A stretch of 64,000 nucleotides of DNA. Source: Candidatus Bacteroides intestinavium (GTDB lineage: Bacteria > Bacteroidota > Bacteroidia > Bacteroidales > Bacteroidaceae). The stretch is from assembly GCA_019118325.1 (NCBI GenBank), contig DWZE01000085.1:1-64000 (forward strand), read 5' to 3'. This document shows positions 1 through 64,000 of this stretch, piece by piece. Every line of letters starts with the position of its first letter. The stretch's first letter is position 1. The notes under the pieces are model-generated. The model saw only the letters and a list, made by a program, of their open reading frames with translations. It did not search any database and was not told where the DNA came from. Both the position numbers and the translations under genes were made by a program.

Positions 1-447
1 GCCGGATTGTCCAACACCGCTTTCGCCGGGAATGCCGCCCAACAACGCTTTGCCTACAACACGGAAGAAACCGGGAATGCCGAAATCCAATATGTATATA
101 AGGTGTCGGCAGACGGCCAATATCTCAGCCATCACCTGAAGTACCGCTGCACCTACGACGGTCACCGCAGACTTTTGATGAAGGAAATCCTTCGCTGGGA
201 CGATGCCTCCGCCAAGTATTGTCCGGCATATGCCTTGCGTTACGCTTACGAGGGCGGTGCCGTCACCGTGGAGTGCGCCCGCTGGCGTGCGGAAGACCAA
301 GCTTATACGGATGTCCGCGAGAAGGCGGTCTATGCGCCCGATGCCTACGGCTTGACCTACCAGGCTTACGAGTATGATGCCGAGAGCGGCGCCTGGCTGC
401 TGACCGGTGAGCACGAGGTGGATGCCGCGTTGCTGGCGGGACGTTGA
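1..447 (+). CDS. DUF3836-like protein, C-terminal part (open at left window edge)
   Basis: ORF open through position 1; repeated WD/RY..Y motifs (YRCTYDGHRRLLMKEILRWD...) typical of Bacteroides DUF3836 proteins. Confidence 0.6.
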   Translation, partial: AGLSNTAFAGNAAQQRFAYNTEETGNAEIQYVYKVSADGQYLSHHLKYRCTYDGHRRLLMKEILRWDDASAKYCPAYALRYAYEGGAVTVECARWRAEDQAYTDVREKAVYAPDAYGLTYQAYEYDAESGAWLLTGEHEVDAALLAGR

Positions 448-542
448 TTCGCTCTGATTCTCTCTTAAAAAAGGCGGGGGATTCTTTGGCGCGAGCCGGG
501 GAATCCCTTATTTTTGCGCCGTTGTAAATCGGATGGAATAGG

Positions 543-2771
543 ATGAAGATAAAGACCACTGTCTGGCTTTCGGTATGCGCGTTGATAGTTCTCTTTCAAG
601 GGGCCGGGGCCTGGTATGCCTATCGTGCGTTGGCCGAGAAGACCGACAAGGCGTTGAAAACCGCTTTCCGCAAGGCTTTCGACCTGACAGTCGATGAGCA
701 GCTCAATGCCCTTCCTTTTCCCGACGGCACGGTCACGCACACGCTCTTGGCTGATCCTGCCTATCTGCAAGATGAAGAGTTTTATAGTTTCTATACTTCG
801 CAGCAGACCTCCGCCATCTTGCAGGATGCTTACGGACAGCCGGAAATCTCGCTCGACTCCTTGCGCCTGAAGCTGGAAAACGAATTGCGTTATGACGGTG
901 TGGAGGGGGAAGTTGTTATCCGTAAATTCGATGTGCACACGGGCGAGACCTTACAGCGGTCGCCCGCCCGGCCTGAGAGGCATGTGCCGGGCCTGTATGC
1001 GGTTTCCGAGAAAGCTTATTTGCACGAAGCGAGGGGCATTGCCGTAGAGGCGCAGTTCTGTCTGCCTTTTTACCAGGGCTATATGGGGCGGATGCTCCTG
1101 TTCTATATGGCCACGTTGGGGCTGGCCTTGGCGGTCATTATTCCTTTTGTCATCCGCACCCGCAGGTTGCAGCAGGAGCAGAAGGCCATCGACGGGCAAC
1201 GGCTGGAGTTCTATCGGCAGGCCAAGGAGATGGAAAGGCCTGTCAGTCAGTTGAAGGCTGACCTGGAAGCCGCCCGTTGGGGGCAGGCTCATGAAGTGGC
1301 CGGAGAGATGCTGGCTGCTACGGAAACGACTTTAACGCATGCCAAACAGAAAGACGACCGGGCGCATCGGGGCCATCGGCGCTTTTCTCTTTATTGGCTG
1401 TTGTCGGCTTGTGTCAGTTCTTTGCTGCTTACCTCTCTTTGGAGTTACTACATTGGGCGGGAGCAGCGTGTGTCCTTGGCGCACGAGGTGCAGGTCTGCT
1501 TCGAAGGGGCGTTTGTGGCAGAAAGCGCGGTGCGTTATCAGCATTTGATAGATTCACTTCCGTCCCATCCGCGGATGAAGTCGGCTGCACCTTTCCTCTT
1601 TTCCCAGTGGGATTCTTTAGTCAGGCTTGGGAAGGGAAATGACTGGTTTTCTTCTGCCTTTGTCCGTCGGGGCGGCATGAACATGGGCGAAAATGCCCGC
1701 GTTCGCCGTGCCTACAACAACCAAGAGATTTTCCTGGATGCTCATTGCCCGTATGTTCCGTTGGACAGTCTCCGGATGGATTCGCTTTTCAATGCCCGTT
1801 TGCTGGCGGAAGGTTTGCCGGGCGGGTATATCCGTTTTTTCGAGGGAGTTTCCGATAGCCTTGTGGGGCAGGCATCGGGGATGATTCGTTTAGGAATGGA
1901 TCTGGTCACCCGTCCAGTTTCCGTCACCAATGACCGGACGCGCTGGATGGAGGGGGTTGTGGCTTTCCCGGAGTCTTACATTTTCCGTTCGGTATGGTAT
2001 CTGTTCGTTTCTTTGCGGCTGATTACGCTCTTTACGCTGGCCGGCCTCGTCGGTTTATGGTATGTAGGGCGTCGTCTGCGCAAGTTGGGGCAGTTCCGTG
2101 AAGATTTTACCTATTCCATGATACATGATATGAAGTCGCCTCTGCAGTCTGTCCTTATGGGGACTCAGGTCATGGCGAGCGGACGTCTGGCGGATAAGCC
2201 CGAACGTGCCCGGGGAATGCTGCGGGCCATGACCGACGAGTGCGACCACCTGCTGACCCTCTCCAACCGCGTCGTGACGCTGACGCAGATGGAGCGTGGC
2301 GAACTGGAGTTGCACAAGACCGCTGTCGTGCTCCGTCCCTTGCTGGACGACCTGTCCGGGAAATTCCGTCTGAAAGCCCCGAAACCCGTGGTCTTCGAGG
2401 TGGATTGCCCGTCGGACTTCCGGGTTACGGCGGATGCCTTCTGCCTGCGCGAGGTGCTCTCCAACCTGATAGACAATGCCATCAAATACTCCCGCGAGGA
2501 GGTGTCCATCCGGCTTTCTGCGGAATCGGGAGCGGACGGTGGCGTGGTTATCCGGGTGCGGGACAATGGCATCGGCATTCCTCCGCGTGAACAGCAGCGC
2601 ATCTTCGGCAAGTTCGAGCGTGTGGCTTCGGGCAGCCGTGCCACGGGAGCTTCGGGCTTCGGCTTGGGATTGAACTTCGTGTGGCAGGTGGTGCGGGCGC
2701 ACGGCGGCAGGGTAGAGGTGCGGAGCGACGGGATGAGTTACAGCGAGTTCGCGGTGGTATTGCCCGGCTGA
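543..2771 (+). CDS. two-component sensor histidine kinase (two TM/extracellular sensor modules)
   Basis: DHp box FTYSMIHDMKSPLQSV; HATPase_c N box LSNLIDNAIKYS, G1 VRDNGIGIP, G2 GFGLGLNFV. Confidence 0.93.
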   Translation: MKIKTTVWLSVCALIVLFQGAGAWYAYRALAEKTDKALKTAFRKAFDLTVDEQLNALPFPDGTVTHTLLADPAYLQDEEFYSFYTSQQTSAILQDAYGQPEISLDSLRLKLENELRYDGVEGEVVIRKFDVHTGETLQRSPARPERHVPGLYAVSEKAYLHEARGIAVEAQFCLPFYQGYMGRMLLFYMATLGLALAVIIPFVIRTRRLQQEQKAIDGQRLEFYRQAKEMERPVSQLKADLEAARWGQAHEVAGEMLAATETTLTHAKQKDDRAHRGHRRFSLYWLLSACVSSLLLTSLWSYYIGREQRVSLAHEVQVCFEGAFVAESAVRYQHLIDSLPSHPRMKSAAPFLFSQWDSLVRLGKGNDWFSSAFVRRGGMNMGENARVRRAYNNQEIFLDAHCPYVPLDSLRMDSLFNARLLAEGLPGGYIRFFEGVSDSLVGQASGMIRLGMDLVTRPVSVTNDRTRWMEGVVAFPESYIFRSVWYLFVSLRLITLFTLAGLVGLWYVGRRLRKLGQFREDFTYSMIHDMKSPLQSVLMGTQVMASGRLADKPERARGMLRAMTDECDHLLTLSNRVVTLTQMERGELELHKTAVVLRPLLDDLSGKFRLKAPKPVVFEVDCPSDFRVTADAFCLREVLSNLIDNAIKYSREEVSIRLSAESGADGGVVIRVRDNGIGIPPREQQRIFGKFERVASGSRATGASGFGLGLNFVWQVVRAHGGRVEVRSDGMSYSEFAVVLPG

Positions 2772-2783
2772 TTTTAGGGAGGT

Positions 2784-3059
2784 TTATCCGAACAAGTCGC
2801 TATGCGTACCGGTATCGATGAAAGTCAATATTAGTTCCTCTTCACGGGGCAACCATACCGACAGCCAGTCAGGTTGCAAATGGCATACCCGATAACCTGT
2901 ATATTTGCCTGATAGTTTGTGAGGCCTGTATTCGGGAGGGAGGGTGCCTGTCTGGCGCAGGATTTCAACGGCAGTGGCAAAGACTTCCACGTTTAAGCCA
3001 CGTTTAATGCAACGCTTGAACGAGCGTTTGAAACGGTTGGTGTATTCGATTTCCCACAT
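2784..3059 (-). CDS. YafQ/RelE-family type II toxin
   Basis: YTNRFKRSFKRCIKRG...HKLSGKYTGYRVCHLQPDWLSVW...TGTHSDLFG is YafQ-like; adjacent upstream antitoxin ORF. Confidence 0.85.
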   Translation of the reverse strand: MWEIEYTNRFKRSFKRCIKRGLNVEVFATAVEILRQTGTLPPEYRPHKLSGKYTGYRVCHLQPDWLSVWLPREEELILTFIDTGTHSDLFG

Positions 3060-3063
3060 GGTT

Positions 3064-3294
3064 TCATTCCATCAGTTGTTTCATCAAGTCCGCCGTATCC
3101 TTGGCGCGGTGCACATGGCCTTCCTGATAATCCTCAATGGCAAGATCCAGGCCGTTCTTTTCTGCTCTTGCTTTGGCGCGTGTTTCCTGTTTTAGTTTCT
3201 TCAGGAAGCGTTGCAGGGTCAACATGGCGCTGTCATCGTTCATCAGGGTGGCGATGTCACGCAATACAGATGCTCTCAAATCAATGGCTGTCAT
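3064..3294 (-). CDS. antitoxin of YafQ-type module
   Basis: Small ORF directly upstream of the toxin, same strand; start moved from 3321 to the Met before TAIDLRASVLRD. Confidence 0.7.
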   Translation of the reverse strand: MTAIDLRASVLRDIATLMNDDSAMLTLQRFLKKLKQETRAKARAEKNGLDLAIEDYQEGHVHRAKDTADLMKQLME

Positions 3295-3562
3295 AATATA
3301 TATCCTTTCTGTCTGAAACATGTATCCGATGGCAAAGGTACTAAAGAATATCGTATAAACCTAACCTTGGCCGACATTCCTTTCGGGGCCGGAAATCAAA
3401 GCCATGCTTAAACGACGGAGGGATATGAGGGATTAGTCCGCTCCGATGACACCTAGTGTCAATCGCATGGTTGAAGAATATGGAAGAGGAAGAGGTATTG
3501 GTATATCGTTTTTTTATGCTATCTTTGCCGCCATATAAACCGAATGCATTGATTATCGAATT

Positions 3563-4213
3563 ATGACGATAAAGGATTTCTTCTCTTTCCGCGCCAACCG
3601 CTTCTTCTGGCTGAACATCCTGGCCATGCCCGTGGTGCTGATTATCGGGGTGTTCGCCACGCTGCGGTGGCTGGACGCCTATACACGCCACGGCGAGGGC
3701 GTCATCGTGCCCGACGTGAAGCATAAATCCCTGCCCGAAGCCCTGCGCACGCTGGAGGCCGAGGGCCTGCAGGGACAGGTTACAGACTCCACCTACGTCA
3801 AGACCCTGCCGCCGGGCTGTGTGCTGGACTATAATCCGCCGGTGAACCAGAAAGTGAAGAAAGGACGCATCGTCTACCTGACCGTCAACACGCTGAACGT
3901 CCCCCTGATGGAACTGCCCGACGTGGCGGACAACAGCTCCCTGCGCGAGGCCGAGGCCCGCCTGCTGGCCGCCGGGTTCAAGCTGATGCCCAACGACACC
4001 GTGCCCGGCGAGAAAGACTGGGTCTACGGCGTGAAACTGGCGGGCCGTGTCCTGGGCCAGCGGGAGCGGGTGCCACAGGGGGCTTACCTCACGATTGTGG
4101 TGGGCGACGGACGCTCGCATACCGAGATACAGGTGGACACGACGACGATTTCCATCCAAGACCCGGCCTCCGAAGTGGAAGAGACGGGCGCGGCAGACGA
4201 ATCATGGTTCTGA
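3563..4213 (+). CDS. PASTA domain-containing protein
   Basis: N-terminal TM plus repeated PASTA-like segments (VPDVKHKSLPEALRTLEAEGL, VPLMELPDVADNSSLREAEARLLAAGF). Confidence 0.88.
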   Translation: MTIKDFFSFRANRFFWLNILAMPVVLIIGVFATLRWLDAYTRHGEGVIVPDVKHKSLPEALRTLEAEGLQGQVTDSTYVKTLPPGCVLDYNPPVNQKVKKGRIVYLTVNTLNVPLMELPDVADNSSLREAEARLLAAGFKLMPNDTVPGEKDWVYGVKLAGRVLGQRERVPQGAYLTIVVGDGRSHTEIQVDTTTISIQDPASEVEETGAADESWF

Positions 4214-4240
4214 CTTATCCATTTAAATGAAGGACGAAGT

Positions 4241-5332
4241 ATGAAGGACGAAGAATGGGCAGACGACCTGCAGGACGGACTGACGGACGAGGAACTGGAC
4301 GAACTGGAACCTACCGCCGCTGGCGACGGGGCACAACTCTACGAACACTTCCGCGTGGTGGTGGACAAGGGGCAGGACATGGTGCGCGTGGACAAGTACC
4401 TCTTTGACCGCATCCAGAACGCCTCGCGCAACCGCATCCAGAAGGCCGCCGATGCCGGCTTCGTACAGGCCAACGGACGCCCCGTGAAGTGCAGCTACCG
4501 CGTGAAGCCCCTGGACGTCATCACCCTCTCGATGGACCGCCCGCCCTACGAGAACGACATCACCCCGGAGGACATCCCCCTGGACATCGTCTATGAGGAC
4601 GACGACGTGCTGGTGGTCAACAAGCCTGCGGGCCTCGTGGTGCATCCCGGCCACGGCAACTGGCACGGCACGCTGGTCAACGCCATCGCCTGGCACCTGA
4701 AGGACAATCCCCGCTACGATGCCAACGACCCGCACGTGGGCCTCGTCCACCGCATCGACAAGGACACGTCCGGCCTGCTGGTCGTGGCCAAAACGCCCGA
4801 TGCCAAGACCGCCCTGGGCAACCAGTTCCTGCTGAAGACCACCCGTCGCCGCTACCGTGCCCTGGTGTGGGGCATCGTGGAGAAGGACGAGGGCACCGTC
4901 ACCGCCAACATCGGCCGCGACCCGCGGGACCGCATGCTGATGACCGTCCTGCCCGAAGGCGAGGGACGCCACGCCGTCACCCACTACCGCGTGCTGGAGC
5001 GGCTGGGCTACGTCACCCTCGTGGAGTGCGTACTCGAGACCGGGCGCACCCACCAGATACGTGTTCACATGAAACACATCGGACACACCCTTTTCAACGA
5101 CCAACGCTACGGGGGCCACGAAATCCTGCGCGGCACCCGTTTCGCCAAATACAAACAATTCGTTAACAACTGCTTCGACATCTGTCCGCGGCAGGCCTTG
5201 CACGCCATGACGCTGGGTTTCAAGCATCCCGTCACGGGACAGGAGATGGACTTCACCTGCCCCATTCCCCCCGACATGACCGCGCTGATAGACAAATGGC
5301 GGAGCTACATCAGTAACAGAGACATCGAATGA
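4241..5332 (+). CDS. rluD: RluA/RluD-family 23S rRNA pseudouridine synthase
   Basis: S4-like N terminus; VGLVHRIDKDTSGLLVVAKT catalytic motif; ETGRTHQIRVHM. Confidence 0.93.
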   Translation: MKDEEWADDLQDGLTDEELDELEPTAAGDGAQLYEHFRVVVDKGQDMVRVDKYLFDRIQNASRNRIQKAADAGFVQANGRPVKCSYRVKPLDVITLSMDRPPYENDITPEDIPLDIVYEDDDVLVVNKPAGLVVHPGHGNWHGTLVNAIAWHLKDNPRYDANDPHVGLVHRIDKDTSGLLVVAKTPDAKTALGNQFLLKTTRRRYRALVWGIVEKDEGTVTANIGRDPRDRMLMTVLPEGEGRHAVTHYRVLERLGYVTLVECVLETGRTHQIRVHMKHIGHTLFNDQRYGGHEILRGTRFAKYKQFVNNCFDICPRQALHAMTLGFKHPVTGQEMDFTCPIPPDMTALIDKWRSYISNRDIE

Positions 5333-6300
5333 AACGTACAATCGCCATCGTGGCTGGAGGCGACACCTCCGAGTATGAAGTTTCCCTGCGCAGTGCGCAA
5401 GGCATTTATTCCTTCCTGGACAAGGACAGGTACAACCCCTATATCGTCGTGCTGCACGGCAAGGACTGGCACGTGCAACTGCCGGACGGCACCACGGCCC
5501 CCATCGACCGCAACGACTTCAGCTTCGCGCAGGACGGAAGGAAGACCACCTTCGACTACGCCTACATCATCATCCACGGCACGCCCGGCGAGGACGGACG
5601 CCTGCAAGGCTACTTCGACATGTTGCATTTGCCCTACTCCGGATGCGGCGTGCTGGCCTCGGCCCTGACCTACGACAAGTTTGTGTGCAATCAGTACCTT
5701 AAAGGCTTCGGCGTGCGCGTGGCCGACTCGCTCCTCCTGCGTCGCGGGCAAAGCATCACGGACGAGGACGTTGTCCTGAAGATAGGCCTGCCCTGCTTCA
5801 TCAAGCCCAACCTGGGCGGTTCCAGCTTCGGCGTGACCAAGGTGAAGACTTCGGAGCAGATACAGCCCGCCATCGCCAAGGCGTTTGCCGAAGCACCCGA
5901 GGTCATGGTGGAAGCCTTCATGGACGGCATGGAAATTACCTGCGGCTGCTATATGACGGCCCGGGGCAGTATGGTCCTGCCCGTCACCGAGGTAGTGTCC
6001 CACCATGAGTACTTCGATTACGACGCCAAGTACAAAGGCGATTCGGACGAAATCACCCCCGCCCGCATCCCCGACGAACTGCGCGACCGCGTGCAGAAAC
6101 TGACGGCCGCCATCTACCATTTCGTGGGTGCCCGGGGCATCATCCGCGTGGACTACATCATCACCGAAGGCACCAAAATCAACCTGCTGGAGGTGAACAC
6201 CACACCCGGCATGACTGCCACCAGCTTCATTCCCCAGCAGGTGCGCGCCGCCGGGCTGGATATCAAGGATGTCATGACAGAAATCATTGAGAATGATTAG
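5329..6300 (+). CDS. ddl: D-alanine--D-alanine ligase
   Basis: IVAGGDTSEYEVSLRSA, FIKPNLGGSSFGV, LLEVNTTPGMT ATP-grasp motifs. Confidence 0.95.
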   Translation: MKRTIAIVAGGDTSEYEVSLRSAQGIYSFLDKDRYNPYIVVLHGKDWHVQLPDGTTAPIDRNDFSFAQDGRKTTFDYAYIIIHGTPGEDGRLQGYFDMLHLPYSGCGVLASALTYDKFVCNQYLKGFGVRVADSLLLRRGQSITDEDVVLKIGLPCFIKPNLGGSSFGVTKVKTSEQIQPAIAKAFAEAPEVMVEAFMDGMEITCGCYMTARGSMVLPVTEVVSHHEYFDYDAKYKGDSDEITPARIPDELRDRVQKLTAAIYHFVGARGIIRVDYIITEGTKINLLEVNTTPGMTATSFIPQQVRAAGLDIKDVMTEIIEND

Positions 6301-6301
6301 T

Positions 6302-6382
6302 GTTTAGGGATTAGTGATTAGTAGCTGTCAAACTCTACCCCCTAAATACTAATCACTAATCCTTAAACACTAATCCCTAAAC
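6302..6382. repeat. AT-rich heptamer (TGATTAG/CTAATCA) inverted repeat between ddl and acyltransferase genes
   Basis: 6302-6323 gtttagggattagtgattagta against 6347-6368 tactaatcactaatccttaaac (21/22 complementary), plus a second right-arm copy to 6382. Confidence 0.85.
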
Positions 6383-6412
6383 GTAATCACTAACCCCTAA
6401 AAATGCTCCCTC

Positions 6413-7561
6413 ATGAACCAGGAATTCGACGAAATCCGTCCTTATTATGATGAAGAGCTTCCCGCCGTCTACGAGGAACTGATAGCCGACCCCGCCTTTC
6501 GTCAAGTAGCCGGGGCCGCCATGCCCGACTTGCCCTTTGACCGCCTGGCTGCCCTGATGCGCAGCTGCAAGACCAAACAGGACTTCCAGGTGAACATCTG
6601 CTATAACATCCTGAAGCGCATTATCCGCGAGGCCACGCAGGGCGTCACCTTTGATAACTCCGCCCAACCGGACCGCGGGAGTGCCTATACCTATGTGTCC
6701 AACCACCGTGACATTGTGCTCGACTCCGGCTTCCTCTCGCTGATGCTCGTGGAGCAAGGACAGGACACGGTGGAAATCGCCATCGGCGACAACCTCCTTA
6801 TCTATCCGTGGATCAAGAAGCTGGTGCGCATCAACAAGTCCTTCATCGTGCAGCGCGCTCTCACCATGCGCCAGATGTTGGAAGCCTCCGCACGCATGTC
6901 AAGGTATATGCACCACACCATCCGCGACAAACACCAGTCCATCTGGATAGCCCAGCGCGAAGGCCGCGCCAAGGACTCCAGCGACCGCACGCAGGAGAGC
7001 ATCCTCAAGATGATGGCCATGGCCGGCGAGGGCGACATCATCAGCCGCCTGCAGGAGATGAACATCGTCCCCTTGGCCATCTCCTACGAATACGACCCCT
7101 GCGATTACCTCAAGGCCCGCGAATTCCAACAGAAGCGCGACAACCCCGACTACAAGAAAACCACCGCCGACGACCTGCTGAACATGCAGACCGGCCTGCT
7201 GGGCTACAAAGGCCGCGTACACCTCTGCACCGCTCCCTGCATCAACGACCAGTTGGAGGCTCTGGACCGCTCGCTGCCCAAACAGGAACTCTTTCTCCGT
7301 GCCGCCGGGCTGGTGGACCGCGGCATCTTCGCCAACTACCGCCTCTATCCCAACAACTATGCGGCTGCCGACCTGCTGGAGGGAGGCAATCGCTTCGCCT
7401 CACACTACACTGCGGAGGACAAGCGGCACTTCACGGACTACGTGGCGCGCCAGCTGGCCCGCATCGACCTGCCCGGCAAGGACGAGGTTTTCCTGCGCGA
7501 GAAGCTTCTGCTGATGTATGCCAACCCCCTGCGTAACCAACTGAACACCGACAACCGATGA
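6413..7561 (+). CDS. 1-acyl-sn-glycerol-3-phosphate acyltransferase family protein
   Basis: YVSNHRDIVLDSGFL (HX4D-type box), IWIAQREGRAKD, VPLAISYEYDPCD. Confidence 0.85.
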   Translation: MNQEFDEIRPYYDEELPAVYEELIADPAFRQVAGAAMPDLPFDRLAALMRSCKTKQDFQVNICYNILKRIIREATQGVTFDNSAQPDRGSAYTYVSNHRDIVLDSGFLSLMLVEQGQDTVEIAIGDNLLIYPWIKKLVRINKSFIVQRALTMRQMLEASARMSRYMHHTIRDKHQSIWIAQREGRAKDSSDRTQESILKMMAMAGEGDIISRLQEMNIVPLAISYEYDPCDYLKAREFQQKRDNPDYKKTTADDLLNMQTGLLGYKGRVHLCTAPCINDQLEALDRSLPKQELFLRAAGLVDRGIFANYRLYPNNYAAADLLEGGNRFASHYTAEDKRHFTDYVARQLARIDLPGKDEVFLREKLLLMYANPLRNQLNTDNR

Positions 7562-8241
7562 AGAAGCCTGCCCACAACCTGCTCACCGCGTTCCTCCTGC
7601 TGTGGCTGACGGGGCTGATGACCGCCTGCGGCGGGGATGATTATCATTATCCTGACATCTTCCAGGAGTACCTGACTGCCCACAGCGGTGCAGACGGCCG
7701 CCTGCAGACGGTCCTGACGGACGACGGTACGTTGTACGACGTGCTGAACGCCGTCACCGCTCCCGACGAGACGCCGGACACCACCCTGCGCATCGTGGCT
7801 AACTACGCTTGTGAGGCGGACGGGGTCGGCGGACAGGGCGTTCGGCTCTATGCGGCACAGACCACAGTGTCTCCCCTGCCTCTTCCGGCTGACCGTTTCG
7901 AGGACGGCATCAAGACCGATCCCGCTTCCGTGCTGAGCATCTGGATGGGCCTGGACTATTTGAACATCGTGTTGGAGGTCAAGACCGGCGGCGGCGACCA
8001 TACCTTCCACTTCGTGGAGGACGAGGTTCGGTGGGATGAAACCGCCGCCCGCCGCGAAGTCTGCCTCTCCCTCTACCATGATGCCGGCGACGACCCGCAA
8101 TACTACACGCGCCGCGCCTATCTCTCCATACCCCTCGCCCAGTACGCCATGGACGATGCGGCAAGCCTGTCCGTCCGCTTCAGCCTGCTCAACTACGAGG
8201 GAGAGGAAGAGAGTTATGTCTTCGAGTACATAGAGCCATAG
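7558..8241 (+). CDS. NigD-like lipoprotein
   Basis: Lipoprotein signal (LLLWLTGLMTACGG) with NigD-like architecture; 4-bp overlap with upstream CDS. Confidence 0.65.
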   Translation: MKKPAHNLLTAFLLLWLTGLMTACGGDDYHYPDIFQEYLTAHSGADGRLQTVLTDDGTLYDVLNAVTAPDETPDTTLRIVANYACEADGVGGQGVRLYAAQTTVSPLPLPADRFEDGIKTDPASVLSIWMGLDYLNIVLEVKTGGGDHTFHFVEDEVRWDETAARREVCLSLYHDAGDDPQYYTRRAYLSIPLAQYAMDDAASLSVRFSLLNYEGEEESYVFEYIEP

Positions 8242-8339
8242 TCAATCTTTGTCGGGCAATGGCGAATCATTGTAATGACGCTTGTCTTCGGAGAATATTT
8301 TCCTTATTTTCGTGGAACATTAAGAGAACGTAACTATAT

Positions 8340-9233
8340 ATGGAACGTACATTGAAAGATTACCTGCTGCTCTCGCTGAAAGGCATCTGCATGGGGGCAG
8401 CGGACGTGGTGCCCGGCGTGTCGGGCGGGACCATTGCCTTCATCGTGGGCATTTATGACGAACTGATAGACTCCATCAAGAGCATCAACGCGCAGAGTCT
8501 GAAGAAACTGTTCACCGGACATCCGGCTGTCTTCTGGCGGATGATCAACGGCAATTTTTTGTTCTTCCTGCTGCTGGGCATCGGTATCAGCGTGTTTTCG
8601 CTGGCCAAGCTCATCACCTGGCTGTTGGTGGCCTATCCCGTACTGGTATGGGCCTTCTTCTTCGGGTTGGTGCTGGCATCCACGTGGTTTGTGGGCAAAG
8701 ACATCAAGGGATGGAACTGGCGGACAGTGCTGTCTTTCCTTATTGGGGCGGCGGTGGCCTATTACATCACCGTGGCCACGCCCATGGAGACCTCCACGCA
8801 CCCGCTTTTCATTTTCCTGTGCGGGGCCATCGCCATTTGCGCCATGATCCTGCCGGGCATCTCGGGTAGTTTTATCCTGGTGCTGCTGGGCAAATACTTT
8901 TATGTGATGGAAGCGGTGAAGACGCTGGACCTGTTGACGCTGGGCATTTTTGCTGCGGGCGCCCTGCTGGGCATCACGTCCTTCTCCCGCGTCTTATCCT
9001 ACGCCCTGAAACATGTGCGCAATCTCACGCTGGCCCTGTTGACGGGCTTCATGCTGGGCTCGCTCAACAAAGTGTGGCCTTGGAAGGAGGTGGGAGAGAA
9101 CCTGCACGGCATGGTGGTGGAAACCAATGTCCTGCCCAATGAACACGTTGTGGCGGCAGTGGCCTTGATGTTGGTGGGTTTCTTCCTGGTCTACGTGCTG
9201 GAGAAGATTTCGGGCCGGAAGGCGGAGAAATAA
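8340..9233 (+). CDS. DUF368 domain-containing membrane protein
   Basis: GICMGAADVVPGVSGGTIAFIVGIYDELI and MILPGISGSFILVLLGKY are DUF368 hallmarks. Confidence 0.93.
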   Translation: MERTLKDYLLLSLKGICMGAADVVPGVSGGTIAFIVGIYDELIDSIKSINAQSLKKLFTGHPAVFWRMINGNFLFFLLLGIGISVFSLAKLITWLLVAYPVLVWAFFFGLVLASTWFVGKDIKGWNWRTVLSFLIGAAVAYYITVATPMETSTHPLFIFLCGAIAICAMILPGISGSFILVLLGKYFYVMEAVKTLDLLTLGIFAAGALLGITSFSRVLSYALKHVRNLTLALLTGFMLGSLNKVWPWKEVGENLHGMVVETNVLPNEHVVAAVALMLVGFFLVYVLEKISGRKAEK

Positions 9234-9347
9234 GCTTTCCGGACCTTTACTGAGCAAAAAAATCCGGGTCGGGCAGGTTTATTGCCCGATAATCCCTATA
9301 TTTGTCGTTGACAAACCGTATGTTTCAGCAAAACAAGAGGATGGAAT

Positions 9348-9977
9348 ATGGATAATAAATTCGTAGTAAACATTGGCCGTCAGCTGGGCAGCGGCGGCCG
9401 TGAGATTGGTGAGAAGCTGGCAGCTCGCCTGTGCATTTCGTTTTATGACAAGGAACTGATTACGCTGGCCTCGGAAGAGAGCGGCTTGTGCAGCGAGTTT
9501 TTCGAGCGGGCCGACGAGCGTCCGGCCAAGAATCTGATGGGAGGATGGTTCGGGATGCGTTTCCCCTTCATCACCGACGGGGCTATTCCGGCCACGAACT
9601 GCCTGAGCAATGATGCGCTGTTCAAGGTACAGAGCGATGTCATCCGGCGCTTGGCGGCCGAGAAATCCTGCCTGTTCGTGGGTCGTTGCGCGGATTACAT
9701 TCTGCGCGAGCATCCCCGCTGTGCCAATATCTTCATCTCCTCCACCCGCGAGGACCGCATCGCCCGCCTGCGCCACATCCATGGCATCGGCGAGGAGGAG
9801 GCCGAGAACATGATGGCCAAGGCGGACAAGAAACGCTCGGAGTACTATAACTATTACAGCTACAAGACGTGGGGTGCCGCGGCGTCCTATCACTTGTGCG
9901 TCGACTCGTCCGTGTTGGGCATCGACGGGACGGTGGACTTCGTGGAGGAATTCGTGCGCAAGAAGCTGTCGCTCTGA
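9348..9977 (+). CDS. cytidylate kinase-like family protein
   Basis: VNIGRQLGSGGREIGEKLAARL...FYDKELI; LFVGRCADYIL; YHLCVDSSVLGID. Confidence 0.9.
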   Translation: MDNKFVVNIGRQLGSGGREIGEKLAARLCISFYDKELITLASEESGLCSEFFERADERPAKNLMGGWFGMRFPFITDGAIPATNCLSNDALFKVQSDVIRRLAAEKSCLFVGRCADYILREHPRCANIFISSTREDRIARLRHIHGIGEEEAENMMAKADKKRSEYYNYYSYKTWGAAASYHLCVDSSVLGIDGTVDFVEEFVRKKLSL

Positions 9978-10006
9978 TGGTGCTCAAGGCGGGCCTGTGA
10001 TAAAAC

Positions 10007-10051
10007 AAGAACGGCTGCGTGGGTGGTTTCCCAGGCAGCCGTTCTGTTTTT
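10007..10051. terminator. bidirectional Rho-independent terminator between convergent genes
   Basis: agaacggctgc ... gcagccgttct stem followed by gttttt. Confidence 0.85.
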
Positions 10052-10072
10052 AGGGGATGCAGGCGGCGTGCC

Positions 10073-11737
10073 TTACATCATGGTCAGCAAAATCATCTGT
10101 CCCGCCAGGATGCGGAGGAACATGGTGAGCGGGTAGACGGTGGAGTAACCTACGGACGGAGCCGGATTGCCGGCCACCTGGTTAGAATAGGCCAATGCGG
10201 GGGGATCGGTCGTGGCACCGCCGATGACACCCATCAGGATGAAGTAGTTCACCTTGAAGTAAGCCCGGGCAAAGATGCCTACGGCCAGCAGCGGGATGAT
10301 CGTGATGAGGAAGCCCCAAAGCACATACAACAGGCCGTCGCCTTGCAGCACCGTCTGGACGAACTGGGCGCCCGCGTCGATGCCTACGCTGGCCAGGAAG
10401 AGCACGAGGCCTATCTCGCGCAGCATCAAGTTGGCGCTCGTGGTGGTGTAGGTCACCAGTTTCATCTTATAGCCGAAGCGTCCGATGAGGATGGCCACTA
10501 CCAGCGGTCCGCCGGCCAGACCCAGTTTGACGGGGGTCGGCATACCGGGGAAGGAGATGGGCAGGCTGCCCACCAGGATGCCGAGGAACAGGCCGACGAA
10601 GATGGTGACGATGTTCGGCGTGTTCAGGCTCTTCATCTGATTGCCCAGGACGAGAGCCACACTGTTCACAGCGTCCTCGCGGCCCACCACCATCAGGCGG
10701 TCGCCCACCTGGAGGGTCAGGTTGGGAGAAGCAAACAGCTCCATGCCCGAACGGGTGATGCGGGTGACGGTCACGCCGTAGGAACTGCGGAAGTGCATGT
10801 CGCCCAGTTTCTTGCCATTGATGTTGGACTTGGTGATGATGACGCGGCGCGAAACCACGGGCAGGTCCTGATGTTCCCAATCCACCTCAACCTGCTTGCC
10901 GATGAAGGCGATGATGGCTTCGGCGTCTTCCTCGGAGCACACCATGAAGAGTTGGTCGCCGATGCAGAACTTGGTGTCCTGGTCGGGGATGATGACATGG
11001 CCTTCGTGGCGCAGGCGCGAGCAGACGAACGGACGTCCCAGGAATTGCTTCACCTGAAGCAGGCGCTTGCCGTCGATGGCCTCGTTGCGTACTTCCAGGG
11101 TCATCATGTGAGGTTTCTGCTTCTCCTCATCTTCATTGCGGGCCAGGTCAGCCTCTTCCTTCGCGAAGTCCACGCGGAAGATGTAGCGGATGGCAATGAT
11201 GGAGCCGATGATGCCCAAAACACCCAGCGGGTAGGCGCAGGCATAACCCAGGGCGATGGGGTCGCCCGTGTAGTGCAGCTGGTTCAATGCCTCCTGGGCG
11301 GCACCCAGACCGGGGGTGTTGGTGACGGCACCATAGAGGATACCTACCATCATGGGCAGGTCCACACGCCCGTTGGCCACGAAATAAATGGTGAGGGCCA
11401 CGGCGATGTTGAGCACGATGATCAGCACTGCCAGCAGGTTCAGCGTCATGCCTCCCTTCTTGAAGGACGAGAAGAACGACGGGCCTACCTGCAAACCGAT
11501 GCAGAACACGAACAGCGTCAGACCAAACTCACGCAAGAAATGCAGAATGGGCGTGGACACCGTGAAGCCGAAGTGCCCCACCAGGATGCCCATGAAGAGG
11601 ACAAACGTCACGCCCAGCGAGATGCCGGCAATCTTGATCTTGCCGAGCAACACGCCCACCGCTATCACAAACGAGTAGAGCAACACGATGTGAGCCACGG
11701 AGGACGGGTCCCATAATAAACTGTTTAACCAATCCAT
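10073..11737 (-). CDS. YidE/AspT-family putative transporter with TrkA_C domains
   Basis: Two AspT/YidE membrane duplication halves flanking two RCK-C segments; [20 protein letters not shown] and [18 protein letters not shown]. Confidence 0.92.
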
Positions 11738-11894
11738 AAGTTTTTGTTATTGTTAAATGATTTTAAGTGCCGCTTTCGTGCCGCAAAAGTACGCAATCGT
11801 GCGGAAGATGCCAAGACTTTAAGGCAGGAAAAAAGATTTTTACCGCAAAAAGAGAAATCCGCCGGCAAAAACTTGTCGGTCTCAAGAATTTTGC

Positions 11895-12039
11895 TAATTT
11901 TGCAGGTGAGGAAAAAAGGCATGCCAGCCCTACAAGATGTGGCCGGCTCCGGGTGGGCCGGATTGCGTCGACGCTTCGTTTATAATGCAGAAGCGGGGGG
12001 CGTGTCCGAGGCTCAGGCGGGGGACGCGCCCCTTTTTTT
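11895..12039 (+). ncRNA. candidate small RNA with its own promoter (TAATTTTG 11895-11902) and terminator (11997-12039)
   Basis: Bacteroides -7 consensus TAnnTTTG with TTG at 11873-11875; internal hairpins; ggggcgtgtcc/ggacgcgcccc stem plus T7; a separate promoter precedes mutA. Confidence 0.5.
11997..12039 (+). terminator. Rho-independent terminator upstream of mutA
   Basis: ggggcgtgtcc (11997-12007) pairs with ggacgcgcccc (12022-12032), then ttttttt. Confidence 0.85.
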
Positions 12040-12155
12040 GCACAGACCCGAAAAAAACGTGCAACGGGAGGCTTGGCAATCGACTTATTGTCTATATTTG
12101 CAAAGTGAAGTGCAATGACACTTATTCAAACTACATTATCATAAATAAATAAACT

Positions 12156-14027
12156 ATGGCAGAAAACAAAGAAAAGCTCTTCTCTGACTTTCCGTCCGTC
12201 AGCACCGATGCGTGGATGGAGAAAGTCACGGCCGACCTGAAAGGCGCCGACTTCGAGAAGAAACTCGTTTGGAGAACAAACGAAGGATTCAACGTAAGAC
12301 CCTTCTACCGCCGTGAAGACCTGGAGGGTTTGCGCCAGATGGACGCCCTGCCCGGCGAGTTCCCCTATCTGCGCGGCAACCGGAAAAACGACAACTCCTG
12401 GCTCATCCGTCAGGATATTCGCGTGGAGGAACCTGCCGAGGCCAATGCCAAGGCACTGGACATCCTGAACCGGGGTGTCGACGCACTGGGATTCAGCATC
12501 AAGGCCAAGCAACTGGATGAGGCTTATCTGGAGACGCTTCTGAAGGACATCAAGGCCGATTGCGTGGAGCTGAACTTCTCCACGTGCCAGGGACATGTGG
12601 TGGAACTGGTGCAGTTGCTGGTAGCCTACTTCAAGAAACATGGCTACGACCTCTCCAAGCTCCGTGGCTCCATTGCCTACGACCCGCTGGGCAAGATGCT
12701 CTCCAAAGGCAAGGAGCGCACCGTCATCGCCGAGACGGGCAAGAAGTTGATTGAAGCCTCCGCAGAACTTTGCGGCTACCAAGTCCTCGGCGTGGACGCG
12801 TCAATCCTTTGCGATGCCGGAGCCTATATTTATCAGGAATTGGGCTATGCCTTGGCGTGGGGCAATGAATATATGCACGCATTGACCGAAGCCGGTGTCC
12901 CCGCTCCGCAGGTGGCCAAGAATATCAAGTTCAATTTCGGCGTGTCATCCAACTACTTCATGGAGATAGCCAAGTTCCGCGCCGCCCGTATGCTTTGGGC
13001 GGACATCGTGGAGCAATATCTCGGCCCGGACGATTGCAAGTGTGCCGCCCGGATGCACATCCACGCCATCACTTCCCGCTTCAACCTCACGCTCTTCGAT
13101 TCCTACGTCAATCTGCTCCGCACGCAGACGGAGGCCATGAGTGCCGCTCTGGCCGGTGTGGAATCCATGACTGTACTTCCCTTTGATGCCGTGTATGCCG
13201 AGCCCAATGAATTCTCCGAGCGCCTGGCCCGCAACCAGCAACTCCTGCTCCGCGAGGAATCCCACTTCGACAAGGTGGTAGACCCTGCCGGCGGTTCCTA
13301 TTATATAGAGAATCTGACCGCCTCCATCGCCGCCCAGGCTTGGAAACTCTTCCTGGCCGTGGAGGACGAAGGCGGATTCTATGCAGCCGTCAAGGCCGGC
13401 AAGGTGCAGGAAGCAGTCAATGCCAGCAACCGGGCCCGCCACGAGGCCGTGGCCCGTCGTAAGGAAATCCTGCTGGGCACCAACCAATATCCCAACTTCA
13501 TCGAGCGTGCCGAGGGCAAGCAACCCTTGTCCGGCCATTGCTGTTGCGGAGGAGGCCATGAACACACTTGCGAGAAGGATTGTCCGTCGCTCGACGCCTC
13601 CCGTGCCGCCAGCGAGTTCGAGGCGCTCCGTCTGGAGACCGAGGCCAGCGGCAAGCGTCCGAAAGCCTTCATGCTGACCATCGGCAACCTGGCCATGCGT
13701 CAGGCACGCGCCCAGTTCTCGTGCAACTTCCTGGCTTGTGCCGGATACGAGGTCATCGACAACCTGGGATTCGCCTCCGTTCAGGAAGGCATTGATGCCG
13801 CTCTGGCCGCCCAGGCCGACATCGTGGTGCTCTGCTCCAGCGACGACGAGTATGCCCAGTATGCCATCCCCGCCTATCAGGCTCTGGCCGGACGCGCCAT
13901 GTTCATCGTGGCCGGTGCTCCCGCCTGCATGGACGAGCTGAAGGCCGCCGGCATCGAGAACTTCATCCATGTCCGCGTCAATGTGTTGCAGACATTAAAG
14001 GAATACAACGCTAAATTATTGAAGTAA
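12156..14027 (+). CDS. mutA: methylmalonyl-CoA mutase small subunit
   Basis: Mutase fold without the B12-binding DGHDRG motif; paired with the large subunit. Confidence 0.95.
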
Positions 14028-14029
14028 TC

Positions 14030-16177
14030 ATGAGAAAAGATTTCAAGAACATAGACATATATGCCGACTTCAAGCCCGTCAACGGGGCTGAGTGGCAAAA
14101 GGCCAACGGCATCCATGCTGACTGGAAGACGCCGGAGCACATTGAAGTGAAGCCTGTTTATACCAAGGAGGACCTGGAAGGGATGGAGCATCTGGACTAT
14201 GCGGCCGGTGTGCCCCCTTACCTGCGTGGCCCGTACTCCACGATGTACGTGATGCGCCCGTGGACCATCCGCCAATATGCCGGATTCTCCACCGCCGAGG
14301 AATCCAACGCTTTCTACCGCCGCAACCTGGCCAGTGGTCAGAAGGGCCTTTCCGTGGCCTTCGACCTGCCCACACACCGTGGCTACGACCCCGACAACGA
14401 GCGCGTGGTAGGCGATGTCGGCAAGGCAGGTGTGTCCATCTGCTCGCTGGAGAACATGAAGGTGCTGTTCGACGGCATACCCCTGAACAAGATGTCCGTA
14501 TCCATGACGATGAACGGAGCGGTACTGCCCGTCATGGCCTTCTACATCAACGCCGGCCTGGAGCAGGGCGCCAAGCTGGAAGAGATGGCCGGCACCATCC
14601 AGAACGACATCCTGAAGGAATTCATGGTGCGCAACACCTATATCTACCCGCCTGCATTCTCCATGAAGATTATCTCCGACATCTTCGAATACACCTCGCA
14701 GAAGATGCCGAAGTTCAACTCCATCTCCATCTCCGGCTACCACATGCAGGAAGCCGGCGCCACGGCTGACATCGAGTTGGCTTACACCTTGGCCGACGGT
14801 TTGGAATACCTGCGTGCCGGTGTCAACGCCGGATTGGACATTGATGCCTTCGCGCCGCGCCTGTCCTTCTTCTGGGCCATCGGTACCAATCACTTCATGG
14901 AGATTGCCAAGATGCGCGCCGCCCGTATGCTGTGGGCCAAGATTGTGAAGCAGTTCAACCCGAAGAATCCCAAGTCGCTGGCCTTGCGCACGCACTCGCA
15001 GACCTCCGGCTGGTCGCTGACGGAGCAAGACCCCTTCAACAACGTGGGGCGCACCTGCATCGAGGCCATGGCCGCAGCCTTGGGCCACACGCAGTCCCTG
15101 CACACCAATGCCTTGGACGAGGCCATTGCCCTGCCCACGGACTTCTCCGCCCGCATCGCGCGCAACACGCAGATTTACATTCAGGAAGAGACTTACATTT
15201 GTAAGAACGTAGACCCCTGGGCAGGTTCCTATTACGTGGAGGCATTGACGGACGAAATTGCCCACAAGGCTTGGGAGCATATCCAGGAAATCGAGAAGCT
15301 GGGCGGCATGGCCAAGGCCATCGAGACCGGCATCCCCAAGATGCGCATCGAAGAGGCTGCCGCACGCACGCAGGCCCGCATCGACAGCGGCGTGCAGACC
15401 ATTGTCGGTGTCAACAAGTATCGCCTGGACAAGGAAGCGCCCATCGACATTCTCGAAATCGACAACACGGCCGTGCGCAACGAGCAGCTGGAGAACCTGA
15501 AGAAACTCAAGGCCAGCCGCAACCAGGCCGACGTGGACAAGGCGCTGGATGCCATTACCGAGTGTGTCCGCACGGGCGAAGGCAACCTGCTGGAGCTGGC
15601 CGTCGAGGCCGCCCGTGTGCGTGCCACCTTGGGCGAAATATCCTATGCGTGCGAGAAGGTAGTTGGACGTTATAAAGCAATGATTAGAACCATATCAGGC
15701 GTGTATTCATCAGAAAGCAAAAACGATGCAGACTTCGCCAAGGCTTGTGAGCTGTGCGAGAAGTTTGCCAAGAAGGAAGGTCGTCAGCCGCGTATCATGA
15801 TTGCCAAGATGGGGCAGGACGGGCACGACCGTGGTGCAAAGGTCGTAGCTACGGGCTATGCCGACTGTGGTTTCGACGTGGACATGGGGCCGTTGTTCCA
15901 GACACCGGCCGAAGCAGCCCGCGAAGCTGTGGAGAACGACGTGCATGCAGTGGGCGTATCCTCGCTTGCGGCAGGCCACAAGACCTTGATTCCGCAGTTG
16001 ATGGACGAGTTGAAGAAGCTGGGCCGCGAGGACATCGTGGTATTCGCCGGCGGTGTCATTCCTCCGCAGGACTATGACTTCCTCTACAAGGCCGGTGTGG
16101 CTGCCATCTTCGGCCCGGGTACTCCGGTGGCCAAGGCTGCCTGTCAGATTCTGGACATCCTGATGGACGAAGAATGA
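14030..16177 (+). CDS. mutB: methylmalonyl-CoA mutase large subunit
   Basis: [28 protein letters not shown]-terminal B12 domain [12 protein letters not shown]. Confidence 0.97.
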
Positions 16178-16207
16178 TTTCTCAGCCTGCTTCATGGCAG
16201 GTCGCGG

Positions 16208-16250
16208 AGAGGCTGTATCGTTTTGAGGCGGTACAGCCTCTTTCTTTTTC
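16208..16250 (+). terminator. Rho-independent terminator after mutB
   Basis: agaggctgta ... tacagcctct followed by T-rich tract. Confidence 0.8.
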
Positions 16251-16323
16251 TTTCCTCTTTGTACGGTTCAAGTGTTTTTTTTACTTTTGCAGCCATATTA
16301 TAGACCTGTTTTAAAGCTAAAGG

Positions 16324-17034
16324 ATGAAAAAACTTTTTTTACTGCTTTGTGCCGTCATTTTGTCTGGCGGCCTGTTTGCGCAGGACAGTCTGCGTGTCAG
16401 TTCCCGGCAACCCCGGCTGGAGGATGTGCTTCAGGTTCTTGAAATGAATGACGTCTTTATCCACCGTTTCGACTTGCGTTCGTTGTTGAAGGCGCACTAT
16501 GATGTATTCTTCTACGTGGACGAATACCGCCATGCCGAAAAGCAGGGACGGGTGCGCCGGTTTATGTTCGGGCCCAATGTAGAGTCCGTGGAGAGTTATC
16601 CCGAAGAAGATAGGGAAGCCGTGCGGAAAATGTTCAACCTCGCACCGGACGAAGACGAGTTTGAAGTTATTAAGGACGTTACGCTGACATTTCGTGTGGT
16701 GGACGATTCGCTGGCCTACATCAGTGCCAGTAGTTCCGGCCTCGGCATGATGGCCGGCGAGGTCCGTTTGTATCCCGTGGTGCCCGACCAGGGCGACGCT
16801 TTCTATATGTATTCGACCCGTCCGTTTCGCTTGGATGCCGTGGCCGATGCCGATGCGGTGGAAATTCCGCTGGTGTTCTATGGCTCCGCCTGGTATGACA
16901 AGCAGGCCCATATAACCCGTTTCTGCGGAGAGGATGAAATAGACCCGCAGTTGCAGGCGCAGATTGTGAAAGACGTGCCTCACTTCTACGTGGTAGGCAT
17001 GGGACTGGAAAAATTGCCGGAAGAAGAACAGTAG
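16324..17034 (+). CDS. exported hypothetical protein (possibly DUF5041)
   Basis: Signal peptide MKKLFLLLCAVILSGGLFAQ; promoter tacttttg upstream. Confidence 0.6.
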   Translation: MKKLFLLLCAVILSGGLFAQDSLRVSSRQPRLEDVLQVLEMNDVFIHRFDLRSLLKAHYDVFFYVDEYRHAEKQGRVRRFMFGPNVESVESYPEEDREAVRKMFNLAPDEDEFEVIKDVTLTFRVVDDSLAYISASSSGLGMMAGEVRLYPVVPDQGDAFYMYSTRPFRLDAVADADAVEIPLVFYGSAWYDKQAHITRFCGEDEIDPQLQAQIVKDVPHFYVVGMGLEKLPEEEQ

Positions 17035-17177
17035 TCCGGGGGCGGAAGACGTGGACTTAAGGGCGAGAGAAGTGTTAGCGAGAGGTGAAAAAGGCTTGAT
17101 TGCTGTCCTATCGGCTTAAAAAGTGTTATAAAACATACTTTTCTGCTTGGAAAGTTTGCAGGTTTCGCAAAAGTCCG

Positions 17178-17252
17178 TACCTTTGCACTGTGTTTTTCAT
17201 GGTATTAGATTTAAGGTTAACAAAGGTTGGGCTCAGCGGAGCCCTTTTTTTT
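17178..17252 (+). ncRNA. candidate about 60-nt small RNA, promoter and terminator only, no ORF
   Basis: TACCTTTG at 17178-17185; terminator gggctc/gagccc plus T8 at 17229-17252; next gene is on the opposite strand. Confidence 0.55.
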
Positions 17253-17327
17253 ATGCCCGTACGTCTGGAGGAGGGGGCGTTGCCTCCTCCGTACTTCCTT
17301 CCTTTATGAATGGATTTCTGCCCTTTC

Positions 17328-18578
17328 TCAAAGATTTTCCAACCGCCGCAAGACAGAATCACACAGCACGGTGAACGCCGCCCGGTTCTGCGCGCTGATG
17401 GGTTTCTTGGGTTGCGACTTGATGGTGAGCGGGTTGATGGGTTTGCCGTGTTCGTACACGCGGAAATCCAGATGCGGCCCCGTAGACAAGCCCGTGGAGC
17501 CGACGTAGCCGATGACTTGCTTCTGTTTCACCTCCGTCCCCACCTGGATGCCCTTGGCGAAGCGCGAGAGGTGCATATAGGTGGTGGTGTAGACACTGTT
17601 GTGCTTGATTTTCAGGTAATTGCCTGCTCCGCCGCGCTGGTAGGCCTTGGCGATGACCTTGCCGTTGCCCACGGCATAGACGGGCGTGCCCGCCGGGGCG
17701 GCATAGTCCACGCCGTGGTGGGCGCGGTAGCGTTTCAGGACGGGGTGGAAGCGGGCGTTGGAGAAGCGCGACGAGATGCGGTAGAAGTCCAGCGGCGCCT
17801 TCAGGAAAGCACCTTCCAGGCTGTTGCCTTTTTCATTGTAGTAGAGTTCTTCGTTGTCCTGCGTGAAGGGGATGGCGTAGTAAGTGCTGTCCGAATGGCG
17901 GAAGGCGGCGGCCAACACATGGAAGTTGTCCAGGCTCTTGCCGTCCACGTACTCCTGTTCGTAGATGACGCGGAACTCGTCGGCCTTCTTCAGGTCGAAG
18001 AAGTCGATGGACCAGCCGTAGATGTTGGACAGGACCATGGCCAGCAGCGGCGAGGTCTCTTCGTTCTGCATGGCCACCCAGAGCGAGGATTCCACCCGGC
18101 CTTTCACCTCTTTCTGCCGCCACTCCGAGGGATTCTCGCCCCGGCGCACGGCACAGTCGCCGCGCAGGTCGAAGACCACATAGGCCTTGGGGTCTTCCTC
18201 ATAGACCAGAAAGGCGGTCTGCGGCACGCTGTCGCGGGTGGTGAAGACGGCGTAGGCCTGGCCGGCACGGATTTTGCGCACGTCGAAGACGCCGGCCGCC
18301 TTCTCATTGACGCGGTGCACCTGCTGGTGCGACAGGCCGTGGTCGGCCAGGATGTAGGACAGGTTCTGTCCTTGTTTCACGATGCCGTAATCCACTTCAT
18401 AGTCATCCGTCGGGATGCCATATTTGTACACGATTTCCTCCACTTCCGTAGAGTCCGTCAGTTGAACTTCGTCCAGCATGTCGCCTGCTGTCCGTTTGGG
18501 CAGGAACACCAGTGCCAGGGCGGCTACGGCCAGGAGTAGGCCGATGGTGATGGGGTATCTCTTGTCAATCTTGCGCAT
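17328..18578 (-). CDS. M23-family metallopeptidase
   Basis: FHPVLKRYRAHHGVDYAAPAGTPVYAVGNGKV...YMHLSRFA...GYVGSTGLSTGPHLDFRVY. Confidence 0.95.
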   Translation of the reverse strand: MRKIDKRYPITIGLLLAVAALALVFLPKRTAGDMLDEVQLTDSTEVEEIVYKYGIPTDDYEVDYGIVKQGQNLSYILADHGLSHQQVHRVNEKAAGVFDVRKIRAGQAYAVFTTRDSVPQTAFLVYEEDPKAYVVFDLRGDCAVRRGENPSEWRQKEVKGRVESSLWVAMQNEETSPLLAMVLSNIYGWSIDFFDLKKADEFRVIYEQEYVDGKSLDNFHVLAAAFRHSDSTYYAIPFTQDNEELYYNEKGNSLEGAFLKAPLDFYRISSRFSNARFHPVLKRYRAHHGVDYAAPAGTPVYAVGNGKVIAKAYQRGGAGNYLKIKHNSVYTTTYMHLSRFAKGIQVGTEVKQKQVIGYVGSTGLSTGPHLDFRVYEHGKPINPLTIKSQPKKPISAQNRAAFTVLCDSVLRRLENL

Positions 18579-18633
18579 AGTCTATGGGTTATTAACGGGG
18601 TTTTGTTCCGTGACGTTCCGGCGCTCGGGCGCA

Positions 18634-18699
18634 GATGTCGCTGCCCGTGCTCCGCGATATCTGCGCCCGTGCTCCGCGATATCTCCGGACAACCGTCCG
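18634..18699. repeat. Array A: GATATC-centred palindrome, 22-bp period (units at 18634, 18656, 18678)
   Basis: Units gatgtcgctgcccgtgctccgc / gatatctgcgcccgtgctccgc / gatatctccggacaaccgtccg. Confidence 0.85.
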
Positions 18700-18820
18700 C
18701 GAACGTGCCACAAAAGTAGGGAAAAATAGGGAAAAAAAGCGAACGATGCACCACCTAATTTTGCGGTTAGCCGCTTTATTGTTAATATTGCGCCCGCAAA
18801 TCAAGACTATCAAGACGAAT

Positions 18821-19912
18821 ATGTGGTTCATTCTTATTGCATTGGTCATCTACCTGGGCGCCAACGGGTGGGTGTATTATAATGGGCATGTGGCCCTGCA
18901 GGGCTGTCCGATGGCTGTGCGCATGGCTTTCGGCGTTGTGTTCTGGGCAGTGGCGCTTTCCTTTATCGGCTTCATGGCTTTGCGGGGTCGGCATCTGACG
19001 CCGCTCATGGGACATTGGGTTTACTTCGTCAGCAACGGCTGGCTCGTCGCCCTGCTCTACCTGACGCTGCTGCTGGCGGTTGGGCAGTTGCCCCGCCTCT
19101 TTGGCGTGCACGTTCCCCATCTCTTCGGCGTTTGCGTGGGGCTGACGGCCTTGCTGCTGGCTTACGGTTATTGGCATTACCGTCATCCTGCCGTGCGTAC
19201 GTTGCAGGTGGATATAGACAAGCCCGTGGACGGCCCGAAGCAGCTGCGCGCGGTAGCCATCAGCGACGTGCACCTGGGCTACGGCAACAACCGCCGTGTG
19301 CTGGAGGACTATGTGCGGATGATCAACGAGGCCCGTCCGGACGTGGTGCTCATTGCGGGCGACCTGATAGACATGTCCCTCAAGCCCTTGTGGCAGGAGC
19401 GGATGCAGGATGTCCTGCGGGAGGTGCAGGCTCCGTTGGGGATATACATGGTGCCGGGCAATCACGAGTTCATCAGCGGCATCCGCGCGACCGAAGAGTT
19501 TATCGGGCGGACTCCCATCCGGCTGTTGCGCGACAGCATCGTCACGTTGCCTGGCGGGGTGCAGGTGGTCGGCCGTGATGACCGCAGCAACCGCCGGCGC
19601 CTGCGGGCGGACGACCTTATCGGCCGGGCCGATGCCTCGCGCCCCATCCTGGTGTTGGATCACCAGCCCTATGACGACCAGTTGGAACAGATTGCCGCCG
19701 GTGGCGCCGATTTCACCCTGTGCGGGCATACGCATGCCGGTCAGGTGTGGCCGCTGAGCCTGGTCACCGGCGCCATTTACAGGCAGGACCACGGCTACGG
19801 CCGATGGGGGCGGACGCAGGTCTATGTCTCGTCCGGGCTTGGGTTGTGGGGGCCGCCCTTCCGCATCGGGACGGACAGCGAGATGGTGGTCATTGATTTC
19901 CGCTTCCGATGA
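18821..19912 (+). CDS. metallophosphoesterase
   Basis: ISDVHLGYGN, LIAGDLIDMS, MVPGNHEFISG, LCGHTHAGQVWP. Confidence 0.93.
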   Translation: MWFILIALVIYLGANGWVYYNGHVALQGCPMAVRMAFGVVFWAVALSFIGFMALRGRHLTPLMGHWVYFVSNGWLVALLYLTLLLAVGQLPRLFGVHVPHLFGVCVGLTALLLAYGYWHYRHPAVRTLQVDIDKPVDGPKQLRAVAISDVHLGYGNNRRVLEDYVRMINEARPDVVLIAGDLIDMSLKPLWQERMQDVLREVQAPLGIYMVPGNHEFISGIRATEEFIGRTPIRLLRDSIVTLPGGVQVVGRDDRSNRRRLRADDLIGRADASRPILVLDHQPYDDQLEQIAAGGADFTLCGHTHAGQVWPLSLVTGAIYRQDHGYGRWGRTQVYVSSGLGLWGPPFRIGTDSEMVVIDFRFR

Positions 19913-21098
19913 GGGCTTGGATGTCGTCGCCCGAGGGCGCCTGGAAGATGCGCAGGCCAAACTCAGGGACGATGGCCAGCACGTAGTCGAAGACGTCGGA
20001 CTGCACGCCTTCGTAGGGCACCCAGTCCTTGATGCGCGAGAAGAAGTACAGCTCCAGCGGGATGCCGTGCTCCGTGGGTTGCAGTTGCCGCACCATGCAG
20101 TGCAGGTCCGTGTTGACCACGGGCAGCGAGCGCAGGTAGGCCACGATGTAGGCGCGCAGCACGCCCAGGTTGGTCAGCGGGTCGGGGTGGGCGCCCTCGA
20201 AGAAGTCCTTCAGCAGAGGCATTTTCCGGTATTTTTCCAGCATCTCCGGCGTGCAGAAGCGCACGCTGTGCAGGTCGATGTTGATGCTCCGCTTCACGCG
20301 GCGGCCTCCGCTCTCGCGCATGGCGTTCCAGTTTTCGAAGGAGTCGCTCACGAGGAGGTAGGGTGGCAGGGTGGCCACGGTGTTGTCCCAGTTGCGCACC
20401 TTCACCGTGTTGAGCGTCACCTCCGTTACCGTGCCGTCCACTCCGTATTTGGCCATTTTGATCCAGTCGCCCACCTTCAGCATATTGTTGGCAGAGAGTT
20501 GTATGCCGCTGACGAAGCCCATGATGGTGTCCTTGAACACCAGCATCAGCACGGCGGACATGGCGCCCAGGCTGGCCAGCAGGTTCATGGGATTCTGGTC
20601 CGTCAGTTCGCCGATGATGACGATGGCGCCCACCAGCCACAGCAGCACCTGCACCGTCTGCACCATGCCCTTGAGCGGGCGGTTGCGGTAGCGGCCCGTC
20701 TCGCTGTACACCGTGTAGACGGCTCCCATGAAGGCATGTCCGAAGAACAGGAGCGAGAGAATGATGAACACCATGCAGATGCGCTGGACGAGGCTGACGG
20801 TTGCCGGTGCCGTGTCGGCAAAGGCGATGGGCGTGAACAGGTAGATGATGAGGGGCACGACAATGTGGCTGAGGCGCACCATCACCTTGTGGTCGAACAC
20901 GATGTCGTCCCACGTGGCTTTGGTCTTTTTCACCAGTTGTGCCACGGCCCTCAATACCACGCGGCGGCAAATCTGGTCGGTCGCCAGGGCGATGAGCACC
21001 AGCAGGACGAAGGCGATGAAGTGGTCCAGCGTGTCGGCGGTGTCCGGGGCGATGCCCCAGGAGATGAGCAGTTGTTTGATGGCGTTCAGTATTTTCAT
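19890..21098 (-). CDS. mechanosensitive ion channel (MscS family)
   Basis: GAMSAVLMLVFKDTIMGFVSGIQLSANNMLKVGDWI; GTVTEVTLNTVKVRNWDNTV. Confidence 0.93.
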   Translation of the reverse strand: MKILNAIKQLLISWGIAPDTADTLDHFIAFVLLVLIALATDQICRRVVLRAVAQLVKKTKATWDDIVFDHKVMVRLSHIVVPLIIYLFTPIAFADTAPATVSLVQRICMVFIILSLLFFGHAFMGAVYTVYSETGRYRNRPLKGMVQTVQVLLWLVGAIVIIGELTDQNPMNLLASLGAMSAVLMLVFKDTIMGFVSGIQLSANNMLKVGDWIKMAKYGVDGTVTEVTLNTVKVRNWDNTVATLPPYLLVSDSFENWNAMRESGGRRVKRSINIDLHSVRFCTPEMLEKYRKMPLLKDFFEGAHPDPLTNLGVLRAYIVAYLRSLPVVNTDLHCMVRQLQPTEHGIPLELYFFSRIKDWVPYEGVQSDVFDYVLAIVPEFGLRIFQAPSGDDIQALIGSGNQ

Positions 21099-21119
21099 GA
21101 GCAGTCTTACTTTCGTGGG

Positions 21120-22124
21120 TTAGTCTTCGGTTTCCTCCAGGAAGCGGAGGAGGTCCTCCCGGATCCATTGGTAGAGGTAGAGGTCTTTGTAGTTGCTGTT
21201 CTTCTTCAGCATCAGCTGGACGGCGACCTGGCTGTTCTCGTAGCCCGTCAGCTCGTTGCGGAACTGGGCGCTGTGTTCGGCCAGGCGCTTGATTTCCTGT
21301 TCGCGCTCGCGGCGCAGCTGGGTGCAGATGGGGGTGAGCAGGTGCAGGACGACGCCGTCCATCAGGTGGTGTCCCTGGATGTAGAGGTAGGTGGTGTCCG
21401 GCGTCAGGCCCAGGCGGGTCAGCTCTTCGCCCAGGGCTTTCACTCCGGGGATGTCTTCGGGATAGAGTTCGCGCAGTTCGGCCAGTTTGGCGTTTACGGT
21501 CTCGCGCATCTCGTCCAGGCAACGGTAGGGTTGCTTCAGGCTGAAGTCCTCCAGGCGGATACAGGCGTTGAAGTCGTACATGGGGAAGGTCTCCGTGTCC
21601 CGCCGGCGGTAAAACCAGATATTCCACAGGAAGAGCGGGTAGGCTATCTGCGAATACCTTTGCAGGAAGGCGGGCAGGTCCACGATGATGCGGTCGTTCA
21701 GCGTGGCCTGGACGCAGACTTCGTGCAGGCTTTCGGCGTAGCACTGGAAGCTCTCGATGGCATAGCCGTAGGTCTGGAAGATGTAGGGATTGTCGTTGAC
21801 CTTGCGCGAGGTGTGCGTGGCTCCCTGCAGCAGGAAGTCGTAGTCGCTATCCACGCAGGCGATGAGGCTATGGCCCAGTTCCTCGGTGTTCAGTGTGTTC
21901 ATCAGCACCATTTTCTTGCCTTTGGCCAGGCTGGTGGACGAGGGGAGCATCACCTGGAAGTAGCGCGTGTCGTCCTCGAACTCGCTGAGCAGCGTGCGCC
22001 AGAAGGCCACGTCGTCGTAGCTTTCCACGTAGGCCACGATGCGACGCCGCCGTTTGCGCGGTGCCAGTTTGCGGGCGGCATCGAGATAGGCCGAGGTGAG
22101 GTTGTGACGTAAAGTAGTAGGCAT
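21120..22124 (-). CDS. DUF4435 domain-containing protein
   Basis: VAYVESYDDVAFWRTLL ... LIACVDSDYDFLL acidic TOPRIM-like motifs; own promoter caaatgta (22151-22158, minus). Confidence 0.85.
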   Translation of the reverse strand: MPTTLRHNLTSAYLDAARKLAPRKRRRRIVAYVESYDDVAFWRTLLSEFEDDTRYFQVMLPSSTSLAKGKKMVLMNTLNTEELGHSLIACVDSDYDFLLQGATHTSRKVNDNPYIFQTYGYAIESFQCYAESLHEVCVQATLNDRIIVDLPAFLQRYSQIAYPLFLWNIWFYRRRDTETFPMYDFNACIRLEDFSLKQPYRCLDEMRETVNAKLAELRELYPEDIPGVKALGEELTRLGLTPDTTYLYIQGHHLMDGVVLHLLTPICTQLRREREQEIKRLAEHSAQFRNELTGYENSQVAVQLMLKKNSNYKDLYLYQWIREDLLRFLEETED

Positions 22125-22198
22125 AAGCGTGCGATTTGTCAGTCATCACGCAAATGTAGCACATTGTCCACAAACCTGCAAACGGGAGAATTGGATTA

Positions 22199-23314
22199 TT
22201 ATGAATTTTCTGTTTCTCCCCTTTCAGGCGTAACTTTTGCAAGGGGTATTTTGTACATGCTGATTTCCATGTCATCCTCGGTGAATGTCGCCCTGAACAG
22301 ATACAGGTTCCCTTCCTGCAATTTGGCCAATGTGCCATGTTCCGGGTATTCCAGTTGGCAGGTATGCAAGGGGTGCCCGCTGGCCAGGTCTATCTGGTAT
22401 ATTTTCAGCTTCCTGCTGCCGCTTTGCCATGTCCCGTCTGCGTCCAAGGCATATTTCCCTGTTTCAGCCAACAAGTAAAGGGCGTTGTCCCATACATCCA
22501 CTTGTGTGACAAGGCTGTTGGAGAACACATAGTCAATTGCGAATTTCCTGTCTGTATTGATGATTTCGTAGGCACTCCCTTCTATGGGGGTTACCTTGAA
22601 ATCATCGTCTGCATAGGCCCATTCCTTCACCTCGTCTTGTGGATTATTTAAGTCGATAGCATATACCCCTAATTGGGAAGGCCTGCATCCGTAGATTTTG
22701 TCATCTGTAGTGCATAATCCACCGGCTCGTATTTTCAAGTAGAGGAGCATATCCTCTTCTTTATTTTGGCGAATGGTTGCCAATGATTTCAGGGAGGATA
22801 GGTCGAAAACCTCGATGGTCTTATCATCTTCCGTCCCGTCATACAGGCAAGCTATCAGGCTGTCGCGGCAGACTGCAATTTCGTCCACATTCTGGCAAGG
22901 CAGGTCGTAGTCCCGGACGGGTACGCCCATCTTGTCATACACGAACAATTTCCGTTGGAACCTGCTGAATACATACACGTATTTGTCAGACACATATATC
23001 GCGTCAGGGTATGAATATTGAAAAGGGCCGTTACCCACGGAACCTATCTTGCCTATTTGCTTGCCTGCGGATGAATAGATGATTAGTTTGCGGTCTCCTG
23101 CTACCAGAAAAGAAGAATCGGTCAATACGGCAAAGTTATTCACACTCTTCCCCAAGAAATCCATGTTTTCTTGTAGCGTCAACGAACTTTCCACAGAAAG
23201 TTCTTCTTTGCTTGCCTCTGGCATTTCCCAAAGCGGGAGTTTTTCTTGTGCATGCTTGCAGCTGACTAATGATAGTAATGCACCACAAACTGTTATTAGC
23301 AGTTTTTTTCTCAT
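22199..23314 (-). CDS. BF3164-type 6-bladed beta-propeller lipoprotein
   Basis: Lipobox ALLSLVSCK; repeated propeller segments (KIGSVGNGPFQYSYPDAIYVSDKYVYVFSR); directly downstream of the NVEALA gene. Confidence 0.75.
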   Translation of the reverse strand: MRKKLLITVCGALLSLVSCKHAQEKLPLWEMPEASKEELSVESSLTLQENMDFLGKSVNNFAVLTDSSFLVAGDRKLIIYSSAGKQIGKIGSVGNGPFQYSYPDAIYVSDKYVYVFSRFQRKLFVYDKMGVPVRDYDLPCQNVDEIAVCRDSLIACLYDGTEDDKTIEVFDLSSLKSLATIRQNKEEDMLLYLKIRAGGLCTTDDKIYGCRPSQLGVYAIDLNNPQDEVKEWAYADDDFKVTPIEGSAYEIINTDRKFAIDYVFSNSLVTQVDVWDNALYLLAETGKYALDADGTWQSGSRKLKIYQIDLASGHPLHTCQLEYPEHGTLAKLQEGNLYLFRATFTEDDMEISMYKIPLAKVTPERGETENS

Positions 23315-23385
23315 AATCATTTTATGAAAATATATGCCCACTCGTATTCTGTCCTATACAAGTAGGCATACTCGCACAAATTAAA

Positions 23386-23679
23386 TTACTTTCCGTGGGG
23401 ACAAGTTCCTTCATTACATTTATAACTTCCTCCTGTTATACATTCAGAACCAAAAGTATTCCAAGCGAACGAAATCCTGATATTCCAAATGGGACATGTA
23501 GTATAAGCGATTCCGTCTGAGCCGCAAGAAGAAGACCCCTCTCCTTGTGCTAATGCTTCAATATTGGCCAACATAATGTCTGACATTTTCGTTGTTTCTT
23601 TAGGAGTGCTCAAGTAAATAGAAACTCCTGCAACTGCAGCAATGAAGACCGTAAGTAAACCAATAGAAATTTTCTTCAT
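23386..23679 (-). CDS. NVEALA-domain Cys-rich secreted-peptide-like protein
   Basis: N-terminal TM/leader then MLANIEALAQGE, followed by a short tail with five Cys. Confidence 0.85.
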   Translation of the reverse strand: MKKISIGLLTVFIAAVAGVSIYLSTPKETTKMSDIMLANIEALAQGEGSSSCGSDGIAYTTCPIWNIRISFAWNTFGSECITGGSYKCNEGTCPHGK

Positions 23680-23855
23680 AATGTTATTTGTTTTTAATGG
23701 ATATGTTTGAATTACGGGTTTAAATCACCTTATATGATTGCATTCATATAGGTTAAATGAGGATACAACTATATTATATGTTATTAGAGTTACGTTGCAA
23801 ACGTACTGCTAATCCTGATGTTTACCAAATAAAGCTCTGTTTTTTTTTTGAGTAA

Positions 23856-23987
23856 ATTAACAAAATCCTATGCAACCTCACCAAAGGCAAAGTCTGCAGC
23901 TTGCTGAAGAACATCGCCGCGCAGCTGACGGAGGACAGCAATCCCGTCTTGGTAGTGGTCCGCCTCAAGGGTTGCCCGTCGGAGTAA
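23856..23987 (+). pseudogene. C-terminal remnant of a propeller-lipoprotein-like gene
   Basis: Plus-strand open frame INKILCNLTKGKVCSLLKNIAAQLTEDSNPVLVVVRLKGCPSE*; no start or body upstream. Confidence 0.5.
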
Positions 23988-24813
23988 GTTCCGTGGCTAT
24001 CTCGCTCACCTCGGTCACGGCGTCCAGCCAGCCCTCCATGATGACGGCGGGCGAGTGGGTGGTGAGGATGAGCTGCAGGTTGGGGTTCAGTTGGCGTATC
24101 ATGCCGATGAGCTTCTGCTGCCAGTCCACGTGGAGCGAGGCTTCCGGTTCGTCCATGAAGAGGACGCAGTGGCTGCCGTCGCGCACCAGCACCGTCAGCA
24201 GGATGACCAGCATCTGCTTCTCGCCGGACGAGAGTTTGTAGGGCGAGAGGCGTTCGCCCCCTTGCAGGAAGACGATGTCGTTGCTCCTGCGGTCAATCTT
24301 CTTGCCCGTATAGGCAAAGAGTCCGTCTATCAGGTCCTGGAACTTGCGCTTCGGTTCGGAGAGGGCGGGGGCCTGGGCGCGTTGTTCGTCCGTGCCGCTC
24401 AGGAGTTCGATCATCCGGTTGCCCACGTTGACCTGGTAGTCCAGGTAGCGGCGTTGCAGCAGGTAGAGTTGCCAGTCCAGTTCGGAGCGGACCTCGGGGT
24501 CGGCCATGCGGGCGGTGAAGTCGCCCGTCACCAGGGGGCGGTCGTAGCTGCGGATGACGTCGTAGGGGATGAAGGTGGCGTCGGGGCGGTCGAAGAAGAC
24601 GCGCACGCCGTTTTTCTCTTCGTTCTTCACCTGGCCCGTGGTCTGCTCCAGGTAGCCTACGGAGCGGTTCAGGATGGTGGTCTTGCCCACGCCGTTGATG
24701 CCCGCCAGGATGTTGACGTCCGGGCGGAGGTCCCAGGCGATGTCGTAGCGGTGCCACAGGCCGTGTATCTCGATGCGCCGGATATAGTTTGCGGGGATTT
24801 CCATGCTTGTCAT
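23965..24813 (-). CDS. AAA family ATPase (ABC-type/OLD-like head)
   Basis: Walker A AGINGVGKTTIL; signature KLSSGEKQMLVIL; Walker B CVLFMDEPEASLH; LILTTHSPAVI. Confidence 0.93.
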   Translation of the reverse strand: MTSMEIPANYIRRIEIHGLWHRYDIAWDLRPDVNILAGINGVGKTTILNRSVGYLEQTTGQVKNEEKNGVRVFFDRPDATFIPYDVIRSYDRPLVTGDFTARMADPEVRSELDWQLYLLQRRYLDYQVNVGNRMIELLSGTDEQRAQAPALSEPKRKFQDLIDGLFAYTGKKIDRRSNDIVFLQGGERLSPYKLSSGEKQMLVILLTVLVRDGSHCVLFMDEPEASLHVDWQQKLIGMIRQLNPNLQLILTTHSPAVIMEGWLDAVTEVSEIATELTPTGNP

Positions 24814-25907
24814 TTTCTCAGTTCCTCAAAATACGTGTCCAGCAGCTGCTTGGCGGCGGTGAACGAGGTGAGGTCTCCTTGCAGGACGCGCGCCTCCTGC
24901 CGGCCCAGCAGGGCTTCGATGCGCGGGTGGTGGTAGAAGCTGTCGCGCAGGTGCTCGTTGATGGCTTCGTACATCCAGTATTTGCTCTGTTCGTTGCGCC
25001 GGTAGTCGAAGTAGCCGTTGGCCTTCACAAAGTCGATGTATTCGTATATCATGTCCCATATCTCCTTGACGCCCAGGTTGTAGAAGCCCGAGTAGGTCAG
25101 CACGCGGGGCGTCCATCCGCTCTCCGGGGCGGGGAAGAGGTGCAGGGCGTTGCGGAACTGGTTGGCGGCTAATTTCGCGCGCTCCAGGTTGTCCCCGTCG
25201 GCCTTGTTGATGACGATGCCGTCGGCCATCTCCATGATGCCGCGCTTGATGCCCTGCAGTTCGTCGCCCGTGCCCGCCAGCTGGATGAGCAGGAAGAAGT
25301 CCACCATACTGTGCACGGCCGTCTCGCTCTGTCCCACGCCCACGGTCTCCACGAAAATCTTGTCGAAGCCCGCGGCCTCGCACAGGACGATGGTTTCGCG
25401 CGTCTTGCGTGCCACGCCGCCCAGCGAGCCGGCCGAAGGGCTGGGGCGTATGAACGACCGTGGGTGTACGGCCAGCCGCTCCATGCGGGTCTTGTCGCCC
25501 AGGATGCTGCCCTTGCTGCGCTCGCTGCTGGGGTCGATGGCCAGGACGGCCAACTTGCCTCCATGCTGCTCCAGCACGTGCAGGCCGAAGGCGTCGATGC
25601 TGGTGCTTTTGCCCGCGCCGGGCACACCGCTGATGCCCACGCGGATGGAGGCGCCGGCGTAGGGCAGGCATTTTTCTATCACTTCCTGGGCCACGGCCTG
25701 GTGTTCGGGGCGGATGCTCTCCACCAGCGTGACGGCCCGGCTGAGGATGGTGACGTCGCCCCGCACGATGCCGTCCACGTAGTCGGCCACGGAGAGTTCG
25801 CGTTTCTTGTGCCGGTGCTTCAGGTAAGGGTTGACGGAAGCCGGTTGTTCGATGCCGGCGTTGACGCTCAGGCCTTTGTAGGTGTCGTTGTTTTCGGGAT
25901 GCTCCAT
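24810..25907 (-). CDS. meaB: methylmalonyl-CoA mutase-associated GTPase MeaB
   Basis: VGISGVPGAGKSTSIDAFG, VLAIDPSSERSKGSILGDKTRM, FVETVGVGQSE, INKADGDN. Confidence 0.95.
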   Translation of the reverse strand: MEHPENNDTYKGLSVNAGIEQPASVNPYLKHRHKKRELSVADYVDGIVRGDVTILSRAVTLVESIRPEHQAVAQEVIEKCLPYAGASIRVGISGVPGAGKSTSIDAFGLHVLEQHGGKLAVLAIDPSSERSKGSILGDKTRMERLAVHPRSFIRPSPSAGSLGGVARKTRETIVLCEAAGFDKIFVETVGVGQSETAVHSMVDFFLLIQLAGTGDELQGIKRGIMEMADGIVINKADGDNLERAKLAANQFRNALHLFPAPESGWTPRVLTYSGFYNLGVKEIWDMIYEYIDFVKANGYFDYRRNEQSKYWMYEAINEHLRDSFYHHPRIEALLGRQEARVLQGDLTSFTAAKQLLDTYFEELRK

Positions 25908-25910
25908 GGG

Positions 25911-27029
25911 TCAGTTGCGTGAGGATGAGGTATTTGTGTGATTAGTGTGGTTGGCCTTCCCGGCGGTGATGTTGATTTCCACCTTCGGGTGTGCCGGGTC
26001 GTTGGTGATCATCAGCACGCGCAGGTGGCGCCGGTGCCGGCCGATGCCCCGGCGGGTGATGGTGATGCGCAGGCGGGTCGATTCGCCGGGTTGCAGGACG
26101 CTCTTTTTCAGGCGGACGCCCACGGCGGGGTGGAACACCTGCAACTGGCTGATGTGCAGGGGCGACCGTCCCGTGTTCGTCAGGGTCACGTCGGCCTTGG
26201 CCTTGCGTTTGTGGGCCAGAGCCTCGCTCAGGTCAATCCGATCCGTGGAGAGGCTGACGGAGGGTGCGTTGGCCCGCTCCGTGTCCGTCAGGCCGGAGAA
26301 GTCGGGCAGGATGATGGCGGAGAGGGGCAGTTCGTTCTCCTCGCCCACCTTGTCGCCCGTGAATCGCGAGAGGTAGACCGAGGTCTGCGTCAGGCCCAGG
26401 TCGGTCAGGCGCTCCGTGTCCAGCGTCAGGCGGATGACGCCTTTCTCGCCGGGCTGCAGGACGGCCGGTTGGGCCTGGGCGGAGAGGTAGGGGGGCAGGT
26501 GCATCAGCACCGGTTCGTAGGCCTGGGCGGAGAGGTTGGCCACGCCCAGTTGCAGGGTGGGGTGCTCGCCGTGGTGCGCGTCGGGAAAGTCCAGGGCGTC
26601 GCGGTCCAGGCGGATGTCTCCGATGAGGTAGGGGTGCGTCCGGCTGAAGTCCTTGATTTCGCGCACCACCTCGCCGCTCAGGCTGAGGTAGACCACGTGG
26701 GGCTCGGCGTTGGTGAGGACGGCCACCGACTTGTGGAAGTGTCCCAGTGCCTCGGCGTCGAACGTCACGCTGATGGTCCCCTTCCCGCCCGGTGCGATGG
26801 GGCTTTGCGTCCATTGGGCCACGGCGCAGGCGCAGTCCGGCTCCACCTCGCTCAGCACCAGCGGCCGGTCGCCCGTGTTGGTGATGGCGAACGATGCCGT
26901 GACGGGTTGCTTCCACTCTATCTGGCCGAAGCGGTGTTCCTCGGTGTTCGAGGTGAAGCGGGCTTGGGCGGCGATGTCCATCGCCCAGCAAGCTATTGCG
27001 TATAGGAGGATTACAAGTCTTTTCATCAT
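25911..27029 (-). CDS. DUF1573 domain-containing exported protein
   Basis: HRFGQIEWKQPVTASFAITNTGDRPLVLSEVEPDCACAVAQW; minus promoter caaagata overlaps the annotated 27053 start, so the downstream Met is preferred. Confidence 0.9.
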   Translation of the reverse strand: MMKRLVILLYAIACWAMDIAAQARFTSNTEEHRFGQIEWKQPVTASFAITNTGDRPLVLSEVEPDCACAVAQWTQSPIAPGGKGTISVTFDAEALGHFHKSVAVLTNAEPHVVYLSLSGEVVREIKDFSRTHPYLIGDIRLDRDALDFPDAHHGEHPTLQLGVANLSAQAYEPVLMHLPPYLSAQAQPAVLQPGEKGVIRLTLDTERLTDLGLTQTSVYLSRFTGDKVGEENELPLSAIILPDFSGLTDTERANAPSVSLSTDRIDLSEALAHKRKAKADVTLTNTGRSPLHISQLQVFHPAVGVRLKKSVLQPGESTRLRITITRRGIGRHRRHLRVLMITNDPAHPKVEINITAGKANHTNHTNTSSSRN

Positions 27030-27366
27030 TCTGTGTGGGATTAGGGTGCACAAAGATAGTTTTTTTGGGCGAGACCGCCTAATTTATGCCCCGGTTAATG
27101 CGTCGTTCTTTTTTACTTTTGAGGGGAATTTGATTAGGGGGTGTGAGTATCAGTGCTTTGCGTGGTGCGTTTTTTATTCTTGCTGCTGATTTGCCAGACG
27201 AGGGTAGGTGGAAATCCGTTTTTCTAAATGCTCACAGAAAAACGTCCCCTTATCGCCCTTGTTTTTTGGCTGCGCCGAACATTTCCTTTACCTTTGTTGC
27301 GCCAAGGGCAAGACTGTGCGAAATATAGTGAGGATAGTGGCTTAAAAAAAGAGGGCGTAAAATTAG

Positions 27367-27653
27367 TTTAGGCGCGGATTACGCGGATTTCACGTATTCT
27401 ATATAATACCCGTTGGCGGAATTAATTGGGGCATGAAAGCCTACGAGCGGGGATATCTCTGGGCCAGGGCGGAGATATCTGCGGACAAGGACGGAGATAT
27501 CTGCGGACAAAAGCGGAGATATCTACCCACAAAGCCGCCCAAGGGACTGACAGATAAAGTGCATATTGTGGTCATACAACGGGTTATATAATCAATGAAA
27601 TCAGGTTTTATAATGAAAGACAATCCGTGAAATCCGCGTAATCCGCGCCTAAA
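27367..27653. repeat. perfect 27-nt inverted repeat enclosing GATATC array B
   Basis: 27367-27393 tttaggcgcggattacgcggatttcac is the exact reverse complement of 27627-27653. Confidence 0.9.
27452..27539. repeat. Array B: GATATC-centred palindrome, 22-bp period (27452, 27474, 27496, 27518)
   Basis: Units gatatctctgggccagggcgga / gatatctgcggacaaggacgga / gatatctgcggacaaaagcgga / gatatctacccacaaagccgcc. Confidence 0.92.
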
Positions 27654-27722
27654 GACCCGGCATGTCGGATGCCCGTCCCGCAAAAATCCGCCCCGCCCCT
27701 TGCACCATTCGCCGAAAAGCCT

Positions 27723-27730
27723 TACCTTTG
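27723..27730 (+). promoter_or_regulatory. Bacteroides -7 promoter element before the cobalamin riboswitch
   Basis: TACCTTTG matches TAnnTTTG. Confidence 0.65.
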
Positions 27731-27739
27731 CCGCGTTTT

Positions 27740-27918
27740 GTTCCGCATCGGTCCGTCCGGGCCGTCGGATGAAAAGGGAATCGGGTGAAAATCCCGGACA
27801 GTCCCGCTGCTGTGAGTTCCTGCCAAAGGGTGTGTCAAGAACACCTGCATGCCACTGTCCTGCCGCGAGCGGAGGATGGGAAGGCGACATACCTTGGGAG
27901 CGAGTCAGAAGACCTGCA
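27740..27918 (+). promoter_or_regulatory. cobalamin riboswitch
   Basis: gggtgaaaatcccggacagtcccgctgctgtgag (B12 box region), gccactg, gggaaggc, gcgagtcagaagacctgc; upstream of a TonB receptor. Confidence 0.96.
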
Positions 27919-28007
27919 AAACAAAGTCGAAAAACCATCCGTTCGAGGAAAGCGGCTGGCAACACATTTTTTATATTATATCTAAGAAAACCGTCTTGGA
28001 TTGGCTT

Positions 28008-30032
28008 ATGAAGAAAAGAACGTGGATGCGCCTGCCCGGCGTCGCCGCTCTCTTTTGCCTGGCAGCCGTTCCGTCCGTGGCCCAGGTGGTGGCGGGGGAT
28101 TCGCTGGGGCAGGAAAGGGTGCACCGCCTGGACGAAGTCGTGGTCAGCGCGCCTTATGTGACCCGTCAGACGACGGCCACCTCGCCCTTCCTGCAATTGT
28201 CCCGCGCGCAGTTCGAGCAGCAGGGGGTGACGGACATCGCCGATGCCCTGCGCCGCTTCTCGGGCGTGAACGTCAAGGACTATGGGGGAGCCGGGGGCAT
28301 GAAAACCGTGTCGGTGCGCAGCCTGGGCGCCCAGCATACGGCCGTGGCCTACGACGGTATTACGCTGGCCGACTGCCAGAGCGGGCAGATTGACTTCTCG
28401 CGCTTCTCGCTGGACAACGTGGCCGTCCTGTCGCTCGCGGTGGGCGACAACGACGACATCTTCCTGCCGGCACGCACCGTGGCCTCGGCGGCCTCCATCC
28501 GCCTGCAGACGCTCCGACCCGACTTCGCAGACCGGCCCTGGCACGTCCGGGCGGGGGTGCGCACGGGCTCCTTCGGGCTGGCCAACCCCTTTGCGCGCTA
28601 CGACGGGCGGCTGGGCGACAAGGCGTCCGTGTCCCTCTCCGGCGACTTCATGCGGGCGGACAACCTCTATCCCTTCACGCTGGTCAACGGGAAATACCGG
28701 ACGGAGGAGCGCCGCCGGAACAACCGTATCGGGACCTGGCGCGGCGAGGGGAACCTCTATGCCCGCCCCACGGCGCACTCCGAGCTCATCGGCAAGGTCT
28801 ATTACTACGATTCCTTCCGCGAGCTGCCCGGCCCGGTGATTCTCTACAACAGCACGAGCGACGAGGAACTGACGGAACGGAACTTCTTCACGCAGCTGCA
28901 TTTCCGCACGCACTGGGCGGAGCATTGGTCCCTGCAACTGAACGGCAAATTCAACTGGGCCTATTCGCACTATCACGACCTGGGCGACGAATATCCCGGC
29001 GGGGCCCTGGACAACCGCTATTACCAGCGCGAATACTACGCCTCGGCCGCTGTGCTCTATACGCCGTGGGAGCATTGGGCTTTCGCCTATGCGGCCGACT
29101 ATGCGTTCAATAACCTCACGTCGGACGCCACGTCGGGGGTCAAGCCTCGCCGGCACACCCTGCTACAGACCCTCTCGGCCCGTTACCGCACGCCGCGCCT
29201 GACGCTGACCGCCCTGCTCCTGGGCTCCATTTACCAGAATAATGTCCGCGGGGAGGGAGAGGCCGCCCGCGATGCCCGTCGCCTGTCGCCCTCCGTGTCC
29301 GCGTCGTGGAAGCCCTGGGAGGCGGCCGATTTCCGCCTGCGGGCTTCGTACAAGGACATCTTCCGCGTGGCCACGTTCACCGAAAACTATTTCGACCGCT
29401 GGGGGAGCCGCGACGTGCGACCCGAGGTGGCCCGCCAGTTCAACGTGGGGCTGACCTACGGACGGGCCGGAGCCGGTTCCCTGGAGTCGCTCGCCCTCGC
29501 CCTGGACGGATATTACAATTACATTACAGATAAAATCGTGGCCATCCCCTACAACATGTTCTTCTGGACCACGGTCAACCTGGGCCATGTGGACATCTGG
29601 GGGGCTGACCTGCACGCGGAGGCCGTCCTCCGCTTGGCGGAGCGGCACCGCCTGCCCCTCTCGCTGAACTACACTTGGCAGCGGGCGGTGGACATGACCG
29701 ACCCCACGTCGGTGTATTACAAAGACCAGATTCCCTATACGCCCGAACATTCCGGCGCCTGCTCCGTGGCGTGGGAGAACCCCTGGCTGAACGTCTCCTT
29801 CCACGTCACGGGCGTCAGCGAGCGGTATGCCTCGGTGCAGAACATCGCCTCCAACCGCCTGGACGGCTATGCGGAGTGCGGCCTGGCCCTGTATCGGACG
29901 TTCCGGTGGAAAGGGGTGGGATTCTCTGTACGCGGCGATGTACAGAACCTGGGCAACAAGCAATATAGCATTGTGAAGAGCTACCCCATGCCGGGCCGCT
30001 CGTACAGGCTGACTATTAGTATGAACCTTTAG
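28008..30032 (+). CDS. btuB: TonB-dependent cobalamin receptor
   Basis: Plug motif VTDIADALRRFSGVNVKDYGGAGGMKTVSVRSLGAQHTAVAYDG; C-terminal barrel; riboswitch-controlled; start moved to MKKRTW. Confidence 0.9.
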   Translation: MKKRTWMRLPGVAALFCLAAVPSVAQVVAGDSLGQERVHRLDEVVVSAPYVTRQTTATSPFLQLSRAQFEQQGVTDIADALRRFSGVNVKDYGGAGGMKTVSVRSLGAQHTAVAYDGITLADCQSGQIDFSRFSLDNVAVLSLAVGDNDDIFLPARTVASAASIRLQTLRPDFADRPWHVRAGVRTGSFGLANPFARYDGRLGDKASVSLSGDFMRADNLYPFTLVNGKYRTEERRRNNRIGTWRGEGNLYARPTAHSELIGKVYYYDSFRELPGPVILYNSTSDEELTERNFFTQLHFRTHWAEHWSLQLNGKFNWAYSHYHDLGDEYPGGALDNRYYQREYYASAAVLYTPWEHWAFAYAADYAFNNLTSDATSGVKPRRHTLLQTLSARYRTPRLTLTALLLGSIYQNNVRGEGEAARDARRLSPSVSASWKPWEAADFRLRASYKDIFRVATFTENYFDRWGSRDVRPEVARQFNVGLTYGRAGAGSLESLALALDGYYNYITDKIVAIPYNMFFWTTVNLGHVDIWGADLHAEAVLRLAERHRLPLSLNYTWQRAVDMTDPTSVYYKDQIPYTPEHSGACSVAWENPWLNVSFHVTGVSERYASVQNIASNRLDGYAECGLALYRTFRWKGVGFSVRGDVQNLGNKQYSIVKSYPMPGRSYRLTISMNL

Positions 30033-30043
30033 CATAGAGAATT

Positions 30044-31186
30044 ATGAATTGGAAGAAACATCTGAAGTCCTTAGTCTGGGCATTCGCCATGCCCCTGTTT
30101 TTCATGGCTTGTGATGACAATGACAACAACGGTGGAAACAATGGCGAACAGCCGTTCCGCGCCGAGAGCGGCATTTATGTGTTTAATTCGGGCAATCAGG
30201 GCTCCGGCATCGAGGGGTCGTTGTCCTTTCTGGATCCTTCCGGGCGCGCGTTTAAGAATGAAGTGTTCAAGGAGGTCAACGGGCGCAGCCTGGGCTCTAC
30301 GGTGCAGGACGGCGTCGTGCTGGGAGGCAGCCTGTACATAGCCGTTTCCGAATCGAACACCATCGAGGTGGTGGACAAGAACACGGTGGAGAGCCAGACG
30401 CAGATTTTGCCGGCCACCGGACAGGGTGAACAACCGCGCGACATCGTGACGGACGGAGAGTACGTGTACGTCTCCATGTACGACGGCCATGTGTCGCGCA
30501 TCGACCCGGCCACGAACACCATCGACCGCACCGTCGAGGTGGGGCCCAATCCCGAAGAAATGGCCGTGCTGGACGCTTACCTCTACGTGGTCAACTCAGA
30601 CGGCATGAACTATTCCAACGGCTACGTCAACGGCCGTAGCGTCTCCAAAATCCGCCTGGACGACTTCACGGAAGAAGAGCGGATAGCCGTGGGCGTGAAC
30701 CCCACCAAGATTGTGGCGCATACGGCCTCCGCCAAGCTGTTCGTCATCTGCATGGGCGACTATACGGCGGCCAATCCCAACTCGCTTTGGACGATTGATG
30801 CCCATACGGGCGAAGCGACGGACCTGCAAGCATCGGCTTCCCTGATGTGCCTCTCCGGCCATACGCTCTACACGATATACAACCAGTATGGAAGCCCCGA
30901 GGACAATCGCTACGTCTCCTACAACGCCACGGACAACAGCGTCCTGGACGAGGCCTTCATTCCTGTCATGACGAGCGTCAACGGCTTTACATATAACGTG
31001 GTGGACAATCCCGCCGGCATCGTGGTCAATCCGGCCGACGGGCATATCTTCATCGTCTCCTATACCTCCGACCCCGTCAATGCCTATGCCCTGCCCAGCT
31101 ATGTCTATGAATACGATGCGCAGGGCGAGCTGCAATGCCGCTATGATGTCGGCGTGGGAGCCGTCAATATGCTGGTCTTGGAATAA
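30044..31186 (+). CDS. YncE/DUF5074 beta-propeller lipoprotein, BtuG-like cobalamin-binding surface protein
   Basis: Lipoprotein signal MPLFFMACDDND; propeller repeats; immediately after btuB as in Bacteroides btuB-btuG loci. Confidence 0.82.
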   Translation: MNWKKHLKSLVWAFAMPLFFMACDDNDNNGGNNGEQPFRAESGIYVFNSGNQGSGIEGSLSFLDPSGRAFKNEVFKEVNGRSLGSTVQDGVVLGGSLYIAVSESNTIEVVDKNTVESQTQILPATGQGEQPRDIVTDGEYVYVSMYDGHVSRIDPATNTIDRTVEVGPNPEEMAVLDAYLYVVNSDGMNYSNGYVNGRSVSKIRLDDFTEEERIAVGVNPTKIVAHTASAKLFVICMGDYTAANPNSLWTIDAHTGEATDLQASASLMCLSGHTLYTIYNQYGSPEDNRYVSYNATDNSVLDEAFIPVMTSVNGFTYNVVDNPAGIVVNPADGHIFIVSYTSDPVNAYALPSYVYEYDAQGELQCRYDVGVGAVNMLVLE

Positions 31187-31195
31187 ACACAGAGA

Positions 31196-32338
31196 ATGCG
31201 ACATAGTTATTATTTATTTGTAATGGTAGTTTGGGCTTTGTTCTTCGTCGCTTGTGGCGGCAGGGGCAAGGCCTTTTTGCCTCCCGCCGGGGGCGACACC
31301 CTGGCGTTGCGCCGTGCCGGGAACCTGGTGATAGTGGATTATCCGGAGGGCTACTCCGTGGTCACGCTCCGCAATCCGTGGGACACGTTGCGGACGCTGC
31401 ACACCTATGTGCTGGTGCCCAAGGACCGCCCCTTGCCGGACAGCCTGCCCGCGGGGACGCTGGTGCGGACACCCCTGGCCCGGTCGCTGGTCTATTCGTC
31501 CGTACATTGCGGGTTGCTGGCCGACCTGGGCGTGGCCGATGCCATCGGGGGCGTGTGCGACCTGCGCTACATCCGCTTGCCCCAGGTCGTCGACCGCCAT
31601 GCGCGGGGCGAACTCGTGGATTGCGGCGTGGGAATGAACCCCGACATCGAGCGCGTCATCCAGTTGCATCCCGATGCCATCCTGCTCTCGCCCTTCCAGG
31701 ACAACAACGGCTACGGGCGCATCGGCCGTCTGGGCATCCCCCTGGTGGAATGTGCCGATTATCTGGAGACTTCCGCCCTGGGCCGTGCCGAGTGGATGCG
31801 CTTCTACGGCCGCCTCTACGGGGTGGGCGAACGGGCGGACAGCCTCTTTGCCGAGGTGGAGGAGCGTTATGAGCGCCTGAAGTCGCGGGCGGCGCTTTCG
31901 TCCGTGTCCTTGTCCGTGTTCGGGGATATGATGTACGGGTCGGTGTGGTACGTGCCCGGAGGGCGCAGTCCCATGGGGCGGCTCTATGCCGATGCGTGCG
32001 GGCGCTATGTCTTTGCCGGCGATGCGACCAGCGGTTCCCGGCCGTTGAGCTTCGAGGCCGTGTTCGACCGGGCGCACGAGGCCGACGTCTGGCTCATCAA
32101 GTACAACCGCGAGCGCGACCTGACCTACGCCGACCTGCGAGCCGACCATGCCGGTTATGCGGAGTTCAAGGCGTTCAGGGAGCGTTGCATCTACGGATGT
32201 AACACGGCCCGCGTGGATTTCTACGAAGAAACGCCCTTCCATCCCGATTACCTCCTGTCCGACCTGATACAGATTCTGCATCCGGAGTTGGGCGGTTTGG
32301 GCGGATTGCGTTACTTTTGCAAGCTGAAAGACGAATGA
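31196..32338 (+). CDS. ABC transporter substrate-binding protein, BtuF-like
   Basis: ALRRAGNLVIVDYPEGYSVVTLRNPW; HPDAILLSPFQ; periplasmic-binding-protein family in the cobalamin locus. Confidence 0.85.
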   Translation: MRHSYYLFVMVVWALFFVACGGRGKAFLPPAGGDTLALRRAGNLVIVDYPEGYSVVTLRNPWDTLRTLHTYVLVPKDRPLPDSLPAGTLVRTPLARSLVYSSVHCGLLADLGVADAIGGVCDLRYIRLPQVVDRHARGELVDCGVGMNPDIERVIQLHPDAILLSPFQDNNGYGRIGRLGIPLVECADYLETSALGRAEWMRFYGRLYGVGERADSLFAEVEERYERLKSRAALSSVSLSVFGDMMYGSVWYVPGGRSPMGRLYADACGRYVFAGDATSGSRPLSFEAVFDRAHEADVWLIKYNRERDLTYADLRADHAGYAEFKAFRERCIYGCNTARVDFYEETPFHPDYLLSDLIQILHPELGGLGGLRYFCKLKDE

Positions 32339-32340
32339 AC

Positions 32341-33360
32341 ATGACGAAGGCCGCCCGACATATCTCCCTGCTGCTCCTGCTGATTGTGCTGCTTCTGGCG
32401 GCCAATCTGTTGGTAGGCTCCGTGGCCATTCCAGCGGGGGAGGTCCTCCGCATCCTGATGGGCGAGGATGCCGGGCGCGAGAGTTGGCATTATATCGTGT
32501 GGGAGGCGCGTTTGCCCCAGGCGCTGACAGCCTTGCTGGCGGGCAGTGCGCTGGCGGTGTGCGGCTTACTTTTGCAGACGGCTTTCCGCAATCCTCTGGC
32601 CGGTGCTTCCGTGCTGGGCGTCAACTCCGGTGCCGGCCTGGGCGTGGCGGTGGTGATGCTGCTCTTGGGCGGCAGCATCACGGCGGCTGGCTTCAGTTTT
32701 TCCGGCTTCTTTTCCATATTGCTGGGCGCTTTTGCGGGCGCCATGGCGGTGATGGCGCTTATCCTGTTCTTCTCTACGTTGGTGCGGAGCCATGTGATGT
32801 TGCTCATCATCGGCCTGATGGTGGGCTATCTGGTTTCGTCCGTGGTTTCGTTGCTCAATTTCCTGGCCACGGCCGAGGGGGTGCAGTCCTATATGGTGTG
32901 GGGCATGGGCAATTTCGGGGGCGTTTCCCTGCGGCAGATGCCGGCTTTTGCTGCAGTGGTCCTCCTGGGATTGGCGGGCGCTTTGTTGCTGATAAAGCCT
33001 CTGAATGCTTTGCTCCTGGGCGAGCGCTATGCCGAGAACCTGGGCGTGCGTGTCCGCCGGGTGCGCCATGCGTTGCTGGCGGTGGTGGGCGTGCTGACGG
33101 CGGTGACTACGGCCTTTTGCGGGCCTGTCCTGTTCATCGACCTGGCCGTTCCGCACATCGCCCGTCTGCTGCTGGGGACGGCCAATCACCGGATACTGTT
33201 GCCGGCCACCCTGCTGGCGGGGGGAGCCGTGGCTCTCGCCTGCAACCTGGTTTGTCTCCTGCCGGGCGAGGCCGGGCTGATTCCCTTGAATGCCGTCACC
33301 CCGCTCATTGGTGCGCCCATCGTTATTTATGTGATTGTCAGCCAGCGCGGTATGAAGTGA
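32341..33360 (+). CDS. FecCD/BtuC-family ABC permease
   Basis: VWEARLPQALTALLAGSALAVCGLLLQTAFRNPLAGASVLGVNSGAGLG; exact start uncertain (32317, 32335 or 32341). Confidence 0.93.
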   Translation: MTKAARHISLLLLLIVLLLAANLLVGSVAIPAGEVLRILMGEDAGRESWHYIVWEARLPQALTALLAGSALAVCGLLLQTAFRNPLAGASVLGVNSGAGLGVAVVMLLLGGSITAAGFSFSGFFSILLGAFAGAMAVMALILFFSTLVRSHVMLLIIGLMVGYLVSSVVSLLNFLATAEGVQSYMVWGMGNFGGVSLRQMPAFAAVVLLGLAGALLLIKPLNALLLGERYAENLGVRVRRVRHALLAVVGVLTAVTTAFCGPVLFIDLAVPHIARLLLGTANHRILLPATLLAGGAVALACNLVCLLPGEAGLIPLNAVTPLIGAPIVIYVIVSQRGMK

Positions 33361-33409
33361 CTCCTGTCTTAATTGACATTTGTCAAGTCATCGTATCGCA
33401 CAATTCCCT

Positions 33410-33417
33410 ACTTTTGC
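33410..33417 (+). promoter_or_regulatory. -7 promoter element for the DUF4250 gene
   Basis: TACTTTTG followed by leader ggtattagttttaatggattaaaaagattg. Confidence 0.65.
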
Positions 33418-33456
33418 ACCGGTATTAGTTTTAATGGATTAAAAAGATTGATAATT

Positions 33457-33633
33457 ATGAATTTGCCGGAAGAACCGATGATGCTCTACAGCTTCATCAA
33501 CATGAAGTTGCGTGATTCCTATCCTTCGCTGGATGCTCTTTGTGAGGACCTGAATGTGGAAAAGGATGACATTGTGCGGAAACTCAAGACCGTAGGGTTC
33601 GAGTATAATCCCGTAAAGAACCGCTTCTGGTGA
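33457..33633 (+). CDS. DUF4250 domain-containing protein
   Basis: MNLPEEPMMLYSFINMKLRDSYPSLDALCEDLNVEKDDIVRKLKTVGFEYNPVKNRFW. Confidence 0.9.
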   Translation: MNLPEEPMMLYSFINMKLRDSYPSLDALCEDLNVEKDDIVRKLKTVGFEYNPVKNRFW

Positions 33634-33673
33634 TTGCCGGGGGGCAAATTGCCTGCCCGTCAGGAGAACAAGA

Positions 33674-33712
33674 AAAAGGGTGTGCCTGCTTGATGGGGCA
33701 CACCCTTTTTTC
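33674..33712. terminator. bidirectional Rho-independent terminator
   Basis: aaagggtgtgcc tgcttgatg gggcacacccttttttc between convergent genes. Confidence 0.9.
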
Positions 33713-33766
33713 TTGCCGGTTATCGCGTCTGGCCCGTTCCGGGACAATCTCCCCGGAGTGTCGTCC

Positions 33767-34471
33767 TCAACTCCTGCGGTCCAGGTATTCCTGAAACGTC
33801 TGCTTGTAGCTGTCGCTGATGGGGATGTAGGTTTTGCCGAAGACGATGCGTCCGCGGTCGATGATGCGGATCTTGTCTTTGCGGACGATGTAGGAGCGGT
33901 GGACGCGGATGAACTGCGAGGCGGGCAGGAGGTCTTCCATCGCTTTCATGCTCATCAGCGAGAGGACGGGCTTGGGACTGTCTTCCTCGTATATCTTGAT
34001 GTAGTCCTTCAGCCCCTCCACGTAGAGGATGTTCCGTAATTCTATCTGCACCAGCTTGTATTCGCTCTTCACGAAGATGCTGTCTATTTCTTCCTCCCGG
34101 GGCCGGGCGGATTGCACCCGTTCGAACCAGTGCAGGGCCTTGTCGGCGGCGCGGAGGAAGTCCACGTAGGAGATGGGTTTCAACAGGTAGTCCAAGGCGT
34201 TGACCTTGTAGCCGTCCAGGGCATATTGGTCAAAGGCGGTGGTGAAGACGATGCGCGTGTCCGGCGGCAGTATCTTCGAGAATTCCAGCCCGTTCAGTTC
34301 AGGCATCTGTATGTCGAGGAAAATCAGGTCCACAGGCCGGCCGTTCAGTTCCTTCATGGCCTGCACGGCGCTGGAGTACTTCCCGGTCAGGTCCAGGAAG
34401 GGTGTTTTCCGGACGTAACTCTCCAATAAGTCCAGAGCCAGCGGCTCGTCGTCTACGATGACACATTTCAT
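33767..34471 (-). CDS. LytTR-family response regulator
   Basis: Receiver CVIVDDEPLALDLLESYV...LIFLDIQMPELNG; LytTR IRVHRSYIVRKDKI. Confidence 0.95.
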   Translation of the reverse strand: MKCVIVDDEPLALDLLESYVRKTPFLDLTGKYSSAVQAMKELNGRPVDLIFLDIQMPELNGLEFSKILPPDTRIVFTTAFDQYALDGYKVNALDYLLKPISYVDFLRAADKALHWFERVQSARPREEEIDSIFVKSEYKLVQIELRNILYVEGLKDYIKIYEEDSPKPVLSLMSMKAMEDLLPASQFIRVHRSYIVRKDKIRIIDRGRIVFGKTYIPISDSYKQTFQEYLDRRS

Positions 34472-34479
34472 GTTTTCTC

Positions 34480-35541
34480 TCAGGTTTGTATGGTTAATAC
34501 GGAACGATATTCTTTCTTGTCTTCACTGACGCCCTGCCGCCAGGTGTATCGGCCGGCGTAGGACAGTTCCAGCCGTTTCCGGACCTGCTCCAGGCCGATG
34601 CCGCTGCCGCTCTTGTCTGCCTGTGTCTTGGGGTGGTAGCTGTTGGTGATGTCGCAGCAGATCTGTCCGTCCTTCTCGCTGAACAGGATGCGGATGAAGC
34701 TGGGTTCGGTGGGCGAGATGCCATGCTTGAAGGCATTCTCTATCAGCGAGATGAAGATGAGGGGCGCGATGGGCGTGCGGCTGTCGGGCGGGATGTCGAA
34801 GCGCGTCTCCACGCTGACGTTCTTCGCCAGGCGGATGCGCATCAGTTCGATGTAGTTGCGGTTGAAGTCCATCTCCTTGTCCAGCGTGACCGTCTGCTGC
34901 TGGTTCTCGTAGAGGACGTGGCGGAGCAGGCAGCTCAGTTCCTGCACGGCGGCCTGCGCCTTGTCCGCGTCGAAGGCGATGAGGGCGTAGATGTTGTTCA
35001 GCGTGTTCAGCAGGAAGTGCGGGTTCAGCTGGCTGCGCAGGTTCTTCAGTTCGGCTTCGGTGCGGCTTTTCTCGGCTTCGCGGCGGGCGTCCTCGATTTG
35101 CGTCCATCGTCTGCTCAGCCGGATGGCGATGCTTAGGCCGACGGTGAGCACCATGGAGAACGCATCGCGCAGGAGGAAGAGCCATTTGGGCGGTCCGATG
35201 TGGAAGGGCTGGTCGGGCCTGCCCGGCGGCTGGTGGCGGAACGTATATTCCTGCCAGAGGTGCGAGCCGAAGGCCAGGCAGGCTATCAGCAGGATGTTTA
35301 TCAGGATATACTCTTTCGTCCGCCCGCCGAAGAGATAGCGGGGGATGAGAAAGAGATAGTTGGCATAGAACACGATGAAGAACGTCAGCGGCACGATGCT
35401 GCCGTGGCGCAGGTATTCTCCCCACGTCAGGTTGACTCCGCTGCGGCTCATCATCATGTAGGGGAAACCGAAGACGATGCCCCAGCCGATGATGTGGATG
35501 GCGGCTTCGATGTAGCGCAGATGGGTGTCGGTCTGTTTCAT
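34480..35541 (-). CDS. LytS/YpdA-type sensor histidine kinase
   Basis: AELKNLRSQLNPHFLLNTLNNIYALIAF; LIENAFKHGISP; GSGIGLEQVRKRLEL. Confidence 0.95.
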   Translation of the reverse strand: MKQTDTHLRYIEAAIHIIGWGIVFGFPYMMMSRSGVNLTWGEYLRHGSIVPLTFFIVFYANYLFLIPRYLFGGRTKEYILINILLIACLAFGSHLWQEYTFRHQPPGRPDQPFHIGPPKWLFLLRDAFSMVLTVGLSIAIRLSRRWTQIEDARREAEKSRTEAELKNLRSQLNPHFLLNTLNNIYALIAFDADKAQAAVQELSCLLRHVLYENQQQTVTLDKEMDFNRNYIELMRIRLAKNVSVETRFDIPPDSRTPIAPLIFISLIENAFKHGISPTEPSFIRILFSEKDGQICCDITNSYHPKTQADKSGSGIGLEQVRKRLELSYAGRYTWRQGVSEDKKEYRSVLTIQT

Positions 35542-35621
35542 ACGGCAAATATAGTAATTATTTGGCTACGGGTTGTGAGTTTTTTCAATCCTGGCGGCAG
35601 ATTGCGTGGTTTTTGGGCGGG

Positions 35622-35709
35622 GATATCCCCGCGCCTGGGCGGAGATATCTCCGTCCGTGTCCGCGGATATCCCCGCCCAAGCCTGCGGATATCTCCGTCC
35701 GTGGCTCAT
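35622..35709. repeat. Array C: GATATC-centred palindrome, 22-bp period (35622, 35644, 35666, 35688)
   Basis: Units gatatccccgcgcctgggcgga / gatatctccgtccgtgtccgcg / gatatccccgcccaagcctgcg / gatatctccgtccgtggctcat. Confidence 0.92.
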
Positions 35710-35711
35710 TG

Positions 35712-36932
35712 TTATTCATATCGTATGGCCTCGATGGGATCCAGCTGTGCGGCTTTCTTGGCCGGATACCAGCCGAAGAATACGCCCGTCACCGTGCAGA
35801 CGGCAAAGGACAGGAACACGCTCCATGCCTGGATGTAGATGGGCCAGTGTGCCACGTTCTTCACCACGAACGACGCTCCGCAGCCTATCACCACGCCTAT
35901 CAGTCCGCCCGTGATGCTGATGAGGATGGCCTCGATGAGGAACTGGGCGAGGATGTCGATGCCCCGCGCGCCGACCGACATGCGCAGGCCGATTTCGCGG
36001 GTGCGCTCGGTGACGGAGACGTACATGATGTTCATGATGCCGATGCCGCCCACCACGAGCGAGATGCCCGCGATGCAGGCCAGCAGCGTGGTCATCAGGT
36101 CGGTGGTGCTGTTCAGCATCGAGCTGAGTTCCTGTTGCGAGCGGATGGTGAAGTCGTCCTCGTCATCGGCCTGTAGCTTGTGGTTGCGCCGGAGGATGGT
36201 CGTTATTTCGTCCGTGGCATAGTCCGTCATGTCCTCGCTGAGGGCGGAGGCGAAGACGCCCTCCAGATAGGTCTGGGCCAGCAGGCGCTTCATCACCGTG
36301 GTGTAGGGGGCCAGGACGATGTCGTCCTGGTCCTGGCCCATGGAGTTGTAACCCTTGGACTTGAGGATGCCCACCACGCGGAAGGGCACCTGGTTGAAGC
36401 GGATGACCTTGCCCAACGGGTCTTGCCCGTCGGGGAAGAGGTTGTCGACGATGGTCTGTCCGATGACGCACACCTTGGCCGAGACCTGTATGTCGGCTTC
36501 GGTGAACATCTCGCCTTGCTCGACGGAGAGCTGGCGTATCTCCAGGTATTCCGTGCCCACGCCGCTGATGCTCGAGGGGTAGTTGTTGTTGCCGGCGATG
36601 AGCTGTCCGCTGCTGCTGACGTTGGGGCTGACGGCGGCCAGGAAGTTGGTCTCGTCGCGCAACGATTCATAGTCGGCCAGCTTGAGCGTCTGCATCTCGC
36701 TGGGGTCCATGCGTACGCCGCCCCGCCGCTCGCCGCCGGGGTGTATCATGATGATGTTCGAGCCCATCTCCGAAATCTGGGCCTGGATGCTCTTCTTCGA
36801 GCCTTGGCCGATGGCCAGCATGGTGATGACCGAGGCCACGCCGATGATGATGCCCAGCATCGTGAGGAAGGCGCGCAGTTTGTTGTTGGCCAGGGCGCGC
36901 AGGGCTATCTTGAATAAGTTGGTTCCGTTCAT
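35712..36932 (-). CDS. MacB-type ABC transporter permease
   Basis: ALRALANNKLRAFLTMLGIIIGVASVITMLAIGQG; MacB_PCD and FtsX motifs. Confidence 0.93.
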   Translation of the reverse strand: MNGTNLFKIALRALANNKLRAFLTMLGIIIGVASVITMLAIGQGSKKSIQAQISEMGSNIIMIHPGGERRGGVRMDPSEMQTLKLADYESLRDETNFLAAVSPNVSSSGQLIAGNNNYPSSISGVGTEYLEIRQLSVEQGEMFTEADIQVSAKVCVIGQTIVDNLFPDGQDPLGKVIRFNQVPFRVVGILKSKGYNSMGQDQDDIVLAPYTTVMKRLLAQTYLEGVFASALSEDMTDYATDEITTILRRNHKLQADDEDDFTIRSQQELSSMLNSTTDLMTTLLACIAGISLVVGGIGIMNIMYVSVTERTREIGLRMSVGARGIDILAQFLIEAILISITGGLIGVVIGCGASFVVKNVAHWPIYIQAWSVFLSFAVCTVTGVFFGWYPAKKAAQLDPIEAIRYE

Positions 36933-36940
36933 AAGATGTC

Positions 36941-37057
36941 AGTGATTAGTGATTAGTGGTGAGTGATTAGTGGCCGTGATTAGCGTTTTGTGATAAGTGA
37001 TTGGCCAAGCGTTCATGCCGCAGGGTACTAATCACTAAACACTAATCACTAACCCCT
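36941..37057. repeat. heptamer (GTGATTA/CTAATCA) repeat hairpin between macB ATPase and permease genes
   Basis: agtgattagtgattagtggtgagtgattagt ... actaatcactaaacactaatcactaacccctaatca. Confidence 0.85.
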
Positions 37058-37059
37058 AA

Positions 37060-37806
37060 TCAGTCGTCAATGTTCCTGGGCAGGGCGGCCAGCGCCTCGG
37101 CGGCCGAGAGGATGCGGGGGTTCTCCCGGTCCTCGATGACGTGGCCGTCGCGCAGGCGGATGTTCCGGCTGCTGTATTGGGCGATGTCGGGGTTGTGGGT
37201 GACGAAGATGATGGTGCGTCCCTCGCGGTGCAGCTTCTGGAAGAGGACGAGAATCTCGAAGGACGTGCGCGTGTCCAGGTTGCCCGTGGCCTCGTCCGCC
37301 AGGATGACCGCCGGGTTGTTGACCAGGGCGCGGGCGATGGCCACGCGCTGCATCTGTCCGCCGGACATCTGGTTGGACTTGTGCTCCAGGCGGTCGCCCA
37401 GGCCGACGGCCACCAGCGCGTCCACGGCGCGGCGGCGGCGTTCGGCGGCGCTGACCGAGGGGTTGTACATCAGGGGCAGCTCGACGTTCTCGACGGCCGT
37501 GGTCTTCGGCAGCAGGTTGTAGTTCTGGAAGACGAAGCCGATCTTGCGGTTGCGCAGGATGGCGCGCTGGGGCTTCGACATGGTGCGCACGCTCGTGCCG
37601 TCCAGCAGGTATTCGCCGCTCGTGGGGGTGTCGAGGCAGCCCAGCGTGTTGAGCAGGGTCGATTTGCCCGAACCGGAGGTGCCCATGATGGTGACGAACT
37701 CGCCCTCGCGGATGGAGAACGACACGCCGCGCAGGGCGTGAACGGTTTCGTTGCCCACGATGAAGTTGCGCTTGATATCGTGTAGTTCGATGACGGTTTT
37801 GCTCAT
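37060..37806 (-). CDS. MacB-type ABC transporter ATP-binding protein
   Basis: Walker A MGTSGSGKST, signature MSGGQMQRVAIARAL, Walker B ILADEATG; start moved from 37914 to MSKTVIELHDIKRNF. Confidence 0.95.
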   Translation of the reverse strand: MSKTVIELHDIKRNFIVGNETVHALRGVSFSIREGEFVTIMGTSGSGKSTLLNTLGCLDTPTSGEYLLDGTSVRTMSKPQRAILRNRKIGFVFQNYNLLPKTTAVENVELPLMYNPSVSAAERRRRAVDALVAVGLGDRLEHKSNQMSGGQMQRVAIARALVNNPAVILADEATGNLDTRTSFEILVLFQKLHREGRTIIFVTHNPDIAQYSSRNIRLRDGHVIEDRENPRILSAAEALAALPRNIDD

Positions 37807-37843
37807 AAGTAAGTAATCAGAATGAAATGATAATTTATCGGTG

Positions 37844-37960
37844 TGATTCTTTAGACGCAGATGACGCGGATGACGCAGATTCATTTTCTTTATTGACTGA
37901 TTATCCGTTATCAAAGATTATGGCTCAGCGGCATCAGCGTCATCTGCGTCTAAAGAATCA
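37844..37960. repeat. perfect 24-nt inverted repeat upstream of macB ATPase gene
   Basis: 37844-37867 tgattctttagacgcagatgacgc is the exact reverse complement of 37937-37960. Confidence 0.92.
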
Positions 37961-38085
37961 AATTCCTGTTTATCGTATAAACTAAATATCAACATCTACT
38001 TATTATATATAATAATGTAGGATGGAAAATGAAGCGTGGGGGACGGGGATTTGGCCCGTTTCCTCAATATTTATTACTCGAATGC

Positions 38086-38215
38086 AAACGCGCCGTATTG
38101 TCGTTGAAAATGCGCAGTATCGCCGTTAAAAATGCGCAGTATCGCGTTTTCAACGCCGCTATAGTGTCGTTGAAACTGCGTCAAGGCGCGTTTGTAACGA
38201 CAATACGTCGCGTTT
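38086..38215. repeat. Second 22-bp-period array (GCGCAGTATCGCCGTTAAAAAT-like), bracketed by 20-bp inverted repeats
   Basis: Units at 38090, 38112, 38134 and 38178 (gcgccgtattgtcgttgaaaat / gcgcagtatcgccgttaaaaat / ...); 38086-38105 vs 38196-38215 reverse complement 19/20. Confidence 0.8.
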
Positions 38216-38232
38216 CCGGCCCGGACGCGGGG

Positions 38233-39456
38233 TCAGTCCTTCTGCTCCTTCTTGTCCTTGTCGCTTCCCGGAGGGCCGGGCATGAAGGGGCTGCGTTCGC
38301 CGCCCGCCGGGGCCTCGGCCTTGGGGGCGGCGCCTCCGAGCTCGGCGTCGGACACGACGGTCGTGCCCTCGCTGATGCCGCCGAGGATTTCCGTATAGGT
38401 GCCGTTCGAGATACCCGTCTCGACGGCGTGGGCGGTGAAGGTGTTGCCCTCCTTGGTCCAGAGCTTATGCTCGGCGTCGCAGTCGTTCACCACCGCGTCC
38501 GCTCCCACGATGGGGCCGGCGGGGGTGAAGCGCAGGGCCTTGGCGGGCACGGCCAGCACGCCGGGCTTGTCCAGGGTGTAGATGTTGATGTTGGCCGTCA
38601 GGCGCGGTTTCAGTTTCAGGTCGGGGTTGGGGGCGGAGATGACCACCTCGTAGGTGACCACCGTGCTGCTGGAGCTGGATGTGCTGCTGGCGTCGCTGGA
38701 TTCGCCCAGGCGCACCTGCGTCACCTGTCCGGAGAAGGTCTGCCCGGGGTAGGCGTCGACGGTGAACTCCACGCGCTGTCCTTCCTCCACGCCGCCTATG
38801 TCGGCCTCGTCCACGTCGGCCACTACCTGCATCTGCGTCAGGTCGGCGGCAATGGTGAACAGCGTGGGCGTTTCAAAGCCCGAGGCTACGGTCTGTCCCT
38901 CTTCCACGTCCTTGCTGATGACGATGCCGTCGATGGGCGCGGTGATGGTGGCGTAGGAGAGGTCGCGCTCGGCACGCTGCAAGGCGGCCTTGCTGCTGTC
39001 GAAATTGCTCTTGGCGTTGAGGTAGTTGTAGCGGCTCTCTTCGAATTCGGTGTCGCTGATGAGCTTCTTCTCGTGCAGCGTCTGGTTGCGCTTGTACAGG
39101 CTCTCCTGGTATTCATAAGCCGCCTTGGCCCCGTCATACGTGGCCCGTGCCGAGGCCAGGTCGCTCTCCAGCGTCACCTTGTCCATTTCGGCGATGAGCT
39201 GTCCCTGCTTGACCACCGTGTTGTAGTCTACGTAGATTTTGTCGATGATGCCGCTGACCTGCGTGCCCACCTCGACCTCGGTGACGGGTTCGATGCTGCC
39301 CGTGGCGGTGACGAAGTCGGCGATGTCCTGCCGGCCCACCACGGCGGTCTCGTACTTCACCTCCTGTTTCTTGGCTCCGCCGGACAGTGCCCAGACGGCC
39401 ACGCCTGCCACCACGATGACGGCGGCGGCGCTGAGGATGATTTTCTTCTTGTTCAT
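38233..39456 (-). CDS. efflux RND/MacA-type periplasmic adaptor
   Basis: FVTATGSIEPVTEVEVGTQVSGIIDKIYVDYNTVVKQGQLIAEMD. Confidence 0.95.
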   Translation of the reverse strand: MNKKKIILSAAAVIVVAGVAVWALSGGAKKQEVKYETAVVGRQDIADFVTATGSIEPVTEVEVGTQVSGIIDKIYVDYNTVVKQGQLIAEMDKVTLESDLASARATYDGAKAAYEYQESLYKRNQTLHEKKLISDTEFEESRYNYLNAKSNFDSSKAALQRAERDLSYATITAPIDGIVISKDVEEGQTVASGFETPTLFTIAADLTQMQVVADVDEADIGGVEEGQRVEFTVDAYPGQTFSGQVTQVRLGESSDASSTSSSSSTVVTYEVVISAPNPDLKLKPRLTANINIYTLDKPGVLAVPAKALRFTPAGPIVGADAVVNDCDAEHKLWTKEGNTFTAHAVETGISNGTYTEILGGISEGTTVVSDAELGGAAPKAEAPAGGERSPFMPGPPGSDKDKKEQKD

Positions 39457-39484
39457 ATCGGTATGTGTATGAGTTTAGTGATTA

Positions 39485-40864
39485 TTACAGTTCCATGATT
39501 TCTCCCTGGTAGAAGCGCAGCAGTCCGGCGTTGAGCAGGGCCATGTACTTGGCCTGGAGCAGCGATTGCTGGGCGTTGAGCAGGTTGTTCTTTTCCGTCA
39601 GCAGCTCCACGGTGTTCTTCATGCCCAGGCTGAACTGCTCGCTGACGAGGTCGTAGCTGGTCTGCGAGCTTTTCACCTGTTGCAAGGCTGCCTCGTACTG
39701 TTGCTGGGCGCTGCGGGCGTCGAGCCAGTAGTTCTCGATGGTGCGGTACAGTTCTTTCTGGCTGTCCAGCAGGTCCAGTTGGCTGGTCTGCTTCTGTAGC
39801 TTGGCCTTGTTGACGGCGCTCTTGGTCTGTCTTTGGTTGAAGATGGGGATGCTCAGCGTCACGCCCAGCGAGTTGTTCCAGTTCTGTTTGATTTGCTCCG
39901 AGAAGGTGAAGTCGCTGCCGTTGGCGTTCGTGCTCCCGATGCCTGCCGAGAGGTTGATGCTGGGGATGTAGCCCGCCCGTGCCACCTTGATGCCCAGGTC
40001 GGCGGCCTCGATGTTCAGCCGTCCCGATTCAATCTCCGGCCTGAAGGCCAGTGCCGTCTGGTAGACGTCGTCTTTCAGGGGCAGGGGGCTGAGCACGTCG
40101 GTGTCGTCCAGCTCGGGCATGTCCAGTTGCATCTCGTAGTCGCCGTCCAGTTCCAGCAGTTGCTTCAGTTGCAGGCGGTAGTCTTGCAGCGTGGCTTGGG
40201 CGGTCACCAACTGGTAATTATCATTGCTCACCTGCGCCTCCAGTTGGGCCAGGTCGGCGGCGGAGAGGCTGCCCGCGTCATGCAGTTGCTTGGCCCGTTC
40301 GCAGGTGGCGCGGCTCACTTCCAGGGTGCCTTCGTTCACCTTCACGGCTTCGGCGGCGTAGAGTATCTGCATGTAGAGTTGCATGATGCTTTCCTGAATG
40401 GAGTTTTCGCTCTCGGCAATGGTCAGCTCGGCGATACGGCTGTTCAGCTTCTGTTGCTTGATGCCGTTCACGCGGCTTCCGCCGTTGTAGAGCGTCCAGT
40501 TGGCGTCGATGCCGTAGTTGCCGTTGTACGACGTCTTGCTCTGGCTCGTCGTGATGTTGTCGCCGCTGATGATGGTGCCGTTGCTGGTGTTCGGTCGGTT
40601 CACGATGCGCTGGCTCACGCTTCCGCTCAGGCTGGGGAACCATTCGGCCTTGGCCGTCTTCAGGTCTTCTTCCGTGCTTTGCGCGCTGATGCGGTTGCGC
40701 CGGATGGTGATGTTGTGTACCTTTGCGTAGTCGATGCACGTCTGCAGGTCCCACCGTGCGGGCAAACTGTCCGCGGTTACCGCCGGTGCAGCCTCTTGGG
40801 CCCACAGGAATGTGCAGCCCAAGAGAAAGCATGCGGTTGTCGTCAATCTTTTTACCTTCTTCAT
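39485..40864 (-). CDS. TolC-family outer membrane efflux protein
   Basis: WDLQTCIDYAKVHNITIRRNRI; long coiled-coil repeats; signal peptide at the MKKVKRL start. Confidence 0.93.
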   Translation of the reverse strand: MKKVKRLTTTACFLLGCTFLWAQEAAPAVTADSLPARWDLQTCIDYAKVHNITIRRNRISAQSTEEDLKTAKAEWFPSLSGSVSQRIVNRPNTSNGTIISGDNITTSQSKTSYNGNYGIDANWTLYNGGSRVNGIKQQKLNSRIAELTIAESENSIQESIMQLYMQILYAAEAVKVNEGTLEVSRATCERAKQLHDAGSLSAADLAQLEAQVSNDNYQLVTAQATLQDYRLQLKQLLELDGDYEMQLDMPELDDTDVLSPLPLKDDVYQTALAFRPEIESGRLNIEAADLGIKVARAGYIPSINLSAGIGSTNANGSDFTFSEQIKQNWNNSLGVTLSIPIFNQRQTKSAVNKAKLQKQTSQLDLLDSQKELYRTIENYWLDARSAQQQYEAALQQVKSSQTSYDLVSEQFSLGMKNTVELLTEKNNLLNAQQSLLQAKYMALLNAGLLRFYQGEIMEL

Positions 40865-41105
40865 GTTGTTGTCTGTACTAATCAAGTTACCTTTTATTCG
40901 TGAGGCAAAGTAAGGATGTTTGTCCTTTTCCTGCAAAACAAGTGGATGCAAGGGGGAATTTTATCGCCCACTCCCGCTTTTTTGCCGATGAATGGGCTTT
41001 GGCTTTTCCCGTATGCTAACTATACTCCGAAAATCATTGCACGTGAACACAAGATTGACTACTTTTGCGCCGCATTTATCAAAACCATAAAAGAGAGACA
41101 AAGAA

Positions 41106-41999
41106 ATGAAAACATCTACTGTCATCCGCCCCCTGCCTGTCAATGTGAAGCGGGAGGTCAAGGATTATGTGATGATTGCCTTGGGAATGATTCTTTATGG
41201 CATCGGATGGACCCTGTTCCTCCTGCCCCAAGACATCACGGCCAGTGGCGTGCCGGGTATCGCCTCCATCGTCTATTTTGCTACGGGACTGCCCGTGCAG
41301 TATGTTTACTTGGGCGTCAATGCGGCGCTGCTCGTCATGGGTGTCTGGCAATTAGGCTGGAAATTCAGCGTCAAGACCATTTGGGCGGTATTTACGCTGT
41401 CCACTTTCTTGGCTGTCATTCAGGAGGTGACAAAAGACGTGCAACTGCTGGACGACCAACCTTTCATGGCTTGTGTCTTGGGTGCTACCTTCTGCGGTAG
41501 CGGCATCGGCATAGCCTTCTCCAACAACGGCAGCACGGGAGGAACGGATATCATCGCAGCCGTGGTGCATAAGTATCGTGACATCACGCTGGGGCAGGTG
41601 ATGCGCTTCATGGACCTCATCATTATCACGTCCAGTTACCTGGTCTTGCACGATTGGGAAAAGGTGGTTTACGGCTATGTGACGCTGTTCATCTCCAGCT
41701 TCGTCCTGGACCAGGTGGTCAACAGTGCCCGCCAGTCGGTGCAGTTCTTTATCATCAGCGATAAATATGAGGAAATCGGCAAGCATATCAATCAGTTCCC
41801 TCACCGTGGCGTGACGGTCATCAACGCCTCGGGATTCTACACAGGCCGTGAGATCCGGATGCTGTTTGTGCTGGCCAAGAAGCGCGAATCCACTATCATC
41901 TTCCGCCTCATCAAGGATATCGACCCGAATGCTTTCGTGTCGCAGAGCGCGGTTATCGGTGTGTATGGCGAGGGATTCGACAAGATTAAGGTGAAATAG
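41106..41999 (+). CDS. YitT family membrane protein (DUF2179)
   Basis: SNNGSTGGTDIIAAVVHKYRDITLGQVM; C-terminal DUF2179 GVTVINASGFYTG. Confidence 0.92.
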   Translation: MKTSTVIRPLPVNVKREVKDYVMIALGMILYGIGWTLFLLPQDITASGVPGIASIVYFATGLPVQYVYLGVNAALLVMGVWQLGWKFSVKTIWAVFTLSTFLAVIQEVTKDVQLLDDQPFMACVLGATFCGSGIGIAFSNNGSTGGTDIIAAVVHKYRDITLGQVMRFMDLIIITSSYLVLHDWEKVVYGYVTLFISSFVLDQVVNSARQSVQFFIISDKYEEIGKHINQFPHRGVTVINASGFYTGREIRMLFVLAKKRESTIIFRLIKDIDPNAFVSQSAVIGVYGEGFDKIKVK

Positions 42000-42012
42000 G
42001 GACTCTTCTCTC

Positions 42013-42660
42013 TTACGGGCGGCGGGGGCGGAACTTGCCCCGTTGCCATACGTAGGTGATATGTCGGCGGATGAACGGTTTCAGTTCGTCCGCCGCTTCT
42101 TTTTCCATATAGCGGGGGGTGGAAAGGCGGAAGGTCAGTGTCGTACTGTCCGCTGCCAGCGAGGCATCCAGCAGGAGGAGGTCGGCCTGTCGGCGGGCGT
42201 TATGCTGGCGGTAGACATTGCTCGTGTCCGATGGCGGCAGGAGGAAATCGCTCATTGCGGGCAGAGTTTCCAGATAGTCGGCCGTGGGCAACGGATGCCA
42301 GTCGGTGTCGTAGAAGCGGATGTGACTGTCGGGTGCGGGGGCATAGGCTGTGGAGACGGTGCAGATGACTCGCGTGCTGTCTGTCAGGGGGAGAACTTTC
42401 ATCTGCCAGGTGTTCCGCGAGGTCAGTTGCATCCGGATATAGTCCGGTGTGAGTATCGTCATCTCCGACTTTCCGCCGAAGGTGTTGGTCACCTGGGCCC
42501 GCATCTTGCTGTCCAGGAAGTCGATGCAGTCCGCCCGGTTGACCGCCGAGAGCAGCGGGCAGAGGGAGTCGGGCATGTGGGTAAACAGGGTACGAGCCTC
42601 TTGTGCGGACACAGCCAGGGCGAGAGGCAGCAGGAGCAAGCTAATAATCAGTTTCTTCAT
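42013..42660 (-). CDS. DUF3256 family exported protein
   Basis: Signal peptide; ARTLFTHMPDSLCPLLSAVNRADCIDFLDSKM. Confidence 0.8.
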   Translation of the reverse strand: MKKLIISLLLLPLALAVSAQEARTLFTHMPDSLCPLLSAVNRADCIDFLDSKMRAQVTNTFGGKSEMTILTPDYIRMQLTSRNTWQMKVLPLTDSTRVICTVSTAYAPAPDSHIRFYDTDWHPLPTADYLETLPAMSDFLLPPSDTSNVYRQHNARRQADLLLLDASLAADSTTLTFRLSTPRYMEKEAADELKPFIRRHITYVWQRGKFRPRRP

Positions 42661-42664
42661 AATC

Positions 42665-43141
42665 TCAATTTCTCAACAAAGTACAAAGTTCTTCCAGGCA
42701 GGCGGCATCCGTCTCGTCGAAGTCGGCCGGGCGGTCGCTGTCTATGTCCAGCACTCCCCATACGCGGTCCGCCTTGTCGTGCAAGGGTATGACGATTTCC
42801 GAGCGCGACAGGGAACTGCATGCAATGTGTCCCGGGAAGGCATCCACATCGGGTACTACCAGGGTGCGGTTCTCTTTCCAGGCCGTTCCGCATACACCTC
42901 GACCATGGGCGATACGGGTGCAGGCCACCGGTCCTTGGAAAGGTCCCAAGACCAGTTCGTCACCTTCTACCCGGTAGAATCCTACCCAGAAGAAGCCGAA
43001 TGTGGTCTTCAGGGCTGCGGCCACATTGGCCAGATTGGCTATACGGTCGGTTTCGCCGGCCAGCAGGCTCTGCACTTGCGGCAAGAGGGTGCGGTAACGT
43101 TCGGCCTTGTCGCCGGTACTGACATAGATATCTTCTGCCAT
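42665..43141 (-). CDS. GAF-domain protein, free methionine-R-sulfoxide reductase-like
   Basis: FFWVGFYRVEGDELVLGPFQGPVACTRIAHGRGVCGTAW...GVLDIDSDRPADFDETD. Confidence 0.92.
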   Translation of the reverse strand: MAEDIYVSTGDKAERYRTLLPQVQSLLAGETDRIANLANVAAALKTTFGFFWVGFYRVEGDELVLGPFQGPVACTRIAHGRGVCGTAWKENRTLVVPDVDAFPGHIACSSLSRSEIVIPLHDKADRVWGVLDIDSDRPADFDETDAACLEELCTLLRN

Positions 43142-43267
43142 GTTTTTTTATCTGCTTGGTTTATCTGTGCGCAAAGATGGGAATTAAGTGTGAAACGGCA
43201 AAGCCGTCAGTCTCCCTTCGGTGCATATTTATGTTTCTTTTGCCCGGCACGCGGTTTTTCCTGCCGT

Positions 43268-44170
43268 TCATCGGCTGCCCAGGTAGAGGAAGAACATGCC
43301 CAACAGTACCAGCGCCAGGTCCACAGCCTTGCTACGCAGATTCTTTTCGTGGAAAGCCAGTGCACCGAAAAGGAATGAGACGATGACACTGCCACGCCGC
43401 ACCATGGATACGATGGAAATCATGGAGTCTTCGTAGCTCAGGGCGTAGAAATAGGCGAAGTCTGCCGCGCAAAGGAAGAAAGATATGCCCACGATGCACC
43501 AGTCCCAACGGAAAGGAGTCTCCCGGCGGCGGGGATACCACAACAGTAGGAGCACGGGACACATGATGAACACCTGGTAGACATTGTACCATGCCTGTAC
43601 CAGCATCGGGTCGAATTGCTTCATCAGATACTTGTCATACAATCCGCTCACGGCTCCCAGTACGGCGGCCAGTACGATGCATAGTATCCATTTGTTGTGT
43701 CGGAAGTCAATCCCTTCTTTCTTCCCGGAACGGCTCAACAGGAAGAAGGACAGAATGGCCAGAATGACCCCTACCCATTGCCAAAGGTTCAGCCGCTCGC
43801 CAAACAGCAGCAGGGCTCCCACCAGCACCATGACTGGGCGCGTGGCATTGATGGGGCCTACGATGGTGAGTGGCAGGTGTTTCATGCCGAAATAGCCGAA
43901 GGCCCACGACCCCAGCACGATAAATGACTTGAGCAGCACATACTTGTGTACTTCCCATCCGGCAGCTGGTACATAGAATATCGTCCCTGCCAGCGCGTCG
44001 GGTGTCCAGAAAGAACATAGAATGAACGGCAGGAACACCAGGCTACAGAACAGGGTATTGAGAAACAACACGGGCAGCACGGCATTGCCACGCAGCGACT
44101 TCTTCTTGAAAGCGTCGTAGAAACCTAACAGGGCTGCGGAGAGAAAAGCGAGAATCAACCACATAAGCAA
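43268..44170 (-). CDS. DMT/EamA-family transporter
   Basis: Ten-TM EamA-like protein, FLSAALLGFYDAFKKKSL. Confidence 0.88.
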   Translation of the reverse strand: MLMWLILAFLSAALLGFYDAFKKKSLRGNAVLPVLFLNTLFCSLVFLPFILCSFWTPDALAGTIFYVPAAGWEVHKYVLLKSFIVLGSWAFGYFGMKHLPLTIVGPINATRPVMVLVGALLLFGERLNLWQWVGVILAILSFFLLSRSGKKEGIDFRHNKWILCIVLAAVLGAVSGLYDKYLMKQFDPMLVQAWYNVYQVFIMCPVLLLLWYPRRRETPFRWDWCIVGISFFLCAADFAYFYALSYEDSMISIVSMVRRGSVIVSFLFGALAFHEKNLRSKAVDLALVLLGMFFLYLGSR

Positions 44171-44932
44171 TCAGTCATTGTCTGTTGGAAAGAGTCTGTC
44201 AGGATAAGTAATGTCTGCCAGGAAAAGTCCCTCGGCAGGCGCCGATGTTCCGGCCCGGCATCGGTCTTTCTGCTCGATGATGCGGCGGAAGTCCCCGACG
44301 GTCAGTTTGCCTCGCCCCACGTCAAGCAGTGTGCCGACGATGGCACGGACCATGTTGCGCAAGAAACGGTCGGCCCGGATGGTGAAGACCCATGTCACGT
44401 CGTCCACTTGCGTCCAGGCAGCATGCATGATGCGGCAGTTGTTGGTCTTGACATCCGTGTGCAGTTTGCTGAAGCTGGTGAAGTCCGTATAGTCCGAGAG
44501 GGTGGCGGCCGCTTCGTTCATCCGGTCAAAGTCCGGCGTACGGAACAGCCGGCAACGGTAGGGGCGCAGGAAGGGGGTCTTGGCAGTGGTGACGTAATAA
44601 TGATAGGTGCGCGACGTGGCGTCGAAGCGGGCATGGGCCTCCGGCCGAACGGGACAAATGCGATGGATGGCGATGTCGGGCGGCAACAGGCGGTTCAGTT
44701 TGTCGGCCAGCAGCACGGTGTCCACGGGAGCATCGGCATCGAAATGCGCCACCATCAGCGAGGCATGCACCCCGGCATCGGTACGTCCCGCTCCCACCAC
44801 GTCCACCTCGCGACGCAGCAGGGTGGAGAGGGCGCGCATCAGGCACTCCTGCACACTCAAACCGTTGGGCTGTATCTGCCAGCCGTGATAGGCTGCGCCG
44901 TCGTAGGAAAGGTAGATGAAATATCGTTGCAC
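44171..44932 (-). CDS. truA: tRNA pseudouridine synthase A
   Basis: [50 protein letters not shown]. Confidence 0.96.
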
Positions 44933-45125
44933 GTTTCTGTTTAGTCTTTAATGATTGCAATAACGGGTGCAAAGGTACGAAAAAAAAGGAAAGGCTTTCG
45001 TGGTCGCGAAGGTTGTTGTATCTTTGCGCGGCCTCCAGCAGGACAGAATGGGTGGTTGATTCTGTAGAGTATTAACCGCTGGACACTTGCCACTAACTAT
45101 TAAACCGTTGAACATTTATCGCTAT

Positions 45126-45818
45126 ATGACTATGTACAATCAGAAAAGACTGTTTCCTCTCCTCCTCGCTGTCTGCTTGTGTGGAGTATTTGCTTTCGCA
45201 GGTTGCAAAAAGAAAGAAGACTTGACCATGAAGATGAACGAACCGCACAATATACGCGGCGTTGCCAACTTTGGCCGCACTTTCGGCGACCGTAATGACC
45301 GCCAACTGGCCGTGGCGCAGGCCATCGGCATTCCGCCCATTGCCTCGCGCGAGGCGGCGGAGAAACTGACGGACAGACTTGTCCTCATTGATGACAACGA
45401 ACATTACAGTGTGGATTCGCTGACTCACTCTATCCCTTATCTCATTCCCGGTGCAGCTGCCCTGCTGGATACCATCGGACAAAACTTCCTGGACTCACTG
45501 GCTTGCAAGGGGTTGAATCCCAATAAGATTATCGTCACCTCCGTGCTCCGTACCCAAGGAGACGTGAAGCGTCTGCGTCGGCGCAATACCAATGCCAGTG
45601 CCAACTCCACCCATGCCTACGGTACCACTTTCGATATCAGTTGGAAACGTTTCGAGAAAGTGGAAGACCCTGACGGCCGCCCTCTGCAGGACGTTCGCGC
45701 TGACACGCTGAAACTGGTACTGGCCGAAGTGCTGCGCGACTTGAAGAAGGCCGACCGCTGCTACGTGAAGTACGAAATCCGGCAGGCCTGCTTCCACATC
45801 ACGACTCGTGTGCAGTAG
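45126..45818 (+). CDS. DUF5715 family lipoprotein
   Basis: Lipobox VFAFAGCKKK; VTSVLRTQGDVKRLRRRNTNASANSTHAYGTTFDISW. Confidence 0.8.
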   Translation: MTMYNQKRLFPLLLAVCLCGVFAFAGCKKKEDLTMKMNEPHNIRGVANFGRTFGDRNDRQLAVAQAIGIPPIASREAAEKLTDRLVLIDDNEHYSVDSLTHSIPYLIPGAAALLDTIGQNFLDSLACKGLNPNKIIVTSVLRTQGDVKRLRRRNTNASANSTHAYGTTFDISWKRFEKVEDPDGRPLQDVRADTLKLVLAEVLRDLKKADRCYVKYEIRQACFHITTRVQ

Positions 45819-47322
45819 CCAGTTCCTGCCAGGCTTGGGGCAGGTGGCTCACCAAGTCTCCTGCCGTCAGGCTGATTTGCCCAAACTCATCGGCAGCCAG
45901 GTCGCCGGCCAGTCCGTGTACATAGACGCCCAGTACGGCAGCATCGCCGGGGGCGTATCCTTGTGCCAGCAAGGCCAGCAGGATGCCCGTCAGTACGTCA
46001 CCGCTGCCACCCGTGGCCATGCCGGGATTGCCCGTCGTGTTGAAGCGGCATTTCCCGTCGGGCGAGATAACGGCGGTATAGGCTCCTTTCAGTATGACGT
46101 ATGTTTCGGTCTGCTGCGCCAGTTCGCGGGCCCGCTCCAGGCGTTCGTAGCTGTTCTGGCATTTGCCTACCAGGCGTTCCAGTTCCTTGGGATGCGGGGT
46201 CAGGATGCTTCCCTTGGGCAGGCGAGAGAGATAAGTCCGATTGTCACCCAGGATATTCAAGGCGTCAGCATCCAGTACCATCGGCACCTCGCAGATGTCT
46301 ATCTGCTCCAATAAAGCCGAGATGGTCTCATTCGACCGGCCCAAGCCGGGACCGATGGCCACTGCCTGATAGTCATCTGTGTTGATGGGGGTGGCAAAGC
46401 AGGTGTCGCTCAGGTCCAGTTCGGTCATGGCTTCCGGTACGGATGTTTGCACAATGTCGTTGTTGTAGAAAGGCACGTGTACCGTCAGCAGTCCGACTCC
46501 TGAACGCAGGCAAGCCCGTGCCGCCAGCACCGAGGCGCCAGCCATCCCTTGCGAACCGGCCACCAGCAACGCACGCCCGAAGTTGCCTTTATGGGCAAAA
46601 CGTCCGCGGGGTCTCAGCAGGGCCGACACGGTGTCTGGCTCCGTCAGTTCGTAGTCCGTAGGCGTATGAGCAATGGCTTCCGCACTCAACCGTATGTCCA
46701 GCAAACGCCATTCGCCCACATACGCCTCGTTCTCGGCAAACAGGAAGGCGAGTTTGGGCAATTGCAGGCTCAGCGTGAGGTCGGCGCGTACGATGGCCGA
46801 TGACACGTTGTATGTATTGTCCTCGCACATCAGGCCGGATGGGATGTCTATGGCCACCACTTGTGCAGGCGAGGCGTTGATGAACTTCACTACTGCGGCG
46901 AAGCCGCCTGCCAATGGCTTGTTCAGGCCGCTGCCGAAGAGTCCGTCAATGATGACATCGTCCGCCGTCAGCTTGGGGAAGGTAAATTGCGAAGTCACTT
47001 CGTGAAAGTCCACATCGGGCACGGCCGCCAATCGCTCCATGTTCGTGGCGCAGTCGGGCGAAAGTTTGCCTTTCGTATTGAACAGGAAGGTTTCCACCTG
47101 GTAGCCCCGTTCCATCAGCAGACGCGCCAAGGCCAGGGCATCGCCACCGTTGTTGCCCGGTCCGGCGAAAATCGTTATCCGTGTGTCCGTCTTCCATCGT
47201 CCCGCGATGGCCCCGGCCAGGGCGCGGGCGGAGCGTTCCATCAGGTCGATGGAGGCAATGGGTTCATTCTCTATGGTATAGGCATCTAACAGCCGGATGC
47301 TTTCGGTAGGAAAAATCTTCAT
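45799..47322 (-). CDS. nnrDE: bifunctional NAD(P)H-hydrate epimerase / ADP-dependent NAD(P)H-hydrate dehydratase
   Basis: YjeF_N FAGPGNNGGDALALARLL; carbohydrate kinase GNPGMATGGSGDVLTGI; start moved from 47505 to MKIFPTES. Confidence 0.95.
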   Translation of the reverse strand: MKIFPTESIRLLDAYTIENEPIASIDLMERSARALAGAIAGRWKTDTRITIFAGPGNNGGDALALARLLMERGYQVETFLFNTKGKLSPDCATNMERLAAVPDVDFHEVTSQFTFPKLTADDVIIDGLFGSGLNKPLAGGFAAVVKFINASPAQVVAIDIPSGLMCEDNTYNVSSAIVRADLTLSLQLPKLAFLFAENEAYVGEWRLLDIRLSAEAIAHTPTDYELTEPDTVSALLRPRGRFAHKGNFGRALLVAGSQGMAGASVLAARACLRSGVGLLTVHVPFYNNDIVQTSVPEAMTELDLSDTCFATPINTDDYQAVAIGPGLGRSNETISALLEQIDICEVPMVLDADALNILGDNRTYLSRLPKGSILTPHPKELERLVGKCQNSYERLERARELAQQTETYVILKGAYTAVISPDGKCRFNTTGNPGMATGGSGDVLTGILLALLAQGYAPGDAAVLGVYVHGLAGDLAADEFGQISLTAGDLVSHLPQAWQELATAHES

Positions 47323-47386
47323 TGGCAATCGTTTTTTATAAATCGGGAGCAAAAGTACGAATTTTGTTCCAAATGCATGCTTTTCC

Positions 47387-48439
47387 TTAGCGGAAACGGA
47401 ACGTGACCCATACGCCTTTGTGATCCGTGGGCCATACACCTTGATGGGGCAGGAAGGGGTCCTGCGTCTGTTCTTCCATCCGTTGGTTCCGGCAGATGCT
47501 GCCACGCGGCCCGTAGATAAGGGCTTCCGTGGCCTCCAGTCCCGGATAGGGATGGTAAAATACGTAGTCGATGCGATCCCTTTCGTCGGATTTCGGCGCC
47601 CAGGTCAGCCGTTCGACGGGTACCCGAGGATTGTCGGCGGGGAAAGTGAAGCCCGGGCAGGCCAGCACGTCCGGGTGACAGGCACGGTAGGCGTCCACAA
47701 ACCCGGCATTGTCCAGCAGCAGCGGTACGGTCCAGGGGATGATGAGTCCGTTGTGGTCATACAGGTCTTTGGTCTCGCGGATCCAGTCCAGGTGCGACGG
47801 CTCGTTGAAGTCTCCGCCCAAGATGACGATATCGCCCTCGGCCACGTCCTTGCGCGCCTCCTCGATGAAGCGGCGGATGGCGTCGTCACGCAGCGAGGCG
47901 TCGTTCACTTGCAGGACTTCGAGGACGGTCTGCGGGATGGGAATCTCTTCCCACGTGGAACCGTCATATCCGCGCACGTTATAATAGGCGTCGTTCAGGT
48001 AGTCCAGATGGGCGGTGTAGACGGCAATCTTGCGCCCGCATACCGTGCTTTCCAGCTTGTAGATGCTGCCGTGGTCATCCTTCTCGGGAAAGACGGTCAG
48101 CGAATCCGTGATGGGATGTCGGCTCAGCAGGCCGGAATCATAGCTGTAGAAGGAATAATACGTTTCACCCCGTTCGGCCAGCGAGCGGACGATGCGGTCG
48201 CAGAAGCGGGTGTCGTGGTAGTTGCGCACTTCGCTGAAGGTCACTAAGTCTGGTTTCAGTCGGGCTATTTCGTCGGCAATGGCCTCGTAGCCGCCCTCCA
48301 CCATTGTGCCTTCCTGCCAGATATTCCACTGGAGCACGCTGAAACTGTCCTGTTCTTTCTGTACGTTCGTTTCGTTGCCGGCAAAGGCAGGAATGGCTGC
48401 CATCATCAGCAGGCTGCAAAATAGAGCATATAAATTCAT
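47387..48439 (-). CDS. endonuclease/exonuclease/phosphatase family protein (secreted)
   Basis: Signal peptide; LQWNIWQEG, VILGGDFNEPSHLDW, DRIDYVFYH, PTDHKGVWVTF. Confidence 0.93.
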   Translation of the reverse strand: MNLYALFCSLLMMAAIPAFAGNETNVQKEQDSFSVLQWNIWQEGTMVEGGYEAIADEIARLKPDLVTFSEVRNYHDTRFCDRIVRSLAERGETYYSFYSYDSGLLSRHPITDSLTVFPEKDDHGSIYKLESTVCGRKIAVYTAHLDYLNDAYYNVRGYDGSTWEEIPIPQTVLEVLQVNDASLRDDAIRRFIEEARKDVAEGDIVILGGDFNEPSHLDWIRETKDLYDHNGLIIPWTVPLLLDNAGFVDAYRACHPDVLACPGFTFPADNPRVPVERLTWAPKSDERDRIDYVFYHPYPGLEATEALIYGPRGSICRNQRMEEQTQDPFLPHQGVWPTDHKGVWVTFRFR

Positions 48440-48522
48440 GGTAAGTGTTTAATTCTCTCGTTGTTATAGTCTGTATTAAATCCGCCTGCGGCTTTCTGGC
48501 AGGTGGGGTATTCGTAGTTCAT
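48436..48522 (-). CDS. candidate 28-aa leader ORF overlapping the start codon of the 47387-48439 gene (ATGA)
   Basis: ATG AAC TAC GAA TAC CCC ACC TGC ... CAC TTA CCA TGA = MNYEYPTCQKAAGGFNTDYNNERIKHLP*. Confidence 0.35.
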   Translation of the reverse strand: MNYEYPTCQKAAGGFNTDYNNERIKHLP

Positions 48523-48567
48523 CAAGCGTGAAAGCCGCACGGTCCGGCAACCATACATTCACCTGCC
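48487..48567 (-). promoter_or_regulatory. structured 5' UTR with interleaved (pseudoknot-topology) helices
   Basis: Minus-strand RNA order: GGCAGGUG (48567-48560), UGCGGCUUUC (48539-48530), CACCUGCC (48505-48498), GAAAGCCGCA (48496-48487); 1 with 3 and 2 with 4 are perfectly complementary. Confidence 0.5.
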
Positions 48568-48603
48568 GCAACCGGTAACGCCCTCAGTCTTTTCTTAAGA
48601 CCG

Positions 48604-48611
48604 CGCAAAGG
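48604..48611 (-). promoter_or_regulatory. -7 promoter element for the 47387-48439 gene
   Basis: caaaggta on plus = TACCTTTG on minus. Confidence 0.6.
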
Positions 48612-48714
48612 TACACATTCTTCCGAAACAGGCCAACAAATCCGAAACAAATGACAGGACAAGCGTCCGGAAGGATCGGTCTGGAAACTGTTCGGTATTG
48701 TGCCCACCGGCGAA

Positions 48715-48802
48715 GATATCTCCGTATACGGGCGCAGATATCTCCGTGCACGGGCAAAGATATCTCCGTGTGCGGGCGGAGATATCTCCGTGTGCCCACG
48801 AA
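48715..48802. repeat. Array D: GATATC-centred palindrome, 22-bp period (48715, 48737, 48759, 48781)
   Basis: Units gatatctccgtatacgggcgca / gatatctccgtgcacgggcaaa / gatatctccgtgtgcgggcgga / gatatctccgtgtgcccacgaa. Confidence 0.95.
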
Positions 48803-48869
48803 GAAAATAGCAGTCCATAAGGCTGAAATCCCGCAAAAATCCGTACCTTTGTCCCTAAAATCATCGACA

Positions 48870-49409
48870 ATGAACCAGATACAGATAAAAGACAAGCGTT
48901 TTGCCGTCTCCATTCCCGAGGCGGACATCCTGAAGGAAGTGGACCGCGTGGCCGCAGAAATCAACCGTGACCTGGCCGGCAAGAATCCGCTGTTTCTCAG
49001 TGTGCTGAACGGCTCATTCATGTTCACCGCCGACCTGATGAAGCGCATCACCATTCCTTGTGAAGTGTCGTTCGTCAAGCTGGCATCCTACCAGGGCGTG
49101 ACCTCGACGGGCAAAGTGAAGGAGGTCATCGGCATCACCGAGGACCTGACGGACCGCACCATCGTCATCGTGGAGGACATCGTGGACACGGGCTTGACGA
49201 TGCAACGCCTCCTCGAAACATTGGGCACGAGACGTCCAAAGGAAATCCACATTGCCACGCTACTGGTGAAGCCGGAGAAACTGAAAGTGGACCTCGACAT
49301 CAAATACGTGGCCATGCAGATTCCCAACGATTTCATCGTGGGCTATGGACTGGACTACGACGGGCTGGGTCGAAACTACAAGGACATTTATACAGTGGTT
49401 AATGATTAA
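48870..49409 (+). CDS. hpt: hypoxanthine phosphoribosyltransferase
   Basis: LFLSVLNGSFMFTADLMKRI; VIVEDIVDTGLTM; start moved from 48651 to MNQIQIKDKRF. Confidence 0.95.
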   Translation: MNQIQIKDKRFAVSIPEADILKEVDRVAAEINRDLAGKNPLFLSVLNGSFMFTADLMKRITIPCEVSFVKLASYQGVTSTGKVKEVIGITEDLTDRTIVIVEDIVDTGLTMQRLLETLGTRRPKEIHIATLLVKPEKLKVDLDIKYVAMQIPNDFIVGYGLDYDGLGRNYKDIYTVVND

Positions 49410-49512
49410 TGGTAAGTGGTTAATGGCAAGGATGTTCCACACGCAGCCCATTTTACCATTAACCATTAATCATTAATCATTAACCATTAATCATTAACCA
49501 TTTACCATTAAT
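49396..49512. repeat. heptamer (CATTAAT/CATTAAC) repeat hairpin between hpt and adk
   Basis: gtggttaatgattaatggtaagtggttaatgg ... ccattaaccattaatcattaatcattaaccattaatcattaacca. Confidence 0.88.
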
Positions 49513-49515
49513 AAA

Positions 49516-50088
49516 ATGCTGAACATCGTAATTTTCGGCGCTCCCGGCTCAGGCAAGGGAACGCAAAGTGAGAGAATTGTAGCCAAGTATGGCATCAACC
49601 ACATTTCGACGGGCGACGTGCTGCGTGCCGAAATCAAAGCCGGCACCGAACTGGGCAAGACGGCCAAGGGCTACATTGACCAAGGTCAACTGCTGCCGGA
49701 CAACCTCATCGTAGACATCCTGGCCTCCACGCTCGACGGGCTGAAGGACTCGAAGGGCGTCATCTTCGACGGATTTCCCCGCACCATCGCCCAGGCCGAA
49801 GCGCTGAAGAAGATGCTGGCCGAGCGGGGTCAGGAAGTAAGCATCATGCTGGACCTCGAAGTGCCCGAAGACGAACTGATGAACCGCCTCATCCTGCGCG
49901 GACAGCAGAGCGGACGCGCCGACGACAACGAGGAGACCATCCGCAAGCGCCTCACCGTCTACCACAGCCAGACGGCTCCCCTCATCGACTGGTACAAGCA
50001 GGAGGGCAAGTATTGCCACATCAACGGACTGGGCGAACTGGAGCGCATCACGGGGGATATCTGCGAGGCGATTGATAAGGTGAAGTAA
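49516..50088 (+). CDS. adk: adenylate kinase
   Basis: IFGAPGSGKGTQSERI; ISTGDVLRAEI; DGFPRTIAQAEAL. Confidence 0.97.
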   Translation: MLNIVIFGAPGSGKGTQSERIVAKYGINHISTGDVLRAEIKAGTELGKTAKGYIDQGQLLPDNLIVDILASTLDGLKDSKGVIFDGFPRTIAQAEALKKMLAERGQEVSIMLDLEVPEDELMNRLILRGQQSGRADDNEETIRKRLTVYHSQTAPLIDWYKQEGKYCHINGLGELERITGDICEAIDKVK

Positions 50089-50135
50089 TTTCGCCAACTC
50101 GTATATTTGCACTGTAAAATGTGCAATTCCTTCAT

Positions 50136-50163
50136 AAAAGTGCACTGAATTCAGTGCACTTTT
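50136..50163. promoter_or_regulatory. 28-bp perfect palindrome abutting a -7 element (operator candidate)
   Basis: AAAAGTGCACTGAATTCAGTGCACTTTT; TATCTTTG at 50166-50173 immediately downstream. Confidence 0.7.
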
Positions 50164-50193
50164 CGTATCTTTGCCCCCGAAAAAGGAGAAAAA

Positions 50194-51363
50194 ATGGAGA
50201 AATTGCAAGCCTACTTCGATGCTTTGTTGAGGGATACCCCCACTGAACACCACCGTTACATGTTCGACCGCATAGACTGGGAGAACCGTCTGGTGGGATT
50301 GGTAGGGCCGCGCGGCGTAGGAAAAACCACGCTGATGCTGCAACATACCAAAGAACGGCTGGAGCGCAACACGACGCTCTTTGTCAATGCCGACGACCTC
50401 TATTTCTCCAGCCATCACTTGGTAGACCTGGCCGATGACTTTGTCAAGCGGGGAGGGCGCCACCTCATCATTGACGAAATACATAAATACCAAGACTGGG
50501 CACGCGAACTGAAACTGATATACGACTATCATGCGGGACTGCACGTCATCTTCACCGGCTCGTCCATCCTGGACATCCACAAAGGAACTGCCGACCTGAG
50601 CCGCCGCGCCTTGCTCTACCACATGCAGGGACTTTCCTTCCGCGAATACTTGCAGATGTTCCACGGCATCCAACTGCCTGTGCTGACTTTGGACGACATC
50701 CTGCACCACCGGCTGGAGCTGCCGCGCGATTTCCATCCCTATGCTTATTTCCCGGACTACCTGAAGCAAGGTTATTATCCGTTTTCACGGGAACGGCAAT
50801 TCGACATCCGGCTCCAACAGGTAGTGACCAAGACCCTGGAAACAGACATCCCCCAATACGCCGAGATGAGTGTCGCCACCAGCCGCAAACTGAAACGCCT
50901 GCTTACCGTTATCGCCCAGAGCGTGCCCTTCAAACCCAACATGAGCCATATCGCTACCACGATAGGCATCAGCCGGAACAGCCTGGCCGATTATTTCCTC
51001 TACCTGGAAGAGGCCGGTCTCATCGCCCAACTGCGCGACGACACCGGTGGCGTCCGGGGATTGGGCAAGGTGGACAAGGTTTATCTGGACAATCCCAACC
51101 TCGTGTATGCTTTGGCACACCAGACCGCTGATACCGGCAACCTGCGCGAAACATTCTTTTTCAACCAGACCCGTGTCAACTACGATACTATCACCTCTTC
51201 CGTTTCCGACTTCCGGATTGATGACTATACGTTCGAAGTAGGAGGACGAAACAAAAAGCAAAAGCAACTGCAAGGCATTGAGCAGGGATATGTGGTAAAA
51301 GACGACATCGAAAGCGGTTATATGAATGTCATTCCTTTATGGCAGTTCGGACTGAATTATTAA
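50194..51363 (+). CDS. ATP-binding protein (AAA_14/DUF4143 type)
   Basis: GLVGPRGVGKTTLMLQHTKERL; HLIIDEIHKYQDWARELKLIYD; C-terminal DUF4143 region. Confidence 0.93.
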   Translation: MEKLQAYFDALLRDTPTEHHRYMFDRIDWENRLVGLVGPRGVGKTTLMLQHTKERLERNTTLFVNADDLYFSSHHLVDLADDFVKRGGRHLIIDEIHKYQDWARELKLIYDYHAGLHVIFTGSSILDIHKGTADLSRRALLYHMQGLSFREYLQMFHGIQLPVLTLDDILHHRLELPRDFHPYAYFPDYLKQGYYPFSRERQFDIRLQQVVTKTLETDIPQYAEMSVATSRKLKRLLTVIAQSVPFKPNMSHIATTIGISRNSLADYFLYLEEAGLIAQLRDDTGGVRGLGKVDKVYLDNPNLVYALAHQTADTGNLRETFFFNQTRVNYDTITSSVSDFRIDDYTFEVGGRNKKQKQLQGIEQGYVVKDDIESGYMNVIPLWQFGLNY

Positions 51364-51387
51364 CTACAATTATATAATTAGGAAATC

Positions 51388-52584
51388 ATGCCAGAATCAA
51401 ACTTCGTAGACTACGTGAAGATATACTGCCGCTCGGGCAAGGGCGGACGGGGTTCCACACACATGCACCGTGCCAAGTACATGCCCAAGGGCGGACCCGA
51501 CGGCGGCGACGGCGGACGGGGCGGCAACATCATCCTGCGCGGCAACCGCAACTACTGGACACTCTTGCACCTGAAGTATCAGCGCCACGTCCTTGCCGGA
51601 CATGGCGAAAGCGGCTCGAAGAACCGCAGCTTCGGCAAGGACGGCGAGGACAAGGTGATAGAAGTGCCCTGCGGCACCGTGGCCTATAACGCCGAGACGG
51701 GCGAATACCTGTGCGACGTCACCGAGCACGGACAGGAGGTCATCCTGCTGAAAGGCGGACGGGGCGGACTGGGCAACTGGCACTTCCGTACCGCCACACG
51801 ACAGGCACCGCGCTTTGCCCAGCCGGGCGAGCCGATGCAGGAGATGACCGTCATCCTGGAACTGAAGTTGCTGGCCGACGTGGGCCTGGTGGGCTTCCCC
51901 AACGCGGGCAAATCGACCCTGCTCTCCACCGTGTCGGCCGCCAAGCCGAAGATTGCCAACTATCCCTTCACCACGCTGGAGCCCAACCTGGGCATCGTGT
52001 CCTACCGCGAAGGCAAGTCGTTTGTCATGGCGGACATCCCCGGTATCATCGAGGGAGCCAGCCAGGGCAAAGGCCTGGGCCTGCGCTTCCTGCGCCACAT
52101 CGAGCGCAACTCACTGCTGCTCTTCATGGTGCCTGCCGATGCGGACGACATCGCCAAGGAATACGATATCCTGCTGAACGAACTGAAGACATTTAATCCC
52201 GAGATGCTGGACAAGCAGCGTGTGCTGGCCGTCACCAAGTGCGACATGCTGGACCAGGAACTGATGGACGAAATAGAACCGACGCTGCCCGTCGGTATCC
52301 CGCACGTGTTCATCTCCTCTGTCAGCGGACTGGGCATCGACGTGCTGAAGGACATTCTCTGGACGGAACTGAACAAGGAGAGCAACCGCCTGGAAGGACA
52401 CGTCGAGAGCATCGCCCACCGCCCCAAAGACATGAGCCACCTGGCCGAAGAACTGCGCGAGGAAGGCGCCGATGAAGACCTTAGCGTGGAATATGTGGAC
52501 GAGGACGACATCGAAGACCTGGAAGACTTCGAATACGAAGAGGATTGGGACGAGGAAGAGGAAAACGACAAGGAACAGCAGTGA
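51388..52584 (+). CDS. obgE: GTPase ObgE/CgtA
   Basis: Gly-rich Obg domain [37 protein letters not shown]; acidic C terminus. Confidence 0.97.
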
Positions 52585-52586
52585 CC

Positions 52587-53882
52587 ATGAAAGTTATCCT
52601 GGAAACCCGCCGGCTTCTGCTCCGCGAACTGAGGCAAGAAGACTTCGACGACGCTTGCCTGCTGCTGCAAGACCCGGAGGTGATGTATGCCTACGAGGGA
52701 CCGTTCAGCCGGGAAGAAGTACAAGCATGGCTGGACAAGCAACTGCGCCGTTACCGGGAGGACGGTTTCGGCCTTTGGGCTCTGGTGGAGAAAAGCAGCG
52801 GTGCCCTCATCGGGCAATGCGGCCTTACACTCCAGGACTACAAGGACAGGCGGGTGCCCGAGATAGGCTATCTGTTGCGCCGGGCCTATTGGCACCGTGG
52901 ATTTGCCATCGAGGCTGCCCGGGCCTGCAAGGAGTATGCGTTTCGGACGCTTGGCTTCCGGGAGGTTTACTCCATCATACGCGACACCAACCTCCCTTCG
53001 CAGCAAGTGGCCCTGCGTAACGGTATGAACCGGGTGGACCGGATGGTGAAGCACTATAAGGGGGTGGACATGCCGCACCTGGTGTTCAAGGTCAGCAGCG
53101 ACACCGGTCTGTTGCGTCACCTGCTCTGTCAACCTGAAGTCTGCGCCTTCAGCACCACACGCCACGGAGGCGTCAGCACCGGTACCTATGCCTCGCTGAA
53201 CTGTACGCCCTACACGGGCGACGACCCTCAAAGCGTCAGCCGCAACCAGGAGATACTGCTTGCTTCCCTGCCTCAGCGCCCCAGGGAGCTTATCATCCCG
53301 TGGCAGACGCACGGCACGCGGGTATTGCCCATAGACGATGCTTTCCTCTCTGCGAACGAGGAACAACGCCACGCCTTGTTGCAAGGCATTGATGCCTTGG
53401 TCACCGACCGGCCCGGCATCTGCCTCTGCATCTCTACCGCAGACTGCATACCTATTTTATTATATGACTGGAAGCACCAAGCCATTGCCGCCGTCCATGC
53501 CGGTTGGCGGGGCACGGTGAACTTCATAGTCGGTCACGCCTTGGAGCAGATGCGCATCCTGTACGGTACGGACGGGGCAGACATCTCGGCCGTCATCGGA
53601 CCGGGCATCTCGCTCGCCGCCTTCGAGGTGGGCGACGAAGTGTACGAGGCCTTCCGGCTTGCCGGCTTTCCCATGGACCGCATCGCCCGCAAACAGGAGA
53701 AGTGGCACATCGACCTGTGGGAGGCCAACCGCCTGCAACTGCTGGACTTCGGCGTGCCGTCCGCTGCCATTGAGACGGCCGGCATCTGTACCTATACGCA
53801 CTGCGATGATTTCTTTTCGGCCCGCCGGCTGGGCATCCGGTCCGGGCGGATGCTGACGGGAATCATGCTGAACTATGTTTAA
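52587..53882 (+). CDS. fusion: N-terminal GNAT acetyltransferase plus C-terminal PgeF/YfiH peptidoglycan editing factor
   Basis: GNAT: LETRRLLLRELRQEDFDDA...IGYLLRRAYWHRGFAIEAARA...; PgeF: FSTTRHGGVSTGTYASLNC, IPWQTHGTRVL, ISTADCIPILLYD, AAVHAGWRGTV, SAVIGPGISLAAFEVGDEV; one uninterrupted frame. Confidence 0.9.
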   Translation: MKVILETRRLLLRELRQEDFDDACLLLQDPEVMYAYEGPFSREEVQAWLDKQLRRYREDGFGLWALVEKSSGALIGQCGLTLQDYKDRRVPEIGYLLRRAYWHRGFAIEAARACKEYAFRTLGFREVYSIIRDTNLPSQQVALRNGMNRVDRMVKHYKGVDMPHLVFKVSSDTGLLRHLLCQPEVCAFSTTRHGGVSTGTYASLNCTPYTGDDPQSVSRNQEILLASLPQRPRELIIPWQTHGTRVLPIDDAFLSANEEQRHALLQGIDALVTDRPGICLCISTADCIPILLYDWKHQAIAAVHAGWRGTVNFIVGHALEQMRILYGTDGADISAVIGPGISLAAFEVGDEVYEAFRLAGFPMDRIARKQEKWHIDLWEANRLQLLDFGVPSAAIETAGICTYTHCDDFFSARRLGIRSGRMLTGIMLNYV

Positions 53883-53900
53883 CCCAGATATTCCATAAAT

Positions 53901-54569
53901 ATGTTTCATCTTACCCTTTCCCCCGAACTCAAGTCGCGCTGTCCCGAATACCGCGGTGCGGCTGTCCTGGCCAACGTCACCAACACACTTTATTCCGAAG
54001 GACTCTGGCAGGAGATAGACGCTTTCACCCAAACCTTGCGCGCCTCGGAAACAGCCGACAGCATCAAGCAGCAACCCGCCATAGCCGCTACACGCGAAGC
54101 CTACCGTCGCCTGGGCAAAGACCCAAGCCGCTATCGTCCCTCGGCTGAAGCCCTGCGGCGCAGGCTGTTGCGCGGATTGGAACTATACAGAATTGATTCG
54201 TTGGTGGACCTGATAAACCTTGTCTCGCTACGCACCGGTTATAGTATCGGCGGTTTCGATGCAGACAAGATTCAGGGCACGGACCTTTGCCTGGGCGTAG
54301 GCCGGGCGGGCGAACCGTTTGAAGGCATCGGGCGTGGCATGCTCAATATTGAGGGACTGCCGGTGTTCCGCGATGCTGTGGGAGGTATTGGCACGCCCAC
54401 CAGCGATAACGAGCGTACCAAGATGGACGTCGGCACACGGCGTATACTGGCCATTATCAATGGATATGACGGGGATGAACAGCGGTTGAACGAGGCGGCT
54501 GGGATGACGCAGGAGTTGCTAAGGAAGTATGCGGAATCGGACGGGGGAAAGGTGCTGCTATTCGGATAA
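53901..54569 (+). CDS. B3/B4 tRNA-binding domain protein
   Basis: AIAATREAYRRLGKDPSRYRPSAEALRRRLLRG...LVDLINLVSL. Confidence 0.9.
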   Translation: MFHLTLSPELKSRCPEYRGAAVLANVTNTLYSEGLWQEIDAFTQTLRASETADSIKQQPAIAATREAYRRLGKDPSRYRPSAEALRRRLLRGLELYRIDSLVDLINLVSLRTGYSIGGFDADKIQGTDLCLGVGRAGEPFEGIGRGMLNIEGLPVFRDAVGGIGTPTSDNERTKMDVGTRRILAIINGYDGDEQRLNEAAGMTQELLRKYAESDGGKVLLFG

Positions 54570-54914
54570 CTATGCTTCTATACCGTTGCGACGCAGGATC
54601 TCCAGCAATTCGGCATCGCTGATGTTGTCACGCTCCGACTTGTCATAGATAGTAATCAGTTTGACTTCAGTGTCTGCTTGGGCAAAAATAACGGTATAGG
54701 TAATCACTCGGGCCCCGCCGCTTTTCCCCTTCCCTTTAGAGGTGATTGCCAAACGGACCTTGCGCAAACGATGGCCTAACTCTGTGCCAAGAAAAGGATT
54801 CTGGTGTAAATCCTCAAGCAATTGGGCGTAGTCCTGTTTCATGGAGCGATAGCGTTTGGATAATTTCTTAAGCGCTCTCGCAAAATCCGGAGTATAAGTA
54901 ATCTTACAGTTCAT
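54570..54914 (-). CDS. RelE/HigB-like toxin
   Basis: ITYTPDFARALKKLSKRYRSMKQDYAQLLEDL...KVRLAITSKGKGKSGGARVITYTV. Confidence 0.8.
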   Translation of the reverse strand: MNCKITYTPDFARALKKLSKRYRSMKQDYAQLLEDLHQNPFLGTELGHRLRKVRLAITSKGKGKSGGARVITYTVIFAQADTEVKLITIYDKSERDNISDAELLEILRRNGIEA

Positions 54915-55197
54915 TGAGCAACTCTTCCGCTGGCTTAAACTCCAGTTTCCCTTCCAAGTTCAACTTTAACTCTTTACATGCCTGGTCGAAGTTGGTCAAG
55001 ATTTCCTCCTTGGTCATGTAGGGTTCCGCTTCTTCAGAGGCCACGGCAGAGGCTGGCTGGGACGCGGCATACTCGTGCTTCTTGCGCTCTTCGCAGCGCA
55101 AGAAGTTCTTCAGTTTCTTCAGGATATGGACGTCGCTGACATTGAGCACGTCGCGGATTACTTCGTTTTGCAAGGATTCCAACGTCGTGGTAGTCAT
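54904..55197 (-). CDS. cognate antitoxin
   Basis: Small acidic ORF overlapping the toxin start, same strand. Confidence 0.65.
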   Translation of the reverse strand: MTTTTLESLQNEVIRDVLNVSDVHILKKLKNFLRCEERKKHEYAASQPASAVASEEAEPYMTKEEILTNFDQACKELKLNLEGKLEFKPAEELLNEL

Positions 55198-55364
55198 AGG
55201 GCAAGATGCTTAGAGATTGTTTGTATTCCTATGTTTAGTGTTTGCAAAGATAGGATAAGCAATTCTTTTCTCCAAACCTCTGCATAAAAAAACGGGAGGC
55301 CTCCGCACAAACTTTGCGAACCTTTCACTACCTTTGCGGAAAATAGCACAGAAAAACAAACTGA

Positions 55365-56372
55365 ATGATAGAAAAACTGATTGTACTCGAAGATATAGAC
55401 CCCGTCATCTTCTATGGCGTGAACAATGCCAACATGCAACTTATCAAGGCCCTCTACCCCAAACTGCGCATCGTGGCGCGGGGCAATGTCATCAAGGTGC
55501 TGGGCGATGAGGAAGAGATGTGCGCCTTCGAGGAGAACATCCTCAAGCTGGAGAAATACTGTGCCGAATACAACCAGCTGAAAGAAGAAACCATCATCGA
55601 CATCATCAAGGGCAACGCCCCGCAGGCGGAGAAGAGCGGCAACGTCATCGTCTTCAGCGTCACGGGTAAGCCCATCATCCCGCGTAGCGAGAACCAGCAA
55701 CGCCTGGTGGATGCCTTCCGCGAGCACGACATGGTGTTCGCCATCGGCCCGGCGGGCTCGGGCAAGACGTACACCGCCATCGCCCTGGCCGTGCGGGCAC
55801 TGAAGAACAAGGAAATCAAGAAGATTATCCTGAGCCGCCCCGCCGTGGAGGCAGGCGAGAAACTGGGCTTCCTGCCGGGCGACATGAAGGAGAAGATTGA
55901 CCCGTATCTGCAACCCCTCTACGATGCCTTGCAGGACATGATTCCCGCCGCCAAGTTGCAGGAATACATGGACCAGAACGTCATCCAGATAGCTCCCCTG
56001 GCCTTCATGCGCGGACGGACGCTGAACGACGCGGTGGTCATCCTGGACGAAGCGCAGAACACGACCTCTGCCCAAATCAAGATGTTCCTCACCCGCATGG
56101 GCATGAACACGAAGATGATCGTGACGGGCGACATGACGCAGATTGACCTGCCTTCGTCGCAGGTGTCCGGCCTGGTGCAGGCGCTCCGCATCCTGAAGGG
56201 TGTGAAGGGCATTGCCTTCATCGAACTGAACCAGAAGGACATCGTGCGACATAAATTAGTCACCCGCATCGTCGAAGCCTACGACAAGTACGAGAAGGAG
56301 CAGAAGGCAGAACGGGAGCGCAAGAAAGAAGAAACCATAGCTAAAACAACAAGATATGAAAGCATTAACTAA
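55365..56372 (+). CDS. PhoH family protein
   Basis: [80 protein letters not shown]. Confidence 0.96.
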
Positions 56373-57300
56373 AACAGACTACAACTTCCCCGGTCAGCAA
56401 TCAGTTTACCACGGGAAAGTACGCGACGTGTACAACATCAACGGTGAGAAACTGGTCATGGTGGCTACGGACCGCATCTCGGCCTTCGACGTCATCCTGC
56501 CCAAAGGAATCCCCTACAAGGGACAGATACTGAACCAGATAGCCGCCAAGTTCCTCGACGCCACGACGGACATCTGCCCCAACTGGAAGCTGGCCACGCC
56601 CGACCCGATGGTGACCGTGGGCGTGTTCTGCGAGGGCTTCCCCCTGGAGATGATTGTGCGCGGCTATCTCTGCGGCTCGGCATGGCGGGCGTATAAGAGC
56701 GGCGTGCGCGAAATCTGCGGCGTGCGTCTGCCGGAGGGCATGAAGGAGAACCAGAAATTCCCCACCCCCATCATCACCCCGACCACGAAGGCCGAGATTG
56801 GCGAGCACGATGCCGACATCTCCAAGGAGGAAATCCTGGCGCGCGGCCTCTGCACGCCCGAGGAATACGCCGTGCTGGAGGACTACACCCTGCGCCTCTT
56901 CGAGCGCGGAACGCAGATAGCCGCCGAGCGCGGGCTCATCCTGGTGGACACGAAGTATGAGTTCGGCAAACACGAGGGCAAGATTTACCTCATGGACGAG
57001 ATACACACGCCCGACTCCAGCCGCTACTTCTACAGCGAAGGCTACGAGGAGCGTTTCGCCCAGGGCGAGCCGCAACGCCAGCTCTCGAAGGAGTTCGTGC
57101 GCGAATGGCTGATGGACAACGGCTTCCAAGGCAAGGAGGGACAGCAGGTGCCCGAGATGACGGACGACATCGTGCGCGGCATCAGCGACCGCTACGTCGA
57201 GCTCTACGAGCACATCACCGGCGAGAAGTTCGTGCCGCAGGACACGGAGGACATCGCCACGCGCATCGAGCGGAATGTAACGAATTATCTCCATCGGTAA
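56356..57300 (+). CDS. purC: phosphoribosylaminoimidazolesuccinocarboxamide synthase
   Basis: [46 protein letters not shown]. Confidence 0.96.
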
Positions 57301-57312
57301 GTCCCGGTTGAA

Positions 57313-57432
57313 CCCCACGCGCGGGCTACTGTAAACACCCACGCGTGGGGTACAAAGACACCCCACGCGTGGGGTATGATGGTACCCCACGCGTGACCCC
57401 TGATGATACCCCACGCGTGGGGTCTAAAACCC
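57313..57432. repeat. ACGCGT-centred palindrome array (ACCCCACGCGTGGGGT), exact 24-bp period, five units
   Basis: Unit starts 57313, 57337, 57361, 57385, 57409; units 3 and 5 are perfect 16-bp palindromes; 8-bp linkers vary. Confidence 0.95.
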
Positions 57433-57523
57433 GCTCAGAAGCACTTCTGGAGGGGTTTGGAGGGAGACATCGGAGGCTTGTGCCTCGAATGCCGGAATTT
57501 ATGATTTGTAAACAAATATTGTT

Positions 57524-58258
57524 ATGGAATATCCTCAAGAGAAAGTCAAGCCCTACGGACAGGAGGGCAAGAAGGTGGAGCAGGTGGAGCGCATGTTCGA
57601 CCACATTGCCCCCGCCTACGACCGCCTGAACCGCCTCATGTCGCTGGGCATCGACCGTTCGTGGCGGCGCACGGCGCTGAAGTGGCTGCGCCCCCACCGG
57701 CCCGCCCTGGTGCTGGACGTGGCCACAGGCACGGGCGACTTTGCCATACAGGCCTGCCGGATGCTGCCCTCCGCCTCGCTTACGGGCGTCGACCTGTCCG
57801 AAGGCATGATGCAGGTGGGGCGCCGGAAGGTGGAGCAGGCGGGTCTGGCCGCCCGTATCGACTTCCAACGGGAGGACTGCGAGGCGTTGACGTTCAGCGA
57901 CGCCTCGTTCGACGCCGTCACCGTGGCCTTCGGCATCCGCAACTTCGAGCACCTGGACCGCGGCCTGCGCGAGATGTGCCGCGTGTTGCGCCCCGGCGGT
58001 CACCTGGTCATCCTCGAACTCTCCACGCCCGACCGCCCGCCCATGAAGCAACTCTACCGGATTTACTCACGGCTCATCCCGCTGATGGGCCGCCTCGTGT
58101 CGCACGACCGCAGCGCCTACACCTACCTGCCGCAGAGCATCCGCGCCTTCCCGCAAGGCGAAGTGATGAGCGAGAGCATCCGTCGCGCGGGCTTTTCGGA
58201 CGTACGGTTCCGGCGGCTGACGTTCGGGGTCTGCACACTGTATATGGCAACGAAATAA
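57524..58258 (+). CDS. ubiE: demethylmenaquinone methyltransferase (UbiE/MenG)
   Basis: [67 protein letters not shown]. Confidence 0.96.
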
Positions 58259-58296
58259 CCCTAAGAATCATACCTTTAACTTTCATCATACACACT

Positions 58297-59043
58297 ATGG
58301 ACAAATACGGTTTAATCGGCTATCCGCTGAAACACTCGTTCTCCATTACTTACTTCAACGAGAAGTTCCAGTCGGAAAACATCGACGCAGAGTATGTCAA
58401 CTTCGAAATCCCCAGCATCGAGGATTTCCCCGAGATAGTGACGGAAAACATCAACCTCTGCGGACTCAACGTCACCATCCCCTACAAGGAACAGGTCATC
58501 CCCTACCTGGACGAACTCGACCCGGACACGGCCAAGATAGGCGCCGTGAACGTCATCAAAATCATCCGCCAGGGCAAGGCCAAGGTGAAGCTCGTGGGCT
58601 ACAATTCGGACATCATCGGCTTCACGCAGTCCATTGAACCCCTGCTGCAACCCCATCACCGCAAGGCCCTGCTGCTGGGCACGGGCGGCGCCTCGAAAGC
58701 CGTCTACCACGGCCTGGCAAACCTGGGCATAGAGAGCACCTATGTCTCGCGCAGCAAGCGGGACAGCGAAACATTGACCTATGCCGACCTGACGCCCGAA
58801 GTGATGGCCGAGCACACGGTCATCGTCAACTGCACGCCCGTAGGCATGTATCCCAAAGTAGACTTCTGCCCGGACATCCCCTACGAACTGCTGACGCCCC
58901 AGCATCTGCTCTACGACCTGCTGTACAATCCCGACGAAACCCTCTTCATGAAGAAGGGCCGTGCCCAGGGCGCCACCGTGAAGAACGGGCTGGAGATGCT
59001 GCTGCTGCAGGCGTTTGCCGCTTGGGAGATTTGGCAACGCTGA
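58297..59043 (+). CDS. aroE: shikimate dehydrogenase
   Basis: YGLIGYPLKHSFSITYFNEKF; LNVTIPYKEQVIPYLDEL; GTGGASKAVYHGL. Confidence 0.95.
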   Translation: MDKYGLIGYPLKHSFSITYFNEKFQSENIDAEYVNFEIPSIEDFPEIVTENINLCGLNVTIPYKEQVIPYLDELDPDTAKIGAVNVIKIIRQGKAKVKLVGYNSDIIGFTQSIEPLLQPHHRKALLLGTGGASKAVYHGLANLGIESTYVSRSKRDSETLTYADLTPEVMAEHTVIVNCTPVGMYPKVDFCPDIPYELLTPQHLLYDLLYNPDETLFMKKGRAQGATVKNGLEMLLLQAFAAWEIWQR

Positions 59044-59059
59044 CCACACAGAGACAGGT

Positions 59060-60028
59060 ATGAAACACAAAAGACTCCTTGTCGGCATCCTCGCCGGGGT
59101 GCTGATACTCCTTCTTGTGCTGCTCGCCGCAGGCTACTTCATGGTTGACTACGCCCTGAAGCCCGACGAACTGGCTACCCGCAGCCGCAACATCAACGGC
59201 TCGTGGGAGCAGATGCGTCACGACTATCCCGAACTCGGCCCGTGGCTGGACAGCCTGCGTACGGTCAATGCCCTGAAAGAGACCTATATAGAAAATGAAC
59301 GGGGCGAACGCCTCCACGCCTTCTACGTTCCTGCCGCACGCCCCACGCGGCGCACCGCCCTCATCATCCACGGCTATACCGACAATGCCATCCGCATGAT
59401 GCCCATCGGCTACTTGTACAGCCGCCAACTGGGCTACAACATCCTGTTGCCCGACCTCCACGCCCACGGTCTGAGCGAGGGAGATGCCGTCCAGATGGGA
59501 TGGCTCGACCGGCTGGACATACAGCGCTGGGCCAATGAGGCGCGTCAACTCTTTGGCGACAGCCTACGAACCGTGGTACACGGCATCTCGATGGGTGCGG
59601 CCACTACAATGATGTTCAGCGGAGACGTGGAGCTGATGAACGTCCAGCCTCCCCAATGCTTCGTGGAAGACTGCGGCTATACCTCCGTGTGGGATGAGTT
59701 CAAGGGGGAACTGAAGAACCGGTTCGGCCTGCCCGCCTTCCCTTTGCTCGATATCGCTTCCCTGTTCTGCCAATGGAGATACGGTTGGAATTTCCGTGAG
59801 GCATCCGCCGTGGAGCAGGTCAGGCAATGCACCCTGCCCATGCTCTTCATCCACGGCGATGCCGACACCTTTGTACCCACGTGGATGGTGCATCCGCTCT
59901 ACGAGGCCAAACCCGGACCAAAAGAACTGTGGCTGGTGCCCGGAGCCGAACACGCCGTGTCCTATAAGGAGAATAAAGAGGAATATACGCGGCGAATAAA
60001 GAATTTTGTGGACAGATATATTCAATAA
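59060..60028 (+). CDS. alpha/beta hydrolase
   Basis: TALIIHGYTDNAIRMMPIGYLY; VVHGISMGAATTMMFSG; FIHGDADTFVPTWMVHPLYEA. Confidence 0.92.
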   Translation: MKHKRLLVGILAGVLILLLVLLAAGYFMVDYALKPDELATRSRNINGSWEQMRHDYPELGPWLDSLRTVNALKETYIENERGERLHAFYVPAARPTRRTALIIHGYTDNAIRMMPIGYLYSRQLGYNILLPDLHAHGLSEGDAVQMGWLDRLDIQRWANEARQLFGDSLRTVVHGISMGAATTMMFSGDVELMNVQPPQCFVEDCGYTSVWDEFKGELKNRFGLPAFPLLDIASLFCQWRYGWNFREASAVEQVRQCTLPMLFIHGDADTFVPTWMVHPLYEAKPGPKELWLVPGAEHAVSYKENKEEYTRRIKNFVDRYIQ

Positions 60029-60077
60029 CTCCCGCAAAAGCCGTATCTTAGCCGCCGAAACATCAAGAAGAGACTGC

Positions 60078-60995
60078 ATGAAACGAATCATTCCCCTTCT
60101 CATCCTGTGGCTGTGCCTCCCCCTCTGCGTGCGGGCACAGCAAACCATCTATACGCCCGACAACCTGCCCAAGGTGCATATCCAGAACAAATACCGCTAT
60201 CTGTGCGACCCTGCAGGCATCATCAGCCCCGCCGCCACGGACAGCATCGACCGCATGCTCTACCGCCTGGAGCAGCAGACGGGCATCGAAACCGTGGTGG
60301 CCGTCGTGCCCAGCATCGGTGACATGGAATGCTTCGACTTCTGTCACGAACTGCTCAATTCGTGGGGCGTGGGCAAGAAGGGGAAGGACAACGGACTGGT
60401 CATCCTGCTCGTCACCGACCAGCGCTGCATCCAGTTCTACACGGGCTACGGCCTGGAGGGCGTGCTGCCCGATGCCATCTGCAAGCGCATCCAGACGCAA
60501 GATATGATCCCTTATCTGAAAGACGAACGCTGGAGCGAAGGCATGGTAGCGGGCGTCCGCGCCACCTGTGCCCGTCTGGACGGTTCGATGGAAAACGACG
60601 GCAGTACATCCGAAGACGGAGACCTGGGAACCGCCGTTGCCATCATCTTTGCCTTCATCCTCTTCGCCATCGCCATCAGCATTGCAGCTGCCAGCCGCAA
60701 GACCCGTTGTCCCCGTTGCAAGAAGCACACCCTGAAGCGTGCGAGTAGCCAGGTGATCTCCTTCCACAACGGCGTGAAGACGGAAGACGTCACCTACATC
60801 TGCCGTAACTGCGGCCATGTGGTCAAGCGCCGCGAGCGCCACGGACAGGACAACAACCGCGGGCGAGGCGGTGGCTGGGGCGGACCGGTCATCTTCGGCG
60901 GCGGATTCGGGGGCTTCGGCGGAGGTGGCGGAGGCTTCGGAGGTAGCTTCGGCGGCGGAAGCGGAGGAGGCGGAGGAGCAGGCTCCAGGTTCTAA
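60078..60995 (+). CDS. TPM-domain protein with Gly-rich C terminus
   Basis: DPAGIISPAATDSIDRMLYRLEQQTGIETVVAVVPSI; GGFGGGGGGFGG tail. Confidence 0.93.
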   Translation: MKRIIPLLILWLCLPLCVRAQQTIYTPDNLPKVHIQNKYRYLCDPAGIISPAATDSIDRMLYRLEQQTGIETVVAVVPSIGDMECFDFCHELLNSWGVGKKGKDNGLVILLVTDQRCIQFYTGYGLEGVLPDAICKRIQTQDMIPYLKDERWSEGMVAGVRATCARLDGSMENDGSTSEDGDLGTAVAIIFAFILFAIAISIAAASRKTRCPRCKKHTLKRASSQVISFHNGVKTEDVTYICRNCGHVVKRRERHGQDNNRGRGGGWGGPVIFGGGFGGFGGGGGGFGGSFGGGSGGGGGAGSRF

Positions 60996-61077
60996 ATGAA
61001 GAATTAAGGAACGGGAATCTTTCTCTTTTCAGCCATAATGACTACATTTGCAAAAGGAGAACAAAAACAATAGCGAT

Positions 61078-61329
61078 ATGACAACAGCAGAATTGGACAG
61101 CCACAAGATGATTCTTGTACGGGAAATCATCAATCACTTCAATACGGAAGAATCCTTGCAAAAATTGGCTGAGGCTTGCAGCATCATCCGCAGGGAAGAG
61201 GGAGATTCATCCTCTTATGAATTTTCCCCCCAACTATTTCAAGAACTGACAGAGACCGTTGAACGGCAGTATGAAGCCGGGCAATGTCTCACAGACGAAC
61301 AACTTGACAAGGTAATACAGGCATGGTAA
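61078..61329 (+). CDS. putative antitoxin
   Basis: Small ORF immediately upstream of and overlapping the RelE/ParE toxin; promoter tacatttg upstream. Confidence 0.65.
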   Translation: MTTAELDSHKMILVREIINHFNTEESLQKLAEACSIIRREEGDSSSYEFSPQLFQELTETVERQYEAGQCLTDEQLDKVIQAW

Positions 61330-61649
61330 TCAAATGGTCTCCATTAGCAATACATGGCTTGGAAGAAGTTTATAATTTCTATTTGAACCAAGCCAATGAA
61401 GCCGTAGCCCAACGGGTCATCACTGAAATCCGTCAAGAGACACGTTATCTGCTTATTTTCCCTACCATTGGGAGTATCCACGGACAAAACGGGAAGGCTA
61501 CACCCTATAGGTATATCATCAAACATCATCATAAGATACTCTACACTATAAAAGAAGACTGCATACTTATTGCTTATGTATGGGATACCCGACGTAACCC
61601 AAAAACTCTTGCTAAAATATTGAAACAACAAATAGATAAAGCATTATGA
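61323..61649 (+). CDS. RelE/ParE-family toxin
   Basis: IKWSPLAIHGLEEVYNFYLNQANEAVAQRVITEI...FPTIGSIHGQNGKATPYRYIIKHHHKILYTI. Confidence 0.88.
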   Translation: MVIKWSPLAIHGLEEVYNFYLNQANEAVAQRVITEIRQETRYLLIFPTIGSIHGQNGKATPYRYIIKHHHKILYTIKEDCILIAYVWDTRRNPKTLAKILKQQIDKAL

Positions 61650-62230
61650 AGAAGACAACTACCCTTATCATTATCGCAGTCGTTGCCGTACTGGCCATCT
61701 GGGCCGTAACGGGTTACAACGGACTGGTGTCGATGGACGAGAAAGTAAGCAACCAGTGGGCCAACGTGGAGACACAGTACCAGCGTCGCGCCGACCTCAT
61801 CCCCAACCTGGTGAACACCGTCAAGGGCTATGCCGCCCACGAACAGGAAACACTGGAAGGCGTCATCGAAGCACGCAGCAAGGCCACGCAAATCAAAGTA
61901 GACCCCGCCGACCTGACACCGGAGAAGCTGGCCGAATACCAAGCCGCACAAGGACAACTGGCCTCGGCTCTGGGCAAACTGCTGGCCATTACCGAAAACT
62001 ATCCCGACCTGAAGGCCAACCAGAACTTTCTGGAACTGCAAGCCCAACTGGAAGGCACGGAGAACCGCATCAATGTGGCACGCAAGAACTTCAATGACAC
62101 GGCACGCGAGTTCAACACCGCCATCCGCCGCTTCCCCAAGAACATCCTGGCCGGACTGTTCGGCTTCGAAAAGCGCGCCTACTTCGAGGCCCAAGCCGGA
62201 GCGGAGACGGCACCGACGGTGGAATTCTGA
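61646..62230 (+). CDS. lemA: LemA family protein
   Basis: YNGLVSMDEKVSNQWANVETQYQRRADLIPNLVNTVKGYAAHE. Confidence 0.96.
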   Translation: MKKTTTLIIIAVVAVLAIWAVTGYNGLVSMDEKVSNQWANVETQYQRRADLIPNLVNTVKGYAAHEQETLEGVIEARSKATQIKVDPADLTPEKLAEYQAAQGQLASALGKLLAITENYPDLKANQNFLELQAQLEGTENRINVARKNFNDTAREFNTAIRRFPKNILAGLFGFEKRAYFEAQAGAETAPTVEF

Positions 62231-62302
62231 ACCGTTCCGCATGGATTGTCCGGCAAATAACCGTATCTTTGCGTAATAAGAAAAGAAATTGGCAAATGGT
62301 TG

Positions 62303-62458
62303 ATGGACGTAGCCAAGTACGTACTGACGGCAGTTATCATCTCAACCATATTCAAAGAAATGCAAGACAAATGGATGTACGTCATTGCCAGCATCATCGC
62401 AATCACGACATTCAGTTTGGGATTGTGGTTCTTACACAGCAAAAAAGAGGAGGACTAA
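62303..62458 (+). CDS. 51-aa small membrane protein (possibly DUF6722)
   Basis: MDVAKYVLTAVIISTIFKEMQDKWMYVIASIIAITTFSLGLWFLHSKKEED*; promoter tatctttg at about 62263; absent from the supplied ORF track because it is short. Confidence 0.65.
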   Translation: MDVAKYVLTAVIISTIFKEMQDKWMYVIASIIAITTFSLGLWFLHSKKEED

Positions 62459-62459
62459 T

Positions 62460-62579
62460 ATGACAAACAGTGAATTTGGCTTTATCTTGATGTGTGCCAC
62501 TATCTTGGCCATTGCACTCACATCCTTCCTTTATTTCTACATAAAAGACAAGAAGGAAGAGCGACGCCACGCCAACTGA
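62460..62579 (+). CDS. 39-aa small membrane protein
   Basis: MTNSEFGFILMCATILAIALTSFLYFYIKDKKEERRHAN*; starts 1 nt after the previous stop. Confidence 0.55.
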   Translation: MTNSEFGFILMCATILAIALTSFLYFYIKDKKEERRHAN

Positions 62580-62599
62580 CCACCGTCAGAAGACATAAT

Positions 62600-62647
62600 G
62601 AGCGCACCGGAAGTCCCGCAAGGGCCGCTTCCGGTGCGCTCGTTTTT
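62600..62647. terminator. bidirectional Rho-independent terminator
   Basis: gagcgcaccggaag ... cttccggtgcgctc plus ttttt. Confidence 0.9.
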
Positions 62648-62662
62648 CATTCCACCGCCACA

Positions 62663-63292
62663 TCAGCGGATAAAGTTCGTGCGCAACGGCTCTTCCGCCC
62701 CGCGGGGAAAGTCGATGCCCGCCTGCCGTCCCGCCTCGATGCAGCGCAGGAGCCACGCCATGTTGCGTCCCAGCGTGCGCATGGTCTGCAGGCCTTCGAG
62801 GTCTTGGCGCACCTCATCAGGCGTGTTGCCATGCACCATGTTCCAGTATTGCGAAGATACTACGGGCATGGAGCTGATGGTGAAGTATTTGTTTAGCTGG
62901 TCGAAGGTGGCCGTAGCGCCCCCGCGCCGACAGCTGGCAATGGCCGCAGCCGGCTTCCCGGCAAACACGCCCCGGCGGTTGCCCGCATAGAAGGCACGGT
63001 CCATGAACGAAGTGATGGCCCCGCTGGCCGAAGCGAAATGCACGGGCGAACCGAACACGAATCCGTCCGCCTCCTCCGCCTTGTCCAGGAACTCATTCAC
63101 CACATCATCGCGGAAGCAGGCCAGCTTCTCCGCACAACTGCCGCAACCGATACATCCGGCCACGGGCTTCACACCCAACCACACGATTTCCGTCTCCACG
63201 CCCGCCGCTTGCAGGGTGGCGGCCACTTCTTCCAACGCCGTATAGGTGCAACCCGTCTTGTGCGGGCCACCGTTCACTAAGAGTACTTTCAT
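62663..63292 (-). CDS. NADPH-dependent FMN reductase / flavodoxin-family oxidoreductase
   Basis: KVLLVNGGPHKTGCTYTALEEVAATL; GCIGCGSCAEKLACFRDDVVNEFLDKAEEADGFVFGSPVHFASASGAITSFMDR. Confidence 0.93.
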   Translation of the reverse strand: MKVLLVNGGPHKTGCTYTALEEVAATLQAAGVETEIVWLGVKPVAGCIGCGSCAEKLACFRDDVVNEFLDKAEEADGFVFGSPVHFASASGAITSFMDRAFYAGNRRGVFAGKPAAAIASCRRGGATATFDQLNKYFTISSMPVVSSQYWNMVHGNTPDEVRQDLEGLQTMRTLGRNMAWLLRCIEAGRQAGIDFPRGAEEPLRTNFIR

Positions 63293-63559
63293 AATCAGTC
63301 AGTCAATTATTCGTTTTAGAATAGATACAATGGTCTGAGGTTGTAGCCGGGTTGGCCGTACATCTTTCAAGAAAGAGTGGCCACCCGTCTGAAAACAAAA
63401 ATCAGATGGAAATCTTGCGATAGTTATCTTAAGAATCTGATCCTATTTGGAAACTATTGGTTGATGCCTTGGCTGACTATTAAAGTCAAGTGCCAAGAGT
63501 GATTCATAATAAATAAACTAATAATCTCTTTGCCGCATTGAACTGCCCCACAAAATTAG

Positions 63560-64000
63560 TCAATATTGCATTCTAATACAACGTTTAATTCTAATTTGTG
63601 TATCTATGAAGTAAAGGTTGCCATCAATCCCATACAGCACATTATTGGGTACGGCATCAAAAATCTTATACTTATCATTATGGTACTCATCGTAATAATC
63701 CATCTCGAAACCGAGCAACCGCATATAACTTGCAATTTCTTCTTCGGTGGCTTCCCTCTCCGCTTTGATATAAGGTTGGATAAGGACGGCACAAAATTCA
63801 CGCTGACTGTTGTAGGCAAAACCTATCAGTTGGTAGGGCACATTCGGAAAGAATCTGTTGTGTGCCTCCATGCGGATAAAGAAATTTTCCAAGTCATCAC
63901 CTGCATATTCAAAGTTGTTCAGTTTATAGACAGTAGCCGCTCCGTTGTAGAACACTTCGTTCTCTCCACCTTTGGCTAAATAGATAACGGGAAGCGACCT
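63560..64000 (-). CDS. hypothetical protein, resembles polyvalent-protein kinase-like domain (open at right edge)
   Basis: Reading frame stays open past the GTG start to position 64000: ...VIYLAKGGENEVFYNGAATVYKLNNFEYAGDDLENFF...NNVLYGIDGNLYFIDTQIRIK. Confidence 0.55.
   Translation of the reverse strand, partial: RSLPVIYLAKGGENEVFYNGAATVYKLNNFEYAGDDLENFFIRMEAHNRFFPNVPYQLIGFAYNSQREFCAVLIQPYIKAEREATEEEIASYMRLLGFEMDYYDEYHNDKYKIFDAVPNNVLYGIDGNLYFIDTQIRIKRCIRMQY

Follow-up and report, generated by a model that had tools for sequence, protein, structure and literature searches.

Array D belongs to a species-specific family of intergenic four-copy palindrome arrays with a 22-bp pitch in Candidatus Bacteroides intestinavium

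Array D, a row of four GATATC-centered sites lying between two divergent promoters of Candidatus Bacteroides intestinavium, is a member of a species-specific intergenic family in which the symmetric site GNNCGNNGATATCNNCGNNC is present four times at a pitch of 22 bp (an arrangement referred to here as a tetrad). The window in which it was found is the whole stretch of DNA analyzed, 64,000 nucleotides in length; comparisons were extended to the remainder of the genome, to relatives within the genus, and to public genomes, plasmids and viral contigs.

Array D and its surroundings

The GATATC cores of array D occupy positions 48715-48720, 48737-48742, 48759-48764 and 48781-48786, with a pitch of 22 bp each time: the four positions and the exact spacing, which had been proposed from the letters alone (hereafter the sequence-only reading), were borne out both by pattern search and by TRF (period 22, 3.9 copies, 48709-48793). 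The copies read GCGAAGATATCTCCGT, GCGCAGATATCTCCGT, GCAAAGATATCTCCGT and GCGGAGATATCTCCGT, and only AGATATCTCCGT plus a leading GC is constant across them. The proposal also included a repeated 16-bp palindrome, GCGGAGATATCTCCGC. This palindrome is nowhere complete in array D (the last copy corresponds to 15/16 of it); what stands is the GATATC-centered core with constant AGATATCTCCGT. The features of the locus, and the related arrays of the window, are as follows.

48709..48793, no strand: array D, four GATATC-centered sites at 22-bp pitch, intergenic, without MITE ends
47387..48439, minus strand: Exo_endo_phos family gene, left neighbor of array D (PF03372, 4e-16)
48870..49409, plus strand: hpt, phosphoribosyltransferase, right neighbor of array D (PF00156, 3e-30)
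48606..48613, minus strand: Bacteroidetes-type -7 box TACCTTTG of the left gene, outward-facing (pattern TANNTTTG)
48844..48851, plus strand: -7 box TACCTTTG of hpt, outward-facing (pattern TANNTTTG)
35622..35693, no strand: sister array of four GATATC cores with 22-bp pitch, without MITE ends
27452..27523, no strand: sister array of four GATATC cores with 22-bp pitch, within a MITE
27408..27575, no strand: MITE around the 27452 array, with an intact left end (ACCCGTTGGCGGAATTA) and a degraded right end (CAACGGGT); right limit approximate
18634..18683, no strand: short sister array (locus 18656) with two exact GATATC cores and one mismatched core, GATGTC

The divergent layout described previously was thus recovered, with the Exo_endo_phos gene on the left and hpt on the right. 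Matches to the -7 box pattern number 43 in the window compared to 16.3 expected. Both flanking promoter boxes point away from array D, which lies outside both promoters. Array D might conceivably influence transcription of hpt or its neighbor, acting between the divergent promoters as, for example, an upstream operator or an insulator, but this is conjecture.

GATATC-N16-GATATC pairs occur 10 times in the window and 0.00 times in 100 dinucleotide shuffles. The claim that the same motif and period recur at three other loci was correct as to their existence (18656, 27452 and 35622), but the loci are not equivalent: the 27452 array, unlike array D, sits in a mobile MITE, the ends of which match IS1187 (IS982 family). 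The window holds further repeats: a palindromic tandem array at 57312-57423 (unit ACCCCACGCGTGGGGTACGAAGAC, period 24, 4.7 copies), a 22-bp tandem repeat unrelated to GATATC near an ORF start at 38086-38145 (AAATGCGCAGTATCGCCGTTAA, 2.7 copies), and intergenic heptad repeats of 7 bp (ACCATTA / ACTAATC, 5-9 copies) at 36941-37062 and 49455-49512. Over the Rfam gathering score the window yielded only a cobalamin riboswitch (27721-27935, upstream of a TonB-dependent receptor gene and ~200 bp from the MITE-borne 27452 array) and a small RNA of the FopS family (RF04319, 17190-17255), with nothing at array D.

GATATC arrays across the genome

The genome assembly (2.71 Mb, 138 contigs, 82% complete) contains 297 GATATC-N16-GATATC pairs and none of the reversed control. 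A sample of 0.97 Mb (83% coding) holds 50 arrays, and the number in the genome is estimated at roughly 110-140. Allowing one mismatch per core, 34 of the sampled arrays have four copies, eight have three, six have five and two have two. Distances between GATATC cores inside arrays are 22, 44 and 66 bp, no other spacing being used; with periods of 14-40 scanned, no other palindromic hexamer with a comparable period was found. The period is therefore conserved at other loci genome-wide, and the arrays are not scattered at random within coding sequence – two points on which the sequence-only reading could have failed – since 47 of the 48 arrays with at least three copies are intergenic (P about 1e-35). 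Of 44 arrays that could be classified, 19 fall in divergent gaps, compared to 11.9 expected by length (P 0.007), although the gene calls are from our own codon-usage caller and single cases may be wrong. Seventeen of these 19 arrays are at least 50 bp from both start codons. Genes adjoining the arrays are unrelated in function, and comparison of flanks across species gave no convincing candidate for a recurrent neighbor gene that might hint at a binding protein.

Part of the family is carried by a mobile element. Shared flanks unite about 15 of the 50 sampled arrays (~30%), which reside in an element of about 180-184 bp bounded by 17-bp inverted ends (ACCCGTTGGCGGAATTA; 69 such ends in the genome) and by apparent target duplications of 7-9 bp (e.g. 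AATGACACT in locus L163 and GTGATTAGT in L030). Besides the 27452 array, ~14 of the sampled arrays have these terminal inverted repeats; none were found near array D. A second small flank group comprises three arrays, and 32 of the 50 share nothing with each other, array D among them: no flank homology of array D to the other sampled arrays was found. One fragment with a MITE end (L184) codes for the C-terminal part of a transposase of the IS982 family, with 97% identity to a copy on a Bacteroides faecis plasmid; the identification is via annotated plasmid copies, an NCBIfam search being without match. In addition, the left end of IS1187 on a B. fragilis plasmid is identical to the MITE left end. 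Given the ends shared with IS1187 and the IS982 transposase fragment, the subset is an IS982-type MITE carrying a tetrad.

The remaining arrays allow conservation to be compared along the unit. A relaxed scan, with up to five mismatches over the four cores, gave 34 arrays outside the MITE group, in 18 of which all four cores are perfect. Identity between non-MITE arrays is 0.91 in the core, 0.58 in the arms and 0.49 in the distal linker (chance 0.27); core conservation is partly ascertained, because the search used GATATC, though the relaxed scan let five mismatches through. A wider scan gave 30 arrays in all with zero mismatches and few intermediates before the background at other periods. 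With linkers diverged and cores intact in non-MITE arrays, something appears to keep the cores after insertion. The unit consensus is symmetric (GNNCGNNGATATCNNCGNNC), and arm complementarity is as column composition predicts, with no covariation beyond. The arms thus give no sign of an RNA stem being maintained, as is expected of half-sites read by a protein.

Arrays of the same pitch in other genomes

When public genomes were scanned for three GATATC spaced by 22 bp, the matches listed included many arrays in Prevotella pallens ATCC 700821 (CAGATATCTG), many in the roe-deer Bacteroidaceae MAG RGIG4776 (GAGGATATCCTC), and single ones in Parabacteroides, among others. The tetrads of P. pallens are dense, have conserved flanks, and show no preference for divergent gaps (0/23); such a preference is thus not general. 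In relatives within the genus the reversed control pattern scored high, because CTATAG arrays are present there at the same pitch. Two generic four-copy patterns applied to 151 genus genomes uncovered many 22-bp families, several per genome; genomes with at least 20 hits number 22 of 151 at period 22 vs. 2 at the period 21 control (one array can give several overlapping hits, so that these are not numbers of arrays). A random 0.985 Mb of other genus genomes contains 19 intergenic tandem repeats of period 22, compared to 2-3 for any other period. Families that were sampled are palindromic, mostly with about four copies, and their cores include CTATAG, TGTACA and GAAAC..GTTTC; some have five or more copies (e.g. 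in genome G034), and the genome of Ca. B. intestinavium also holds other 22-bp families (e.g. C60:39974 and C133:15114). Among one genome each from 86 other families of the order, nearly all gave 0-2 hits, and several of the higher ones were 11-bp repeats. High densities of 22-bp arrays therefore seem characteristic of Bacteroidaceae.

In the complete genome of one relative (G003), 60 exact four-copy arrays have TGTACA as their core. Among the ~50 of these that were listed there is no fifth copy or 22-bp-shifted double hit, and an identical 72-bp tetrad is found at several loci: together these observations indicate that the tetrad is copied as a unit. A search of plasmids for arrays gave no match. 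Viral contigs carry mostly 11-bp or unrelated repeats, with one five-copy array (L369) and one clear tetrad, an exact four-copy GCCTATAGGC in IMGVR_UViG_2802429456_000001 (L387:6539). A separate family with a 21-bp period (TATAATTGCAAGTTNNNTTTN; L311:9561, L295:5813, L265, L267 and L274) is present in several Bacteroides genomes; it adjoins a 22-bp array at some loci and is apparently part of a larger dispersed element.

Between sister species the core itself differs genome-wide. In two genomes with hpt 97% identical to that of Ca. B. intestinavium (G015 and G033) no GATATC pairs were found, and GTACNGGTAA pairs are present at 22-bp pitch (14 in G015, 15 in G033) with a shared linker, GCACGGGCGCAG, resembling linkers of the GATATC arrays such as GCACGGGCGCAGATATC. 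The comparison with G015 is via pattern hits and one locus, the gap upstream of hpt: where Ca. B. intestinavium has array D, G015 has a GTACNGGTAA 22-bp array, which can be an in-place replacement or an independent insertion. The region upstream of hpt contains, in another relative (G016), a weak 22-bp array that differs again in sequence (37 of 66); in G033, the 228 bp available there hold no array. Two further arrays of Ca. B. intestinavium share both flanking genes with differently worded arrays in other species (L174/L281 and L181/L267), and the gap that measures 330 bp with its array at L163 is empty, at 62 bp, in two relatives (L317 and L320). In the few syntenic gaps that allow a test, arrays do not keep their positions from one species to another, and in this they are unlike an essential regulatory site.

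Known repeat classes and explanations for the geometry

As the sequence-only reading supposed, the arrays fit no named repeat class: none of those tested matches them overall. CRISPR arrays were rejected on the basis of the 22-bp pitch and of linkers that are interrelated (direct identity 0.65), as opposed to unique spacers of ~30 bp. Like REP, BIME and REPIN sequences, the arrays are short intergenic palindromes of high copy number, fall into several species-specific families, and are copied as small units; they differ in having a fixed 22-bp pitch and four copies, and in lacking the GTAG/CGTC tag and, in the majority of array-rich genomes, a RAYT. This tag, at the palindrome foot, is a defining feature of REP elements (PMC3733652), and neither GTAG nor CGTC was found in GNNCGNNGATATCNNCGNNC. 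None of eight array-bearing genomes that are complete or nearly so (G003, G021, G030, G064, G112, G117, G157 and G172) contains a Y1_Tnp gene, on which ground the REP/BIME/RAYT assignment was rejected; G000 (Ca. B. intestinavium), G033 and G068 have one each. The sole such gene found in G000 (C2:7071-7418, minus strand) is ~1 kb from a GATATC array at C2:5946.

Searches of the open-access literature for 22-bp repeats of Bacteroidales led only to PINSR of Prevotella intermedia, though description elsewhere is possible. PINSR is intergenic and non-coding, with 177-184 copies, a 188-bp consensus, and no terminal inverted repeats or known function (PMC4755523). It resembles the arrays in being intergenic, similar in copy number and lineage-confined in the same family, and P. 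pallens, of that group, carries GATATC tetrads; it differs in being described as a 188-bp consensus, the paper mentioning neither 22-bp nor GATATC (PMC4755523). Compared by description only, PINSR may be the nearest named relative. IS982-family MITEs (IS1187-like) account for the ~15 of 50 sampled arrays carried by a ~184-bp element whose ends are those of IS1187; such ends are missing from most arrays, including array D, and in other species tetrads are not known to be linked to IS982.

The sequence-only reading raised the alternative that the palindromes act as RNA, forming in transcripts a row of hairpins or one long hairpin (a terminator, attenuator or RNase substrate). Array D does fold better than shuffles (-47.9 vs. 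-32.8 kcal/mol, z -4.35), 22 bp make two turns of an A-form helix, and an A-run and a T-run often flank the arrays of RGIG4776. However, good folding is expected of any palindrome repeat, and the arms lack covariation (single positions excepted) in the arrays of P. pallens and RGIG4776 as in those of Ca. B. intestinavium; further, linker 1 shows no more complementarity to linker 3 than is seen between arrays, no terminator-like site is present at array D, and both the location of array D outside the flanking promoters and the distance of divergent-gap arrays from start codons count against an RNA role. The RNA alternative is thereby weakened, and we consider it highly improbable. Two specific forms were rejected: a single long hairpin, since linker 1 is not complementary to linker 3, and an intrinsic terminator, since 48440-48900 contains no GC stem plus T run.

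It is also improbable that the arrays are chromosome-organization sites, dispersed to fold or mark the chromosome in the manner of those of Noc, SlmA or MatP. The ~110-140 dispersed sites would suit such a role, and in the sample of Ca. B. intestinavium they are more evenly placed than chance predicts (CV 0.54 vs. 0.83, P 0.005; gaps below 5 kb 5% vs. 39%), but recombination purging close repeats would give even spacing too, and the 48 listed TGTACA arrays of G003 are spaced as random (CV 0.90, P 0.30) without significant large-scale bias (KS P 0.27). The strongest competing explanation is that the arrays are purely selfish, dispersed repeats doing nothing for the host, in which the tetrad would be the minimal substrate of a transposase or of repair-coupled copying. 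The enzyme would require the four-by-22 shape, and differences between species would reflect turnover of enzyme families. This accords with whole tetrads identical at many loci, with the MITE-borne subset (its target duplications and IS1187-like ends), with the gap that is empty in two relatives, and with several families per genome. Against it stand the cores left intact where linkers have diverged, the 32 of 50 arrays without shared flanks or ends, and a dedicated transposase that was looked for and not found; we judge it rather unlikely.

The explanation we favor, at close to an even chance, is that the tetrad is read by a cooperative dimeric protein, which keeps the geometry as the units spread and the recognized sequence drifts with it. 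A dimer would bind each palindrome, and four dimers would bind cooperatively on one helix face, about two turns apart, keeping the geometry fixed. Tetrads would spread as whole units, some in IS982-type MITEs and others by another route; the recognized sequence would drift along with the protein, leaving close species with different cores. A dimeric protein on one face of the DNA, which the sequence-only reading suggested, remains putative, and is compatible with the symmetric consensus, the two-turn pitch, and a core more conserved (0.91) than arms and linkers (0.49-0.58). Arrays of ~22-bp protein-binding sites are known from iterons and from the ends of Tn7 and Mu, where several sites follow one another at intervals of about two helical turns and are bound cooperatively. 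The sites in those systems repeat in direct orientation and adjoin a replication or transposase gene, whereas tetrads are made of palindromes and lie dispersed, with unrelated genes as neighbors. More tentatively, we propose as a possibility that the class is family-wide and defined by geometry, not sequence, the wording of the site being replaced genome-wide between sister species as a fast-evolving protein drives concerted turnover.

If the arrays are selfish, they would constitute a large undescribed class of bacterial interspersed repeats, affecting assembly, annotation and intergenic evolution across the genus. If instead a protein reads the geometry, the arrays would point to an undescribed cooperative DNA-binding system in Bacteroidaceae, a dominant gut family, with tens to more than 100 sites per genome and rapid change in specificity – dynamics that would be comparable to those of eukaryotic centromere and hotspot systems.
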